DNA of 59,692 bases from Candidatus Desulfobacula maris (GTDB taxonomy: Bacteria > Desulfobacterota > Desulfobacteria > Desulfobacterales > Desulfobacteraceae), in assembly GCA_014383445.1 (NCBI GenBank), contig JACNHV010000234.1:1-59692 (forward strand), given 5' to 3'. Position 1 is the first letter of the stretch. Every line of letters starts with the position of its first letter. The position numbers were made by a program, and so were the translations under genes. Below the pieces are notes generated by a model. It saw nothing but the letters and a program-made list of their open reading frames with translations, was not told the origin of the DNA and searched no databases. Shown piece after piece: positions 1 through 59,692 of the stretch.

Positions 1-142
1 CTTCAACCGTTGTCGGGACAATGATGATCTTATCTTTTCCACCAGATCCTGGTTTGACAATTCTTCCGATACGAATTTTCCGTTTAAATCCGTCTTCTTC
101 TCTTCTTCTGTCTTTTTCAAGAAGCTCATCAAGGGTTATCAT
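1..142 (-). CDS. DUF444 (YeaH-like) protein, N-terminal fragment
   Basis: Only the first 47 codons lie in the window; the gene runs off the left edge. The start at 142 is preceded by a strong GGGAGG site about 7 bases upstream. The visible N-terminus (MITLDELLEKDRRREED, then a basic stretch and a KPGSGGKDKIIIV segment) resembles DUF444/YeaH proteins. It sits 58 bp downstream of prkA on the same strand. In many bacteria prkA, a DUF444 gene and a spoVR-like gene form one stress or starvation operon, which supports the call. The family's biochemical function is not established. The assignment depends on context plus a short sequence. Confidence 0.75.
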   Translation of the reverse strand, partial: MITLDELLEKDRRREEDGFKRKIRIGRIVKPGSGGKDKIIIVPTTVE

Positions 143-200
143 CTCTTTTTCCTCCCTTGTCTATTTCAGGCATAGCGAAAACCGCCATTTTTCCAAAACA

Positions 201-2264
201 TTATTTGTCGTCCTCCTGGCTGCAGAAGTATTCGATGGTTTTCTGAGCACAGGTTCTGCAGTACCCCAGTTTTTCATTCATGGTATAAGTCATTCTGTCA
301 TAGAGCTTTTGATTTTCTTCATTGGTTCTGTTGGCAAGGGCACCGATTAATGAGCCGGCTCCGGCAATGTCAGATTTAAGCCTGACATCGGTAATTGCCT
401 TAACCAGATCAAGATTGTCCATGAAATCATAGTTTGCATCCACAGAAAGCTTTTGCCCATAAATCTTTCTGATGGAGTTTCTAAAAGATGCCCTTTGCTC
501 CTCAGTCTTCAATCCTAGCCGTTCTTCAACATTTTTAATATATCGTTCATCTATTTTAAGCGCTTTAAGTTCGCCGGTCTGGGGATCCTTATATTTCCAC
601 ATCATGTCGGGACCTAAGTGTTCTGCATCAACGCCAATGATCATATTTACATAATTCAGCACATCTTTTTTAATTGCCAAAGGTTCATCCATATAGGCGT
701 TGAACATTTCAGTCATAATTCTTTCACGATAAAGGCCCCTTGCAATTTTCAAATCTTCTTTGAATTTTGCCCGGTCAGAAGGCTCCTGGACATAATCAAG
801 AACCGTTCTTTCAAGGGCCTTAAAAATATCCAGGGCAAACATGCACTGACCTTCATTGGTTTCAGAGCTTTCCAATAAAAGCTGGACAGCCCGACCAAGA
901 TTTCTTTGCCCCATGCCTTTCTGGCCAAACCGTTTGGTGATATCTGTGTCCTGGTTTAACATATCAATCAACTCGGCAAGGGTTTTGAGACTCTTTTCTC
1001 CGGCCACCTCTCCTGCTGCAAGTTTCATAATTTCAATGGGAGTTAACTTATCAGATCTGGGCAATCTTGTGAGAACAACACCGACAGAAGCTGCATAATT
1101 CAAATTTGGATCCTGGTGCAGTATTTTTGAATCAAGAGAGCGTTTTGTATCGGTTCCAATGGCATATTCTGTTAATGTTTTCTGAATCTTATAATCTGTA
1201 TTATGTGCAACATAACAGATTCTGCACCGGTCAATTATCGGTGCTTCTTCTTTTTCGGAAAGGAAAGTGTCAAATTCAGAATTATTGCTGGTGGCGATAA
1301 TCAGCGTGTCAATGGGCCACTTGAACCCGTCCATTTCAATCATCCGGTTTTGAATAACCCCAAGATAAACCTGAACCAGATCCTTTTTATTTTTATAAAT
1401 CTCGTCGCTGAAATGGATGCCGCCGCCCGCAACTCTTGCCAATGCTCCTCTTCTTAAATCAAATCGATAAGGGTTGTTTGAATCTGAAATATGAAGCAGC
1501 CTTTGAATAGATTCTTCTCCCATGAGATCCACAGCAGATGAGGTAATCTTATCCTTTGCAGGATATTTGCCTGTTATTGTGCCCAGACTTTCAATTAATG
1601 GAACCGGTGTAATTTCAATAAAGGACAACATCTTTGTAATATCATTGTTTGTATACTCCCGGATCTGATTAAAGATATAAGCAGAACAGGCACCCAGAGG
1701 ACGATATTTATCATAAAGATCCTCTGTCTGTTTTTCAGTAAATTTAAATTTTTTAGAAAAAACCTCTTTAGATTGGTCTTGGGTTTCACAAAGACTCATG
1801 GCCAGAATCATGGGATCTTCATAAGTCTGGGATTCAATAAAGTTAATCTTGCCATAGCCTCCGATCTGATCCAGATTAATAAACCTGAATGTGTATTTTT
1901 TATTTTGGGGGATACTTAAGAATTCTCTGTATCGCGCACAAAGGTAATCAACAAAAAAAGTTTTCCCATTGCCGGGTTCACCCACCAGGACAAAGGCCAT
2001 TTCCCTTGAAGAACCACCTTCTGAAGCATCTTTCACAAATGAAACAAAACTGTTTATTTCATCGTACATACCCACCAGATGTTTTTTCCCCTGGCTGAAT
2101 AGATCAAACTGGTAGGTTGTTTTACCTTTAACTGTAATTTTTTGAATGCCTGCATCAAGGATCATCCTTGCGACCCCCCCAAAGGCATCTTCAAATAATA
2201 ACTTTCCTTTTTTAACTGCATCGACATGACTTATTAAAGACTTTGGATTTGTTTTGCCGGCCAT
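201..2264 (-). CDS. prkA: PrkA-type serine protein kinase (YeaG homolog)
   Basis: This 687-residue protein has the length and architecture of PrkA/YeaG: an N-terminal AAA+ region with Walker A GEPGNGKT at residues 95-102, and a C-terminal PrkA domain ending in a short Cys-containing tail (CRTCAQKT). PrkA proteins are cytoplasmic kinases/AAA+ proteins tied to sporulation in Bacillus and to stress and starvation responses in enterobacteria; the substrate here is unknown. The start at 2264 has a GGAGGG site. The 209-bp leader upstream carries a GGCAGCA/TGCTGCC inverted repeat (2279-2302) and an A/T-rich imperfect inverted repeat (2321-2354), which may be regulatory. The next gene downstream is the DUF444 partner. 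Confidence 0.93.
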   Translation of the reverse strand: MAGKTNPKSLISHVDAVKKGKLLFEDAFGGVARMILDAGIQKITVKGKTTYQFDLFSQGKKHLVGMYDEINSFVSFVKDASEGGSSREMAFVLVGEPGNGKTFFVDYLCARYREFLSIPQNKKYTFRFINLDQIGGYGKINFIESQTYEDPMILAMSLCETQDQSKEVFSKKFKFTEKQTEDLYDKYRPLGACSAYIFNQIREYTNNDITKMLSFIEITPVPLIESLGTITGKYPAKDKITSSAVDLMGEESIQRLLHISDSNNPYRFDLRRGALARVAGGGIHFSDEIYKNKKDLVQVYLGVIQNRMIEMDGFKWPIDTLIIATSNNSEFDTFLSEKEEAPIIDRCRICYVAHNTDYKIQKTLTEYAIGTDTKRSLDSKILHQDPNLNYAASVGVVLTRLPRSDKLTPIEIMKLAAGEVAGEKSLKTLAELIDMLNQDTDITKRFGQKGMGQRNLGRAVQLLLESSETNEGQCMFALDIFKALERTVLDYVQEPSDRAKFKEDLKIARGLYRERIMTEMFNAYMDEPLAIKKDVLNYVNMIIGVDAEHLGPDMMWKYKDPQTGELKALKIDERYIKNVEERLGLKTEEQRASFRNSIRKIYGQKLSVDANYDFMDNLDLVKAITDVRLKSDIAGAGSLIGALANRTNEENQKLYDRMTYTMNEKLGYCRTCAQKTIEYFCSQEDDK

Positions 2265-2473
2265 TTTACCCTCCTCTGGGCAGCAAGGAGGCTTATGCTG
2301 CCATTCAAAATTTGGTTGGAATTTTATTTTCTGCCAAAGACAGAAAACTAAAATTTATTTAGAAATTACATTACCATTTATCAAGATGAGCGCAGCGAAT
2401 TACGATTTGTATTTGTACTTGTTTTTAAATATAACAATATTAAAAAATAGAGTCAAATAATTTACCCACTATT

Positions 2474-3193
2474 TTACTCAATTTCAATTCTGTTTAACAT
2501 ATGTTTTCCCAGAATAAGGTCCTCTTGTGTCGTGATTTTAATGTTCAGGCTAGACCCTTTTATGATAACCACTTTTTCACCTAAGTGTTCTACTAAAGAA
2601 GCGTCATCCGTACCTGAAAAACAAGTTTTAATAGCATAATCAAATGCCCGCAGAATCAAGTCCAGTTTGAATGTCTGGGGTGTTTGTGCAGTATAGAGAA
2701 ACTGCCTGTTCAATGTTTTTTGAATACTTGAATCCGGGCAGACCTGTTTAACAGTCTCTGTTATTTTAACACCAGGAATACAGGCACCATATTCAATGGT
2801 CTTCTGGATACACGCTTTAATTATATTTTGATTTACAAAGGGGCGGACCCCATCATGAATCAATACAATGGTTTCTTTATCAATATTTATTCTATCATTG
2901 ACCCTTTTCAGACCATTTAATACAGAGTCCTGTCTTTTATTCCCACCTTCAACCAGATGAATTTTTTTTGCAAAGCCAAATGGATCGATAATATGTTTTT
3001 TACAATACTCATGGTCTTGTTTTGGAATAACAAGGACAATTTCATGGACCTGGTCACAGCTGTCAAAGGCCATGATGGTTCGACTGAGAATTGGGATTTT
3101 GTCAAGATAAAGATACTGCTTTTTAATCTCTGAGCCCATTCGCAAGCCCTTCCCTGCGGCAACAACTATGACAAAATTTTGAGATGGATGCAT
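2474..3193 (-). CDS. ispD: 2-C-methyl-D-erythritol 4-phosphate cytidylyltransferase
   Basis: IspD transfers CMP from CTP to MEP in the non-mevalonate isoprenoid pathway. The 239-residue protein begins with the nucleotidyltransferase signature AAGKGLRMGSEIKKQY (from residue 12) and has DGVRPFV, TAQTPQTF and GTDDASLVE, all typical of IspD. No IspF domain is fused to it. The gene follows the HPr-domain gene with a one-base gap (TAA, one base, ATG) and lacks a clear ribosome-binding site of its own, so it is probably translationally coupled. Confidence 0.95.
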   Translation of the reverse strand: MHPSQNFVIVVAAGKGLRMGSEIKKQYLYLDKIPILSRTIMAFDSCDQVHEIVLVIPKQDHEYCKKHIIDPFGFAKKIHLVEGGNKRQDSVLNGLKRVNDRINIDKETIVLIHDGVRPFVNQNIIKACIQKTIEYGACIPGVKITETVKQVCPDSSIQKTLNRQFLYTAQTPQTFKLDLILRAFDYAIKTCFSGTDDASLVEHLGEKVVIIKGSSLNIKITTQEDLILGKHMLNRIEIE

Positions 3194-3194
3194 T

Positions 3195-4505
3195 TTAAAT
3201 TAAATAAGACAATTCTTTTGGCAAGGGAATTCCCTTACCCATATGGTCTTCTCCATAATTCACTGCAGCAAGGGTTTTCAGATCCTTTAATGCCCGCAAA
3301 TCGCCCTTAAATTGAACAATTTCGATTTCTTCTTTTTTTATTTTCCCACCAGCCCATTGAATATCCAGGACACTTGCAGCATCAAAAACATCACTATTTA
3401 CAAGCATTTTGACTTCACCACCATAATGCTGAACAATTTTTGCCACTAAAAGGCTTGGACGACTGTGAAATCCGCGGTCTTTAGGTATTCCAACCTCAAT
3501 AACAGAGGTTTCCATGTTTTCATTCAATATTTTCGATGCAAGGGCTTTTCCTGAAGACAAAAATTTCCAGGCATAAAACAATCCAAAATTTACAGCCCGA
3601 TCCAGCACAACATCTGGATCAATAACATCGGATAAAGATTCACTGACAGTTTTATATACATCCTTAAACCCGATATCATGCAAATGGCGTTCATAAAAAT
3701 GCAACAAACTGCCCGTTACCTGGAGCATATGAAATACAATGGAAAAATGACTTCTAAGTTGTTCAAGCTTTAAATTTTCTGAGGATGATTTTGTATTTAC
3801 AACATAGGAATCAAAGGAAGACTGGATGTTATGAATCAACATTTCATATCGTCTAATGATGACCTCATTGATTTTATCCGGCACAAGTTCCTTTATTTTT
3901 TTTAAATCATACCGCTCATAAAATTCAAATTGATCAAAATCTTTAACAATTTCTAAAAATTCACTGGCAATCCGGGTCAAGTTTTCTCTTTGCTGGTCTT
4001 TGGAATTAAAATCATCGATATTGTGATCCAGCTGCTGTACAGATGAAATCCCTGGAAAATAACTAAGATCATACCTATTGACCGGAATATTGATCTTCAG
4101 ACGGCGAGCTTCCTCTAAAATAACAGGTGCAGCCAGTTTTATGGATTGCTGTAAAATTTTTAGTGTATCAAAGGCTTCAAGTTTAAAGGTCTTATGCTGG
4201 TTCGCTTCAAAAGAATAAAATTTAAACCGATTGAGAATATGTCTTTGGGAATAGCAGGCCATTGAAAGATGCCGGATTGTTGCAGACAATTCGCGATAAA
4301 ACACCCATTCTTTATTTTTTTTAGCCCCATGAAAATCTAAAAAATCTTCAAGAATATGAGATGTTGAAATAAGCTTTGAATATATTTTTTTTGTAAACAG
4401 ATACTCGTCATCATCAAGTTCAAAAACAAATAAAATACATTTTAGATATTCAAAAGAAAAAATATTGGCTTTTTCCTTAAAAGAGATGTCGCAAGTAAAA
4501 TTCAT
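3195..4505 (-). CDS. Large protein with a C-terminal HPr-like phosphocarrier domain
   Basis: The 436-residue product has a mostly helical N-terminal region of about 330 residues that I do not recognise. The C-terminal ~100 residues resemble HPr of the phosphotransferase system: GFHSRPS corresponds to the phospho-histidine motif GLHARPA (His about residue 347), followed by an FDAASVLDIQWAGG segment like the Ser46 region. An in-frame ATG exists at 4604, but its first 33 codons lie inside the 3' end of RNase P RNA, so I place the start at the ATG at 4505. No enzyme I or sugar permease gene is nearby, so a regulatory rather than transport role is likely. The N-terminal function is unknown. Confidence 0.8.
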   Translation of the reverse strand: MNFTCDISFKEKANIFSFEYLKCILFVFELDDDEYLFTKKIYSKLISTSHILEDFLDFHGAKKNKEWVFYRELSATIRHLSMACYSQRHILNRFKFYSFEANQHKTFKLEAFDTLKILQQSIKLAAPVILEEARRLKINIPVNRYDLSYFPGISSVQQLDHNIDDFNSKDQQRENLTRIASEFLEIVKDFDQFEFYERYDLKKIKELVPDKINEVIIRRYEMLIHNIQSSFDSYVVNTKSSSENLKLEQLRSHFSIVFHMLQVTGSLLHFYERHLHDIGFKDVYKTVSESLSDVIDPDVVLDRAVNFGLFYAWKFLSSGKALASKILNENMETSVIEVGIPKDRGFHSRPSLLVAKIVQHYGGEVKMLVNSDVFDAASVLDIQWAGGKIKKEEIEIVQFKGDLRALKDLKTLAAVNYGEDHMGKGIPLPKELSYLI

Positions 4506-4533
4506 AATCCATTTTCCAACATTAAAAATAAAG

Positions 4534-4968
<435 letters not shown>

Positions 4969-4970
4969 TT

Positions 4971-5696
4971 TTACCTATTTATGTGATAAAGGATTCTACT
5001 GCATTGCGGACAGGAAATCAATGAATTACCACGCTGTATTTCAATATATAATTGAGGTGGTACGTTCATAAAGCACCCCATACACACCGCGTCTTCCACA
5101 TATATAACAGCCGAGCCATTATTCATTTTTGATATTTTTGCAAACCTGTTCATCAATGAAGGGTCAAGGGTTTTGCTGATTTCATTCTGCTGGGCAATAT
5201 ATTCATCAAGAAGCTCTCTGTCATCAATAGATTTTTTTTCAATATCTTTTTGTTCTTCTTCTATTTGATCCTTAAGAAGATGGAATTCTTTTTCACTTTC
5301 CTGAACAATTTTTTCTATTTTTTCTTTTTCATCAAGCAGTTCCAATAATTCAGTTTCCAAAACATCTTTGCGTTTTTTATTATCGTCCACTTCTCTTAAA
5401 AAAAGATTATATTCTTTATTGGTCTTTACCATCCTCAATTTTTCATTGCTTTTAATAATCCGATCATCAACAACTTGAATTTCTCTTTCACAATCCCGGC
5501 AGGCTTCCGTGGCACGTGAAAGATGTTCTTTGTTTTCTTCCAGGGCATTTCCAAACTGGTTTAATTTTGCGCTTAATTTTTCTTTTTCCTTTTCAACCTT
5601 AATCATGACATCATTAAGCCTGACAATCTGAGTCTCAGCTTCCTGAAGTTTGACCAGGGCTTCAATATCTGGTTTAGTGGGAATATCATCATTCAT
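4971..5696 (-). CDS. Coiled-coil protein with C-terminal C4 zinc ribbon (COG1579 type)
   Basis: The 241-residue product is a long, charged, Glu/Lys-rich coiled coil (about residues 10-175) followed by a zinc ribbon with CMGC and CPQC knuckles and the family-typical ending CSRILY. Family members are widespread and are often annotated as nucleic-acid-binding, but the role is not defined. It has an AAGGA site upstream of the ATG. It lies 12 bp after the Nif3-like gene, a common pairing, and its stop codon nearly abuts rnpB. Confidence 0.9.
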   Translation of the reverse strand: MNDDIPTKPDIEALVKLQEAETQIVRLNDVMIKVEKEKEKLSAKLNQFGNALEENKEHLSRATEACRDCEREIQVVDDRIIKSNEKLRMVKTNKEYNLFLREVDDNKKRKDVLETELLELLDEKEKIEKIVQESEKEFHLLKDQIEEEQKDIEKKSIDDRELLDEYIAQQNEISKTLDPSLMNRFAKISKMNNGSAVIYVEDAVCMGCFMNVPPQLYIEIQRGNSLISCPQCSRILYHINR

Positions 5697-5708
5697 AATA
5701 TTTTATCC

Positions 5709-6524
5709 TTAAACTATAATAAATGGATCTTTTTCTTTTGTAAACTTTTCTATTGTTATATTCAGTCCGGCTTTGAAGATCGCCTGACTTAATTTTTCAA
5801 AAAGCAGATCAACAGCCATATGTTCAGAACCAAAATGGCCCACATCAATCAGACCCTTTGAATATTCTTCAACACGTCTTGCTTCATGATATTTAATATC
5901 GCCTGTGATATATGCTTCTGCCTTGGATCTTAAAAATTCATCAACTAGAGAACCGCCGCTGCCAGTGCAGACTGCAACGCAACTTACAGGCAAATCCAAA
6001 TCTCCTGTTACTCGAAGATGGCTCAAAGCAAGCTTTTCTTTTATTTGATGAACCACCTGTTTAAGCGGCGCCTGGGATTTAAGGTATCCGATCCTGCCAA
6101 TGCCGATCATTTCACCTAATTGCATTGATGAAGAATTCTCCATAAAAAAAACTTTTGTTTTTTCCAGGCCGATCTTTGTTGCAAAATAATCATTTAAACC
6201 ATCATTAGCCTTGTCAAGATTTGTATGGGCAGAGAGGATACTGATACCATATCTTGCAGCAATTTCAATGGCTTTGCCAGGCATTCGATTAAAATCAATG
6301 GATTTTGCAGGCGTGATCATTAAGGGATGGTGGGTGAGCACAAGATCACAATGGGCTTTTTTTGCAGCTATCATCAAGGGCATGGAAACATCAAGGGCAA
6401 TCATCACTTTTTTTACATCCCAGTTCAAATTGCCGACCTGAAGTCCTGAATTATCCCAGTCTTCAGCAATATCAAAAGGGGCAATAATATTAAGGAATTC
6501 CAGTATATCTTTTGTTTTCACCAT
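5709..6524 (-). CDS. Nif3-like dinuclear metal-center hexameric protein (YbgI family)
   Basis: The 271-residue protein carries the metal-binding THHPLM motif (about residues 64-69), a SAHTNLD motif, and the C-terminal GHFGSEHMAVDLL block that supplies further ligands. It is the short form without the middle insertion. Family members form toroidal hexamers with a two-metal site; a GTP cyclohydrolase I type activity has been proposed for some and the physiological role is unsettled. A terminator hairpin ends only about 20 bp upstream of the start codon, so any dedicated promoter would have to lie before that hairpin. Confidence 0.92.
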   Translation of the reverse strand: MVKTKDILEFLNIIAPFDIAEDWDNSGLQVGNLNWDVKKVMIALDVSMPLMIAAKKAHCDLVLTHHPLMITPAKSIDFNRMPGKAIEIAARYGISILSAHTNLDKANDGLNDYFATKIGLEKTKVFFMENSSSMQLGEMIGIGRIGYLKSQAPLKQVVHQIKEKLALSHLRVTGDLDLPVSCVAVCTGSGGSLVDEFLRSKAEAYITGDIKYHEARRVEEYSKGLIDVGHFGSEHMAVDLLFEKLSQAIFKAGLNITIEKFTKEKDPFIIV

Positions 6525-6546
6525 GATAAACCCGGCTGCAAATAAA

Positions 6547-6573
6547 AAAAGCGTGGTATTTTACCACGCTTTT
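6547..6573 (-). terminator. Rho-independent terminator after tRNA(CAT)
   Basis: A perfect 12-bp stem (AAAAGCGTGGTA pairs with TACCACGCTTTT, 3-base loop) is followed on the minus strand by a run of seven T. It separates the rpoD/tRNA unit from the Nif3-like gene. Confidence 0.85.
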
Positions 6574-6677
6574 GATTTTGTATATCCAATCGATATTCTT
6601 CAGGCACATTCATATATAAATAGAATATCCTTTTTGGTTTTTAATTCTGCTCATCAAACATGCCCTTACTGTTTAAT

Positions 6678-6754
6678 TGGTGGGCCCACCTGGGTTCGAA
6701 CCAGGGACCGACCGGTTATGAGCCGGTGGCTCTGCCAAACTGAGCTATGGGCCC
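6678..6754 (-). tRNA. tRNA with CAT anticodon (Met, or Ile2 with modified C34)
   Basis: The 77-nt cloverleaf begins GGGCCCATAGCTCAG and ends GGGCCCACCA, with encoded CCA. The anticodon stem is ACCGG/CCGGT around CTCATAA, giving anticodon CAT. It is not an initiator, since the acceptor stem is fully paired at 1-72. It could be elongator Met or the AUA-reading Ile2 tRNA modified by TilS. A tRNA(CAT) close to rpoD is seen in other proteobacteria. Which amino acid it carries is unresolved. Confidence 0.93.
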
Positions 6755-6776
6755 TTTTATTCACATAAACTTGCAA

Positions 6777-6805
6777 TATATATAAAAAAACAGTTTTTGT
6801 GTCAA
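6777..6805 (-). promoter_or_regulatory. Sigma70-type promoter for tRNA(CAT)
   Basis: TTGACA (6800-6805), a 17-bp spacer, then TATATA (6777-6782) on the minus strand. It lies in the rpoD-tRNA gap and gives a leader of about 15 bases. Confidence 0.75.
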
Positions 6806-6824
6806 GATTTAATTCTCAACCAAT

Positions 6825-8747
6825 TTAATTTTCAATAAAGGTCTTGAGTTTTTTACTTCTTGTCGGATGTCGCAGCTTTCTTAATGCTTTTGCCTCAATC
6901 TGACGGATACGCTCCCTTGTCACTGTAAAATCCTTGCCCACTTCTTCCAGGGTGTGATCTGATTTTTCACCAATGCCAAACCTCATGCGAAGGACTTTTT
7001 CCTCCCTGGGTGTCAAAGTGGCCAGGATCTTCCTGGTTTGTTCTGCCAGGCTGAAATCAATGGCTGCATCCGAGGGAATGGCAAACTTTTTATCTTCAAT
7101 AAAATCACCCAGATGGCTGTCTTCTTCCTCTCCAATAGGGGTCTCAAGAGAGATAGGTTCTTTTGCAATCTTTAAAACCCGTCTAACTTTTTCAATGGGG
7201 ATTTCCATCTTTTCTGCGATTTCCTCCGGAGAGGGCTCCTTGCCCATTTCCTGCACAAGGTATCGGGATGTTCGAATCAGCTTGTTTATGGTTTCAATCA
7301 TATGGACAGGGATCCTTATGGTTCTGGCCTGATCTGCGATGGCTCTTGTGATGGCCTGCCTGATCCACCATGTGGCATATGTGGAAAATTTATATCCTCT
7401 TCTGTATTCAAATTTATCCACTGCCTTCATCAATCCGATGTTACCTTCCTGAATCAAGTCAAGAAATTGTAATCCTCTGTTTGTATATTTTTTTGCAATA
7501 CTGACCACCAGTCTTAAATTTGCCCTTACCAATTCTCTTTTTGCAAAGTCAGCATCCCTGCGCCCTTTGTCAATAGTATCCGTAATCTGCCTTAAAAAAA
7601 TTGAATCTCCTTTTATGACATCTTTTCGTAAAGAAACCTGGTTTAAAAGGGAACAGATATCCTGGTATAATATTCTGGCTCGCTCTATGTTAATATCAGA
7701 CCTGTCAGATGCCCACTTTACAAAGGTTTTTTCATCACAAACTTGATCAAGCATTGTTTTGGGTTTGACTTTAAAGGTTTTAGCACAGTCTTCAAATAGC
7801 GCGTCCACTTTATCAAACCAGGCAATGGTGTTTCTAATGCTTTTTTCAATAGTATCAATAACATTGGATTCAAACCGCCATTTTTTTAATTCCTCAAATA
7901 TGGTTTCCGTGTTATTAAATATCTCGCTTGCGTAAGTCTCATATTTTTTAGATTTTTTTTTCTCCAGGAGCAACAGATCTCTTTTTTTAAGGGTTTCCCG
8001 GTGAATATCTTTTATTACTTTTAAAGAGTTTAAAAATTTTTCCTGTTTGGAAACCTCATCAACAACTCCATCCCCTTCATCCACATCCCTTAAAACATGC
8101 TTGGGCCGCACGGATTTTTTTTCCATCCTGGCGCCATAGATGAAAATCGTGGATAATGATATGGGACAGTCCAGCATAGTTCGCAGAATATCATGCTCCC
8201 CTTTCTCAATTTTTTTGGCAATTTCAATCTCACCTTCACGGCTGAGTAAAGTGACCATCCCCATTTCCTTGAGATACATTTTCACAGGATCTGTAACAGC
8301 GCCAAACTCAATATCAGAACTATCTTTTTTAGGAGAAAGAATGGCTTTGGTAATTTCTTTATTAATAGTTTCTTCATTCTTTTCTTTTCCAGAAACTTTT
8401 CTAATTTTACCTTTAGCAACCTTTTTAGTTGCTGTTGTAACATCTGTTTTAGTTGCTGTTTTATTTGCTGCTGTCTTAGCAGCTGTCTTAGTTGTTACTT
8501 TTGCAGCACTTTTCTTTGTGGCCTTTATTCTTTTTTCTTTTTCCTTATCCACAAGTTCTATCCCAAGCTCTTTAAGCTGCATAACAATATCTTCTATTTG
8601 TTCCAATGATTTTAAATCATCGGAAATTGCATCATTAATTTCGGCAAAAGAGAGGGAACCGGTTTTTTCACCTTTTTTAATCAGTTTTTTTAATTCTTTT
8701 TTACTAATCACAACATTCTCTCCAGACGTATTTGTCTTTACTGCCAT
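6825..8747 (-). CDS. rpoD: RNA polymerase primary sigma factor RpoD (sigma70)
   Basis: The 640-residue protein has all the primary sigma regions: 1.1 near the N-terminus, 1.2 ([11 protein letters not shown], about residue 160), a non-conserved insert, 2.1-2.4 ([44 protein letters not shown]), region 3, and region 4 ([20 protein letters not shown]). The start has a strong GGGAGG site. Residues about 70-125, between 1.1 and 1.2, form a low-complexity Lys/Ala/Thr-rich stretch that looks like histone H1 tails. The dnaG-rpoD order is the classic macromolecular synthesis operon arrangement. Confidence 0.98.
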
Positions 8748-8838
8748 AAAATGCCTCCCAAAGGCTTAGGATCGGAAATGAAATTACTTAAACGCAATTT
8801 CTGTTCAATTTATATAATTTCCAATCCTTAACTTAAAG

Positions 8839-10611
8839 TTATAATTGATCATGTAATTGCTGAATCTCTGCCTGCTTTTGTTTTAACAGATCCATTAAAT
8901 CAGAATCACAGCCCTTTTCCGCACTTATAATTTTAGTTGTTAAAGTGTTTTCCTGTTTTTTTCTTACTCTGATAATTCTATGGATTATAGATAAAGCAGT
9001 TTGATGAATATCCTGTTCTGAAAAAAAATCATCCATGGCATAGGAAGCAATAAGTTCCTGATCCTCAGTATTTTCCATACCAGCCATAACATTTGTAATG
9101 AAGGCTTCTTTTTTGGGATCCATACTTAAAATTTTCCGTGCCAGACATTTTAATTTTTCAGAATAAAAATAATCTAAAACCTCTTTGTCTTTAATTTCGT
9201 CTATGATTTCCGGATAGTTCAGCATCAGTGAAATCATCTGTTCTTCTCTTCGATCAGATTCCAGTTTGGCATCCTGTTTTTTCCCTTCACTTAAAAAGGA
9301 TTTTTTTTCGGGATGACTTAAATATTGCTCCCTGACCTTCTCCAAAACAGCTTTTTCATCAATATTCAGGGTTTCGGCAAGCTCTTTTACATATAAAGAT
9401 CTTAATGCGCTGTCTTGAATCAAAATCAGCTGCTTTTTCATATCCTCTAAAATCCGAATCCGGCCTTCCACAGACAGCCCATGTGCATCAATGGAAACCT
9501 GTAATAGAAACTGCATCATGGTTTTGGCATTTAAAGCCAGTTCATTAAATGCCTTTTGTCCATGTTTTACCACATAGGAATCTGGATCATTTCCTTGTGG
9601 AAGCACAAGAATTCTGGTATCAACACCCTCATTCATGAAAATTTTAACACTTCTTTTGGCAGCATTAATTCCAGCTGTATCAGAGTCAAAAACCAATACC
9701 ATCCTGGGAGCATATCCTTTAAGTATCCTGACATGATCAGCAGTTAATGCTGTACCAAGACTTGCCACTGTGTTTTTAATACCGTGTTGATAAAGGGATA
9801 AAAAATCAAAATATCCTTCAACAATGTAGACTAAACCTTCCTGTCGGCAAAATTGTTTTGACGCATGGAGGCCGTAAAGGATACGACTTTTGTTATATAC
9901 CGGCGTTTCAGGGGAATTCATATATTTTGGCATGGCATCATCCATCACTCTGCCGCCAAACCCTGCCACCTGCATATTTATATCAAAAATGGGAAACATG
10001 ATACGATTTCTAAACCGGTCATAATACCCATTATTCTGCTTTCTTTCCAAAATCAGACCGCTTTGGACTGCAATGTTTTTAGAAATTTTCCGCTCTTTTA
10101 AAACCTTAACAATGGTGTCCCAGTTATCTGGTGAAAATCCCAATCTGAACAGCTCAATCGTATTGTCTAAAATCCCTCTGTCGTTAAGGTATTGTCTTGC
10201 AATCTCCCCTGTCTTTGAATTTTTCAGTTCATCAAAATAAGTTCCCATAACTATTTTATTCAACCGGAACAGATTCTCTTTGAGATGAAGCTGTCTTTTT
10301 ATTGCAGGATCAATTTCCTTGGTTTCTATTGTTATATTATACTTGCGGGCCATCATTTTTGCAGCCTCAGGAAACGTAGTTCCATGATATTTCATTACAT
10401 AGGACAATACATTTCCCCCAGCACTGCAGCCAAAACAATGGAAGATCTGTTTGCCTGCATTTACAGAAAAAGAAGGGGTTTTTTCAGAGTGAAACGGGCA
10501 TAAGCCAAAAAAATTTCTTCCAGATTTTTTTAAAATAACAGATTCTGAAATGACATCAACAATATCTGAAGCATTTAAAATCTCTGAAACTTTTTCCTCA
10601 GGAATATACAT
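8839..10611 (-). CDS. dnaG: DNA primase
   Basis: DnaG makes RNA primers for replication. The 590-residue protein has the N-terminal zinc finger (Cys38, His41, Cys59, Cys62), the RNA-polymerase/TOPRIM core (IVEGYFDFLSLYQHG and LVFDSDTAGINAAKRS) and a C-terminal helicase-binding region. The length is normal. It lies 91 bp upstream of rpoD. The ribosome-binding site is weak, but the N-terminus YIPEEKVSEIL fits the family. Confidence 0.97.
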   Translation of the reverse strand: MYIPEEKVSEILNASDIVDVISESVILKKSGRNFFGLCPFHSEKTPSFSVNAGKQIFHCFGCSAGGNVLSYVMKYHGTTFPEAAKMMARKYNITIETKEIDPAIKRQLHLKENLFRLNKIVMGTYFDELKNSKTGEIARQYLNDRGILDNTIELFRLGFSPDNWDTIVKVLKERKISKNIAVQSGLILERKQNNGYYDRFRNRIMFPIFDINMQVAGFGGRVMDDAMPKYMNSPETPVYNKSRILYGLHASKQFCRQEGLVYIVEGYFDFLSLYQHGIKNTVASLGTALTADHVRILKGYAPRMVLVFDSDTAGINAAKRSVKIFMNEGVDTRILVLPQGNDPDSYVVKHGQKAFNELALNAKTMMQFLLQVSIDAHGLSVEGRIRILEDMKKQLILIQDSALRSLYVKELAETLNIDEKAVLEKVREQYLSHPEKKSFLSEGKKQDAKLESDRREEQMISLMLNYPEIIDEIKDKEVLDYFYSEKLKCLARKILSMDPKKEAFITNVMAGMENTEDQELIASYAMDDFFSEQDIHQTALSIIHRIIRVRKKQENTLTTKIISAEKGCDSDLMDLLKQKQAEIQQLHDQL

Positions 10612-10682
10612 CTTAGCGGTGCTGACTCCAAAATTTAACGATTTATCAAGTAAAACAAGCTAAGTATTTAAAATTACATGTC

Positions 10683-10708
10683 AATAATTATCTTTATAGA
10701 TAATTATT
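10683..10708. repeat. AT-rich inverted repeat between dnaG and hisA
   Basis: AATAATTATCT (10683-10693) pairs with AGATAATTATT (10698-10708) around a 4-base loop. It overlaps the hisA stop codon. There is no convincing T-run after it on the minus strand, so a terminator role is only possible. Confidence 0.45.
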
Positions 10709-11429
10709 ATTTTGCAATCCTGATGGCTTCTTTTAAATCAAGGGTTCCTTCATAAAGTGCCCTTCCGGTTATAACTCCGGTCACACCTTTACTTTCTATT
10801 TCAAGAAGATTTTTAATATCCTGAAGTGTACTTACTCCACCGGATGCCACGATGGGTATTGACACCGCGCAAGCTAAAGCAGCTGTTTCTTCAATGTTAG
10901 GGCCGGTCTGCATGCCGTCCTTGTGTATATCAGTAAAATTGATTGCTGAAACACCGCAAAACTCAAATTCTTTTGCCAGATCAATTGCAAGAGTTTCAGA
11001 CGTCCGGCTCCAACCTTCCACTGCAACCCGGCCATTTCTGGCATCAATCCCAACGACAATTTTGCCTGGAAACAGCCTGCAGGAATCTTTTACAAATCCT
11101 GGATGATAAAGCGCTTCACTTCCAATAATAACCTTTGACACACCTGCATCCAAATACATTTCAATGGTTGTAAGATCTCTGATACCTCCACCCACCTGTA
11201 TGGGGATATTTATGCCGGCTAAAATATCCTGTATGGTCTTAAGATTTTTTACCTGTTTTGCAAAAGCACCATCAAGATCCACTACATGGATAAGACTCGC
11301 GCCGCAAGCCTCCCATCTTTGAGCCATCATTACGGGATCATCTGAGTAATGAGTGGTATCTTCCATCCGGCCCTGTAACAGCCGGACACATTTGCCTTGT
11401 TTAATATCAACAGCCGGGATGATTTGCAT
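10707..11429 (-). CDS. hisA: Phosphoribosylformimino-5-aminoimidazole carboxamide ribotide isomerase
   Basis: HisA performs the Amadori rearrangement of ProFAR in histidine synthesis. The 240-residue TIM barrel starts with IIPAVDIKQGKCVRL (catalytic Asp8) and has GGGIRDL and VVGIDARNG (second catalytic Asp), and SGGVSTLQD with TGRALYEG at the phosphate site. It follows hisB by 53 bp. That spacer can form a hairpin (11429-11440 with 11467-11476) covering the AGTGAG ribosome-binding site. hisH and hisF are not adjacent. Confidence 0.96.
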   Translation of the reverse strand: MQIIPAVDIKQGKCVRLLQGRMEDTTHYSDDPVMMAQRWEACGASLIHVVDLDGAFAKQVKNLKTIQDILAGINIPIQVGGGIRDLTTIEMYLDAGVSKVIIGSEALYHPGFVKDSCRLFPGKIVVGIDARNGRVAVEGWSRTSETLAIDLAKEFEFCGVSAINFTDIHKDGMQTGPNIEETAALACAVSIPIVASGGVSTLQDIKNLLEIESKGVTGVITGRALYEGTLDLKEAIRIAK

Positions 11430-11482
11430 TTACGCTCACTGTACTTTTAATTTTTGTTCCATTGGAAGTGAGTAAACAATTT

Positions 11483-12070
11483 TTAAAGACTTCCCTTGCT
11501 GGACAGGACATTGGAAATTCTTTCATCAGTTCTGGTGGCCATATGCAAAGATTTTCCAAAGGCTTTAAAAATCGATTCAAGAACATGATGCTCATTTTCA
11601 CCATAATACGAATTAATATGAAGGTTAATGGCCCCTTGAACACAAAATGCCTGGAAAAATTCTTTGGCAAGACAGGTATCAAATGTTCCTTTTACTTTAA
11701 GATCGCTTGGAAAATTGTAAACAAGATAGGGTCTGTTTGACATATCGATGGTAACCCTTGACAAGGCTTCATCCATTGGAACACAGCTATCGCCAAACCG
11801 GATAATCGATTTTTTATTTTCAAGCGCTTTTGAAAGCGCCTGTCCAAAGACCAGACCGATATCCTCAACCGTATGGTGATAATCAACGTCAAGGTCTCCT
11901 TTGGCAGTGACCTCTAGATCAAAAAAACCATGGACTGTGAAAGCTGTAAGCATATGGTCAAAAAAAGGAATTCCCGTTGAAATATCTGCCTTGCCTGAAC
12001 CATCTAAATTAAAACCAATGTTTATTGCAGTCTCTTTTGTTTTTCGGGAAACGTTTGCCTTTCGATCCAT
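11483..12070 (-). CDS. hisB: Imidazoleglycerol-phosphate dehydratase
   Basis: The 195-residue monofunctional enzyme dehydrates IGP to imidazole acetol-phosphate. Family motifs are visible: GIPFFDHML, DYHHTVEDIGLVFGQA, FGDSCVPMDEALS, HINSYYGENEHHVLESIFKA. There is no phosphatase domain. The gene is first in a hisB-hisA unit with a good promoter about 80 bp upstream. Confidence 0.97.
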   Translation of the reverse strand: MDRKANVSRKTKETAINIGFNLDGSGKADISTGIPFFDHMLTAFTVHGFFDLEVTAKGDLDVDYHHTVEDIGLVFGQALSKALENKKSIIRFGDSCVPMDEALSRVTIDMSNRPYLVYNFPSDLKVKGTFDTCLAKEFFQAFCVQGAINLHINSYYGENEHHVLESIFKAFGKSLHMATRTDERISNVLSSKGSL

Positions 12071-12147
12071 ATGAAAATCCTTGAATTGCTTTCAGATCAG
12101 TTATAACCAACTCATATATGAATAAACCCCATAAAAACTAATCGTAT

Positions 12148-12176
12148 AAAATACACAAATCAATTTTTTTTGTCAA
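12148..12176 (-). promoter_or_regulatory. Sigma70-type promoter for hisB-hisA
   Basis: TTGACA (12171-12176), 17-bp spacer, TATTTT (12148-12153) on the minus strand, within a very A/T-rich 196-bp spacer. It leaves a leader of about 70 nt before hisB. Confidence 0.65.
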
Positions 12177-12266
12177 ATATTTTTTTGTTCAATATTTTTT
12201 TAATTCAATACAAATCTTTTATAAATTTAAGGACTTAATACAAAACCACCCTTTATTGTACCAAAC

Positions 12267-12812
12267 CTATTTGATCAATTTTATAATCTGCTTGAATTTA
12301 TCACCCTGGGCAGCCCGCAACAATTCAAAAAATACCATTTCCACACAGGTAACCTGACCGCCGGACTGAACAATCCTCTGGATGCCGATTTCCTTGTTTT
12401 CTTTTGTTCTGGAAGAAACACAATCTGTTACCACCTGGACCTGGCAGTCTTGTTTGTTGATCAAGTCATATCCAGTCTGAAATACACAGATATGGGTCTC
12501 AATGCCAGTTAAAAGGACCTGGGTTCTCCCGGCTTTTTTGAATTCTTCCATAAATCGAGGTTCACCACAGCATGAAAATGAAAATTTTTCAATGGGCGCA
12601 TTGTCTGTCAAATATTTGGAAACAGCTTCTGTAGTTGGTCCCAAATTCTTTGGGATCTGTTCCATCCATATGACAGGCACGCCAAGTATTTCCATCCCCT
12701 GAATCAGATTCCCAAGTGATTTAAACAATTTATCTCTTTCATGCATTAACTGGGCCAGCTGTCCTTGAACATCAATCAGCAACAGTATTGAATTATCAAT
12801 AGTAAACATCAT
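12267..12812 (-). CDS. Isochorismatase-family cysteine hydrolase
   Basis: This 181-residue single-domain protein has the catalytic Asp-Lys-Cys triad of the nicotinamidase/isochorismatase superfamily: Asp14 in LLIDVQ, Lys76 in IEKFSFSC and Cys109 in ETHICV. The substrate cannot be told from sequence; this subgroup is often annotated as YcaC-like or simply hydrolase. The start at 12812 has a GGGGGAAG sequence just upstream. It is divergent from the NlpC/P60 gene, with 145 bp between them. Confidence 0.9.
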   Translation of the reverse strand: MMFTIDNSILLLIDVQGQLAQLMHERDKLFKSLGNLIQGMEILGVPVIWMEQIPKNLGPTTEAVSKYLTDNAPIEKFSFSCCGEPRFMEEFKKAGRTQVLLTGIETHICVFQTGYDLINKQDCQVQVVTDCVSSRTKENKEIGIQRIVQSGGQVTCVEMVFFELLRAAQGDKFKQIIKLIK

Positions 12813-12957
12813 CTTCCCCCTTTTGAATAAATTTATAAAAACATAATTTGTAATTCCTGTTATTTTTTGTTAATTGTTAATACAACAAACAAAGAATCAA
12901 TACAAATAAATTTATTAAGGACAAATCTCTTTTAAACAATAGTTGCAGGACCGATAA

Positions 12958-13494
12958 ATGAATAAATATAAAAAATCTTTTTCCTGCCTGATGTTGATAG
13001 TTTTATCATTTTCATGCGCAGCACATAAACAAATTGATCATAAACAACATGCCCCACCACCAAAGCCAGAATCAAGCCTTCAGGATACAGATCGGCATCT
13101 TCCCCCGGTACAAATATCACGGCAAAGAGAAATTATCGCCCATTATGCCATTCAGAGCATTGGCATTCCATATAAATGGGGTGGACAATCTCCGGAAACA
13201 GGATTTGACTGCAGCGGCCTGGCCAGTTACACCTATAAAAAAGCAGGGATTGTTATCCCAAGGACTACCAAAGACCAGCTTGCCAGCGGCCAATTTGTAA
13301 AAAAAAACAAGTTGCAGGTCGGAGACCTTGTCTTTTTTAAAGGCACCCAAAAAAAAGGCGGCCTTCATGTTGGGATTTATCTTGGCGACGGCGTTTTGAT
13401 CCATGCACCCGGAAAAGGTGGCCATGTTAGTTTTGAAAGATTAGACCACCCCTATTTTAAAAAATATTATATCGGTTCGAGACAATATTTATAA
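12958..13494 (+). CDS. NlpC/P60 family lipoprotein (cell-wall endopeptidase)
   Basis: The 178-residue protein has a lipoprotein signal with lipobox LSFSC (lipid-accepting Cys20), a Pro-rich linker, and an NlpC/P60 domain: YKWGGQSPETGFDCSG with catalytic Cys85, GGLHVGIYLG with the catalytic His, and a downstream polar residue near IHAPGKGGHVSF. Such enzymes cut peptidoglycan stem peptides in the periplasm. An AGGA site precedes the ATG. It stands alone between a divergent hydrolase and a convergent tRNA-Leu. Confidence 0.93.
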   Translation: MNKYKKSFSCLMLIVLSFSCAAHKQIDHKQHAPPPKPESSLQDTDRHLPPVQISRQREIIAHYAIQSIGIPYKWGGQSPETGFDCSGLASYTYKKAGIVIPRTTKDQLASGQFVKKNKLQVGDLVFFKGTQKKGGLHVGIYLGDGVLIHAPGKGGHVSFERLDHPYFKKYYIGSRQYL

Positions 13495-13500
13495 ATCAAA

Positions 13501-13544
13501 CAAAAAAAAAGCTTTGCAAAAAAAAGCTTGATTCTCTGCAAAGC
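13501..13544 (-). terminator. Terminator after tRNA-Leu(TAG)
   Basis: On the minus strand GCTTTGCA (13537-13544) pairs with TGCAAAGC (13511-13518) and is followed by nine T. The 18-base loop contains an alternative AAGCTT-based hairpin. Confidence 0.7.
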
Positions 13545-13559
13545 CTTAATTTATTTAAA

Positions 13560-13644
13560 TGGTACCGAAGAGAGGACTTGAACCTCCACACCTCGCGGTA
13601 CTAGATCCTAAGTCTAGCGTGTCTACCAATTCCACCACTTCGGC
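13560..13644 (-). tRNA. tRNA-Leu (anticodon TAG)
   Basis: An 85-nt class II tRNA with a long variable arm and encoded CCA. It starts GCCGAAGTGGTGGAATTGGTAG, and the anticodon arm CTAGA/TCTAG encloses TAG. The acceptor ends pair GCCGAAG with CTTCGGT. Confidence 0.96.
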
Positions 13645-13657
13645 TTAATTCTCTGGG

Positions 13658-13742
13658 TGTGTTGTCTTAACACAAACCTTTAAACTCCTTTGAACACAGG
13701 GAGTTTAACCTTTGCTGCCAAACTTGATATCAACAAGTTTGG
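13658..13742 (-). other. Structured leader of tRNA-Leu(TAG): three hairpins in a row
   Basis: Between the promoter at 13755-13783 and the mature tRNA lie three inverted repeats: CCAAACTTG/CAAGTTTGG (13718-13726 with 13734-13742), TAAACTCC/GGAGTTTA (13681-13688 with 13700-13707) and TGTGTT/AACACA (13658-13663 with 13669-13674). They would give an approximately 100-nt precursor leader of consecutive stem-loops. The function is unknown. Confidence 0.6.
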
Positions 13743-13754
13743 GAACGAAAACGA

Positions 13755-13783
13755 CTTATATAAAAAACCATGTGAAAAGTCAA
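13755..13783 (-). promoter_or_regulatory. Sigma70-type promoter for tRNA-Leu(TAG)
   Basis: TTGACT (13778-13783), 17-bp spacer, TATAAG (13755-13760) on the minus strand. Confidence 0.65.
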
Positions 13784-13903
13784 GTAAAATTACATTTTTA
13801 CAGGCACAGACAAAGCCTGAAAATTACGCATGGAAACAAGAAAAAAATTAAATACTCTCTTAATAATGGGAATTTTTTTACCAATTTATATTACATTTTT
13901 TCC

Positions 13904-13921
13904 ATAGGTAAAAATACCTAT
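13904..13921. promoter_or_regulatory. Inverted repeat upstream of the sigma54 promoter (possible activator site)
   Basis: ATAGGTA (13904-13910) and TACCTAT (13915-13921) are perfect inverted arms around AAAA. The centre is about 47 bp upstream of the -24 element of the promoter at 13959. Sigma54 promoters need an upstream enhancer-binding protein, so this is a candidate site. No regulator gene is adjacent. Confidence 0.45.
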
Positions 13922-13958
13922 ATAGGCTAATTGGGCCTCTTGGAGTGTTATCAGCGCA

Positions 13959-13974
13959 TGGTATATTTTTTGCT
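13959..13974 (+). promoter_or_regulatory. Sigma54 (-24/-12) promoter for the riboswitch/PEP-CTERM transcript
   Basis: TGGTATATTTTTTGCT has the GG and GC doublets at the exact sigma54 spacing (consensus TGGCAC-N5-TTGCA). A start site about 12 bases past the GC falls near 13985, some 10 bases before the c-di-GMP aptamer begins. That fit supports the call. Confidence 0.65.
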
Positions 13975-13993
13975 TATTATTCCTAATAATCAT

Positions 13994-14068
13994 GTAAAAA
14001 TGCCAAACCTGTTGTAAAGCAGGGACGGAAAGCCAAAGGGTCTTATGGTGAGATAGCCTGGTTGCGTT
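13994..14068 (+). promoter_or_regulatory. Cyclic di-GMP riboswitch, GEMM-I type
   Basis: The element has the GEMM-I hallmarks in order: AAATGCCAAACC, then a short hairpin (CCTG/CAGG), GGGACGGAAAGCC (14022-14034, consensus GGGACGCAAAGCC), a second hairpin with a GGGTCTTATGG region, and the closing ATAGCCTGGTTGC. It lies directly upstream of the ribosome-binding site (AAAAAGGAG) of the PEP-CTERM gene. I see no clear intrinsic terminator between aptamer and gene, so control of translation initiation is the simplest reading. The direction of control cannot be told. Confidence 0.9.
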
Positions 14069-14089
14069 AAATAAAAAGGAGATTTAATC

Positions 14090-14728
14090 ATGAAAAAAAA
14101 ATTTATTTTATTGTATGCATTGTTTTTCTTATTAGTATTTAATTGCATGGCATGGGCAATACCAGTCAGTATCACCTACACCGCAGATAATATAGTTGGT
14201 GGCTGGTATCAGAACGGTGGATCTCCTGATAGTTTAAGTAAAAATAGTAATTATGATACTTGGCAGATAGCAGATACCGAGGTCTTGGATCTTTTGCCCG
14301 GTCATGAATATCAACTTGTTTGGCAGGTTCAAAACGTTGGTGATCAGAGCGATGGCAATCCAGCAGGATTTTTAGCTCAAATTGATCTCGGTCCGGAATT
14401 AATTTTGACATCTTCCAGTTGGAAAATTTCAAACAATTTGAATGGGAACACCACTAATTTTAATGACAGCGCATGGGGTTGGTATAACGCTACAACCTTT
14501 GGAACGAATGCTTCGACGGATCCTAATATTTGGAGTCCGGTAGCAGGCATAGACGCAGGAGCAAGCTGGATTTGGGATAAAGATAATTTTAGTAGTATAA
14601 ATTTTCAAGAATTATATATTAAAGCCACTTTTGAAACAGCTCCAGTCCCCGAACCAGCAACAATGCTCCTATTTGGTCTTGGCATGTTAGGCATTGCTGG
14701 AGTCAGTAGAAGAAAACTTCAAAAATAA
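14090..14728 (+). CDS. Secreted PEP-CTERM sorting-domain protein
   Basis: The 212-residue protein has a Lys-rich start and hydrophobic signal peptide (about residues 1-23, ending near MAWA), a Trp/Asn/Ser-rich beta-type secreted domain, and a textbook PEP-CTERM tail: VPEPATMLLFGLGMLGIAG followed by the basic SRRKLQK. PEP-CTERM proteins are processed by exosortase and associate with exopolysaccharide and biofilm matrix. Expression appears to be under sigma54 and c-di-GMP riboswitch control, which fits a switch to sessile growth. The central domain is not recognised. No exosortase gene lies in the window. Confidence 0.9.
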   Translation: MKKKFILLYALFFLLVFNCMAWAIPVSITYTADNIVGGWYQNGGSPDSLSKNSNYDTWQIADTEVLDLLPGHEYQLVWQVQNVGDQSDGNPAGFLAQIDLGPELILTSSSWKISNNLNGNTTNFNDSAWGWYNATTFGTNASTDPNIWSPVAGIDAGASWIWDKDNFSSINFQELYIKATFETAPVPEPATMLLFGLGMLGIAGVSRRKLQK

Positions 14729-14734
14729 ATCCCC

Positions 14735-14884
14735 ATGGATAAGAAAGCTTTATTACGGGATAATGATGGCAGGCGTTCAGTGAAGAATGATCGGCGGATA
14801 TTTTCATGTGCCGAGTATTCCCCTGAAAGAAGAGCCGGTAAAGACCGAAGATCGGTTTTAAATAGCCGTTGTAAAAAAAGATAA
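14735..14884 (+). CDS. Small Arg-rich protein (49 aa) downstream of the PEP-CTERM gene
   Basis: This ORF starts 6 bp after the PEP-CTERM stop codon and is in the same frame, separated only by that TAA. It encodes a very basic peptide with two related segments, DGRRSVKNDRR and PERRAGKDRRS. Such RR-x-GKDRR motifs recur in small deltaproteobacterial proteins and tails, as far as I recall. There is no strong ribosome-binding site, so translation would depend on coupling. It ends just before a strong terminator, which places it inside the same transcript. The function is unknown. Confidence 0.5.
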   Translation: MDKKALLRDNDGRRSVKNDRRIFSCAEYSPERRAGKDRRSVLNSRCKKR

Positions 14885-14904
14885 CTATCATTTAAAAAGA
14901 TATG

Positions 14905-14936
14905 GGCAGAGTCAGCAATGACTCTGCCTTTTTATT
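14905..14936 (+). terminator. Rho-independent terminator of the PEP-CTERM transcript
   Basis: A perfect 10-bp stem GGCAGAGTCA/TGACTCTGCC with a GCAA loop is followed by TTTTTATTT. It may also stop minus-strand tRNA-Leu(CAG) transcription, since a T-rich run occurs on the other side too. Confidence 0.9.
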
Positions 14937-14952
14937 TCCAGAAGGTGTTGTC

Positions 14953-15039
14953 TGGTGCCGAAGGGGAGATTCGAACTCCCACAAGCATACGCTCGCCAGT
15001 CCCTGAAACTGGTGCGTCTACCAATTCCGCCACTTCGGC
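14953..15039 (-). tRNA. tRNA-Leu (anticodon CAG)
   Basis: An 87-nt class II tRNA with a long variable arm and encoded CCA. It starts GCCGAAGTGGCGGAATTGGTAG, and the anticodon stem CCAGT/ACTGG encloses TTCAGGG, so the anticodon is CAG. Confidence 0.96.
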
Positions 15040-15049
15040 ACTAAACTGT

Positions 15050-15080
15050 CCTTAAATTGCCCTTGGCTGGGCAATTAAGG
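15050..15080 (-). repeat. Hairpin in the leader of tRNA-Leu(CAG)
   Basis: CCTTAAATTGCCC (15050-15062) pairs with GGGCAATTAAGG (15069-15080) with one bulged base. Flanking AACTGTC and GACAGTT arms (about 15044-15050 and 15094-15100) could extend it. It lies between the promoter and the mature tRNA 5' end. Confidence 0.6.
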
Positions 15081-15104
15081 ATTGCTTAAAAATGACAGTT
15101 AGGC

Positions 15105-15133
15105 TATATATATTTGTTTATAAATTTTGTCAA
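15105..15133 (-). promoter_or_regulatory. Sigma70-type promoter for tRNA-Leu(CAG)
   Basis: TTGACA (15128-15133), 17-bp spacer, TATATA (15105-15110) on the minus strand. Both hexamers match those of the tRNA(CAT) promoter. Confidence 0.75.
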
Positions 15134-15162
15134 GATTATTGTTCCAAATTTAAAAGGTAACC

Positions 15163-16125
15163 ATGGAATTAATTGAAAATATAGATCAAATTAACCATCC
15201 CTTTAAAAACACTGTCATTACCATAGGTAACTTTGACGGGGTTCATAAAGGGCATCAAAGCCTTTTTCGACAAGTGATGGAAAAAGCAGAACAAATCAAT
15301 GGTACATCTGTTGCCATGACCTTTGATCCTCACCCCTTGAAAGCATTGGGAATTTCAGGGCCTGCCTTGATTACAAGACGAGACCAGAAAATCGAACTCA
15401 TTGAAAAGTGCGGAATCGACATATTATTGTGTATCCCATTTGATAAGGCATTTGCCGCCATTACTGCCCATGATTTTATTGAAAAAATTCTTGTGAATAA
15501 AATCGGGATGAAATCGATCATTATTGGTGCAGACTATTTATTTGGAAAAGACAGGCTGGGAAATATTGAACTTTTAAAAGAAGAAGAAGGCCGGCTGGGA
15601 TTTGAAACCATTGTGTCTCCCTGGATAAATAATACAGATCAAGATCTTGAACGGATCAGCAGCACAAGAATACGTGAAATCGTCATGCAAGGAAAGGTTG
15701 ACCAGGCCATGAAATACCTTGGCCGGCACTATCAAATCCGGGGAAAAGTTATCAAGGGCCGGAAACGTGGAGGAAGTCAGCTGGGATTTCCCACTGCCAA
15801 TATCAAACTTCATGATGAGCTCTGTCCCAAAATAGGTGTTTATGCTGTTAATGTGGAAACGACTAAAGGCAATTTCTGGGGAGTTGCCAATATTGGATTT
15901 GCACCGACATTTGGTGACCAGATGTTTACCATTGAAGTTCATATCCTTGATTTTAACCATGACATTTATGATACCAGAATCCGTGTCAATATGGTTAAAA
16001 AACTAAGGGATGAAAAAAAATTTTCCAGTATTCAGGAACTTTCCCGGCAGATTGAAAAAGATATTAAAATTGCAAAGGACATTTTAGAAAAAAATGGCTA
16101 TTCGAAAAATCTTAACATATCCTGA
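15163..16125 (+). CDS. ribF: Bifunctional riboflavin kinase / FAD synthetase
   Basis: RibF converts riboflavin to FMN and then FAD. The 320-residue protein has the N-terminal adenylyltransferase domain ([11 protein letters not shown], about residues 22-32; SSTRIRE near 165) and the C-terminal flavokinase domain ([27 protein letters not shown], about residues 180-300). The length is normal. AAAGG precedes the ATG. Its 3' end overlaps def by 32 bp, so it leads the ribF-def-fmt-rsmB operon. Confidence 0.96.
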
Positions 16126-16618
16126 AAAATCCTTATTGCAGCCATCTATTAAGGTTGACACCATTGATGAGGAAATAAAAAATTTGATTGCCGACATGGG
16201 GGAAACCATGTTCAATGCACCGGGGGTTGGGCTTGCCAGCCCACAGGTAGGCGTAAACAAAAGGGTTATTGTTTATGACTCTAATGCAGCAAATCCAGAT
16301 AAGGATGACCTGGTTCAAGAATTTACAGCATTAATAAACCCGGAAATCATGGCTGGTTCAGGCAGTATTATTTCAGAAAAAGAGGCCTGTTTAAGCGTTG
16401 TTGACTATAACTCAGATGTAAAACGATATGAAAAGGTGACAGTTCAGGCACTTGATATTGAAGGCAACCCGCTTGACTTTGAGGCAGAAGGTATTCTTGC
16501 AATCATCATGCAGCATGAAATCGATCATCTTGATGGCATCTTATTTATCGACAGGATCAGCGTCTTAAAAAGAACCATGTATAAAAAAAAACTGGCAAAA
16601 ATGCAGGATGATCAGTGA
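16094..16618 (+). CDS. def: Peptide deformylase
   Basis: Def removes the formyl group from nascent N-terminal methionine. The 174-residue protein has the three signatures: [10 protein letters not shown] (about residues 44-53, Ser where Ala is usual), EACLS with metal-ligand Cys99, and QHEIDHLDG with His141 and His145. It starts inside the end of ribF and ends with a 4-base overlap into fmt. Confidence 0.96.
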
Positions 16619-17580
16619 GATCCAGGACCCATATAATCTACATGGGAACTCCTGATTTCAGTGTGCCTGCTTTGCAGAAACTGGCAGCACAGGATGATTT
16701 TTTTATCAGCCTTGTGGTCACCCAGCCTGACAGGCCAAAGGGCAGAGGGAAAAAACTTTCGCCCTCACCTGTTAAGACGGCTGCACTGAACCTGGGACTT
16801 GATATTTTTCAACCGGAAAATATCAATACCAAAGAAGCCCGGGACAAGCTTTTATCCCTTAATCCTGATTTTTTTGTTGTAGCAGCCTTTGGTCAGATCC
16901 TTTCACAGGAGATTTTAAACATTCCTAAAATAATGCCCATTAATATCCATGCATCCCTTTTACCCAGATACAGGGGAGCTTCTCCTATCCAGGCATCTAT
17001 TCTGAATATGGACAGGACAACGGGGGTCACCACCATGGTAATGGCCAAAAAAATGGATGCAGGAGACCTTTTGCTGTCATCTTCAACCCCTATATCTAAA
17101 CAGGATACTGCCCATGATATCCATGAAAGACTGGGACTAATGGGTGCTGATCTTATCGTAAAAACTCTTCATGCCATTCTGGACAATCGTCTTGACCCAG
17201 CTCCCCAGGATCATTCAAAGGCAACTTATGTAAAAATGCTAAAAAAAGGCGATGGCAAAATTGACTGGAATCTTTCCAGCGAGCAGATCTGTGCCCACAT
17301 TAACGCCATGACCCCCTGGCCCGGAGCATTCAGCCTTCTTGGGACTAAAATAATCAAAATTTATAAAGCCACTCCCTCTGTTACGCCTGTCTCTGATATC
17401 CAGACCCGTCATGAGCCCGGCGTTATTTTTCAATGCGACAAACAAGGGATTCATGTTGCCACGGGCAAAGGCAGCCTTATTATTCTGGAGCTGATGGGAA
17501 CATCTGGGAAACGATTGAAGGCCAGACAATTTTTATGCGGCCACAAAATTGATCCTTTTGTAAGATTTGATCTTGCATGA
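16615..17580 (+). CDS. fmt: Methionyl-tRNA formyltransferase
   Basis: Fmt formylates initiator Met-tRNA. The 321-residue protein has an N-terminal formyltransferase domain ([31 protein letters not shown] with catalytic Asn and His; KMDAGDLL) and the C-terminal OB-like tRNA-binding domain. It starts with GTG in a GTGA overlap with the def stop codon. def-fmt pairing is widespread. Confidence 0.96.
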
Positions 17581-18965
17581 TTAGCGACCCCAGACACATA
17601 GCTGTAACCGTTCTGGTTTCCTGGGACACTTCATTTCATAACCTTGACAAAAGTCTGGAAAATCATTCAAAAGAGATATCCTCTCTTTCCAAAAATGATA
17701 GAAGTCTTTGCAATGCGCTGATATTTGGAGTTCTTCGTCAACGAGAATCCATTGACTGGATACTTCGTGCATTTTCAAATACACCTTTGGAAAAATTAAA
17801 TATAACAACTTTATATTTATTAAGGATAGCTCTTTTTCAAATTTTAAATATGGACAGGATCCCTGTCTTTGCCGCGATTAGCACAATAGTTAATATTGCA
17901 AAAAAACGTTTAGACAAAAAAGCTGCTGGATTTATTAATGCCGTGTTAAGAAACGCTGCAGACAATTTTTCAAAGGTCCCTTTTCCAGACGTAAAAGATA
18001 ATAGATCCAAATATATTTCCGTAAAATTTTCCCTACCTTTATGGCTTTCCAAAAAATGGAATCATGCTTTTGGATTTGAAAAAACATGCTTGCTTTGCCA
18101 GCAAATCAATACCATTCCTCAGATCACGCTGAGAACCAATACTTTAAAAAGTGATAGACAATCCCTTGCCAAAAGCCTTTCTTTGGTCGCAAAAAACATC
18201 CGGCTGACTGATTATGCTTCACAGGGAATCAGCTTTACCAACCCCAGTATACCTATCCATGAATTTGAAGAATTTAAACTTGGATTATTTCAAGTCCAGG
18301 ATGAAGCAACACAGATTGTTACCCATTTTCTGGCACCCAAGCCGGGAGAGAAAATTCTGGATGCCTGTGCAGGTCTTGGAGGAAAAACAGGGCATATTGC
18401 CCAGCTCATGGAAAACAAAGGGATAATTATTGCAGCAGATATTGAGTCCAAAAAACTTGAATCCCTTCAATTGGAATCAAAAAGGCTGGGCATTGATATT
18501 ATCCAGACAAAACCTTTGAACCTGTTAAAAACCACTGTTAAAGATTTTGACTTTTATTTTGATCGTGTCCTGATTGATGCCCCCTGTACAGGGCTTGGAG
18601 TAATCCGACGTAATCCTGACACAAAATGGAAATGCTCAAAAAATGATATTGCCCGGCTTTCATCACAACAAAAAAAAATGCTCAATGCTGCAGCAAACCT
18701 GGTTAAACCGGGCGGGCTTCTTGTCTATGCCGTGTGTTCCTGTGAAAAAGAAGAAAATGATGATGTTGTTTATACATTTTTAGAAAAAAGAAAAGATTTT
18801 TCAATTGATAAAGATTTTGAATCTGGTAATTATTATAAATTAAAAACCAGTTTAATATCTGGATTAATCTCAGAGCAGGGATTTTTGAAAACATATCCTG
18901 ATGCAAATAATATGGATGGTTTTTTTGCCGTCCGACTAAAAAGGAAATCCAAAAACCCCAGGTGA
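17577..18965 (+). CDS. rsmB: 16S rRNA (cytosine-967 C5) methyltransferase
   Basis: The 462-residue protein has an N-terminal NusB-like RNA-binding domain (about residues 1-140) and a C-terminal Rossmann methyltransferase: DACAGLGGKTGHIA for SAM, DAPCTGLGVIRRNPD (motif IV) and VYAVCSCEKEEN with the catalytic Cys pair. It overlaps fmt by ATGA and the next gene by GTGA. Confidence 0.95.
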   Translation: MISDPRHIAVTVLVSWDTSFHNLDKSLENHSKEISSLSKNDRSLCNALIFGVLRQRESIDWILRAFSNTPLEKLNITTLYLLRIALFQILNMDRIPVFAAISTIVNIAKKRLDKKAAGFINAVLRNAADNFSKVPFPDVKDNRSKYISVKFSLPLWLSKKWNHAFGFEKTCLLCQQINTIPQITLRTNTLKSDRQSLAKSLSLVAKNIRLTDYASQGISFTNPSIPIHEFEEFKLGLFQVQDEATQIVTHFLAPKPGEKILDACAGLGGKTGHIAQLMENKGIIIAADIESKKLESLQLESKRLGIDIIQTKPLNLLKTTVKDFDFYFDRVLIDAPCTGLGVIRRNPDTKWKCSKNDIARLSSQQKKMLNAAANLVKPGGLLVYAVCSCEKEENDDVVYTFLEKRKDFSIDKDFESGNYYKLKTSLISGLISEQGFLKTYPDANNMDGFFAVRLKRKSKNPR

Positions 18966-20017
18966 AATCATTTTTAAAATACACACTTATTTTTTCAATG
19001 GTATTTTGCATGGCCGGCACCATTGCCTATTACTCAGTCCGTGTTTTTACGCAAAGCGCAGATGAAATCATTTTGCCTGAATTAACCGGCAAAAACATTA
19101 TATATGTTTTAGAAACCCTGACCAGCATGGGATTAAACGCAAAACTGCATGGGACACTGTATGATGATAAGATTCCCAGGCATAATGTTATTTCCCAGGA
19201 CCCAAAGCCTGGTGCCACCATAAAAAAGGGCAGGGATGTCATTATTTATATTTCAAAAGGACCAAAAGAAAACAGCGTTCCGGATTTAAGACAAATCCCT
19301 TTTAAACAGGCCTTGATTCTCCTTGAAAAAAATGAATTTAAAAAAGGATATGTATCGTTTACCTATTCTTCAAAAACTCCAAAAGATTATATTATTGAAC
19401 AGTATCCAGTCCCGTTTTCCTTTGCCTTAAAAGAATCTTTCTGCCATCTGCTTGTCAGCCGGGGAGCCAATCCCATAGGCATGGTTATGCCGGATATAAA
19501 AGGATTACGACTGGAAAAAGCAGCTGCAATTATAAAGAATCACAATCTTCATATTTCAGAAATTATTTCAAAGAAGGATCTGAATAAGGATAAGGGAACT
19601 ATTTTATCTTTTACGCCCCATTACGGCAGCTATGTGACGGGGGACACACCCATAACTCTTGTTGTGAACAGCCCAGAAAACAATAAAATAATGGACCCGG
19701 ATAAATTAAGCCGGGTCATCCTTGTAACATATTCTTTAGGTCCCGGGTTTTTAAAACAGCATGTCAAGGTTGAAACTGACATGTTCGGACCTATTATTGA
19801 TCTTTACAATGAATACATGAAACCAGGCGAAGATATTAACATTTTAGTCCCTTCTGGAATTCATACGGAAATTAATATATTTATTGACCACAGGTTTGAA
19901 AAAACAATAATAATTGATCCTTGGAAAGAGGATAACAATACAGGAGATATGAACTTATGGGAATCATTGCCCCTTCAATTCTATCAGCCGATTTTACCCG
20001 GCTCGGTGAAGAATTAA
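18962..20017 (+). CDS. Membrane-anchored PASTA-domain protein
   Basis: The 351-residue protein starts with GTG and has an N-terminal membrane anchor (about residues 4-24). Three PASTA repeats follow (about residues 35-100, 102-167 and 170-240), each beginning with a VPD/LPE/MPD-type motif, and then a C-terminal segment of about 100 residues that I do not recognise. There is no kinase or transpeptidase domain, although PASTA usually accompanies these and binds muropeptides. PASTA proteins after rsmB occur in other deltaproteobacteria. The gene overlaps rpe by 61 bp. Confidence 0.88.
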   Translation: MKSFLKYTLIFSMVFCMAGTIAYYSVRVFTQSADEIILPELTGKNIIYVLETLTSMGLNAKLHGTLYDDKIPRHNVISQDPKPGATIKKGRDVIIYISKGPKENSVPDLRQIPFKQALILLEKNEFKKGYVSFTYSSKTPKDYIIEQYPVPFSFALKESFCHLLVSRGANPIGMVMPDIKGLRLEKAAAIIKNHNLHISEIISKKDLNKDKGTILSFTPHYGSYVTGDTPITLVVNSPENNKIMDPDKLSRVILVTYSLGPGFLKQHVKVETDMFGPIIDLYNEYMKPGEDINILVPSGIHTEINIFIDHRFEKTIIIDPWKEDNNTGDMNLWESLPLQFYQPILPGSVKN

Positions 20018-20607
20018 CAAGTGTTGAACAGGCAGGAGCCAACTGGATACATATTGATGTTATGGATGGACAATTTGTACCCAACATCACCTATGGTCCA
20101 GTCATTGTAGAAGCATGCAAAAGAACCACCAACCTTGTTCTGGACGTTCACTTAATGATTGAAACACCAGACCTGATCATTCCGGAATTTGCAAAAGCCG
20201 GGGCCAGTTATATTTCAGTTCACCAGGAAGCCTGCCCTCACCTTCACAGGAGTCTTCAACTCATTAAAAGCCTTGGTGTAAAGGCTGGGGTGGCATTAAA
20301 TCCCGCAACACCCCTATCTTCCATAGAATGGGTTATAGATCAGCTTGATTTTGTTTTGATCATGAGTGTGAATCCAGGATTTGGCGGCCAGAAATTCATT
20401 GAATCAAGTATTGATAAAATAAAAGCCTTATCTAAACTGCTTAAAGAAAAAAATTCCAATGCCATTATCCAGGTGGATGGCGGGATCAATAACAGCACCA
20501 TAAAGGCGGTCTCCATGGCAGGTGCCACCTCTTTTGTTGCAGGATCTGCCATCTTTAACACAGCAGATTACAAAGAAACCATCTTAGGTTTACGCCAAAA
20601 TATGTAA
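19957..20607 (+). CDS. rpe: Ribulose-phosphate 3-epimerase
   Basis: Rpe interconverts ribulose-5-phosphate and xylulose-5-phosphate. The 216-residue TIM barrel has the canonical N-terminus IAPSILSADFTRLGEEL, HIDVMDGQFVPNITYG (metal and catalytic Asp), LDVHLMI, MSVNPGFGGQKF and QVDGGINNSTI. Because the N-terminus is canonical and an AGGAG site lies about 9 bases upstream of the ATG, the 61-bp out-of-frame overlap with the PASTA gene is real. Confidence 0.97.
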   Translation: MGIIAPSILSADFTRLGEELTSVEQAGANWIHIDVMDGQFVPNITYGPVIVEACKRTTNLVLDVHLMIETPDLIIPEFAKAGASYISVHQEACPHLHRSLQLIKSLGVKAGVALNPATPLSSIEWVIDQLDFVLIMSVNPGFGGQKFIESSIDKIKALSKLLKEKNSNAIIQVDGGINNSTIKAVSMAGATSFVAGSAIFNTADYKETILGLRQNM

Positions 20608-20634
20608 AGGTTGCCTTTTAAAAACCAAACCACC

Positions 20635-21804
20635 ATGACACAATCTGATTCCCCTGAAAACAAGGTTAATTACAGAATAATTTTTATTTTAACCCTGATT
20701 CATTTTACCGGCGATTTTTATTCATCTTTTTTTACGCCCTTATTACCCGCTTTTGTTGACAAGCTTGGGTTAACCCTTGCCCAGGTTGGTTTAATTACCG
20801 GAATGGTCAGGCTTCTTGCCTTTATTGTACAGCCGGTCACAGGCTATCTTGCAGATCGGTATGAAACAAGAAGTTTTGTTTTTGCAGGACTCTTTTTTGC
20901 TTTTTTCTTTATTCCCTTTTCAGGAATTGCTCCAAATTTTTGGATCTTACTTATCATCCTTTGTCTGGGTTCCATTGGATCATCCATGTTTCACCCCTCC
21001 ACAACCGGAATGGTGCCATTATATTCAGGCCACCGCACGGGATTTTCTCTTTCAATTTTCAATACGGGCGGAACCCTTGCCTTTGCTGTGGGACCAGTAT
21101 TTGTCACCTGGTATGTGACTTGTTTCGGCCTTGAACAAATGCCCTATACGATTATTATAGGTGCCATTGCCTTTTTTTTCTGTATAAAATATCTGCCGGC
21201 TCCTGTAAGCGAGAACCTCTCACAATTAGGATTTATAGGCTCCATTAAAGACACCCTTGGCAAGGTATATAAACCCATTTTCCTGATATGGCTTACAATG
21301 GTACTTCGAGCCGTCACCGGGCAGACCTTTATGACTTTTATGCCTATTTATCTTACTGATAAAGGTCATGACCTTGTTTCTGTGGGAGTTATTTTTTCTA
21401 TCTTTATTATGGCAGGTACTTTCAGCGGCCTACTGGCAGGTTATCTTGCTGACCGAACAGATATTAAAAAAATCTTTTTTATTTCCCATGCTTTGATGGC
21501 CCCTGCACTTTTATTGTATCTTTATCTTCCTGGACCCTTTGTTTACCTTGGATCTTTTTTAGCCGGATTTGCTGCCCTGGCATCCCTTCCTCTCGGTGTT
21601 TTAATGGCGCAAAAATTAGCCCCTAAATCAAGATCCATGGTATCCAGCATCATGATGGGACTTGCCTATGGCCTGGGAGGCGCCCTGTCACCTTTTATTG
21701 GAAAACTGGCAGACATTTACGGCCTTGAAAATGTGCTTTTTTATTCTGCCTTTATACCTATTGTCTCCCTGCTGCCAATTTTAAAATTTCCCAGGGTTAA
21801 ATAG
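20635..21804 (+). CDS. Major facilitator superfamily transporter
   Basis: The 389-residue protein (from ATG 20635; an in-frame TTG at 20611 would add 8 residues) has 12 predicted membrane segments and MFS signatures, including GYLADRYETR in the loop 2-3 position and a second copy GYLADRTDIKK after segment 8. The overall pattern resembles efflux-type, Fsr-like family members, but the substrate cannot be assigned. It follows rpe by about 27 bp, so co-transcription is likely. Neither start has an ideal ribosome-binding site. Confidence 0.85.
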   Translation: MTQSDSPENKVNYRIIFILTLIHFTGDFYSSFFTPLLPAFVDKLGLTLAQVGLITGMVRLLAFIVQPVTGYLADRYETRSFVFAGLFFAFFFIPFSGIAPNFWILLIILCLGSIGSSMFHPSTTGMVPLYSGHRTGFSLSIFNTGGTLAFAVGPVFVTWYVTCFGLEQMPYTIIIGAIAFFFCIKYLPAPVSENLSQLGFIGSIKDTLGKVYKPIFLIWLTMVLRAVTGQTFMTFMPIYLTDKGHDLVSVGVIFSIFIMAGTFSGLLAGYLADRTDIKKIFFISHALMAPALLLYLYLPGPFVYLGSFLAGFAALASLPLGVLMAQKLAPKSRSMVSSIMMGLAYGLGGALSPFIGKLADIYGLENVLFYSAFIPIVSLLPILKFPRVK

Positions 21805-21889
21805 TGGTTGACCAGAAACAGGCAATTTTTCCCAATCTCTGCGTTGGGCGCAAATTTTACCACTTTCAATTAAGTAAGGTGTCCCCATA

Positions 21890-23512
21890 ATGAAGGTAAT
21901 TCTGGTTCAACCGCCCCTGGAAGATTTTTATCTGACAAAAAAAAGAACCATACCCTATGGACTTGCCTCCATTGCTGCATGTATCAGGGAAAAAGGCTTT
22001 AATGTTGAAATTCTTGATTCCCTTGCAACAGACAAATCAAAAACCATTGCATATCCGGATGAATTTTCTTTTCTTTTACCATTTTATGGCAAAAAGGATG
22101 CCGCTGCTTTTTCCCTGTTCCATGAGTTTAAACATTTTGGATATTCCTATGAATATATCGGGACAAAAATCAGAGAAAAACAACCTTTTATTGTGGGCAT
22201 ATCCTCTTTGTTTACAGCTTATTGTAACGAGGCATTAAAAACCGCTCAAACCATTAAAAAATTTTATCCCCATTGTAAAATTGTATTAGGCGGTCACCAC
22301 CCCACCTTGTTTCCTGAAAAAGTATTAAACTGCCAGCAAATTGATTTTGTTCTGCAAGGAGAGGGTGAAACCAGTATGGGTCTTCTTTGCGAAGCATTAA
22401 AGAATGGTTCAGATTTAAAACAAATACCTGGAATTGCCTTTAAACAAAACAATTCTATCCATATTTCGAATCCATCCTGGATTACAGATATTAACAATCT
22501 TCCTCTGCCTGCCTCAGACCTGATCAATCATGATTATTACCAACGGAAAAACAGACTTTCCACCATGATTGTTTCAAGCAGAGGATGTCCCATGCAGTGT
22601 TCATATTGTTCTGTATCTGCTTCATCATCCCATGCACCATTCAGACAGCGGAAAGTTGAGGATGTAATCAGGGAGATTGAGCTTCAGGCCAAAATCCATG
22701 ACATTGGATTTATTGATTTTGAAGATGAAAATCTGTGTTTAAACAAGCCATGGTTTATGGCGCTTTTCTCTCAGATAAAAAAGCTGTCTGCAAATAAAAA
22801 TGTCGAGCTTCGGGCCATGAACGGCCTTTATCCCCCTGCAATTGATGAAGACATGGTTTCATTAATGAAAGAATCAGGATTTAAGACCCTCAACCTTTCT
22901 CTGGGATCAACATCAGAAGAACAATTGAAAAAATTTAACCGGCCTGATGTAAGAGCCTCTTTTGAACATGCACTTTTTCTTGCAAAAAAATATAAACTTG
23001 ACTGTGTTTCATATATTATTGCTGCAGCACCGGGTCAAAGTGCACAAAGTTCTCTGGAAGATCTTTTATACCTGGCACAAAAAAGGACCCTTGCAGGATT
23101 ATCGATTTATTATCCAGCACCAGGAAGCCTGGATTATCAGTTTTGTGAGGCAAATCATCTTCTGCCGGACAGGTTTTCCCTGATGCGGTCAACAGCACTG
23201 CCTTTAAATGATACAACATCAAGAATAGAAGCTGTAACCCTGTTAAGGCTTTCAAGAATCTTAAATTTTATAAAACATTTGATTGACACAAAGGGGGAAA
23301 TACCTGAATCCAAGCCTTTTTGTGGCCAGAAAAAAGCCTCTTCCTTGGACAGACAGGCCTTATCAGAAGAACTGCTTCAATGGTTTCTCCATGATGAGAA
23401 AATCCGGGGAGTTTATCCAGATGGTGAGATTTATACCCATATTACAGATAGCAACCTGATCAAAAAATTTATTAAAAGGATAAAAACCATTGCCATTGCC
23501 GGTATAAAATAA
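21890..23512 (+). CDS. B12-binding-domain radical SAM protein
   Basis: The 540-residue protein has an N-terminal cobalamin-binding-like domain (KVILVQPPLEDF, PYGLASIAACIREKGFNVEILD, GGHHPTLFPE) and a radical SAM core with the cluster motif CPMQCSYC within SSRGCPMQCSYCSVSA. The C-terminal region is not recognised. Family members catalyse methylations and other radical reactions on varied substrates; the product here is unknown. An 85-bp gap separates it from the transporter. Confidence 0.9.
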   Translation: MKVILVQPPLEDFYLTKKRTIPYGLASIAACIREKGFNVEILDSLATDKSKTIAYPDEFSFLLPFYGKKDAAAFSLFHEFKHFGYSYEYIGTKIREKQPFIVGISSLFTAYCNEALKTAQTIKKFYPHCKIVLGGHHPTLFPEKVLNCQQIDFVLQGEGETSMGLLCEALKNGSDLKQIPGIAFKQNNSIHISNPSWITDINNLPLPASDLINHDYYQRKNRLSTMIVSSRGCPMQCSYCSVSASSSHAPFRQRKVEDVIREIELQAKIHDIGFIDFEDENLCLNKPWFMALFSQIKKLSANKNVELRAMNGLYPPAIDEDMVSLMKESGFKTLNLSLGSTSEEQLKKFNRPDVRASFEHALFLAKKYKLDCVSYIIAAAPGQSAQSSLEDLLYLAQKRTLAGLSIYYPAPGSLDYQFCEANHLLPDRFSLMRSTALPLNDTTSRIEAVTLLRLSRILNFIKHLIDTKGEIPESKPFCGQKKASSLDRQALSEELLQWFLHDEKIRGVYPDGEIYTHITDSNLIKKFIKRIKTIAIAGIK

Positions 23513-23556
23513 TCTATATAGAGTCTGAACCCTGACCTTGAATCAGTTCCCTTTTT

Positions 23557-24438
23557 TTAAAGTTCATAGGGTGTAAGACTTTCCCATCCATTTTCAGTTA
23601 CAAGCAGGGTCTGCTCAAACTGCGCAGATAAGGACCCATCATTGGTGACGGCTGTCCACCGGTCTTCAAGCACATGGAGCTCTTTTTTGCCAAGATTGAT
23701 CATGGGCTCGATTGTAAACACCATACCCGGAACAAGAGGGACACCTTTTTCCCTGGTTCCAAAATGAAGAACCTGGGGCTGCTCATGGAAATCAATGCCT
23801 ACGCCATGACCGACAAACTCACGAACCACGGAACAGCTCTGGGACTCTGCATAACTTTGAATGGCATAACCGATATCGCCCAATCTAGCACCCGGGGCTA
23901 TTGCTTCAATCCCTCTTTTCAAGGATTCGGCAGCCACACTCACGATTTTCTGTCCCTGTTTTGTCGGGGTTCCCACAAAAAAGGTTTTACTGGCATCAGC
24001 GTAATACCCGTCCAAAATGGGTGTGATATCCACATTGACAATGTCCCCATCTTTTAAGACACGATCACCTGGAATGCCGTGACAGATAACTTCATTGACT
24101 GAAACACACACGCTTTTAGGAAAGCCCCTGTAATTTAAGGGTGCTGGAATCGCCCCAGCCTTAATGGTTTCCTCATGTACAAAGGTATTAATCGCTTCTG
24201 TTGCAAGCCCAGGTTTTATCATTTTCTCAACCTGATTGAGAATTGACATTAAAAGCTCTCCGCATTTTTTAATACCCTGGATCTGGTGTGGTTCTTTCAA
24301 ACAAATATCATATCGCTTTTTGTATTCTTCCTTTAGACTGATTTTCATTTTTTTATTTCTGCAGCAGTTTTTATATTTTTCCCCGCTTCCACATGGACAC
24401 AGGGTATTTCGCCCGACCTTCACAGGTTTGTTTTTCAT
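23557..24438 (-). CDS. map: Methionine aminopeptidase type I with N-terminal SEC-C motif
   Basis: Map removes the initiator methionine. The 293-residue protein begins with a zinc-binding SEC-C motif (LCPCGSGEKYKNCC, about residues 13-26) and then a pita-bread fold domain: ICHGIPGDRVLKDGDIVNVD, HGVGIDFHEQP and TIEPMI, carrying the metal ligands. The SEC-C extension is also seen in other Map proteins and may aid ribosome association. It overlaps miaB by 4 bases. Confidence 0.96.
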   Translation of the reverse strand: MKNKPVKVGRNTLCPCGSGEKYKNCCRNKKMKISLKEEYKKRYDICLKEPHQIQGIKKCGELLMSILNQVEKMIKPGLATEAINTFVHEETIKAGAIPAPLNYRGFPKSVCVSVNEVICHGIPGDRVLKDGDIVNVDITPILDGYYADASKTFFVGTPTKQGQKIVSVAAESLKRGIEAIAPGARLGDIGYAIQSYAESQSCSVVREFVGHGVGIDFHEQPQVLHFGTREKGVPLVPGMVFTIEPMINLGKKELHVLEDRWTAVTNDGSLSAQFEQTLLVTENGWESLTPYEL

Positions 24439-25802
24439 TTATCTTGCACTCCCAGGGGATGTCCCCACAATGAATGGGGGTATGCATTTTCAATTCTAAT
24501 TTTGATCATATCGCCAATAATGACATCTTTGGAAGGGAAATGCACGATTTTATTGGACTCAGTCCTTCCCACCATCTGCTCCATGTTCTTTGCGGCATGA
24601 TCAAATCCATCCCTCTTCTTCCCGCTTTTGCCTTCAACAAGAACATCCAATATCTTCCCAACCAATTCTTTGTTATTTTTTTCCGTATAATATTCCTGTA
24701 ATTCTAATAAATTATTTAATCTTTCCCGTTTTTCCTCCTCAGCAACCTGATTAGAAAACCTTGCTGCTGGGGCAGATGAGCGATCAGAATAGGCAAAAGC
24801 AAATATGGAATCAAACTGTATTTCACGCAAAAGATTCATTGTATCATTAAAATCTTCCCGGGTTTCATAAGGGAACCCCACAATGATATCTGTTGAAAGG
24901 GCAATATCAGGACATTCCTTTTTTAAGCTTACAATCTGGTCCAGGTATTTCTCCCGGGTATACCCCCGGTTCATCTTTTTAAGAATTTTATTGGATCCAG
25001 ACTGTATTGGCAGGTGAAGATGGTTGCAAACTTTATCCAGATCCCGGATGGCATAAATAAGGTCATTTGAAAGATCTTTAGGATGGGATGTTGCAAATCG
25101 GATTCTGTAAATTCCCTTTATTTCATTTACCGTTGTCAAAAGTTGCGGAAAAGATATCTGGCCTTCTTTCTGGCCGTAGGAATTAACATTCTGCCCCAAC
25201 AGGGTAATTTCCTTAACACCTGCAGAAGCAAGCAAGGTGATCTCTTCTACAATGCTTTCCGGCAGTCGGCTTCTTTCTCTGCCCCGGACATAGGGGACCA
25301 CGCAATAGGTGCAAAAATTATCACACCCCTGCATAATGGTGACAAATTTTGAGATTTTATTTTCATTAAAACAGGATGTGACCGGCAGAACCTCATAAAT
25401 CCTGGAGGAATCTTCTATATCCACCACTTTTTGTTTGCCAGACTTAACCGCATCAATTATCTGGCCAAACCTTGAAAATGCCTGGGTACCCAGAACGATA
25501 TCCAGATGTGGAACACGGGCAAAGGCTTTTTCACCCTCCTGCTGGGCAACACACCCGGCCATTACAGTGATCAGATGAGGCTTTTTCTTTTTTATTCTGG
25601 CAAATCTGCCCAGAAAACTGAATGCTTTTTCTTCTGCCTTGTGCCGGATCGAACAGGTATTGCAAACCACAATGTCAGCCTTATCCATATCATCAGTTTT
25701 TTCAAACCCATAAGAATTTAAAATTGAGGCCAGTTTCTCAGAATCGTAGACATTCATCTGGCAGCCTATGGTATATATATAGGCATATCCGCTATACTTC
25801 AT
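24435..25802 (-). CDS. miaB: tRNA-2-methylthio-N6-dimethylallyladenosine synthase
   Basis: MiaB methylthiolates i6A37 in tRNA. The 455-residue protein has the UPF0004 domain with cluster cysteines (TIGCQMNVYD, VCNTCSIRHKAEEK, VAGCVAQQEG), the radical SAM motif CDNFCTYC and a C-terminal TRAM domain. GCQMNVYDSE and NTCSIRHKAE favour MiaB over RimO or MtaB. The start overlaps the DUF4911 stop region by 11 bp. Confidence 0.95.
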   Translation of the reverse strand: MKYSGYAYIYTIGCQMNVYDSEKLASILNSYGFEKTDDMDKADIVVCNTCSIRHKAEEKAFSFLGRFARIKKKKPHLITVMAGCVAQQEGEKAFARVPHLDIVLGTQAFSRFGQIIDAVKSGKQKVVDIEDSSRIYEVLPVTSCFNENKISKFVTIMQGCDNFCTYCVVPYVRGRERSRLPESIVEEITLLASAGVKEITLLGQNVNSYGQKEGQISFPQLLTTVNEIKGIYRIRFATSHPKDLSNDLIYAIRDLDKVCNHLHLPIQSGSNKILKKMNRGYTREKYLDQIVSLKKECPDIALSTDIIVGFPYETREDFNDTMNLLREIQFDSIFAFAYSDRSSAPAARFSNQVAEEEKRERLNNLLELQEYYTEKNNKELVGKILDVLVEGKSGKKRDGFDHAAKNMEQMVGRTESNKIVHFPSKDVIIGDMIKIRIENAYPHSLWGHPLGVQDK

Positions 25803-26001
25803 TAAACATGAAATCCTTTTTTAAATCTTCAACGATCATCTGGGCTGATTCCAGGCGATCCGGTGCAATGGCAAGCCTGATATGACCTGTTTTAGGATCC
25901 AGGGTTGTTGCAATGGCCACACCTTCATGGCCTTCAAAAATAAACCTTATAAATCCGATCCTGGTTTTATCCACTAAATATTCTTTATGAATTGTTTTCA
26001 T
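25792..26001 (-). CDS. DUF4911-type small protein
   Basis: A 69-residue protein with no membrane segment. Its sequence (IGFIRFIFEGHEGVAIATTLD, split by a TGHIRL turn) resembles the DUF4911 family, which is found next to miaB in deltaproteobacteria. It has a GGAAA site and begins the DUF4911-miaB-map unit. The function is unknown; a role linked to tRNA modification is only suggested by position. Confidence 0.75.
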   Translation of the reverse strand: MKTIHKEYLVDKTRIGFIRFIFEGHEGVAIATTLDPKTGHIRLAIAPDRLESAQMIVEDLKKDFMFNEV

Positions 26002-26019
26002 ATATTTCCAATCATACCT

Positions 26020-26051
26020 TGTTTAAGCGAGCCAATGTTTAAGCGAGCTAA
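26020..26051. repeat. Two tandem 16-bp direct repeats upstream of DUF4911-miaB-map
   Basis: TGTTTAAGCGAGCCAA (26020-26035) is followed without gap by TGTTTAAGCGAGCTAA (26036-26051), with one mismatch. On the minus strand a TTGAAG-N16-TATATT promoter-like pair lies just upstream, so the repeats would overlap or closely follow the start site, as expected of an operator. Confidence 0.6.
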
Positions 26052-26607
26052 TATATCATTATTGTTTAAAACTTCAAATAGTTAATATGAATCATCCCAG
26101 GGCAATGGCATGCAAAAACAAAAGTATCCACAAAAAAATACAGGTTTTAAAATAATAAATTAATTTTAACCAGGCCGGAGCCTGGATTGCGACCCATCCT
26201 TGATATGTAATTTTGTTCATATTCTCAAAAAATTGAAAAATTCTTTTTTTAGATTAAATCAAGACCGGGTCAACCCCTTTTTCCTGTGACATCCCCATCA
26301 CTGACTTGTTTAAAAAATGATTGCTGTTATCTATTTCTTGACAACATACTCCAATCCAAGCACAATAGATTCAACAATACGACAACAGTCCCCTAAAGAA
26401 TAGGAGCATCACCCAAATTGGCTCTCACCAAACAAACAATCATTATAAAAGTTGAAAAAATTAAACAGAAAGTCATGGATACGTCGGTTATTCTGGAAAC
26501 AAATGCTCCGGTCTGCAGCAAATCAATCAAATTTCTGAGCGAGAGAGGGGTAGGAGTATTGAAGAGTGACATATGAACGAAACCAAATAGAATCTAAGGA
26601 ATGTATA
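26052..26607. other. Approximately 555-bp spacer without a firm gene
   Basis: The spacer holds a CCAGGC/GCCTGG hairpin near 26170-26186, a weak plus-strand promoter candidate (TTGACA at 26338-26343 with CACAAT 17 bp on), and an open frame at about 26397-26576 (TTG 26418 or ATG 26475). The encoded stretch (IIIKVEKIKQKVMDTSVILE, later KFLSERGVGVL) loosely recalls the N-terminus of the hydrogenase nickel chaperone HypB, but it stops at a TGA before any P-loop. I see nothing else convincing here. Confidence 0.35.
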
Positions 26608-27360
26608 ATGAAAAAATATTCAAATGTAATCTTATTCGTTATTATCATTTTAGGGTTTAATAACCCTTGTTTAGCAAATCCGCTATCAAATATTATGTCC
26701 TTTTTTCAGAGAGACTTGGTAGTTGATGTGCTCTATAAAAATCATAGAAATCTTATTCAAGGCAGTGAAGTCTATTTAACCGGAGACCCTAAAGATCAAA
26801 AGGTCTTAATAGGGAAGGTAAGAAAAGTATCCTTAGTTGAGTCTAAAATGTCCAAAGTTGAAATCGTTATTGATAAAAAATATAAAGAAAATATTTATGA
26901 GACCACACAGTTTGTCTTGATGAGCAATCTTTTTTCAGAGAATTCAAATGCATACATCGTTGCTATTTCTTCTTTAGAAGCATCGGATAAAACACCTTTG
27001 GAATCAGGATCTTCTGTAAAAGGGATTACCTTTTTAGAATATAAATTTGCTACCGCTGGGGAAGAGTTAAAAAAAATAATGGATATTATTAAAAAACAAA
27101 ATGACGAGCTTCTGAGTCAACTTGAACAATATATAGATACTTTCAACATTGAAGCTTTCCACAAAAAAATGGATGCCCTTATTAATCAGATTTCAGAATT
27201 TTCTTCAGAGCAAAAAGAAACTTTTAAAAATGATGTTTTACCCTCACTCAGAAAAGCATTCGATACGATGATGGAAAAACTCAAAGAACAAAATAAAATG
27301 GAAAAATCAAAGGATTTAGAAAAACAGTTAAAGGAAATAGAAAATATGGTTGAAGTCTAA
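26608..27360 (+). CDS. Secreted MCE/MlaD-like protein
   Basis: The 250-residue protein starts at ATG 26608 (AAGGA site 7 bases upstream); the longer frame from GTG 26566 lacks a signal at its N-terminus. A signal peptide (about residues 1-24, cleavage near CLA-NP) is followed by an MCE-like domain (VDVLYKNHRNLIQGSEVYLTG, VLIGKVRKVS, about residues 35-120) and a long helical, charged C-terminal tail. MCE proteins are periplasmic or inner-membrane lipid-transfer components. This one lacks the permease and ATPase partners nearby, and the anchor looks cleavable, so its role is uncertain. Confidence 0.65.
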   Translation: MKKYSNVILFVIIILGFNNPCLANPLSNIMSFFQRDLVVDVLYKNHRNLIQGSEVYLTGDPKDQKVLIGKVRKVSLVESKMSKVEIVIDKKYKENIYETTQFVLMSNLFSENSNAYIVAISSLEASDKTPLESGSSVKGITFLEYKFATAGEELKKIMDIIKKQNDELLSQLEQYIDTFNIEAFHKKMDALINQISEFSSEQKETFKNDVLPSLRKAFDTMMEKLKEQNKMEKSKDLEKQLKEIENMVEV

Positions 27361-27407
27361 TTTGGGAAGATATTATAAAATTTGCGAAAATTGAAAGTGA
27401 AGTATTA

Positions 27408-27752
27408 ATGAGTGATAGCAGACATCTTTATGTATTATGGACCAATGACAATCCTATAACAGCAGAAAAAATGGTTTTCATGTATACCATAAATTCCATT
27501 CTCAAAGGTTGGTGGGAAAAGGTAACGCTCATTGTCTGGGGTGCAACAACAAAACTGGTAAGTGAAAATGCTGAGATTCAAGAAAAAATTAAGGAGGCCT
27601 TGGAAGCTGGTGTTCATATAACTGCCTGTAAAGCGTGTGCTGATCAGTTAGGGGTAACCGATGATCTGAAAAAACTTGGAATTGAAGTAATATATTGGGG
27701 AGTCCCACTCACAGATATTTTAAAAAACGATGAGAAGCTTTTGACGATATAA
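27408..27752 (+). CDS. DsrE-family protein
   Basis: The 114-residue cytoplasmic protein has the alpha/beta fold pattern of DsrE/DsrF-like proteins: LYVLWTNDNPITAEKMVFMY, VTLIVWGATTKLV and a Cys pair in ITACKACADQLG where sulfur-carrying cysteines occur. Some family members carry sulfur in sulfur oxidation or tRNA thiolation; for this monomeric type the role is unknown. It is the second gene of a short plus-strand group. Confidence 0.8.
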   Translation: MSDSRHLYVLWTNDNPITAEKMVFMYTINSILKGWWEKVTLIVWGATTKLVSENAEIQEKIKEALEAGVHITACKACADQLGVTDDLKKLGIEVIYWGVPLTDILKNDEKLLTI

Positions 27753-27761
27753 TCTTGAAAA

Positions 27762-28004
27762 ATGACAGCTGTTAAAATTCCATACAACCAATTAAGTCCA
27801 GAAGCACAGCACGGTATTGTTGAAGAATTTGTTACCCGGGAAGGCACTGACTATGGAGATGTCGAAGTCCCCTTGGAAACAAAGATAGCTCAGGTGCTTG
27901 GCCAACTTAAATCTGGAAAAGCTGTTATTGTGTTTGACCAGGGATCTGAAACCTGTAATATTTTGAGAAGCGATGATTCTGTTTTGGAGGGTATTAGGGA
28001 TTGA
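27762..28004 (+). CDS. YheU-family protein (UPF0270)
   Basis: The 80-residue protein matches the YheU pattern: IPYNQLSPEAQHGIVEEFVTREGTDYG is split across helices, followed by LETKIAQVLGQLKSGKAVIVFD and a TxNI-like CNIL ending. It is slightly longer than the E. coli protein. The function is unknown. It ends 24 bp before recJ. Confidence 0.85.
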   Translation: MTAVKIPYNQLSPEAQHGIVEEFVTREGTDYGDVEVPLETKIAQVLGQLKSGKAVIVFDQGSETCNILRSDDSVLEGIRD

Positions 28005-28028
28005 TTTCACTTGTATCGGACTAAATCA

Positions 28029-29738
28029 ATGGATACCAGACTCAAATATTTTGAACCGGATCAGGAAATTGTTACGCTTTTAGCCAAAGGGTTGAACTGT
28101 CATCCTCTTCTGGCAACCCTGCTTTGCGCCAGAGGAATTACAAGTCTTGGAAAGGCCCGCTTCTTTTTAAACCCCAGCTTTGAAAAACTTATAGATCCTT
28201 TTCTTCTAAAGGATATGGACAAGGCTGTGGAACGCATCCTTATAGCAGTTCAAAATAAAGAAAAAATTCTTGTCTTTGGCGATTTTGATGCGGACGGTGT
28301 CACTGCCACTGCATTACTCAGTGATTTTCTTGAATATTGTGACGCTAATGTATCCTGGTATATTCCCCATCGGATCAAAGAGGGGTATAGTCTTCAACTG
28401 GATAATATTCAAATGGCCATTGAACAGGAAATTGATCTGATTATTACTGTTGACTGCGGTGTCAACAGTAATGAAGCTGTTAAAAAAGCCAATCTTGAAG
28501 ATATTGACGTCATAATCACTGATCACCATGAACCCGGTCCTACCCTGCCATCGGCCATGGCGGTTATCGATCCTAAAAGGGAAGACTGCAGGTCAGGTTT
28601 AGGCTATCTTGCCGGTGTTGGGGTTGCTTTTTTTCTTGTCATGGCGCTTAGAAAATTTTTCAGGGAAAAAAAATTCTGGGAAGATATACCAGAACCAAAT
28701 CTCGCAGACTATCTGGATCTGTTTGCCATTGGCACCATAGGTGATATGGTGCCCTTGATCAATGAAAACCGTGTGCTTTGTGTGGCTGGGCTTAGAAAAA
28801 TAAAACAGGGAACAAGGCTTGGATTAAAATTTATTGCACAAAACTCCAGAATTGATTTAAAAAAAATTGACTCGGATGACATCTCATTTAAAATTGTCCC
28901 GAGAATAAACGCAGCCGGCAGGATATCCCATGCCAGGATCTGTGTTTCACTGCTCATGGCAACGGATATAAACAATGCTGAAAAAACAGCATTACTTCTG
29001 GATAATTTAAATATCAAACGGCAGAGAATTGAACAGGAAATTGTCTTGAATATTGAACACCGCCTGGGGAAAAATCCAGACCTGCTTAAGAAAAAACTGC
29101 TTTTTTTATGGGATGACAAATGGAATCCAAGTGTCTTAGGGATTGCCGCATCAAAATTATCAAAAAAATACTATTGCCCCGTGATTTTATTATCCAGTGA
29201 AGGTGAATATGCCATTGGTTCCGGACGAAGTATCAATAATATTAATATTTACCAGGCCCTTCTGGAAAGTGAAGTGCTGCTTGAAAAATTTGGCGGCCAT
29301 GCCATGGCATCGGGTCTCACTGTGAAAAAAAACAATTTAGAGCTGCTGGGTCAGAATTTAAACCGATATATGGAAGAAATCTATTCTGAAAAAAAATTTC
29401 TAAAAACCCTGACTATTGATGCGATTCTGGATTTTGATGATATTAATTTCACCCTGGCCAAAGAAATTGACCGGTTAAGGCCCTTTGGTATGGCCAACCC
29501 TGAACCTGTCTTTATGTGCAAAAATATCCGCGTGAGATCTTCTCATATTATTGGAAACAGCCACAGGAAAATGATTCTTGAAAAAGCCGACCCCCGTTGC
29601 CGGCATCAGGTCGAAGCCTTTCATTTTAATATCACCAGCCCTGATGATCTGCCTGACTATTATCCTAAAATCGCCTTTAAGCTTAAAATCAATAAATTCC
29701 AAACAAACGCCGCACAGATTATTATTGAAGACCTTTAA
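28029..29738 (+). CDS. recJ: Single-stranded-DNA-specific exonuclease RecJ
   Basis: RecJ degrades ssDNA 5' to 3' in recombination and repair. The 569-residue protein (ATG 28029; an upstream in-frame TTG at 28011 is less likely) has the DHH phosphoesterase motifs FGDFDADGVTATALL, TVDCGVNS, TDHHEPG, AIGTIGDMVPL and the DHHA1 segment ESEVLLEKFGGHAMASGL, plus a C-terminal OB-like domain. The length is typical. Confidence 0.95.
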   Translation: MDTRLKYFEPDQEIVTLLAKGLNCHPLLATLLCARGITSLGKARFFLNPSFEKLIDPFLLKDMDKAVERILIAVQNKEKILVFGDFDADGVTATALLSDFLEYCDANVSWYIPHRIKEGYSLQLDNIQMAIEQEIDLIITVDCGVNSNEAVKKANLEDIDVIITDHHEPGPTLPSAMAVIDPKREDCRSGLGYLAGVGVAFFLVMALRKFFREKKFWEDIPEPNLADYLDLFAIGTIGDMVPLINENRVLCVAGLRKIKQGTRLGLKFIAQNSRIDLKKIDSDDISFKIVPRINAAGRISHARICVSLLMATDINNAEKTALLLDNLNIKRQRIEQEIVLNIEHRLGKNPDLLKKKLLFLWDDKWNPSVLGIAASKLSKKYYCPVILLSSEGEYAIGSGRSINNINIYQALLESEVLLEKFGGHAMASGLTVKKNNLELLGQNLNRYMEEIYSEKKFLKTLTIDAILDFDDINFTLAKEIDRLRPFGMANPEPVFMCKNIRVRSSHIIGNSHRKMILEKADPRCRHQVEAFHFNITSPDDLPDYYPKIAFKLKINKFQTNAAQIIIEDL

Positions 29739-29820
29739 ATTTTTAGCTTGAAAACAGCCTGTTTTTATTATATATATCACGATTAATACTTTATAATTTT
29801 TGATAATTAAGGATATTTCA

Positions 29821-30246
29821 ATGGCTAAACTTTTTTATACCGGAAACAGGGAAGCAAAACTTCTTTCTAAGATCGAATCTTCCAAAGAACGGGAAAGAAT
29901 AAGAACCATCACGACAATCCGGGACAACATAGATTCCTTTAGCAATAAAGTCTCCATGAAACTCATTGAATCCAAATTAGTTGAGACTGTCTCAAAATCC
30001 AGTATTGAAAATCAAATCACAAGATGTTTAGATACGCTTTGTAAAGCAGAAGATTTTGATATTGACTATATGGTTGCGCCTTTTCGGACTCTTATTTCAA
30101 ATCCTAACATTGCCAGTCTGTACCTGACAGCATTTATAGTGGAAAAACTGATCCATCACAAAGATGTCATTGATGTCTATGGCAGCGATGAAGATATTTA
30201 TTTTTGTATCCAGAAGGAACTTGCAGCCTTTTTACCGAATTCCTGA
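29821..30246 (+). CDS. Hypothetical protein, 141 aa
   Basis: I do not recognise this family. The start at ATG 29821 has an AAGGA site 7 bases upstream. The protein is soluble and helical, with a basic/acidic N-terminal stretch (SKIESSKERERIRTITTIRDNI). It carries no Cys pairs beyond isolated residues and no membrane segment. It follows recJ by about 80 bp and converges with the aldehyde oxidoreductase gene, 12 bp away. Confidence 0.75.
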   Translation: MAKLFYTGNREAKLLSKIESSKERERIRTITTIRDNIDSFSNKVSMKLIESKLVETVSKSSIENQITRCLDTLCKAEDFDIDYMVAPFRTLISNPNIASLYLTAFIVEKLIHHKDVIDVYGSDEDIYFCIQKELAAFLPNS

Positions 30247-30258
30247 TCTGGTTTTTTT

Positions 30259-32115
30259 TTAAATCCCCAATTTTTTCAGCAGTATTTGATTTGGAATACC
30301 ATCCTCGTCATACCCTCTTAATTTATAATACTTTTTGAGCATTGGTTCTAAAGGGACACGTCTTTTTTCAGGATCATCTTTTTGAGCTTCTAAAAGAAAT
30401 CTTTCCGGCAAGGTATCATGGACTTTTCGAATACCTTCATTTGTGTTCATAAGCCTTTCAAGAATATGAATTCTTTCTCCAGCCATTAAAAATTGCTTTG
30501 AAGACAAATCAATACCGGAAACTGTAGAAAAAAATTCTGGATATATTGAAAAATCAACTAAAGAAATGGCAAGCACGGGAATATTCTGCATTAAAAACCT
30601 CAAGACAAAATGGGGAGTCATCCTTGAAAGCAGCGCTTCAAGGGTCAGGCCATAACCGGTAAACTGGCAGATATCCAATGAATTAACGGCTGCATAAAAA
30701 TTTTCAAAAAACTTTACAAACCGATGCTTTGAACGAATGGTGTCTGGCGCAAGAAACCCAAGAAGATTTTCAAAACCAACGGGGAATGAGGACAAGTGGC
30801 AAGCCCCTCTGTTGGCAACTGCATAACCAAGGCCCTGGCCATAGGCCCCTCTCGGGTCATACCCTGCCATTTCAAGGCCTTTCACCTGTATGGCAAAGCC
30901 TTTGCCACCAAATTTATTTGAAAGCGTTCTTGATCCCATTGCCATTTGTTTGCCAAAATCTTCAAGATTTGCAATATTTTCCAATGCCTTTACAATTCTT
31001 TCCGGAGACCCGAACTCAAGATCTGTTTTAACAAGCCCTTTCCGGGTTGCTTCCATGACCCATGCCAGGGTTCCACCGGCAGATATGGTATCCATTCCCT
31101 TCTGATTACAAATCTCATTAAATCTGGAAATATCGTTTGGATCAAATATGCCTAAGTTTGATCCCAGAAGGGCAAGGGTTTCATATTCAGGGACATTTAC
31201 CTGTTTGTCGTTAAACAGTCCCTTATGCCCGCAAAAAATAGAGCATGGCGTACAGGTGTGGTAACTGGTTTTGTGATTTTCTTTAATCTTCTGACCTGTA
31301 ATATTTATGGCTTCTGGATGATTGCCACAGGTAAAATTATTTACGGGCAGCATCCTGTTTTTAATAATCGGCCCTGCATTGGCAGCCGTGCCAAACTGCC
31401 TCATTAATAATGACATATGGTTCTGGTTAATATATTTATTTGCTTTTGTTTTGATTTTTTGAAACCTGTCATTGAAAAATGGAACCACCTTGTATTGCCC
31501 ATTCAAAGCAACAACTGCCTTAAGGTTTTTCGACCCCATGACAGCCCCTAAGCCTCCCCTTCCAAAATACCTTTGACCTGATGCTGCATTGGCAAACCTG
31601 ACAAGATTTTCTCCGGCAGGTCCTATTACAAGGGCTTCTTGTTTTTCTGTACCAATAATTGCCTGGGTCTCTAAAATGTCTTTTCCCCAAAGAGTTGCAG
31701 CATCTAAAAAATCAACTTTATCATTATGGATACGAAGTGTGACAGGCTTATCAGATCTGCCTCTGAGGATAATTCCATCCCACCCGTTTGATTTGAGCTG
31801 ACGTCCAAAAGATCCGCCACAGGATGAAGAGCCTATAATATTTGTAAGGGGCGATTTGAAAACCGCATGGAATCGGCCAGAACAAGGGGCACTGGTTCCG
31901 GCCAAAACCCCTGTCATGATAATGATCAAATTGTCTTCACCCAAAGGATCAATTCCAGGCTTCAACCGGTCATACAATAATTTTAATCCAAGCCCTTTTC
32001 CTCCAAGATACATCTGTCTCAACTGATTGGAAATTGGAATTATTGAAAATGTTTTTAAGGACAAATCGATTTCCAGAACACGGTTTAAGGTTCCTTTTAT
32101 TTCTTTGACAGGCAT
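30259..32115 (-). CDS. Aldehyde:ferredoxin oxidoreductase (tungsten pterin enzyme)
   Basis: AOR-family enzymes oxidise aldehydes to acids with ferredoxin, using tungstopterin and a [4Fe-4S] cluster. The 618-residue protein has the N-terminal pterin-binding region (GGKGLGLKLLYDRL, SSCGGSFGRQLKSNGWDGI, FGRGGLGAVMGSKNLKA) and cluster cysteines CTPCSIFC (near residue 290), plus a later Cys in DICQFTG. The start at 32115 is preferred over ATG 32127 because GGAGG lies between them at ideal distance. It begins 22 bp after nikO, so it is likely read with the nickel transporter. The substrate is unknown. Confidence 0.92.
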   Translation of the reverse strand: MPVKEIKGTLNRVLEIDLSLKTFSIIPISNQLRQMYLGGKGLGLKLLYDRLKPGIDPLGEDNLIIIMTGVLAGTSAPCSGRFHAVFKSPLTNIIGSSSCGGSFGRQLKSNGWDGIILRGRSDKPVTLRIHNDKVDFLDAATLWGKDILETQAIIGTEKQEALVIGPAGENLVRFANAASGQRYFGRGGLGAVMGSKNLKAVVALNGQYKVVPFFNDRFQKIKTKANKYINQNHMSLLMRQFGTAANAGPIIKNRMLPVNNFTCGNHPEAINITGQKIKENHKTSYHTCTPCSIFCGHKGLFNDKQVNVPEYETLALLGSNLGIFDPNDISRFNEICNQKGMDTISAGGTLAWVMEATRKGLVKTDLEFGSPERIVKALENIANLEDFGKQMAMGSRTLSNKFGGKGFAIQVKGLEMAGYDPRGAYGQGLGYAVANRGACHLSSFPVGFENLLGFLAPDTIRSKHRFVKFFENFYAAVNSLDICQFTGYGLTLEALLSRMTPHFVLRFLMQNIPVLAISLVDFSIYPEFFSTVSGIDLSSKQFLMAGERIHILERLMNTNEGIRKVHDTLPERFLLEAQKDDPEKRRVPLEPMLKKYYKLRGYDEDGIPNQILLKKLGI

Positions 32116-32136
32116 GGTATCCTCCATGAATCTACC

Positions 32137-32880
32137 TTATTTGTGAATGTGGGGATGTTTCCCATGTTTGTGGATATGCTCATGTCGATGAATATGGATT
32201 TCATCGTCTCTTAAAATCCTGCCGTTTTCCATGGAATATATTTTATCAGTCACAGCATTGGCAAAATCAAATTCATGCGAAATTACAAAATAAGAGATAT
32301 CAAGGCTGTTAAGAATATGAATAAGCTTTTCCTTTACTTTGTTATCCAACCCTGCTGTGGGCTCATCAAGCAACAAAACTTCAGGCTCCATGGCCAGCAC
32401 TGAAGCCAGTGCGACCAACCTTTTTTGTCCGCCGGACAGCTTGTGGATCACACTCTTTTCAAAATAAAGTATCCCAAGTTTTTCAAGGGTCTTTCTGGCA
32501 ATATCAATGGCATCAGTCCTTGAAAAACCAAGGTTTAACGGCCCAAATGCCACATCATCCAATACTGTTGGACAGAACAATTGGTCATCAGAATCCTGGA
32601 ACAATAATCCGATTTTGGAGCGAACCAGTAAAAAATCTTTTTCATGATTTAAAACCTTTTCAAACACTTTTATAGTTCCGGAATCTGGTTTGCAAAGCCC
32701 CATGATTGTATGCAGCAAAGTGGTTTTGCCAGACCCGTTGGGAGCAATCATTCCAATCCTGTCTCCTTGTTTGATCTCAAGATTCAAATGGTCTAAAATC
32801 TTTGTATCTGAGCCTGGATAAGAAAAAGAAATATCTTCTAACTTGATTACACTGGAATTGGCTGTCACAATAAAACCCAC
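32137..32880 (-). CDS. nikO: ECF-type nickel transporter ATPase NikO (CbiO-like)
   Basis: The 247-residue ABC ATPase has Walker A APNGSGKTTLL (about residues 50-60), a Q-loop LLFQDSDDQLF, the signature KLSGGQKRLVALAS, and Walker B EVLLLDEPTAGLD. It closes with a histidine-rich tail in which nine of the last nineteen residues are His, which may bind metal. It powers uptake together with NikQ and NikM. Cobalt is possible, but NikK and NikL favour nickel. Confidence 0.93.
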   Translation of the reverse strand: MGFIVTANSSVIKLEDISFSYPGSDTKILDHLNLEIKQGDRIGMIAPNGSGKTTLLHTIMGLCKPDSGTIKVFEKVLNHEKDFLLVRSKIGLLFQDSDDQLFCPTVLDDVAFGPLNLGFSRTDAIDIARKTLEKLGILYFEKSVIHKLSGGQKRLVALASVLAMEPEVLLLDEPTAGLDNKVKEKLIHILNSLDISYFVISHEFDFANAVTDKIYSMENGRILRDDEIHIHRHEHIHKHGKHPHIHK

Positions 32881-32886
32881 ATAATT

Positions 32887-33642
32887 TTAAACCCAAATAA
32901 TTTCTAATATGACAAGACTTAAGCTTGCCCCAAAAATCCCCATTAAAAAAATTAAGTTTAGTCTATTTGGCGGGTACTCGTCAAGGGTATGAAATTTTTG
33001 GTTAAAGCCCCTGCACAACATGGCCTGGTGTACTCTTTGAGCCCGCAAGGATGCCCTGACAAAGAGCATGCCGGCAATATAAGCAAATGTTTTATAGGAA
33101 TGCACATTGGTCCCAGGCTTAAATCCCCTGAATTTTGCAGCCCGCAGAAGTCTTTTGTATTCTTCCTCAATAACAGATATGTAACGATAGGACATCAAAA
33201 TAAGAAAAACCATTTTATCAGGCACATGAATTCTATGAAGCCCGCTTCCAAGGGAAGCAATGGTCATTGTGGCAATAAGGGCGACAAATATGAGCATTAT
33301 GGTGATGGATTTAATAGTAATCTTACAACACAATATCAAACCCTGGTATGTTATTTTCAGCCAATAAAACCGGTACATAATGTCCCCGTCAAATGTTAAG
33401 GGAAGGATGATCCAGATCATCAAAAGAAACCAGAAAAGTGGTTTTAGGCGTTTAAGGACATCGATGCGGTTCAATCCAGCCAGGGAAATTAAAATAATTG
33501 AAATAACAAAATAAATCACAGCAAGATAAAGATTATCGCAAAGTGCCGCGGCAAAGGACAAAACAATTAAAGCAAGGATGCGTATTTGTGGATCAAGCTT
33601 ATGGATAAATGAACTGCCATATGCAAATTTTTCTTCAATCAT
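32887..33642 (-). CDS. nikQ: ECF-type nickel transporter T-component NikQ (CbiQ-like)
   Basis: The 251-residue membrane protein has about five hydrophobic segments and the coupling motif region (MSYRYISVIEEEYKRLLRAAKFRG and later SLRAQRVHQAMLCRGF, the Ala-Arg-Gly type grooves of CbiQ). It couples the ATPase to the substrate-binding component. It starts one base after the nikL stop. Confidence 0.92.
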   Translation of the reverse strand: MIEEKFAYGSSFIHKLDPQIRILALIVLSFAAALCDNLYLAVIYFVISIILISLAGLNRIDVLKRLKPLFWFLLMIWIILPLTFDGDIMYRFYWLKITYQGLILCCKITIKSITIMLIFVALIATMTIASLGSGLHRIHVPDKMVFLILMSYRYISVIEEEYKRLLRAAKFRGFKPGTNVHSYKTFAYIAGMLFVRASLRAQRVHQAMLCRGFNQKFHTLDEYPPNRLNLIFLMGIFGASLSLVILEIIWV

Positions 33643-33643
33643 T

Positions 33644-34132
33644 TCAGGATGTCTTCCTTTTTAAAAACTTTACACCCATGGCCAGAAGAAAAATGATGAC
33701 AATGCCTGTGATTATTTTTAAGATGGAAGGGCTCTTTTCCAGCTTTTCTTTTTCCTTCATTGCAGTTGGGATGTCCTGCTCAGATGCTTTTGTAACAAGT
33801 TCATCTTTTGGAATTTTCCATTGGGCCTGATGACCTGTTCCTGCCTCAAGCTTTAAAATAAGGTCTGACTCAATATTTTCAGGAATTTTAAATGAATAGT
33901 TTCCATGCCCATCTGTCTGGCCCTTATGGATGACCATGCCTTTATCATTAAGCACTATTATGGCACAATCTCTGACTTTTCTTTTTGATCCAAAACTACT
34001 TTCTGTATAAATCATGCCATCTTCCACCCATGCAAAAATGATCACTTTGTGGGCAAAGACAACGTTTATAAGAACTATAGCAGGAAACATAGCAAGAATG
34101 AGTGAGATAATAATTGTTTTTTTTATTTTCAT
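33644..34132 (-). CDS. nikL: NikL-like accessory component of the nickel transporter
   Basis: The 162-residue protein has an N-terminal membrane segment or signal ending near VFA, followed at once by His (AHKVIIFAW), a beta-type periplasmic domain with a TDGHGNYSFKIP motif, and a C-terminal membrane segment (about residues 138-156). This two-anchor layout, between nikM and nikQ, matches the NikL component of NikKMLQO systems. Sequence identity is inferred from layout and context, not from a search. It overlaps nikM by 4 bases. Confidence 0.78.
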   Translation of the reverse strand: MKIKKTIIISLILAMFPAIVLINVVFAHKVIIFAWVEDGMIYTESSFGSKRKVRDCAIIVLNDKGMVIHKGQTDGHGNYSFKIPENIESDLILKLEAGTGHQAQWKIPKDELVTKASEQDIPTAMKEKEKLEKSPSILKIITGIVIIFLLAMGVKFLKRKTS

Positions 34133-34734
34133 TTTTTCTTCTTTGGTATGATTTCAGGGTATGCTTTTAAAAGAAAAGTAACACAAAAGCCTGTCACAAT
34201 CCCCTCAATTATCATTACAGGTATGTACGCTGTAATAATGGCAAGGCTGGTTTCAAAAAAGTTCTGGTTGGTGAACCACAAGGCTAACCCCAATAAAATG
34301 GATGAGAATAATATGGAAAACAGACCGGCCAGAAACCCGGCTATAAATGTAAGTGTGGGTGATTTACCCAGCAGCGGCAAAAAAAGATAGTGTGCCAGAA
34401 CTGCTGGAACCGCCATTACCACAACATTAACCCCTAATGTGGTGAGGCCTCCATATTGAAAAAAGACAGCCTGAAGCAGCAATGCAGTCAGGATTGCAGG
34501 GATTGCTGCAACTCCAAGCAATAATCCCACAATTCCGTTTAAAATAAGATGGACACTGGCAGGCCCGATATTCACATGGATCAATGATGCCACAAAAAAT
34601 GCCGAGGCCAGAATGGCCACATGAACAATACGATCATAATCAATTTTTTTCAGCCCCAGGCCGGTTCCTGCAAGTGCTAATGCAGCTCCGGTGGCAAGCA
34701 CCGGAGCTGAAAGAACGCCTTCTGATATATGCAC
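34129..34734 (-). CDS. nikM: ECF-type nickel transporter S-component NikM (CbiM-like)
   Basis: The mature N-terminus is HISEGVLSAPVLATG, the metal-binding signature in which His at position 2 is a nickel ligand. That fixes the start at GTG 34734, preceded by AGGAG; the longer frame from 34758 would bury the ligand. The 201-residue protein has about six to seven membrane segments, including FVASLIHVNIGPASVHLILNG. The start lies directly after the nikK stop codon. Confidence 0.92.
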   Translation of the reverse strand: MHISEGVLSAPVLATGAALALAGTGLGLKKIDYDRIVHVAILASAFFVASLIHVNIGPASVHLILNGIVGLLLGVAAIPAILTALLLQAVFFQYGGLTTLGVNVVVMAVPAVLAHYLFLPLLGKSPTLTFIAGFLAGLFSILFSSILLGLALWFTNQNFFETSLAIITAYIPVMIIEGIVTGFCVTFLLKAYPEIIPKKKK

Positions 34735-34735
34735 C

Positions 34736-35512
34736 CTATTTCTCCTGCCAGTTCTCAAATTTAACCCATAAAACTGCGCCCAACTCTATATCTTTTTCTT
34801 CATTATTGTACATCATTTTTTTATCGGATGTATTTAAAGCGGCAAATCCCCACCATCCGGCAGCGGGTGCTGCATAGGTAAACAAACCATTTCCATCGGC
34901 CTTTATGGTTTGTGCGACCATATAGTCAGTCGGTGCATTGGCTTTCCTGTTTTCATTAAAAAATTCCACTTCTATTTCTGCATAGGGCACAGCTTTACCA
35001 TCAAGTTTTACGATTCCCTGAAACACGTTTGTGGTGTAAAGGCCAAAAGGTTTGGATAAAGGCACAATTTCTGTTTTCAATCCCAGTTCTGTATCCCAGC
35101 CCTCATCATCACCAAAGGCTGCAACAATTATTTTTGTATAGTGAATAATAAAACAATCTTCAGCCGGTTCCCAGTATGGCACAGGTTCCATTACAAAAGC
35201 ATAAGCCCCGGGTCTTTTTATGGTATACCCAGCCTTCCACGCTTGATGAGCCATCACTTTTATCTCTTCAAGGCTTGCCTTTAAATCTTGTTTTTTGCCA
35301 TCTTTGATCACAAAAAAACTTTCAGGTTTTACAAGTGGCATTCCAATCATTTCAAATGGATGAGAAAAAGAAAGACTGATATCAATTTTTTTAGAATCAT
35401 CCTGCATAATCATGTTGTCTGAAGGGATAACCATTCCAAAATGTGCAAAAGACAGCCCCCAGGAAAAACAGACGATTAACAAAACCAAGCCACCCCGTTT
35501 AAAACATTTCAT
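34736..35512 (-). CDS. nikK: NikK-like periplasmic component (DUF4198)
   Basis: The start is set at ATG 35512, 5 bases after GGGAGGG. The in-frame ATG at 35542 lies inside an upstream hairpin and is not credible. The 258-residue product has a signal peptide (about residues 1-23, ending SFA) and a mature N-terminus beginning HFGMVIPS, then a beta-rich DUF4198 domain with HPFEMIGMPLVKP and AAPAAGWWGFAAL. NikK proteins are thought to help capture nickel in the periplasm. It is first in nikKMLQO. Confidence 0.85.
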   Translation of the reverse strand: MKCFKRGGLVLLIVCFSWGLSFAHFGMVIPSDNMIMQDDSKKIDISLSFSHPFEMIGMPLVKPESFFVIKDGKKQDLKASLEEIKVMAHQAWKAGYTIKRPGAYAFVMEPVPYWEPAEDCFIIHYTKIIVAAFGDDEGWDTELGLKTEIVPLSKPFGLYTTNVFQGIVKLDGKAVPYAEIEVEFFNENRKANAPTDYMVAQTIKADGNGLFTYAAPAAGWWGFAALNTSDKKMMYNNEEKDIELGAVLWVKFENWQEK

Positions 35513-35531
35513 TTCAACCCTCCCTGAAAAT

Positions 35532-35587
35532 AAAAAAACCACAAAGGCATCAGTATTCTTTAACCGATATTACAACCTTCGTGGTTT
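35532..35587 (-). terminator. Terminator-like hairpin in front of nikK (possible attenuator)
   Basis: On the minus strand AAACCACGAAGG (35576-35587) pairs with CCTTTGTGGTTT (35536-35547) over 12 bp with one G-U pair, followed by TTTTTTTATTTT. An inner ATCGGT/ACTGAT stem fits in the loop. The U-run ends about 10 bases before the nikK ribosome-binding site. It either ends the upstream lipid operon or acts as an attenuator for nikKMLQO. Confidence 0.75.
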
Positions 35588-35644
35588 AAATTGCTTATTC
35601 AAAAAATTTTGTTTTTCTACAGACTTCTGTCTGAATTTATATTT

Positions 35645-35673
35645 TTTCTATCTTTTAAAATCCAATCTGTCAA
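35645..35673 (-). promoter_or_regulatory. Candidate sigma70-type promoter for the nik operon
   Basis: TTGACA (35668-35673), 17-bp spacer, TAGAAA (35645-35650) on the minus strand, in the gap between the START-like gene and nikK. The -10 match is weak. Transcripts from here would carry the terminator-like hairpin at 35532-35587 and a smaller CAGAC/GTCTG hairpin. Confidence 0.45.
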
Positions 35674-35692
35674 TGAATAAATACAAATATGG

Positions 35693-36214
35693 CTATAAAA
35701 GGTTATTCAGCATGAAAAATCCTAATTTTTGTTCAATCCTCCTTGTAAACCCTGTGACAGCCTGTTCAACTATCTGGTCATGATTTTCTATAAAAACAGA
35801 TCTTGCAAATGGAGAACTCATCTTCATCCATAATTTAGTCGGGGATACATTCCAGATAAAATTAATGATGGTATTGTCCCGGGATGGTAAAAAATAGCAC
35901 CTTCCTTCTCCATAAAGGTCACCAGTTACAGCAAAGGATAAAAACGAATATTGGATAAAATCCCTAACAACGGCATCAACGACAATCGTATAGGGAAGCG
36001 CCCCTTTCCAGACAGATCTGATATTATTTCCTTTTTGAAGATGGTCAAACTGATCAAGGGGTTCAATTCTCTGCAGGCCTTTACACCAGTCAGGCCATTT
36101 TTTATAATTGATCAACTCATTCCAGATCAGTTCTAAAGGCGCATCAATATTAAAAGAGCTGTTAAATCGGTAAAGGTTTTTTTTATTTAAAAAATCATCA
36201 AAAGGAAGAATCAT
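35693..36214 (-). CDS. SRPBCC/START-like (polyketide cyclase-type) protein
   Basis: The 173-residue protein shows the helix-grip pattern: a strand FNSSFNIDAPLELIWNEL followed by YKKWPDWCKGLQRIE, then several strands and a long C-terminal amphipathic helix. The superfamily binds hydrophobic ligands. It lies 13 bp after the RND/MMPL gene, so a lipid-related role is plausible but not shown. There is no signal peptide. Confidence 0.75.
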   Translation of the reverse strand: MILPFDDFLNKKNLYRFNSSFNIDAPLELIWNELINYKKWPDWCKGLQRIEPLDQFDHLQKGNNIRSVWKGALPYTIVVDAVVRDFIQYSFLSFAVTGDLYGEGRCYFLPSRDNTIINFIWNVSPTKLWMKMSSPFARSVFIENHDQIVEQAVTGFTRRIEQKLGFFMLNNLL

Positions 36215-36227
36215 GGATTTGTTTATT

Positions 36228-38558
36228 TCATTTTTTATTGGTCAGCACAACAAGATTCTTCATTTTAAGAGATAGTAGCCTGTTTAAAGGCATGAATGTC
36301 AGAACAAGGGCCGGCATAAATATAAGGTCGGCAATTAATGCAATGATGGAGGCCGAGGCAATTAAAACCCCCAGAGAAAAAACATGACTGAATGAAGAAA
36401 AAAGAAGCCCAAGAGAGGATAAGAAAAGAACAGCAGTTGTGGAGACAAGAGCCCGGGAAGTGATATCATAGGCTGCTTTCAAACTGTCCTGGATACAGGT
36501 TTTCGCTTTTGAAATGAACATTTCCCTTTTTAATTGTGTTAAATAATGGATGGAATCATCCACGGACAAGCCAAAGGAAATTACAGCGGCAAATATGGTT
36601 AATGGATCAAGAGGGATTTTAAACCAACCCATTATTCCAAAAATTGTGACAAGGGGAAACAGATTGGGTATGAGACTGAGTAACCCAAGGATAAAAGATT
36701 TAAGCTGGAACATCATTAACAACGTTATGATAAAGAATGCCAGGAAAAGCGTTTTTATCTGAGATGACACAAGATCCGTGGTTTGGGATCTGAGAAGAAT
36801 CAGCTGCCCGGACAGGGTAACCCTGTTTTCTTGCGCAAAAGTAATCTCTGCATCCTTTTTAACCTGTTTAAGGATGTGTTCTATTTGATCCGATGTCTGG
36901 TTTTGAATATGAACAATTATTCTAAGTTTTTTTGAAACCGGGTCTAAATAGGATCGTAACATATCATTTTCCAAACTTTTGGACATGATCTGATGAAAAA
37001 TAATTTCAGGCTTGATCCCGATTGGGGACAATTTAAGGGCCAGGCGAAAAACAAGAGGTGTTAATGATTCAAGTCCTTGAATACCATTGATGGATTTTAT
37101 TTTTTTTTCAAATTGATAAAGATCATACCAGAATTTTTTTGAATCAAAACTGTTCCCCAATGATGTTAAGATAATGGAAAAAGAAGTGGCAGTCGATATA
37201 TGCTGCTCAATAAACTTAAGATCTTGCGCCTCTTGGGTGGTTTTAATTATTGGATTGGTCAAATGTTTAATAGTTTTAATTTTAGGAATTCCTGTTAAAA
37301 GGAAAATTAAAACCATAATTCCTGTCAAAACAGAAAACCCTGGTTTTTTAAAGCCGGCAATCATATAATTTTTGACAATATGTTCAAGAAAATCTTTTTT
37401 TATTTTAAAGGCGATTGATTCATATGACATAAAAAACCGTGGCAAGCAAAAGGATGTTATTACCAGCGTAAACAAAAAAGCCAGGATCACCCCGATGGAG
37501 ATGATAATCCCGGCCTGTTGAACCATTTTTACAGGGCTTATTGTCAGGCAGAAAAAACCGGCGGCTGTGGTCAAAGAGCACATGAAACAAGGACGTAGAA
37601 CAATTTCAAAGGTCTTTATCAAAGCAATGTCCTTTGAATCGTTTTCTATCAATTGAATATATTTTGAAATAATATGAAATACAGTTGTTGTGGAGACAAC
37701 AAGAATAAATCCAAAACTTAATCCTGTGGCAAGGTTCAACGGCATGCCAAAAAACCCCATGATTCCCAGAGTCCATATCAGAGAACCCAAACTGGTTAAT
37801 AATACCAGTATACCAGCCCACAGGGTTTTGAAAATATAAAAAGCAAGAAGGGTTCCAAAGAGCAGACCAAGAGATCCAAACACAAGAGCATTCAACAAAT
37901 TATACCGTTCAAAGGCAGCCCGCAGGACAGGGATCCCTGCGGCATAGCAACGGGGATATTCAGGAAATGCAGTTACAATGATTTGTTTCATTTTCTCAAG
38001 TTGTGTTTCCAATTCAAACCCGTTGAGATTTTCATTGTCAATTTTAACTATAAATGCAAGGGTTTTTGCATCTTTGGAAATCACTCGGCTGAGTCCTGGA
38101 ATAACCTTGTACAAACTTTCAAATAATTTTTTATCCCAGAATTGAGATGTGCCTGTAAATTTGAATATATCAGATGATTCTAGTGTACCAAGATCGACGA
38201 CTTTTAAAATAGACTTTATGGCAGTCAGTTCCTTATTGACCTTATGAATTCTTTTTTTAAATTTTGGATCAGATACATTAAGATCGTTTTTAACTGCTAA
38301 AAGTATATAATCGTCCGTGCCAAAGGATTCAACAAATGCCAGGTAGTCCTTATAGCCATCAGAATCAGCAGTATCAAAAGAAAAACCAGAAGGATCTAAC
38401 CGAACCTGGGATGCAGGGATTATCAATATCAGCGTAGCCAGGATCAGGCCTGCTATAAGAATTTTGCTGTTATTTACCAAACCTTTTGCAATTTGTTTTG
38501 ATGACAGATGGTTTGATACAAACAAGATTAAAAATCTATTTTTTATGCCAGGACCCAT
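36228..38558 (-). CDS. RND/MMPL-family exporter
   Basis: The 776-residue protein has the duplicated RND layout: a membrane segment near residue 35, a periplasmic loop of about 170 residues, five clustered segments (about residues 215-380), then a second set (a segment near 410, a loop, and a cluster at about 610-760). GLSFGFILVVSTTTVFHI and SFGLSVDDSIHYLTQLKRE occupy the conserved segment-4 positions. MMPL/HpnN-type exporters move lipids or hopanoids across the periplasm. The position beside ydbH-ynbE-ydbL supports lipid trafficking. It overlaps ydbL by 23 bp. Confidence 0.88.
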   Translation of the reverse strand: MGPGIKNRFLILFVSNHLSSKQIAKGLVNNSKILIAGLILATLILIIPASQVRLDPSGFSFDTADSDGYKDYLAFVESFGTDDYILLAVKNDLNVSDPKFKKRIHKVNKELTAIKSILKVVDLGTLESSDIFKFTGTSQFWDKKLFESLYKVIPGLSRVISKDAKTLAFIVKIDNENLNGFELETQLEKMKQIIVTAFPEYPRCYAAGIPVLRAAFERYNLLNALVFGSLGLLFGTLLAFYIFKTLWAGILVLLTSLGSLIWTLGIMGFFGMPLNLATGLSFGFILVVSTTTVFHIISKYIQLIENDSKDIALIKTFEIVLRPCFMCSLTTAAGFFCLTISPVKMVQQAGIIISIGVILAFLFTLVITSFCLPRFFMSYESIAFKIKKDFLEHIVKNYMIAGFKKPGFSVLTGIMVLIFLLTGIPKIKTIKHLTNPIIKTTQEAQDLKFIEQHISTATSFSIILTSLGNSFDSKKFWYDLYQFEKKIKSINGIQGLESLTPLVFRLALKLSPIGIKPEIIFHQIMSKSLENDMLRSYLDPVSKKLRIIVHIQNQTSDQIEHILKQVKKDAEITFAQENRVTLSGQLILLRSQTTDLVSSQIKTLFLAFFIITLLMMFQLKSFILGLLSLIPNLFPLVTIFGIMGWFKIPLDPLTIFAAVISFGLSVDDSIHYLTQLKREMFISKAKTCIQDSLKAAYDITSRALVSTTAVLFLSSLGLLFSSFSHVFSLGVLIASASIIALIADLIFMPALVLTFMPLNRLLSLKMKNLVVLTNKK

Positions 38559-38907
38559 CCGGATTTTGGAAAAATTCTCCTGGTGCTGTTATTTCTGCTT
38601 TTCGCTTGGCCTGAATACTTTCAACAACATCTATTGTTGTGTTCTGCTGTTTTGCAAAATAGGTGTAAACCGTTTTTCTATCTGCATTCTCAGCTGCAAT
38701 AACGGCTTCCTGATCCCTTTTACCCGTGACAAATCCAAGATAGCCTTTGTTATCTTCTCCAATAATTCCTTTTGCTTTTAAAGCGGCAATCACTGGTAGA
38801 CGCTGTTTCATTCTCTCTTTAATCTCAGATGCCAGCACAATCTGGGTTGAGACAATCAGACAAAAGATCAGCAAAACATGTATTTTAAAGATTTTGTGTA
38901 TATTCAT
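38536..38907 (-). CDS. ydbL: YdbL-family periplasmic protein (DUF1318)
   Basis: The 123-residue protein has a signal peptide (about residues 1-26) and the DUF1318 pattern: RMKQRLPVIAALKAKGIIGEDNKGYL, then AVIAAENADRKTVYTYFAKQ. In E. coli YdbL is encoded with YdbH and YnbE and modulates their function. An AGGAGG site precedes the ATG. The same three-gene order is kept here. Confidence 0.88.
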   Translation of the reverse strand: MNIHKIFKIHVLLIFCLIVSTQIVLASEIKERMKQRLPVIAALKAKGIIGEDNKGYLGFVTGKRDQEAVIAAENADRKTVYTYFAKQQNTTIDVVESIQAKRKAEITAPGEFFQNPDGSWHKK

Positions 38908-38915
38908 ACTTCCTC

Positions 38916-39149
38916 CTATTTTTTGATTTTGTTTTCTGCAGCTTCAATGTCATTGAAAAAATCATCAAGCGCCCTTTCAACTCTGACATTTATATCAATG
39001 GTTATGTGGATAGGTTCTACTTTGATAGGCTTTATTTCAACCTGATGAGTTGATTCAACAGGCTGAACCTTGATTTCATGGCTTGTCTGACAACCTGTAA
39101 AAATAAAAAGACTCAGGAACAATGCCATGAAAAATAAATTTCTGGTCAT
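38916..39149 (-). CDS. ynbE: YnbE-like outer-membrane lipoprotein
   Basis: The 77-residue lipoprotein has lipobox FTGC (Cys19) and a segment PIHITIDINVRVERALDDFF that matches the beta-strand region of YnbE. In E. coli YnbE multimerises and joins YdbH to form an intermembrane bridge for phospholipid transport. It has a good AAAGGAG site. The extended Val/Pro/Glu-rich linker after the lipobox is longer than in E. coli. Confidence 0.82.
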   Translation of the reverse strand: MTRNLFFMALFLSLFIFTGCQTSHEIKVQPVESTHQVEIKPIKVEPIHITIDINVRVERALDDFFNDIEAAENKIKK

Positions 39150-39162
39150 AAACTCTCCTTTT

Positions 39163-41709
39163 TTAATTTAAAATTGATTTTATTTTATTACCAAATTTCA
39201 TCACATCATTAAAGGGAAGTTTTAAATTTACATCCAGTTTTATCCCCTCAAATTGTGATCCAGGGCTTGATGCATCAACCCTGACAAATCCGCCGAACTC
39301 TTTTTTATACTCAAAGGGTAAGACTTTTGAAGGCTTCCCATTCAGCTCCATTTTAACATCAAGTGTGTCTTCAAAGGTGTTAAACACAATTTTTGCCCAA
39401 TGATAATCAAAATCTTTTAATGCCTCCCGTGCCAGATCAAGCTGGGCAAATTGAGGGTTGTCCATGGGAATGCCGGAAGTTATCCTGTCTGAGTTCGAAA
39501 TCACCACTTTACCGCCTTTGCCTGGAGTTGAAAACAAGAATCCATTGTCAAATGAGATATTACCATCTGAATAAATCACGGGAATCCTTCCGTTCAAAGT
39601 ACCGCTTCCCTGGGCATTAAATGCACCCATCTGTTTTAAAAGTTGTGTCATTTCCAGCCGGTCACAATAAAGGGTTAGGAAATAAGCATTATTCTCCTGG
39701 GGAAACCTTATGGATTCTGTTGAAACAAGACCGTTACACCACTTGAACCTAATATTTTCCACAAGCCATGATTTACCATCTTCAATGGTGAATCGAATCT
39801 TTGCATTCTCTATTTTTATCTTATTCACTTCAATTGAATCAATGGTCAAAACTTGCCCTGGAACGGTTTCCAATGCTATCAGGTCATTAAACTCCATCAT
39901 TGTATTGATCCCTGTTGCAGTGAAATTTGTATCCTGGATATGGATTTTCCCATCCTTTATGTTTAAACCCATGGAAGTTTTTAATTGATGATTTAAAAAT
40001 TCTGCTTTGCCTTTGGCAGAAGCTGTTACATCAACCTCTGCAACTTGAAGTTTTTGTGGAATGAATTTTTCAATATCTGCATAATTTAATTTAACAGGAT
40101 CTATTTTAAAATCCAGGGATGCATAAAGGCCTTTTTTAAACCCGACAATTGAGCTGAATTGCGTTTTTAAATCTGGCAGTGTCAAAAGACTTACCCCGCC
40201 GCTGACCTGAAATTCTTTTAAATCTGTTTGAAGTATTTTACCAGCAGTGCTGAAGTTATATTGATTATTGTATGAAATTTCCGGAATAAAATACCTGCCA
40301 TATATTTTTTTATCAATATTTGGATATTGGATCGGCACTTCAATGATTAAGCCAGATGCTTTGGTCTTAAATTCAGGGGATGTTATTTCCCCTTTGGAGG
40401 CCTTTAATATCATACTGGCCCAAGGTGTATTGTTTTTATCAAGAAGAAATGATCCAGAAAGATTAACAGCAGAAAAACTTGACTCCGCCAGTTCAGATTT
40501 GAGCATTATATTGTTTGCTGTTGATGTGATTTTTGAACTTACCCCTTTTCCTTTATCCGTAAAATCCATGGCCATATCTGAACTTATTTTTGCATCAGAA
40601 AATATCAGGCTGTCTTTTTGATGTTGAATGCGGCCCTGGCCAACGTCAATTGTGATTTGCCCGTTAGCCCTGGATGGTGTGCCAAAAAACCTGGCATTTA
40701 ATTGCAGGTTTTTCAGGGTGCAGGCAATTGATTCATAAATAATTTGATAGGGTTCTGGTTCTGTCTTGCCGTTATGGAGTATCAAATCAAAATAATAATC
40801 ATTGTTAAAATCCATTGTACCGGCATATTCCATCTGGGTTACAGGCAGCATTAAATGGGACAGACTGAATGTACCGCTGGCATTTATCCTTTGATTATCA
40901 ATTGATAAAGTGCTGGAAAACTCTTCCAGGCTTGCCTCAATGGGTTGTGCAATGCTTGCCCCTGATAAATTTATTTTCCATTTCTTTTCAGGGGAATCTG
41001 TTTCCAGATTAAAGTCAACCTGCCCTTTTAATTGTACCCCATTTGGTTTTTTTGAAATAAATGGGTTAATATGTACTAAATCAAAGGACTTGCCTTGAAC
41101 CTTTAAAAACTCAACACCCTTTATCACATCATAGTTAACAAGGGCCTCAATTTTTTCTCCAAAAGGATACAGCATCGCCCTTGCAAGAATTTTCCCATCC
41201 TTTGCATCAATTGTTGAAAGTACATCAAATGGAATCAAAAATTCATTATTCAAGGCGTGTAGAACAATTTTAGCATTCTGCAAAACAATTTTATCCGGCA
41301 CAAAGGGCAAAAAAGACAGATAAGGCTGTCTGGTTTGATCTTTTGATGTGTTGGGAAGTTTAAGGCTATCAAATTTAATTTTATTGTTCTCATCAAGTCT
41401 TGCATACAGGCTTAAACCTGATATGGTCACCTTGGTAAGATGAATGGATGAAAAATTTTTAATATCATAGTCAATGTTTATTGAATCAATGGAAATTGCC
41501 TTGCTGATCTGAATTTTGGAAATAAATGTATTAAAAACCCCTATTTTTTGTATGTCAAATTCAACATCATTGGAATCTGAAAATTGAACCAGTCTTTTTT
41601 GGATCTGCCACTCCACAATATTGGGGAAATTAATAAATAAAAAAAGGCAGATAAGGACAAATCCCAGGCAAAGCCAGGCAATTATTTTTATGATTTTTTT
41701 AAATCGCAT
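39163..41709 (-). CDS. ydbH: YdbH-like AsmA-family intermembrane lipid transport protein
   Basis: The 848-residue protein has one N-terminal membrane anchor (about residues 8-28) and then a very long beta-rich periplasmic region of repeating strands, ending FGGFVRVDASSPGSQFEGIKLDVNLKLPF near the C-terminus, as in YdbH. AsmA-like proteins form groove-shaped bridges that carry phospholipids between the inner and outer membranes. The identity is strengthened by the following ynbE and ydbL genes. The start overlaps the rhomboid gene by 11 bp. Confidence 0.88.
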   Translation of the reverse strand: MRFKKIIKIIAWLCLGFVLICLFLFINFPNIVEWQIQKRLVQFSDSNDVEFDIQKIGVFNTFISKIQISKAISIDSINIDYDIKNFSSIHLTKVTISGLSLYARLDENNKIKFDSLKLPNTSKDQTRQPYLSFLPFVPDKIVLQNAKIVLHALNNEFLIPFDVLSTIDAKDGKILARAMLYPFGEKIEALVNYDVIKGVEFLKVQGKSFDLVHINPFISKKPNGVQLKGQVDFNLETDSPEKKWKINLSGASIAQPIEASLEEFSSTLSIDNQRINASGTFSLSHLMLPVTQMEYAGTMDFNNDYYFDLILHNGKTEPEPYQIIYESIACTLKNLQLNARFFGTPSRANGQITIDVGQGRIQHQKDSLIFSDAKISSDMAMDFTDKGKGVSSKITSTANNIMLKSELAESSFSAVNLSGSFLLDKNNTPWASMILKASKGEITSPEFKTKASGLIIEVPIQYPNIDKKIYGRYFIPEISYNNQYNFSTAGKILQTDLKEFQVSGGVSLLTLPDLKTQFSSIVGFKKGLYASLDFKIDPVKLNYADIEKFIPQKLQVAEVDVTASAKGKAEFLNHQLKTSMGLNIKDGKIHIQDTNFTATGINTMMEFNDLIALETVPGQVLTIDSIEVNKIKIENAKIRFTIEDGKSWLVENIRFKWCNGLVSTESIRFPQENNAYFLTLYCDRLEMTQLLKQMGAFNAQGSGTLNGRIPVIYSDGNISFDNGFLFSTPGKGGKVVISNSDRITSGIPMDNPQFAQLDLAREALKDFDYHWAKIVFNTFEDTLDVKMELNGKPSKVLPFEYKKEFGGFVRVDASSPGSQFEGIKLDVNLKLPFNDVMKFGNKIKSILN

Positions 41710-42673
41710 TTTTCACATTCACCCTGAGATACATGTCCCCTTTTATACCGCCTGAAATGGATTTACCCATTCCAGAAAGTTTTAAGCGGGTTCCCTGCTT
41801 CACCCCTGCAGGAATTTTAACACGGTACAAGGGTTTATAAAACCCCCATGGGATTGTAACCATTTTATTTGCACCCGTAATGGCTTCAATGGAGGTAATA
41901 TCAATATTTCCATAAAGATCAGGGCTGTCCTGGCTGCCCGTAGTAACAATCATCTGAAGCCGTGGACTATGCTTTTTAGCGGTAAACCGGCTTATTTTCT
42001 GTTTTGTTCCTGTTTGTGGCAGATTTTTGTTCAGCTTAACCAAAGCAAGACCTGCTATAAAACCTCCAATATGTGCCCACCATGCGATCCCTGATCCTGC
42101 GCTGCTGCCGGCAGCATTGAGAAACTGGATTAAAAACCAGAACCCAAGAAAAATAAATGCCGGTATTTCAACAAACCAGGGGAAAATAATGATTGGAATA
42201 ATGGTTAAAATTCGCGATTTTGGATACAGCAGAAAATAAGCCCCCATAACACCGGCAATGGCACCACTTGCGCCAATGGTAGGCACCATGGATACAGGAT
42301 TTAAAAGAAAATGAAAAAACCCTGAAATAATGCCGGAAATCAAATAAAACCCCAAAAATCTTAATGCACCAAAATGATCTTCAACATTGTCTCCAAATAT
42401 GTATAAAAACCACATATTTCCAATGAAATGCAAAAAACCGCCATGCAGGAACATATAAGAAAAAATGGAAAATAATTGATTTGCCAGTGAAAAATGCTGC
42501 CCCATGTCATGGACCGTGTATTTGGCCGGAACCAGTCCATAGGAATAAAAAAAGACTTCATTATTAAACCCGATTTGAATTTGCAGCATAAATACCAGCA
42601 GATTAATTCCTATTAAAATATAGGTCACAACGGGAAAACAATTGGAGGGTTGATTATCTCGAATCGGTATCAT
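41699..42673 (-). CDS. Rhomboid intramembrane serine protease fused to a DnaJ C-terminal domain
   Basis: The 324-residue protein has six membrane segments with rhomboid signatures: FLHGGFLHFIGNMWFLYIFG (residues about 75-95), GASGAIAGVMGAYF with the catalytic Ser, and WWAHIGGFIAG with the catalytic His. After a basic linker, residues about 250-324 read as a DnaJ/CbpA C-terminal substrate-binding subdomain: DITSIEAITGANKMVTIP, YRVKIPAGVKQGTRLKLSGMG, GDMYLRVNV. There is no J domain. The fusion is unusual. The start overlaps the molybdenum-carrier-like gene by ATGA. Confidence 0.9.
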   Translation of the reverse strand: MIPIRDNQPSNCFPVVTYILIGINLLVFMLQIQIGFNNEVFFYSYGLVPAKYTVHDMGQHFSLANQLFSIFSYMFLHGGFLHFIGNMWFLYIFGDNVEDHFGALRFLGFYLISGIISGFFHFLLNPVSMVPTIGASGAIAGVMGAYFLLYPKSRILTIIPIIIFPWFVEIPAFIFLGFWFLIQFLNAAGSSAGSGIAWWAHIGGFIAGLALVKLNKNLPQTGTKQKISRFTAKKHSPRLQMIVTTGSQDSPDLYGNIDITSIEAITGANKMVTIPWGFYKPLYRVKIPAGVKQGTRLKLSGMGKSISGGIKGDMYLRVNVKNAI

Positions 42674-43488
42674 TTAACCACCCGCAATATATGATCTGTT
42701 TCAAGATTTTGTTTCAAACGCTTTAAAATCTCCATAACTGCATCTTCAATGGTACAGGTATCTCCAACCATATAAGAAGAACATAATTTTAAAAGCGCCT
42801 TGTTTTCCCTGTCAAATCCGACACGATGCCTTAAATATTCCATCATGCCAAAATAAAGAACGCTGATATTTTTGGGTTCAAATTTAGCAATAAATATTTT
42901 TGTCTTAAGGGGCAGATCATCACAAATCAGGTCCATAGCATCTTCAATAGTTTGGGGGAAAGCCTCTTTAACAGGTCCTGAAGGAATATGGTTTTTGATC
43001 ATCTCTTCTTTTTGTGTATCAAGAAAATAAAGATACAGCATGGTTTCAAGAATCGTTTTTACATCCATGTATATCCAGGGGTTTTGGCTCAATCTTGGAC
43101 CGGCTACATTTAAAGTCTGGATTTTATTTTTCATTATAAAGGATTTTAAAATAATGGCTGCTTCAAACTCCTCAAAGCTTAAAAGATCAAGATAACAATT
43201 GGGTTTGCCAACAAGGTTTGCATAACTCTGGGTAAGTTTGGAACCCCCCGTCAGTTCACCACGTGAAATAATTATAGTGCCATGTGAATCATTGATATTC
43301 TGTTTTGTTCTTTCCCTGTAGTCTGTTGTATCCATTTCCTTTAATTGATATTTGCCTGGCAAGGGGCCTTTTTCCGTTCCGCGACCTCTTGTTATCCATC
43401 CGCCATGATCAATATTGAATTTAATGGCAACATCAAGTGCTGCCTGGTCTGCTCCCGTTTGTCCGCCTGAAATTATTTTTTTTAACAT
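42670..43488 (-). CDS. Putative molybdenum-carrier-like protein with C-terminal extension
   Basis: Residues 1 to about 150 match the putative molybdenum carrier/SLOG-like fold: ISGGQTGADQAALDVAIK, GGWITRGRGTEKGPLPGKY, GTIIISRGELTGGSKLT and NVAGPRLSQNPWIY. About 120 further residues (PQTIEDAMDLICDDLPLKTK, then FGMMEYLRHRVGFDRENKALLKLC) form a second domain that resembles DUF6794-like modules. Ligand and role are unknown; SLOG-type folds bind nucleotides. It heads the array that continues into the rhomboid gene. Confidence 0.8.
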   Translation of the reverse strand: MLKKIISGGQTGADQAALDVAIKFNIDHGGWITRGRGTEKGPLPGKYQLKEMDTTDYRERTKQNINDSHGTIIISRGELTGGSKLTQSYANLVGKPNCYLDLLSFEEFEAAIILKSFIMKNKIQTLNVAGPRLSQNPWIYMDVKTILETMLYLYFLDTQKEEMIKNHIPSGPVKEAFPQTIEDAMDLICDDLPLKTKIFIAKFEPKNISVLYFGMMEYLRHRVGFDRENKALLKLCSSYMVGDTCTIEDAVMEILKRLKQNLETDHILRVVK

Positions 43489-43590
43489 TTTAATCTTATC
43501 CAGCCTTTAAAAAAATCCTTTTCTATAATAACAGTAAGGAGTATAACTTCAATACTATTTTACCCTTTTGAACAATTAAGCACCGGGTCT

Positions 43591-44160
43591 ATGAATATAC
43601 CGTCAAAAAAAGAATGCTTTAAACTGATAAAAAAGATGGCCATGATGGATCATATTATTGATCATTCCATCATGGTTTCCAATGTAACATTATTTTTAAG
43701 CCTTAAGCTGAAAAAACATTTTCCTGATCTTGATTCCCGGCTGGCAGCTTCAGCTGCATTGCTCCACGACATAACAAAAACCAGAAGTTTTGATACAAAG
43801 GAAAATCACTCTGAAACCGGCGGTCTGATGCTAATCAAGCTGGGATATCCTGAAGTGGGAAATATCATACGTCAACATGTCATTTTAGATTCCTATGAAA
43901 CTGATTTCCCTGTCTCAGAGCAGGAAATAGTCAATTATTCTGACAAAAGGATATTGCACAACAAGGTGGTGCCCTTGAATAAAAGGCTTGAATACATCAA
44001 ATTACGATATGGGAGCAATAAAGAATTTAAAGACCGAATTCAGATCATGTGGAAAAACACATTAAACCTGGAAAATAAAATTTTCTGTCAACTTGATATA
44101 ACTCCCAATCAATTATCAGAGTGTATTTCCAGAAAAATTAACAAAAAAGACTGGGTTTAA
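43591..44160 (+). CDS. HD-domain phosphohydrolase
   Basis: The 189-residue protein carries an HD metal-binding domain: His in MMDHIIDHSIMVSNV, HD in ASAALLHDITKTR, and later conserved His residues in IIRQHVI. HD proteins hydrolyse phosphate esters or nucleotides; the substrate is unknown. It is the only plus-strand gene between 30.3 kb and the end of the window. It converges with the dynamin-like gene, with a 4-bp overlap of the ends. Confidence 0.88.
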   Translation: MNIPSKKECFKLIKKMAMMDHIIDHSIMVSNVTLFLSLKLKKHFPDLDSRLAASAALLHDITKTRSFDTKENHSETGGLMLIKLGYPEVGNIIRQHVILDSYETDFPVSEQEIVNYSDKRILHNKVVPLNKRLEYIKLRYGSNKEFKDRIQIMWKNTLNLENKIFCQLDITPNQLSECISRKINKKDWV

Positions 44161-46379
44161 GGCCAGGATATTTCTGAGCAGGATGCAATGTCACAGGATA
44201 GTCTTTGAATTCGCTGTTTTATGACAAGCACTTTCTTTTTTTGTTCCTTTTTTTCTGAGTGCTTTAAAGAAAAAAGGTGTTCCATCTCTTCTTTAAAATA
44301 CTGATACTGGTTGAACCGCTCATTTATTTTTTCTTTAAAATCCCTTGTGGCAGCCTCAATCAAAGGCAAAAAATAATTTGCCCTCAAATTTGTGTGATAT
44401 TGTTCAAATTGATGTTTTATGATTTTTTGATTTTCCTTTTTGATTTTCAATTCTGCTTTTTTTAATCCTGGAGAAAATGAAAAATTGGATTTGCTGTCAA
44501 ATAAAGAAGATAATATCTGGGACATGGTATGCAGGCCAAAACCGGTCAAGACATTGGTCTTGATCATAGATGTGTATTTTGCTTCAAATATCATGGCTGG
44601 CAATTGAAGCCCCAGTATTTTTTTTATTTTTTCAATATCTATGGAATCAATAAAATCGCTTTGTTGATGTGTCAATTCTGTCTCAGTTTCAAATTGTGAA
44701 TAATGATCAGGTTTTAACAAGTCAATCTGGTATGAATCAAACAAAGATTGAAAATAGGAAAAGATTTTTTCTTCCTGGTTTTGAACAAATCTTTTCAGTT
44801 CTGGTTTAACCTCTTCAATAACATATAAATCCAGCCCTCGTTTAAAGTCCTGAAACATTAAATATAAAATTTGTTTGAATCCTGATTCCTTTGTCCCGGA
44901 TTTATATTTTTCCACATCAAGAAAACTTGTCCAAATATAATCCCGGGCCTTTTTTAAAATGCCTTTATCATCATGGATAAACGTATTTTTTAAATTTAAT
45001 TCTATTTCCTCTTTTAAACCGCTGACAGCCCCATCCAGGGAGTTTTCAACAATGGCTTCCAGGCGGGAGGCATTGTGGTGTAAATTATTCAATGTCTTTC
45101 TTGCAGTTTCTTCCTTTAATTTATCAGAAGACAAAAGACCAAGGAAAATATTAATCCTTTCATCCAATTGCCCCATGATAATATCAAGGCGTTTCAAATG
45201 ATTTGATATTAAAAGCCCATGCCTGTTTTTATCCATCATTTGTTTGAAAAAAGAATTAAATTCCTGTGTTTTCAAATCACAATATTGAACGATTTTCTTT
45301 TCTTCCTGCCAGAATTTTAACCGGTTTTTATCCTTTTTATTTAATTTGGATTCAAGGCTTAAAAAGAGGTTATAAAGCGAGGAAAAAGAAAATATCCTGG
45401 AATGAATCTCTAAAAATTCAAGTGTCTCTTTAATGCTGGTTTCTATTTTAATCAGATCATCAAGATTTTCATGCTCTGTTAAATCACAATTATTGATGAA
45501 AATAATATTCTCCAGAAGCCCTAGATTTTTAATCTGTTTTAAAAATATAATATCTGACTGCCTTAATCCGATTCGAGAGCTTACGCAATAGACAATAAGA
45601 TTTGATGATTCAAGATAGGTTAAAACCTGTGCCAGCTTTGCAGGGTCAGTTGAATCCGCTCCCTGGCAATCAGCGATTTCAACATTGGGATCCATTTTTT
45701 TATCAAAGACATCAAGGCAGACATCCTTGATATAAAACGCTTTCTCTGGATCAGCTGTATAAGACTTATGTTTGTCAAACTCCTTTGATTTAAAACAGAT
45801 AATAGTCTCATCAGGCTGAACCAGATCCTTACATGTGTCAAACCCGTGAAGCGCATGTTTAATCAAAAGGGTTTCAGGTCTTATTTCATCTTTTGTGTAG
45901 GGAAAATCTTTGATAAGTGTTTGATATGCTTTTTTCAAATATTGCCTGTCATTTTTCCTTCTGATATCAAAAGTCTTTAATATTTCTTTGTCTGATCCAT
46001 CATGGGGAAAGAGCAATAAGGCTTTTTGCAATTGAAGATTTATGTCATCCCATGATTTAAAATATAGGTTGGCCTGATTTTTTTTCCCTTTTCTAATTCT
46101 TGTGGTAATCGAGGTGATAACACCTGCCCCGCGCTTCACCAATTCCTTTCCCAAAAACGAATTAACAAAGGTACTTTTCCCAGACTTAATAACGCCTGCA
46201 ACGGCTATTTTCAGGCGCCCTTCCCGGATATGCTCTGGAATTTGACGACAGATTGTCTGATAAGCATCAAATGATCCATCCTTCATTTGGGGTACGTCTT
46301 CAGCCAATTGAAGAATTGTTAATGCATCATTAATTATTTTTTCAAGGCAATTTAAAGGACTTGTTTTATTTTTCATCAT
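44157..46379 (-). CDS. Dynamin-like large GTPase
   Basis: The 740-residue protein has an N-terminal GTPase domain: G1 GVIKSGKST (residues 62-70), G2 threonines in VITSITTRI, G3 DCQGADS, and a divergent G4 INNCDL. A long helical region follows with no clear membrane segments. Bacterial dynamin-like proteins remodel or repair membranes or assist division, and some act in phage defence. No second dynamin is adjacent, unlike typical tandem pairs. The specific role is unknown. Confidence 0.85.
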   Translation of the reverse strand: MMKNKTSPLNCLEKIINDALTILQLAEDVPQMKDGSFDAYQTICRQIPEHIREGRLKIAVAGVIKSGKSTFVNSFLGKELVKRGAGVITSITTRIRKGKKNQANLYFKSWDDINLQLQKALLLFPHDGSDKEILKTFDIRRKNDRQYLKKAYQTLIKDFPYTKDEIRPETLLIKHALHGFDTCKDLVQPDETIICFKSKEFDKHKSYTADPEKAFYIKDVCLDVFDKKMDPNVEIADCQGADSTDPAKLAQVLTYLESSNLIVYCVSSRIGLRQSDIIFLKQIKNLGLLENIIFINNCDLTEHENLDDLIKIETSIKETLEFLEIHSRIFSFSSLYNLFLSLESKLNKKDKNRLKFWQEEKKIVQYCDLKTQEFNSFFKQMMDKNRHGLLISNHLKRLDIIMGQLDERINIFLGLLSSDKLKEETARKTLNNLHHNASRLEAIVENSLDGAVSGLKEEIELNLKNTFIHDDKGILKKARDYIWTSFLDVEKYKSGTKESGFKQILYLMFQDFKRGLDLYVIEEVKPELKRFVQNQEEKIFSYFQSLFDSYQIDLLKPDHYSQFETETELTHQQSDFIDSIDIEKIKKILGLQLPAMIFEAKYTSMIKTNVLTGFGLHTMSQILSSLFDSKSNFSFSPGLKKAELKIKKENQKIIKHQFEQYHTNLRANYFLPLIEAATRDFKEKINERFNQYQYFKEEMEHLFSLKHSEKKEQKKKVLVIKQRIQRLSCDIASCSEISWP

Positions 46380-46395
46380 TTTGATAAAACAATTA

Positions 46396-46923
46396 TCATA
46401 TCATCATCATTGCTTTCTCATATTTCAATTCAGTACTTGTCGAAAAAATTATTTCTTCAGATAAAGAACAGGTCAACCAGGCTGAATCGCCCAATTCATT
46501 ATCCAGTTGCAGGGGCCCCCATCCAGCACATCCCAGCAGGATCATAAAGAGGTCAGGCCCTTTTTGAAGAGCAATGGCCTCAAGGATATCTCTTGAATTA
46601 CTCAAGGCCAGCTTGTCTGTCACCCTTAAACTTTCACTCCACTCAAAAGGAGGGCCGTGAAGAACAAACACTCCGCTGGGCTGGACTGGTCCGCCAAGAT
46701 ATATTTCAAGGGTATCAACACTCTTGTCACATTGAATCTCCAGATCCTCAAATAATTCCCTTCCTGTAAGAAGCGGATGTACTTTATTCACAATAAAACC
46801 AAGGGCACCGAATTCATTATGTTCACACATGCATGTCACTGTCTGGGAAAAATTGGGATCAGGAAGCCCGGGTATTGCAAGGAGAAATTTTCCTTTCATG
46901 CTTTGTGAGATTTCATCAGTCAT
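46396..46923 (-). CDS. YqgE/AlgH family protein (UPF0301)
   Basis: The 175-residue protein has the family pattern: KGKFLLAIPGLPDPNFSQTVTCMCEHNEFGALGFIVNK is broken into two strands and a loop, then YLGGPVQP and LLGCAGWGPLQLDNEL. GGAGC precedes the ATG. The molecular function is unknown. It lies 17 bp upstream of the dynamin-like gene on the same strand. Confidence 0.93.
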   Translation of the reverse strand: MTDEISQSMKGKFLLAIPGLPDPNFSQTVTCMCEHNEFGALGFIVNKVHPLLTGRELFEDLEIQCDKSVDTLEIYLGGPVQPSGVFVLHGPPFEWSESLRVTDKLALSNSRDILEAIALQKGPDLFMILLGCAGWGPLQLDNELGDSAWLTCSLSEEIIFSTSTELKYEKAMMMI

Positions 46924-47004
46924 GGACCAGCTCCGTAATTAATCTTAGTGTTAAATATTTTTATTTGCTTTGCAATAGTTTTTGTCATAAAAGAATTGTT
47001 TTAT

Positions 47005-47023
47005 AAAAGGAATCAATCCTTTT
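47005..47023 (-). terminator. Weak hairpin at the end of manC
   Basis: AAAAGGA and TCCTTTT pair across a 5-base loop that includes the manC stop codon. The following sequence is TTTTATAAAAC, so termination strength is doubtful. Confidence 0.35.
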
Positions 47024-48434
47024 TTCTTCCATAAACATCATCAAACCTGACAATATCATCCTCACCCAGGTACGAGCCGGACTGAACTTCAATGAGCTCA
47101 AGGGGTATCTTTCCGGGATTCTCTAACCTGTGCAGGGTTCCTAAAGGGATATAGGTGGATTCATCTTCTTTAAGAAGCATCTCCTCTTCTCCCCTGGTGA
47201 CTGTGGCAGCACCTGAAACAACAGTCCAGTGCTCAGCACGGTGAAAATGCTTTTGCAGTGACAGCTTTGCTCCCGGGTTAACTGTAATTCTCTTTACCTG
47301 AAATCTGTGTCCGGAATCAACTGTCTCATAACTGCCCCAGGGCCTGTAAACTTTCCTATGGCTGATAATTTCATTCCGGTTATTATCCTTTAACTGCTTT
47401 ACAATTTTTTTAACATCCTGAACCTGGTTCCGGGGAGATACCAGAATCGCATCCTTTGTTTCCACAATAACAAAATTTTCAATGCCAACCGCTGCAATAA
47501 GGCTGCTTTCAGAATTAATATATGACCCTTTGACATCATGGGTCAGAACATCTCCCTTTATGACGTTCAAATTTTCATCCTTTTTACCCGCCTGCCACAG
47601 GGCATCAAATGATCCCAAATCATTCCACCCTGCATCAAAGGGAATCACGATTCCTTTTGAGGTTTTTTCCATTACAGCATAATCAATGGAATCAGACGGG
47701 ATGTCTTTAAATCCTTCAAGGCTTATCCGGAAAAAATCCAGATCCTGAACACCTGCTTCTATTAAGCCTTTACACGGCATCATAATATCTGGTGCAAGGG
47801 TTTCAAGCTCCTTTATAATTGCTGATGCCTTGAACATAAACATTCCTGAATTCCAGCAGTATGATCCGGAATCAAATAATTTTTTGGCTGTATCAAGATC
47901 TGGCTTTTCAACAAATCTCTCAATTTTGGAAGCACCTGTCTCGGATTCCAAAAGCTTTCCCTTTTTTATATAACCAAATCCGGTTTCAGGAGAATCAGGG
48001 ATAACCCCGAATGTTATCAAATAGTCTTTTTCAGCATATGTGAGCCCTGCCTTTATGGCGGCATGAAAATCAAGTTTTTTTTCAATCACATGATCAGCTG
48101 GCAACACAAGAAGTATGGGATCTTCTTCATGCTGCATTGCTTTCAAAGCTGCAAGGGCAATGGCAGGTGCTGTATTTCTCCCGACGGGTTCCAGGATAAT
48201 GGCCAGGGAGTCTATCTCTATATTTTTTAATTGGTCTGCTGTCATAAATCGATGATCTTCATTACATACGACAATGGGAGAACCTATCATTTCAAGCCCC
48301 TGGAGCCTCAACACTGTATTTTGCAGCATGGTTTTTTCATTATATATATCAATCAGCTGTTTTGGATAAAGCTGTCTTGATAATGGCCACAGCCTTGTGC
48401 CTGACCCGCCTGCCAGAATTATTGGAATGATCAT
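47013..48434 (-). CDS. manC: Mannose-1-phosphate guanylyltransferase / mannose-6-phosphate isomerase
   Basis: The 473-residue bifunctional type II protein makes GDP-mannose precursors for surface polysaccharide. The N-terminal nucleotidyltransferase has GGSGTRLWPLSRQLYPKQ (split here by its loop), and the C-terminal cupin isomerase has RPWGSYETVD, GAKLSLQKHFHRAEHW and IPLGTLHRLENPG. AAGGAGG precedes the ATG. No other polysaccharide genes lie beside it. Confidence 0.95.
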   Translation of the reverse strand: MIIPIILAGGSGTRLWPLSRQLYPKQLIDIYNEKTMLQNTVLRLQGLEMIGSPIVVCNEDHRFMTADQLKNIEIDSLAIILEPVGRNTAPAIALAALKAMQHEEDPILLVLPADHVIEKKLDFHAAIKAGLTYAEKDYLITFGVIPDSPETGFGYIKKGKLLESETGASKIERFVEKPDLDTAKKLFDSGSYCWNSGMFMFKASAIIKELETLAPDIMMPCKGLIEAGVQDLDFFRISLEGFKDIPSDSIDYAVMEKTSKGIVIPFDAGWNDLGSFDALWQAGKKDENLNVIKGDVLTHDVKGSYINSESSLIAAVGIENFVIVETKDAILVSPRNQVQDVKKIVKQLKDNNRNEIISHRKVYRPWGSYETVDSGHRFQVKRITVNPGAKLSLQKHFHRAEHWTVVSGAATVTRGEEEMLLKEDESTYIPLGTLHRLENPGKIPLELIEVQSGSYLGEDDIVRFDDVYGRKKD

Positions 48435-48452
48435 AATTCCTCCTTGAATTGT

Positions 48453-49364
48453 TTATTTTTGTGCTGTGAACACATTAATGGTCAACCCATGATTTACAGG
48501 GTAAGAATCAATCGTCCTGAGATGAAAACCTGTGTCTGTCAGCCAGGTCTTTATTTTTTCTTTTTCAAATCCAAACCATGAGCCACCCATGATCTCATTA
48601 ATGTTTTTCTGATCATGTTTTTGAAAATCAGACAGGATAAAAAGGCCTTCTGGTTTAAGAACCCTGTAGGCTTCAGCAATTGGCAGTTCAGGTTGTGAAA
48701 TATGGTGTAACACCATATTCATTATGGCAGTATCAATTTCTTCATTTTTCATTGGAAGATGTTCAAGCTCGCCCAGTCTTAACTCTGCATTATTTATCCC
48801 TGAAAGTCTTAATCTTGCCTGCTCCAGCATCTCAGGGGAATAGTCAATGCCTATAAAATTATGTGATATTTCTTTGGAAAGTCTTTCAATAAGTTCTCCG
48901 GTTCCGCAACCCAGATCTGCAACATTGCCATTAAAAATCACTTTTTCTTTAATCATGGAATTCAGATCAAAATTGCCAAACACCTCTTTTTTCAATCTAT
49001 CCCACTGGGGTGCGATATGTCTGAAAAACCGTTTTGTTCTGTATTGACGGATCTTGATCATTTCCCTGGATTTTTCCAGGTCCCGGCGGGTAATATCTTT
49101 ATGACCAAGATTTTTTTCAAGCAGCTGGATCAAGGATCTGGTTGTGTCATTTTTAGCTGCAAAATAATATGTAAAGCTTCCGTCCCTGCGGGATGTTAAC
49201 AGTCCTGAATCCAAAAGGATCTTCAAATGCCTTGAAACACCGGATTGTATCATATCCACAACCAGAACGATTTCATTAACATTGAGCTCATATTGCTGCA
49301 ACACATACAGCAACCTGAGACGGGTATTATCAGAAAGTGCTTTAAAGCATTTAATAAGTTCCAT
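48453..49364 (-). CDS. ArsR-family regulator fused to a SAM-dependent methyltransferase domain
   Basis: The 303-residue protein has an N-terminal ArsR winged helix (CFKALSDNTRLRLLYVL, SGVSRHLKILLDSGLLTSRRDG; residues 1-90) and a C-terminal class I methyltransferase domain (VADLGCGTGELIERL, NMVLHHISQPELPIAEAYRVLKPEG; about residues 130-303). Fusions of this kind occur in the SahR-type regulators of S-adenosylmethionine recycling, which is one possibility; ahcY or metK is not in the window. No metal-site Cys pair is evident in the winged helix. Confidence 0.88.
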   Translation of the reverse strand: MELIKCFKALSDNTRLRLLYVLQQYELNVNEIVLVVDMIQSGVSRHLKILLDSGLLTSRRDGSFTYYFAAKNDTTRSLIQLLEKNLGHKDITRRDLEKSREMIKIRQYRTKRFFRHIAPQWDRLKKEVFGNFDLNSMIKEKVIFNGNVADLGCGTGELIERLSKEISHNFIGIDYSPEMLEQARLRLSGINNAELRLGELEHLPMKNEEIDTAIMNMVLHHISQPELPIAEAYRVLKPEGLFILSDFQKHDQKNINEIMGGSWFGFEKEKIKTWLTDTGFHLRTIDSYPVNHGLTINVFTAQK

Positions 49365-49371
49365 CAGGCCT

Positions 49372-49764
49372 TTATTTTACAGTGAGAACGGGGCAATGTG
49401 CATCAAGGATAACAACCTGGGCCGTAGATCCAAAAATCAATTTCCCCACTTTTGAACGGCTTCGAACACCAATGATGATTTCATCAATATTTTTTTCCTG
49501 GGCAAACCTCACAATATCTTCTCCTGCTTCAAAACCCCGGACCAATAGATGGGTTTGGCTCTTAACCCCAAAATCATCAAAATATGCTTTTGCCTGGTCA
49601 AGATTTTTTTCAGCATTAACGAATTCCTGCCCTTCTGTTTTATCTCCGCCTTTCATAGAGGTTACAATCAGAATTTCGCCATTAAAGGCCTTTGCATGCT
49701 TAACCGCTATATCCATCAAATCCTTACCAACATCTGTTCCCTTATATCCTACCAAAATCTTCAT
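49372..49764 (-). CDS. Universal stress protein (UspA family)
   Basis: The 130-residue protein starts KILVGYKGTDVGKDLMDIAVKHA and ends with the nucleotide-site segment IIIGVRSRSKVGKLIFGSTAQVVI, typical of ATP-binding Usp proteins. ATG 49764 is chosen because AGGAGG lies 9 bases upstream; the in-frame GTG at 49773 overlaps that site. A perfect 14-bp palindrome lies about 36 bp upstream. Confidence 0.93.
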   Translation of the reverse strand: MKILVGYKGTDVGKDLMDIAVKHAKAFNGEILIVTSMKGGDKTEGQEFVNAEKNLDQAKAYFDDFGVKSQTHLLVRGFEAGEDIVRFAQEKNIDEIIIGVRSRSKVGKLIFGSTAQVVILDAHCPVLTVK

Positions 49765-49799
49765 TATTAACACCTCCTAATTAATTATCACCAAATCGC

Positions 49800-49813
49800 T
49801 TGTTAATTAACAA
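49800..49813. promoter_or_regulatory. Perfect 14-bp palindrome upstream of the universal stress gene
   Basis: TTGTTAATTAACAA has half-sites TTGTT/AACAA separated by 4 bases, the same geometry as an FNR box (TTGAT-N4-ATCAA). This makes it a candidate CRP/FNR-family operator. Confidence 0.45.
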
Positions 49814-49912
49814 TCCTTGCCGATCATATGATGTTTCCATCCTTGTTTTCAATACATTTATTAAAAACCCCAAAGAAAAAATAATGTATCAGAAGTCAAA
49901 CTTAGGGAGTCT

Positions 49913-49929
49913 CCCCGGCAAAGCCGGGG
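49913..49929. repeat. GC-rich hairpin in an AT-rich spacer
   Basis: CCCCGGC-AAA-GCCGGGG is a perfect 7-bp stem, directly next to a GGGAGTCTCCC near-palindrome (about 49905-49915). The base composition contrasts sharply with the surroundings. Together with the transposase remnant at 50.1-50.2 kb, it may mark the end of a decayed insertion element. Confidence 0.5.
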
Positions 49930-50097
49930 GCCTACTCATGATTGCGGTGGATCCCAAAGCCCGAACAATTTCAATGCTAAAATAAACTCTAAATCTTTTT
50001 TTAAAAAAATAAAAAATCGAAACCCTTACCTGGTCTGGCCTTACTTTTTAAGCGCCTGCAGGGCGTAGAAAAAATCAGCCAGAACCCGAAGATTTTC

Positions 50098-50215
50098 TTA
50101 TGCCACTTTCTTTAATTCCTGTTTCATAAAATATATTTCATTTGGTGTTCTGTACGCAGTCGTTTTATGGAACCGCTACCGGTTATAAGACTGGGATCAT
50201 TCTTTCAGTCCGGCA
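50098..50215 (-). pseudogene. Remnant of a transposase C-terminus (DDE/integrase type)
   Basis: On the minus strand the frame reads YNR, an in-frame TAG, then RFHKTTAYRTPNEIYF and a short basic tail to TAA at 50098. This matches the C-terminal RFH-x-x-L-x-YRTP-x-E-x-Y ending of IS3-like/rve transposases. Another in-frame stop lies just upstream, and nothing recognisable precedes it because the PEBP gene ends there. The rest of the element is gone. The spacer from 49.8 to 50.2 kb otherwise holds only the palindrome and the GC-rich hairpin listed separately. Confidence 0.65.
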
Positions 50216-50225
50216 TGGAAAATAA

Positions 50226-51092
50226 TTAAGGGGTAAAAGTTCCCTGTATTGTTGCCGAACCTATAATATAAGAAGCATAAGTATTTGAAAACTGGCTTCT
50301 GGTCATTGGCACACCTGCCCCGATAGTGGGCATACCAGAGCCCAATGCGTAAATCGTAAATTTGTAGGTGTGCTGGTTGGGTGGACATGGCCCTGCATAC
50401 CCTATATTACCTTCCCAGTTCTTTCCTTCGGTTAGACCGCTGATTGAAGCAATATCCTGGTTGGCTTGAAAGCTATTTACAGAGCTTGGTATATTAAAGA
50501 CCCCCCAGTGCTTGCATGCATTATCCCCGGTTCCACAAGGACTGTCTTCGTCATCCATGATTAAAGCAAAACTTGCAGTGCCCTGGGGAGGATTATTCCA
50601 GGATAGCTGTGGAGAAATATTTGATCCCCCAGTAGAAGTGCAAGCATGAAGCAACGGTATAATACCGCTGCTTGTAAAATTCTGGCTTGATAATGAAAAT
50701 GTTGTGTTAGTCTTTGGTGTTGCACTTCCCAAAGTCCAATAAAGTCCAGTCGAATCCAAAGCGTTAGGATAATAATTCAATATCACACTATATTTTGAAC
50801 CATACACGTCAACAGTCGGTAAGGTAATAATTAAGTTATTGTCTACGCTGGAGCAATCCCCATCATCACTGGCTGCCAACACATTGTTGGAAAGTTGCCA
50901 ATAGTATCCTGTTGGATCAGCTGAATTGTCATATTTCAATAAATCGCATTGAAAAAAATTGCTGCTAACATTCACGCACGGTATGCTTATCGTCAGGTTT
51001 GAATCCAGAGTTGCTTCAGCATTTACATCTATTATCCCTAAAAATAAGCTTAGTACAACCAACATTAAAGTTGCTAAAAATTTTTTTGACAT
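50226..51092 (-). CDS. Secreted PEBP (YbhB/YbcL, Raf-kinase-inhibitor-like) protein with duplicated N-terminal module
   Basis: The start is set at ATG 51092 (GGGAGGGG site), giving a signal peptide MSKKFLATLMLVVLSLFLG ending near VNA and a total of 288 residues. Residues about 26-110 hold two related modules of about 45 residues (each with a TISIP/IITLP strand, a central YDNSADPTGYYW or YPNALDSTGLYW motif). The PEBP domain follows (LSWNNPPQGTASFALIMDDEDS, HWGVFNIP, about residues 125-288). The ligand is unknown. Signs of transfer are limited to the neighbouring transposase remnant. Confidence 0.88.
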   Translation of the reverse strand: MSKKFLATLMLVVLSLFLGIIDVNAEATLDSNLTISIPCVNVSSNFFQCDLLKYDNSADPTGYYWQLSNNVLAASDDGDCSSVDNNLIITLPTVDVYGSKYSVILNYYPNALDSTGLYWTLGSATPKTNTTFSLSSQNFTSSGIIPLLHACTSTGGSNISPQLSWNNPPQGTASFALIMDDEDSPCGTGDNACKHWGVFNIPSSVNSFQANQDIASISGLTEGKNWEGNIGYAGPCPPNQHTYKFTIYALGSGMPTIGAGVPMTRSQFSNTYASYIIGSATIQGTFTP

Positions 51093-51204
51093 TTTCCCCT
51101 CCCTTGAAAGTTCTTTTATTTCAGCATGTTTGGCTTTTCCTTGGAACATTATAGCTTAAGATCGCATACTAAATTTGAAGTTGTTTGTCAAACATCATCA
51201 AAAA

Positions 51205-51257
51205 TTCACCCCTTATCAGCTTGCAGCATTTTACTTCACCCGCTGATAAGGGGTGAA
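51205..51257. repeat. Perfect 16-bp inverted repeat
   Basis: TTCACCCCTTATCAGC (51205-51220) and GCTGATAAGGGGTGAA (51242-51257) flank a 21-base loop that contains another TTCACCC. On the minus strand it is followed by a TTTTT run, so it could be a second terminator behind the tRNA genes, or a small mobile-element end. Confidence 0.65.
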
Positions 51258-51323
51258 AAGTTTAAATTTCTTCTAAAAATGCTCAATTTCGTAGTGTGAG
51301 GGGGTGGAATCAATTTAGATGCA

Positions 51324-51358
51324 TAAAAAAAGGGTCCTGAAAAACTTCCAAGACCCTT
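51324..51358 (-). terminator. Rho-independent terminator after tRNA-Gly/tRNA-Cys
   Basis: On the minus strand AAGGGTCTTG pairs with CAGGACCCTT (one G-U pair) and is followed by seven T-class bases. It lies 11 bp after tRNA-Cys. Confidence 0.9.
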
Positions 51359-51368
51359 GAATTTATTA

Positions 51369-51443
51369 TGGAGGCGGCTTCCGGATTTGAACCGGAGAAT
51401 AACGGCTTTGCAGGCCGTCGCCTTACCACTTGGCCAAGCCGCC
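51369..51443 (-). tRNA. tRNA-Cys (anticodon GCA)
   Basis: A 75-nt cloverleaf with encoded CCA. The acceptor stem is GGCGGCT/AGCCGCC, and the anticodon arm CGGCC-TGCAAA-GCCG gives anticodon GCA. It is 8 bp downstream of tRNA-Gly. Confidence 0.96.
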
Positions 51444-51451
51444 TTGTTTTA

Positions 51452-51526
51452 TGGAGCGGGAAACGGGAGTTGAACCCGCGACTTCGACCTTGGCAAGGTC
51501 GCACTCTACCACTGAGTTATTCCCGC
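51452..51526 (-). tRNA. tRNA-Gly (anticodon GCC)
   Basis: A 75-nt cloverleaf with encoded CCA. The acceptor is GCGGGAA/TTCCCGC, and the anticodon arm GACCT-TGCCAAG-GTC gives anticodon GCC. It follows pgsA by 68 bp and is probably transcribed with tRNA-Cys. Confidence 0.96.
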
Positions 51527-51594
51527 CCAGCAAACAAAAGAATTTTATATACTCAGACACTGAATTTGTCAATATCAAATTTGTCCATATCAAT

Positions 51595-52161
51595 TTAAAA
51601 CAAAAGAAATTTTCTCGCCTTGATAAAATAATCAAGCCCGGACCAGATAGTAAAAATCAATGCGCCATAAAGAAAAAAAATACCAATGGCATTAAAGTTA
51701 ATGCCGATATAATTGTAATGCATGGTCAATGGTATTATGGCTGCGATCTGGAAACCAGTCTTATATTTTCCAAGCCACGAAGCTGCAACGTCCTGGCAAT
51801 TTTCAATCAAAACACACCTTAAACTGGTCACTGCAAGTTCTCTTCCAATAATGATGCAGGCAATCCAGGCCGGCATAAATCCTAAGGACACCAGCATCAC
51901 CAATGTTGAAGAAACCAGAAGTTTATCTGCCATAGGATCAAGGATTTTACCTAATTTTGTAACCAATCCTCTGGTCCTGGCAAGATACCCGTCAAGATAA
52001 TCAGTAATAGATGCTGCTGAAAAAAGAATGGCAGCACTAAAGGTTGTAATTTTTGTTTCATATAATAAAAGCATTACAATCACAGGAACCGCAACAATTC
52101 TGGATAAGGTCATAAAATTGGGTGTTAGGACAATATTTTTTATTTTATCAAACCCTGTCAT
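51595..52161 (-). CDS. pgsA: CDP-diacylglycerol-glycerol-3-phosphate 3-phosphatidyltransferase
   Basis: The 188-residue membrane enzyme makes phosphatidylglycerol phosphate. It has the CDP-alcohol phosphotransferase signature D-x2-DG-x2-AR-x8-G-x3-D-x3-D in DYLDGYLARTRGLVTKLG and KILDPMADK, and four to five membrane segments. The short LTPNFMTLSRI N-terminus is typical of PgsA. It follows the transaldolase gene by 6 bp. Confidence 0.94.
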   Translation of the reverse strand: MTGFDKIKNIVLTPNFMTLSRIVAVPVIVMLLLYETKITTFSAAILFSAASITDYLDGYLARTRGLVTKLGKILDPMADKLLVSSTLVMLVSLGFMPAWIACIIIGRELAVTSLRCVLIENCQDVAASWLGKYKTGFQIAAIIPLTMHYNYIGINFNAIGIFFLYGALIFTIWSGLDYFIKARKFLLF

Positions 52162-52167
52162 CTTAAA

Positions 52168-52830
52168 TTATCCGTTCTTTTTACGTGTGACCTTCTGGTT
52201 ATTCCAGTCTGCCATAAAGGCATCAATCCCTTTATCCGTCATATGATGAGATGCAAGTTTCTTTAAAACTCCGTATGGAATGGTGGCAATATCTGCACCC
52301 AGAAGGGCTGAATCCAAAACATGGAGAGGATTTCTGATACTGGCCACTATAATCTGGGTATCAAAATCATAATTGGCATAAATTTGAACAATCTCTTCAA
52401 TCAATCCCATTCCTTCCTGGGCAAGGTCATCCAGCCGGCCGATAAATGGGCTTGCAAATGTGGCACCTGCTTTTGCTGCCATTAATGCCTGAAGTGCTGA
52501 AAAAATCAATGTCACATTTGTTTTAATGCCTTCATTAGAAAGGGTCTTTACAGCTTTTAATCCTTCAACGGTCATGGGGATTTTAACGGCAATATTATCT
52601 GCTATTTTTGCCAAGTCTCTTGCTTCTTTTACCATGCCTTCATAGGCAAGGCTGATAACTTCTGCACTGACAGGGCCCTTAACAATCTTACAAATGTCAG
52701 CTATAATTTCTTTAAACTCTCCATCTTCTTTAGCTATTAAAGAAGGGTTGGTGGTTACCCCGTCAATCATGCCCATATCATTGGCATCTTTAATCTGGTC
52801 AATATTAGCCGTGTCTATAAAAAACTTCAC
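52168..52830 (-). CDS. tal: Transaldolase (TalB/fructose-6-phosphate aldolase-like short form)
   Basis: The 220-residue protein is the short transaldolase type: [40 protein letters not shown], and catalytic Lys in NIAVKIPMT, then [13 protein letters not shown] and SPFIGRLDD. It starts with GTG at 52830 after an AAGGAGG site. Whether it is a true transaldolase or a fructose-6-phosphate aldolase cannot be decided here. It works with Rpe in the pentose phosphate pathway. Confidence 0.93.
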
Positions 52831-52831
52831 T

Positions 52832-53347
52832 TTAAACCTCCTTATCCAAAAGAATCACCTTCTGGGTTTCTTGTTTTTCTATTTTTTTTAATAAGTCATC
52901 TGATCGTAAATTTAAAACCGGATGGATTGTATGAGCTCCTATATCACAAATGGGTATTAATACAAAACACCTTTCATGCGTTCTTGGGTGTGGGATTTCA
53001 AGATGTCTGGTTTTGAGAACTAGATTATCATAATAAACAATATCTATATCAATAATCCTGGGACCAAACCTGAATGGTTTCCCATCCTTATCCAGATCTT
53101 TTTCCAAGGTTTTTATAACAGCGATCAAATCTTCAGGAGTCAATGCCGTCCTAATTTTCAAAGCTGCGTTTACAAACCAGTCCTGGTCTGTAAAATTCTG
53201 TGGTTCTGTTTTATAAAAGGATGATACATCAACCACATCAATCTTATCATGGCGGTTTAAGATGGCTGTTGCATCATTTAGATTCTTTTTCTTGTCTCCA
53301 ATATTTGAACCAATACTTAAATAAACAATATGCTGATCAATTTTCAT
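52832..53347 (-). CDS. folK: 2-amino-4-hydroxy-6-hydroxymethyldihydropteridine pyrophosphokinase
   Basis: FolK transfers pyrophosphate from ATP in folate synthesis. The 171-residue protein has [36 protein letters not shown] split by its loop, and the signature [16 protein letters not shown], plus [13 protein letters not shown]. It overlaps the upstream lipoprotein gene by 4 bases and leaves one base to the next gene. Confidence 0.95.
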
Positions 53348-53775
53348 TTAGACTCAAATTGAACCGTTTTTGAATACTCGCTTCTTATATTGTCGTCCCC
53401 TATGGCCTGAACCCTGAAATAATATTTAAACCCTTTTTCAATTTTAAAAATAAATTCCATGAAAGGCATGGAAACAATCCCAATTGTCTTAAACTCAAAA
53501 GGACATCCAACACAGGCTTCAATAGTTTTTTTAGCCATAAAGATTTCAAAATCCCTGGGCTTTACAAAAGCTTTCTCTATGTCAACCTTATGATTCCATG
53601 AGAGAATAATTTCTTTGTCGTCAGAAATATATTTCAAATCAAACGGAGCTGAAATTTTTTGTCCTTTTATTTCAGGCGCCAAAGGAAGGCCTTTTTTCCC
53701 GCATCCTGAAAACGTCAGGATAATGATTCCAGACAATACAATTAAGGACTGAATGACGGCTCTCTGATTTTTCAT
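53344..53775 (-). CDS. LptM-like lipoprotein with a fibronectin-III-like domain
   Basis: The 143-residue protein has a lipoprotein signal with lipobox FSGC (Cys25) followed by GKKGLPLAP, the CGxKGPLxxP motif of LptM/YifL lipoproteins. It then carries about 100 residues with the strand pattern of a fibronectin III module (FDLKYISDDKEIILSWNH, KYYFRVQAIGDDN). LptM in E. coli is far shorter and helps LptD mature, so the added domain implies another or a wider role. A Cys pair (CVGC) lies in the domain. Its ATG overlaps the argH stop. Confidence 0.8.
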   Translation of the reverse strand: MKNQRAVIQSLIVLSGIIILTFSGCGKKGLPLAPEIKGQKISAPFDLKYISDDKEIILSWNHKVDIEKAFVKPRDFEIFMAKKTIEACVGCPFEFKTIGIVSMPFMEFIFKIEKGFKYYFRVQAIGDDNIRSEYSKTVQFESK

Positions 53776-55154
53776 TGTAAACCAAGCTCCACTGCTGCTT
53801 TTTTAACTGCCTGTTTAACATTATCAAAGCCGGTTCCCCCATAGGTGATCCGTCTTGAAATCGTTTTTTCAATTTTAATAAATTCATAGACATCTTTTTC
53901 TATCAGCTCACTTAAGGCTTTAAACTCTTCAATGGTCATATCATCGAGTTCTTTTCCCTGGTCCAGGACATGGGCAACGGCCTGCCCTGCCACTGAATGG
54001 GCCTGTCGAAATATCATACCCTTTGACACCAGATAATCAGCAAGATCAGTGGCATTTAAAAACCCCTGTTTGCAGGCATTATACATTGTGTCTTTATGGA
54101 TCTTAATATTTCCAAACATCCGGGTATAGACATCAGTACAGATTTTGAGCGTATCCACTGTATCAAACAAAGGTTCCTTGTCTTCCTGCAGATCTTTATT
54201 GTATGCCAGGGGCAATGATTTCATCAGGGTAAGGATATTAACAAGGTTACCCAAAACCCGTCCTGTTTTACCTCTTACCAGTTCTGCCACATCAGGATTC
54301 TTTTTTTGGGGCATGATACTGGAGCCCGTGGTAAAAGAGTCTGAGATGGTAATAAAAGAAAATTCAGAGGAAGACCAGAGAATCATCTCTTCGGAAAGCC
54401 TTGAAAAATGAATCATGGCAATGGATGCATGGGAGATGAACTCCATGACAAAATCCCTGTCTGACACAGCATCAATGCTGTTATCTGAAACTTTTGAAAA
54501 ACAAAGCAGTTCTCTTGTAAATTCACGATTCAACGGATAAGTCGTGCCTGCAAGCGCTGCCGCACCCAGAGGCATGACATCAATTCTTTTAAAACAATCT
54601 TCAAATCTTTGTATATCCCGTTTGAACATTTCATAATATGCCATCAGATGATGGGAAAACAGAACGGGTTGAGCCCTTTGAAGATGCGTATACCCGGGCA
54701 TGATCACATCCAGGTGCTTTTGGGCCATTGTGACAAGGGCTTTTTGAAAACCCGTTAAAAGGTCTATAATGAGTCTTGTCTCTTTTTTTAAATAAATCCT
54801 CACGTCCAGAGCAACCTGATCATTACGGCTACGTCCTGTATGAAGCTTTTTCCCCACATCGCCGACCTCTTTTCCAAGAGCATCTTCAATATGCATATGA
54901 ATGTCTTCAAGTCTGGCGGAAAAGGCAATTTCATTATCCTCAATTTTCTTTCTTACCTTTTCAAGACCTTCAATAATGGTCCTGGCATCAGTCTCGGGTA
55001 TAATGGATTCTTTAGCCATCATTTTTACATGGGCAATGCTTCCTTCAATATCGCTTTCATAAAGCCGTTTGTCAACATCAATGGATGCATTGAATTTTTC
55101 AACCAAATCATCCGTGCTTTCGGAAAATCGTCCGCCCCAGAGTTTTTCATTCAT
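53772..55154 (-). CDS. argH: Argininosuccinate lyase
   Basis: ArgH releases arginine and fumarate. The 460-residue protein starts LWGGRFSESTDDLVEKFNAS and has HTGRSRNDQ, the catalytic loop GSSIMPQKKNPD and the fumarase/aspartase fold. The length is normal. It is the last arg gene in argB-argD-argF-argH; argG is not in this run. Confidence 0.97.
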   Translation of the reverse strand: MNEKLWGGRFSESTDDLVEKFNASIDVDKRLYESDIEGSIAHVKMMAKESIIPETDARTIIEGLEKVRKKIEDNEIAFSARLEDIHMHIEDALGKEVGDVGKKLHTGRSRNDQVALDVRIYLKKETRLIIDLLTGFQKALVTMAQKHLDVIMPGYTHLQRAQPVLFSHHLMAYYEMFKRDIQRFEDCFKRIDVMPLGAAALAGTTYPLNREFTRELLCFSKVSDNSIDAVSDRDFVMEFISHASIAMIHFSRLSEEMILWSSSEFSFITISDSFTTGSSIMPQKKNPDVAELVRGKTGRVLGNLVNILTLMKSLPLAYNKDLQEDKEPLFDTVDTLKICTDVYTRMFGNIKIHKDTMYNACKQGFLNATDLADYLVSKGMIFRQAHSVAGQAVAHVLDQGKELDDMTIEEFKALSELIEKDVYEFIKIEKTISRRITYGGTGFDNVKQAVKKAAVELGLQ

Positions 55155-55183
55155 TGTATATTGAATTCCTTATTATATTTGCT

Positions 55184-56101
55184 TTAATTACCTAAAATCA
55201 AACTTTCCAGAATGGCTTTATGCATATGTCTTTTGTTCTCTGCCTGATCCCAGAACACACAATTCTTATCCTCCAGAACATCTTCTGCAATTTCTTCACC
55301 CCGGTGAGCAGGCAGGCAATGCATCACCACCACGTCCTTTTTTGCCATGGATAACAGGTCTTTATTTACCTGAAATCCTTTAAAGGCAATGATCCGTTTA
55401 GATAATTCATCTTCATCCCCCATGCTTGCCCAGACATCAGTATAAACCACATCTGCATTTTTAACCGCCTCTTTGGGATCATTTGTAAAAACAATATTGC
55501 TTTTCTCTTTAACCAATGCCGGTTCAATGATATGAGGATTTACACTATAATTTTCCGGACATGCTACAACCAGGTCAAGCCCGAGAATGCTTGCAGCATT
55601 GATCCAGGAATTAACCACATTATTCCCGTCTCCCACCCAGGCAATTTTTATATTCTTATATCCCCCTTTTTGTTCAATTATAGTCATAATATCACTCAAT
55701 ATCTGGCAGGGATGAAAAGAATCCGTAAGGGCATTAATCACGGGAATGGTTGAGTTTTGAGCAAACTCTTCAACCAGAGAGTGGTCAAAGGTTCTCATGG
55801 CAAGACAATCAACATATCTTGAAAGAACCCTTGCTGTATCCTTGGCCGGTTCATTCCTGGAAATCTGAGTATCCTGGGTACTCATGTAGATGGGATGACC
55901 CCCAAGCTGAATCATTGCTGTTTCAAAGGCTACCCTTGTCCGGGTTGACTTTTTATCAAAGATCAAGCCCAGACTCTTTCCCGTCAATACTTTATCAAGG
56001 ATACCCCTGCTATATCTTTCCTTTAACTGGATCGCACGGGCAAACAGATTTTCAAAGTCATCTTTTTCAAGATCCAGAAGAGATAATAAATCTTTTTTCA
56101 C
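55184..56101 (-). CDS. argF: Ornithine carbamoyltransferase
   Basis: ArgF makes citrulline from ornithine and carbamoyl phosphate. The 305-residue protein has the carbamoyl-phosphate motif STRTR, the PCQILSDIMT segment, DGNNVVNSW and the catalytic MHCLPAHRGEE. It starts with GTG at 56101 after an AGGAG site. Confidence 0.97.
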   Translation of the reverse strand: MKKDLLSLLDLEKDDFENLFARAIQLKERYSRGILDKVLTGKSLGLIFDKKSTRTRVAFETAMIQLGGHPIYMSTQDTQISRNEPAKDTARVLSRYVDCLAMRTFDHSLVEEFAQNSTIPVINALTDSFHPCQILSDIMTIIEQKGGYKNIKIAWVGDGNNVVNSWINAASILGLDLVVACPENYSVNPHIIEPALVKEKSNIVFTNDPKEAVKNADVVYTDVWASMGDEDELSKRIIAFKGFQVNKDLLSMAKKDVVVMHCLPAHRGEEIAEDVLEDKNCVFWDQAENKRHMHKAILESLILGN

Positions 56102-56115
56102 AACAATCTCCTAAA

Positions 56116-57294
56116 TTATAAAAGGCTGTCCAATTCTTTTATCAGCCTGTCAATTTCTTGTTTTTCTATAATTAATGGTGGGACAAATCTTAAAATTTTA
56201 TCCTGGATTCCATTTATTATAAAACCTTTTTTAAATAATTCTACTACTATAGAACCGGCATCCTTATCAAGTTCCATGCCCAGCAAAAGGCCTTTCCCCC
56301 TGACATCAAGAACTCTTGTGTGTTTTTCTTTGAGTTTTTTCAATTCTTCATTAAAATATTCACCAATTTGACAAACTTTATCCAGAAAGATCTCTTTACT
56401 GATAATATTCACCACCTCCAGACCTGCTGCCGTGGCAAGGGGGGTTCCGCCAAAAGTAGTGGCATGACTTCCAAAATCAAACCCCGTTGCCGCATCCTGG
56501 GTTGCCAGCATGGCACCTATGGGAAGACCATTGCCAAGAGCCTTTGCAAGGGTCATAATATCGGGTGTGATACCATAAAGTTCATGTGCAAACAGAGTGC
56601 CGCATCGTCCCATGCCACACTGAATCTCATCAAAAATCAATAAAATTTTCTTATCATTGCAAAGTTCTCTTACTGCGATAAGATAATCAGGATCTGCAGG
56701 AATAACTCCGCCTTCTCCCTGCACTGGTTCTAACATGATGGCACAGACAGTTTCATCGATTTCATTTTTCAAGGCATCAATATCATTAAAGGGAACATAA
56801 GCGAATCCTTTAAGCAGCGGATAAAATCCATCCTTGATTTTATCCTGTCCTGTGGCGCTCAAGGTGGCCATGGTCCGCCCATGAAAAGATTGTTCCATGG
56901 TGATGATCTTAAATCGGTTCTTTTCCCCTTTTTTTTGAAAATATCGCCTGCTAAGTTTTATGGCAGCCTCATTGGCCTCTGCACCTGAATTGGCAAAAAA
57001 TACCCTGTCTGCAAAACTTTTTTCACAAAGCTTTGATGCAAGATCTGCCTGGGGCATGGTATAAAAAAGGTTAGACACGTGAACAAGGGTGGATGCCTGT
57101 CTTTGAATGGCCTCTGTGATTTTAGGATGGCAGTGCCCAAGACTTACAACAGCAATCCCGGCTAAAAAATCTGTGTATTTTTTTCCATCCTCATCCCAGA
57201 GAAAAACTCCCTGGCCCTTAACAAATGCTTTGCCTTGTCTTTGATAAGTTTGAAATACAAAGTTATCTGTTTTTTTAATTGAATCCACTTTCAA
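56116..57294 (-). CDS. argD: Acetylornithine aminotransferase
   Basis: The 392-residue PLP enzyme converts N-acetylglutamate semialdehyde to N-acetylornithine. Motifs include NSGAEANEAAIKLSRRY, SFHGRTMATLSATGQ, LIFDEIQCGMGRCG and the PLP lysine in TLAKALGNGLPIGAM. The start is ambiguous between TTG 57294 and GTG 57288; neither changes the core. It lies 14 bp before argF. Confidence 0.96.
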   Translation of the reverse strand: MKVDSIKKTDNFVFQTYQRQGKAFVKGQGVFLWDEDGKKYTDFLAGIAVVSLGHCHPKITEAIQRQASTLVHVSNLFYTMPQADLASKLCEKSFADRVFFANSGAEANEAAIKLSRRYFQKKGEKNRFKIITMEQSFHGRTMATLSATGQDKIKDGFYPLLKGFAYVPFNDIDALKNEIDETVCAIMLEPVQGEGGVIPADPDYLIAVRELCNDKKILLIFDEIQCGMGRCGTLFAHELYGITPDIMTLAKALGNGLPIGAMLATQDAATGFDFGSHATTFGGTPLATAAGLEVVNIISKEIFLDKVCQIGEYFNEELKKLKEKHTRVLDVRGKGLLLGMELDKDAGSIVVELFKKGFIINGIQDKILRFVPPLIIEKQEIDRLIKELDSLL

Positions 57295-57312
57295 ATCTCT
57301 TTTATTTAAAGG

Positions 57313-58191
57313 TTATTCTACAAAGACCTGGGTACCAATACCGGAATCCGTAAATAACTCAAGCAATACAGCATGGGGCAATTTCCCGTTGATAATGTGA
57401 GACTTTTTCACACCGTTTGTTAGTGCATCCAATGCACATTCAACCTTGGGGATCATTCCACCTTTAATCTGTCCTGTGCTTATCATCTCTTTAATGGTTG
57501 CTGCATCCACAGAAGAAATGAGTTTTTTATCCATATCCAGCACGCCATCCACATCTGTAACAAGGATCAGACGTTCTGCATTTAAAGCTGCTGCAATCTT
57601 TGATGCAACAAGATCAGCATTGATATTATATGTTTCACCATTTTTGCCAACCCCAACCGGTGCTATAACTGGAATAAACCCTTTGGCAGTCAGGGTATGA
57701 ATAATATCGGGATTAATGCTGGACACATTGCCCACCATGCCGGGATCTATGATTTCAGGTGGTTTGTTTTCATCCTCCTGAAAATATATGGTCATCTTCT
57801 CTGCAGTAATCAGCATGCCGTCTTTTCCCGTTAATCCCACAGCTTTTCCCCCCTGCCGGTTGATCCCTGAAACAATATCCTTGTTAACTTTACCACCTAA
57901 AACCATCTCAACCACATCCATGGTTTCATCATCTGTATATCTCATGCCCCGGATAAATTTGGATGTAATTCCCATGGAATCCAGAACCTTATTGATCTGG
58001 GGACCACCGCCATGAACCACAACGGGATTCACCCCGATGTATTTTAACAAGGTGATGTCATTGGCAAAATCCTTTTTAAGATTTTCATCCTTCATGGCAT
58101 GACCGCCATATTTCACCACAATGGTCTTGCCGGAAAATCTTTTTATATAGGGCAAAGCCTCAATAAGTATTTCAGCAACACTGTTCTTCAT
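57313..58191 (-). CDS. argB: Acetylglutamate kinase
   Basis: The 292-residue amino-acid kinase phosphorylates N-acetylglutamate. It has [52 protein letters not shown] and the late [11 protein letters not shown]. The Arg-rich feedback-site N-terminal extension is present ([14 protein letters not shown]). It overlaps the hslU stop codon by 4 bases, so the two are probably coupled. Confidence 0.97.
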
Positions 58192-59561
58192 AGGATGTAC
58201 CTTGATAAATCTTCATTTTCAACAATGCTCATTAATTGGTTTTCCACAAAAGATGCATCAATGGTAATCTGTTTTTCTTCTATATCAGGTGCCTTAAAAA
58301 GAATATCTTCCAAAAGCTTTTCCATTATAGTATGAAGCCTTCTTGCACCGATATTCTCTGTTGTGGAATTGACTTTCTCTGCAATGGCGGCAATTTTTTC
58401 AACGGCGCATTCAGTAAACTCAATTTCTATACCTTCTGTTCTCAGCAGGGCAATATATTGAAGCACAAGAGCATTTTTAGGTTCAGTTAAAATTCTTGTA
58501 AATTCATGGGCACCCAGAGAATTTAGTTCTACTCTTATGGGAAACCTTCCCTGCAGTTCCGGGATCAGGTCCGAGGGTTTTGACATATGAAATGCACCGG
58601 AAGCGATAAACAGGATATGATCGGTTTTTACAATACCATACTTTGTTGGAACGGAGCTTCCTTCAACAATGGGCAAAAGATCTCTTTGAACCCCTTCTTT
58701 TGAAACTTCAGGCCCATAACTTTTTTCTTTGCCCACAATTTTATCGATTTCATCAATAAAAATAATCCCGGACTGCTCCACCATTGCTACTGCTTCTGTC
58801 TTTATTTGCTCCATGTCAACAAGATGGGCTGCTTCCTCCTGTGTCAAAAGTTTTATGGCATCTTTAATTTTTACCTTACGTCGCTTGATATTTTTGGGCA
58901 TCAAATTTCCCAGCATATCCTTGACATTAATTCCCATCTCCTCAATACCTGAATTGGAAAAAATCTCAACTATGGGAGAGGATTTGTCTACAACCTCAAG
59001 GTCTATTTGTCTTGAATCAAGCTTTCCGGCTCGCAGCATTTTCCTTAGTTTTTCCCGGGTAGATGCCTTTGGTTGATCCTGATCACCCCCCTGCCCCGTT
59101 GTAATAATATCAAGATCATTTGATATGCTTGCTGCATTTTTTGAAGATGGGGGCAGTAAAATATCCAAAAGCCTTTCTTCGGCTATGCTGGCTGCTTTCT
59201 CCTGTACCGCATCCTGCTGCCTGGTTCTTAAATCGTTCAAAGTCAGTTCCACAATATCCCTGATCATGGATTCAACATCCCGGCCCACATATCCAACTTC
59301 GGTAAACTTGGAAGCTTCCACTTTATAAAAAGGAGAATCCGTCAAATTGGCAAGCCTTCTAGCTATTTCGGTCTTTCCCACACCAGTTGGGCCTATCAAT
59401 ATAATGTTTTTTGGAGCGATCTCATCTTGAAGATCTTTGTCAACCTGTCGTCTTCTCCATCTGTTTCTAAGGGCAATGGCAACTGATTTTTTGGCATCCT
59501 TCTGACCAATAATATATTTGTCCAGCTCTGTAACAATCTGTCCAGGTTTTAAATCTTTCAT
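58188..59561 (-). CDS. hslU: ATP-dependent protease ATPase subunit HslU (ClpY)
   Basis: HslU unfolds substrates for the HslV peptidase. The 457-residue protein has Walker [10 protein letters not shown] (residues 57-65), [22 protein letters not shown], the I domain (about residues 110-240), Walker [22 protein letters not shown] (sensor/arginine region), and a C-terminal [10 protein letters not shown] that fits the HslV-docking tail. The start codon lies in a 17-bp tandem duplication. hslV is not visible in the remaining 131 bp upstream. Confidence 0.97.
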
Positions 59562-59578
59562 GGTTTTAAATCTTTCAT
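59545..59578. repeat. 17-bp tandem duplication spanning the hslU start codon
   Basis: On the minus strand ATGAAAGATTTAAAACC occurs twice, back to back (59578-59562 and 59561-59545). The first copy is out of frame with hslU and reads MKDLKP then TGA, with that TGA overlapping the hslU ATG. Confidence 0.85.
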
Positions 59579-59692
59579 TATTTTGTTTTCTCTTGTTTAT
59601 TAGTAATAGTTCAGCCCGTTAAAAGAAATTATCTCATAGCCCTGTCTGATGGATATTTGCAGGAGGTTAAGCGTTTAGCATCGAACAAAAAT

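Follow-up and report, generated by a model that had tools for sequence, protein, structure and literature searches.

The window, by which we mean the whole stretch of 59,692 nucleotides of Candidatus Desulfobacula maris that was analysed, carries a sigma-54 promoter, a GEMM-I aptamer, a PEP-CTERM gene, a small Arg-rich reading frame and an intrinsic terminator that follow one another on the forward strand (Table 1). These elements had been described from the DNA in an earlier note, whose coordinates proved correct to within 1-2 bases. The leader contains almost nothing beyond the aptamer and a Shine-Dalgarno sequence.

Table 1. Positions of the features of the PEP-CTERM unit and of its upstream region in the window.
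Feature	Positions	Strand	Description
Activator-binding-site-like motif TATTACATTTTTTCCATAGG	13889-13908	+	50 nt before the -24 element
Palindrome ATAGGTAAAAATACCTAT	13904-13921	.	ATAGGT-AAAAAT-ACCTAT; overlaps the end of the activator-like motif
Sigma-54 -24/-12 element TGGTATATTTTTTGCT	13959-13974	+	GG-N10-GC, 12/12 consensus positions
Predicted transcription start	13985	+	geometry only, from the C of -12 at 13973
GEMM-I (c-di-GMP-I) aptamer	13993-14070	+	covariance-model matches RF01051, RF03167
Shine-Dalgarno AGGAGA	14077-14082	+	6 nt 3' of the aptamer
212-aa PEP-CTERM protein	14090-14728	+	N-terminal signal helix, beta-rich body, C-terminal sorting tail
49-aa Arg-rich protein	14735-14884	+	RR-DRR...PERRxGxDRR type; 6 nt after the PEP-CTERM stop
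Intrinsic terminator, end of the unit	14904-14929	+	11 pairs (6 of them G-C) around a loop of 4, T-run behind

The -24/-12 element claimed in that note, TGGTATATTTTTTGCT, is the sole exact match to the consensus TGGYAYRN4TTGCW (TGGYAYRNNNNTTGCW) on either strand of the 59.7-kb window, versus a mean of 0.21 matches in 100 shuffles. The transcription start had been placed about 10 bases before the aptamer, and the geometry of the promoter predicts it 8 nt before; the strong terminator was likewise found at the end of the unit. The genome encodes rpoN (462 bits versus a cut-off of 277). One could argue that the -24/-12 match arose by chance and that a sigma-70-type promoter drives the gene, as the sequence is AT-rich and a sigma-70-like site (9/12) is present at 13797-13824. 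This is very improbable as the region holds about as many sigma-70-like sites as chance would give (5 versus a shuffle mean of 3.9), and both the placement of the sigma-54 sites and their recurrence, described below, argue against a fortuitous match.

The covariance-model search of the GEMM-I family that had been proposed gave matches over the cut-off with both RF01051 (58.3 bits versus 35) and RF03167 (59.8 bits versus a gathering score of 59, hence barely over), and extended the aptamer slightly from the 13994-14068 first assigned. At the positions that we take to be equivalent to the pocket residues G20, A47 and C92 of Vc2, the window aptamer has G, A and C. An A at the G20 position marks the GEMM-Ib (cGAMP) riboswitch; G instead occupies this position in 27 of the 28 aligned aptamers, that of the window among them, and c-di-GMP is thus predicted as the ligand over cGAMP. 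Many Geobacter GEMM-I RNAs have 3',3'-cGAMP as their ligand, and an A is found at the selectivity position both in L120 and in a second copy from the same genome (L004). The G of the window and of nearly all the aligned aptamers, however, makes 3',3'-cGAMP an improbable ligand here. This position is a selectivity factor and no hard filter, according to the accessible part of one study (PMC9262584).

The helices of the aptamer covary, with double changes that keep the pairing at 9 of the 14 pairs predicted from the alignment of 28 aptamers. P1 is marginal in the window, with a duplex energy of +0.6 kcal/mol and pairs flagged as non-standard in the covariance-model match, and none was predicted by RNAalifold in the aptamer alignment. 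The P1 strands of 21 sigma-54 leaders, taken as a set, form better pairs than permuted partners do (p 0.017). In Vc2, binding is reportedly abolished when P1 is lost (PMC9262584, in its accessible part). We also observed a start codon followed at once by a stop (AUG-UAA) at 13992-13997, at the 5' edge of the aptamer.

The proposal that the 212-aa product is a PEP-CTERM protein was borne out by PF07589, which matched residues 185-208 (E 9e-9, 35.5 bits versus a cut-off of 20.7); its match to the floc_PepA model NF033554 was below the cut-off (37.7 versus 80 bits, E 1.9e-9). No PHROG family, no sequence relative in the PDB at E 0.1 and no relative in named genomes by protein query was found for this protein, and its AlphaFold model was of low confidence (mean pLDDT 60, 3 sequences). 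Two exosortases over the cut-off were identified in the genome, on contigs C22 and C328. One is clustered with glycosyltransferase-like proteins and a PrsT-like TPR protein that falls just below its cut-off (304.2 versus 312.2), and the second adjoins a PEP-CTERM-associated FemAB-like protein that is over its own. The tail of the protein and the presence of exosortases suggest that it would be exported and passed to an exosortase, and its family suggests that it might have a role in biofilms.

The earlier note had envisaged the making of a single exosortase substrate. The window gene is indeed a predicted substrate, but it is not the only one, as the genome has 8 PEP-CTERM matches over the cut-off and another of these genes shares the layout, with a degenerate aptamer. 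This second sigma-54/aptamer/PEP-CTERM unit (L131:5590-5669 in G000:C22) lies on the contig of an exosortase cluster and has an A at the ligand-selectivity position of its aptamer.

The 49-residue Arg-rich ORF, also part of the original description, is conserved and under purifying selection. Compared with two relatives, it gave dN 0.18 / dS 0.64 and dN 0.17 / dS 1.56, and these ratios of ~0.28 and ~0.11 make the protein very probably real; searches of Pfam, NCBIfam and PHROGs returned no family for it. The ORF has no clear Shine-Dalgarno sequence of its own which, with the six-base gap behind the PEP-CTERM gene, suggests that it is translated by coupling to that gene. Homologues at E 0.01 are present in 23 of the 58 genomes searched (own genome included). 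Seven were directly seen after PEP-CTERM genes (the window, two in G021, G009:C39, the first unit of G003:C305, G014:C228 and L222), with an aptamer in 5 of these 7 units, and most others among the 20 homologue loci examined had no PEP-CTERM-type ORF directly before them. Arg-rich proteins of 44-48 aa with a PERRSGxDRR motif, again with no PEP-CTERM gene directly before, were noticed in several genomes of the genus (L141, L143, L144, L146 and others).

To compare the leader with others, 58 genomes were searched; the genus was represented by 26 genomes, its own included. RF03167 matches were found in 39 of the 58 (own genome included). Of at least 150 such matches, 127 were analysed and 23 were left out, two because they lie at contig ends and 21 with scores of 40.4 bits or less; among those left out, L240, L252 and L308 were regained through the PEP-CTERM survey described below and one by reading L109. 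Merging 15 members of tandem arrays reduced the 127 to 112 independent aptamers. When a sigma-54 site was required to agree at 10 or more of 12 positions and to predict a start 0-60 nt before the aptamer, 27 of the 112 had one (among the matches listed), whereas 100 shuffles gave a mean of 0.62 and a highest value of 4, and the reverse strand gave 0.

The distribution of these promoters was far from uniform. In the genus, and among the matches listed, sigma-54 sites preceded 11 of 12 aptamers before PEP-CTERM-type genes, 0 of 15 before other complete genes (Fisher p 9e-7) and 6 of 7 before cut or missing genes, where PEP-CTERM calls were made by our own tail expression and not by an HMM, and next-gene calls by a simple rule on start codons that failed in at least one case (L308). 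Among the matches listed from other genera of the family, the counts were 4/12 for PEP-type genes versus 0/15 for others, including L073, whose PEP-like tail is doubtful and which was retained here and in the terminator counts; for the rest of the order they were 0/2 and 6/49, again among the matches listed. By these counts, the link between sigma-54 and PEP-CTERM genes is strongest in the genus. Eight further PEP-CTERM units with an aptamer were found later in the genus, 7 of them with sigma-54. This brought the collection to 20 PEP-CTERM-type units with an aptamer, and in 18 of these the sigma-54 start is predicted 0-19 nt before it. Only L240 and the second L109 unit, the latter situated downstream of another unit, lack a recognisable sigma-54 site. 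The notion of one regulated unit put forward for the window thus looks right, as sigma-54 and GEMM-I elements stand in series before an exosortase substrate, the basic ORF is placed for coupling, and the layout recurs in those 18 of 20 units. When the upstream regions of the 20 were aligned at E 1e-10, full-length alignments were obtained for two pairs only and one of ~60 nt for a third; in the other pairs, it is mainly the aptamer that aligns.

The PEP-CTERM genes of the genus were also surveyed independently of aptamers. From 168 matches, 100 were taken, none of them from the window's own genome and mostly outside the units already collected; 98 could be parsed and 93 had 200 nt of upstream sequence, and the aptamer frequency in this sample is no population rate. 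A sigma-54 element was present within 300 nt of the start codon in 72 of the 93 genes, with 3.25 expected from shuffles. In the window's own genome, five further PEP-CTERM genes could be parsed among the seven other matches, and all five have a site that agrees at 11 or 12 of 12 positions. A covariance model built from 28 aptamers located aptamers ahead of a further six PEP-CTERM genes in the genus and recognised the degenerate one before the gene on contig C22; together with the first unit of L109, these complete the 20 units. The survey counts, the 18 of 20 units and the scarcity of upstream alignment among these units suggest that sigma-54 is the constant element of the PEP-CTERM regulon, with the aptamer as an optional addition.

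An unsupervised search upstream of 83 sigma-54 PEP-CTERM promoters returned a genus-wide motif, TATnACATTTTTTnCAnAAT, with a log-likelihood of 197 versus at most 95 in 12 shuffled sets. Motif 1 of Haft et al. 2006 is 17 nt long with TTTACA at its end and is located 32-92 nt upstream of motif 2, as given in the accessible part of that paper (PMC1569441). The window motif TATTACATTTTTTCCATAGG resembles that description, which was the basis of comparison rather than the logo, and its 50-nt spacer falls in this range; it differs in not ending in TTTACA. Simple counts of TTACA half-sites were near chance (10/17 versus a shuffle mean of 6.9 and a highest value of 12) and were superseded by the de novo motif. 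The palindrome ATAGGTAAAAATACCTAT, whose first base (13904) is also where the range of the earlier note begins, occurs with identical ATAGGT-N6-ACCTAT arms in L033 and L092 and in a looser form in L127 and on the C22 contig of the same genome. AGGT-N5/6-ACCT was found in 3 of 17 sigma-54 promoters versus 1 of 17 other promoters of the genus, with a shuffle mean of 0.035. PrsR was considered as the activator and rejected, its best match in the genome scoring 424.5 bits versus a cut-off of 502.6, as was PrsK (99.1 versus 300 bits). The PrsR model had 38 matches in this genome at E 1e-20, the best of them full length.

The locus of G021 is syntenic with the window, with tRNA genes adjoining and the same RibF-like gene downstream. 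At the DNA level, the promoter, the aptamer and the first codons align (window 13665-14102, 72.7%), as do the sorting tail and the first part of the small ORF (14639-14758, 77-80%), and the body of the PEP-CTERM gene is left unaligned between them. At the protein level, the second G021 copy matches past the tail (46% over 84 aa). Relatives of the protein body were found only in G004 among the 58 genomes; these (L318, G004:C24) have a VPVPA-type tail, sigma-54 sites at 10/12 and no convincing aptamer. VPVPA- and PEP-type tails on related bodies suggest an exchange of sorting tails.

This comparison bears on whether the aptamer still works. If sigma-54 alone mattered, the aptamer could be a decaying remnant that has lost its switching, and the weak P1 of the window would fit such decay, as would the degenerate aptamers found in the genus behind intact sigma-54 elements (L255, without a helix, and L308, L314, L252 and the copy on contig C22, all eroded). 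We find this rather unlikely for the window, as its copy retains the pocket positions and the RF01051 score given above, and its leader is 73-79% identical to the syntenic G021 leader in front of a coding body that can no longer be aligned. In L255, L308, L314 and L252, the erosion of the aptamer could possibly represent the loss of a second gate.

We consider it likely that the window holds a member of a sigma-54 PEP-CTERM regulon whose leader has gained a GEMM-I c-di-GMP aptamer. To judge from sequence conservation, an enhancer-binding protein near 13889-13921 would activate RNA polymerase-sigma54 at 13959-13974, with transcription starting near 13985. Binding of c-di-GMP may then alter the access of ribosomes to the start site at 14077-14092, and that access would determine how much of the PEP-CTERM protein is translated and, through translational coupling, how much of the 49-aa protein. 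The window leader showed no terminator between the aptamer and the gene. Among PEP-CTERM-type leaders, a terminator-like hairpin overlapping the aptamer was present in 1 of 15 with sigma-54 versus 8 of 11 without (p 8e-4, L073 included), and four terminator-like matches past the aptamer in sigma-54 PEP-CTERM leaders were excluded as leader terminators as they lie in or across the coding start. Since a terminator is lacking in the window leader and in most sigma-54 leaders of PEP-CTERM genes, these leaders probably act on translation. A search of 16 leaders for an alternative fold that masks the Shine-Dalgarno sequence revealed no common switch, and folding gave no clear change in its access (0.53 unpaired with the aptamer forced versus 0.50 free).

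The direction of the response is harder to read from the leaders. In L033, L040, L099 and L127, four sigma-54 leaders that belong to other or cut genes, a terminator uses the aptamer's own 3' strand, and ligand binding should prevent termination there, which is an ON geometry. For this reason, we lean towards c-di-GMP as an ON signal; it is no more than a lean because the terminators of two other sigma-54 leaders (L030 and L031) do not overlap the aptamer and give no support to an ON design. Vc2 is a translational OFF switch (PMC9262584, accessible part) and a precedent for the opposite sign. The window aptamer ends 6 nt from the Shine-Dalgarno sequence with no terminator found, and the bound aptamer could thus block the ribosome as in Vc2. 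Besides the ON geometry of the four leaders, a further point speaks against this. Matrix proteins are expected at high c-di-GMP, and control by c-di-GMP as an OFF signal, if possible, is the less likely arrangement in the window.

To our knowledge, few studies have addressed the tie of c-di-GMP to the exosortase/PEP-CTERM system. If this reading is true, a leader whose transcription requires an activated enhancer-binding protein and whose RNA then senses c-di-GMP would link surface sensing directly to the output of matrix proteins, and it would show how an RNA sensor is gained and lost by individual members of an existing regulon. The recurrence of the pairing at related genes of Desulfobacula makes it possible to test whether a probable matrix protein is controlled by two signals. 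More broadly, and only tentatively, the recurrent module of a sigma-54 start and an aptamer within the initial 100 nt of the mRNA might serve Desulfobacterota as an AND gate for surface-sorted proteins, in which leader and tail are kept, the body is exchanged and an Arg-rich partner is co-translated in part of the family.

Each half of this arrangement is known. Control of PEP-CTERM genes by sigma-54 through a -24/-12 site, with the PrsK/PrsR/PrsT regulon, was described by Haft et al. 2006 (PMC1569441), and pepA of Aquincola is RpoN-dependent (PMC9850573), as stated in the accessible parts of both papers. The regulon of Haft et al. shares with ours the -24/-12 site before PEP-CTERM genes, an upstream motif at a similar distance and an exosortase genome, and our count of 72 in 93 genes agrees with it. 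It differs in that the genome studied here has no PrsR over the family cut-off and, like the Aquincola system, in that no leader aptamer is described in the text available for either. For the other half, c-di-GMP riboswitches precede PEP-CTERM/VPLPA-CTERM genes at 4 loci of Methylophaga nitratireducenticrescens GP59, where a sensor is likewise paired with the gene of a sorted protein; this organism belongs to another phylum and the promoter type is not discussed in the accessible text (PMC12530212). Compared with the GEMM-I riboswitches of RF01051 and RF03167, the window leader has the same aptamer core, pocket residues and 5' leader position; it is different in standing behind a sigma-54 promoter with a predicted start 0-19 nt before the aptamer (as in 18 of the 20 PEP-CTERM units of the genus), in its weak P1 and in the lack of a terminator in most sigma-54 PEP-CTERM leaders. 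In Desulfovibrio vulgaris, DVUA0057 is a regulator of PEP-CTERM genes, with five predicted PEP-CTERM targets enriched in DAP-chip; it is again a response regulator acting on such genes, although the word riboswitch is absent from the text as far as it is accessible (PMC3333781). In a literature search by titles, abstracts and passages that covered few subscription journals, no report was found of PEP-CTERM genes at which a sigma-54 promoter and a c-di-GMP riboswitch are stacked. The stacking of the two would be the new part, each half being covered in what is accessible of earlier work (sigma-54: PMC1569441, PMC9850573; riboswitch: PMC12530212).

The combination is not confined to the genus. 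A DNA-only pattern of sigma-54 plus GEMM-I was found in 55 stretches from named genomes, most of them titled Desulfobacterota or Deltaproteobacteria; among the sources are two isolates, Desulfoluna spongiiphila AA1 and D. butyratoxydans MSL71. In an Rfam scan that left out L211, GEMM-I was over the gathering score in 44 of 54 pattern stretches (16/18, 14/18 and 14/18). Outside Desulfobacterota and Deltaproteobacteria, those over the cut-off came from Acidobacteria (two), Nitrospirae and bacterium UASB270 (two); the pattern cases in Competibacteraceae, Methylothermaceae and Rhizobiales were below the Rfam GEMM-I cut-off. Among the 56 pattern matches, 17 have a PEP-CTERM-type ORF that begins within ~600 nt, and 7 of these had already been counted as genus loci. 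Other genes are found behind similar leaders: in L184, L186, L199, L208 and L211, from Syntrophaceae and other Deltaproteobacteria, a sigma-54 + GEMM-I-like pattern precedes related 63-aa proteins, and among the four of these loci that were scanned (L211 left out) only L186 reaches the Rfam cut-off. Tandem arrays of GEMM-I were also observed, with six aptamers in L037 (G043:C109:691-1207) and four each in L041 (G051:C79), L067 (G051:C75) and L043 (G054:C1), all preceding small, probably exported proteins of ~150-170 aa.
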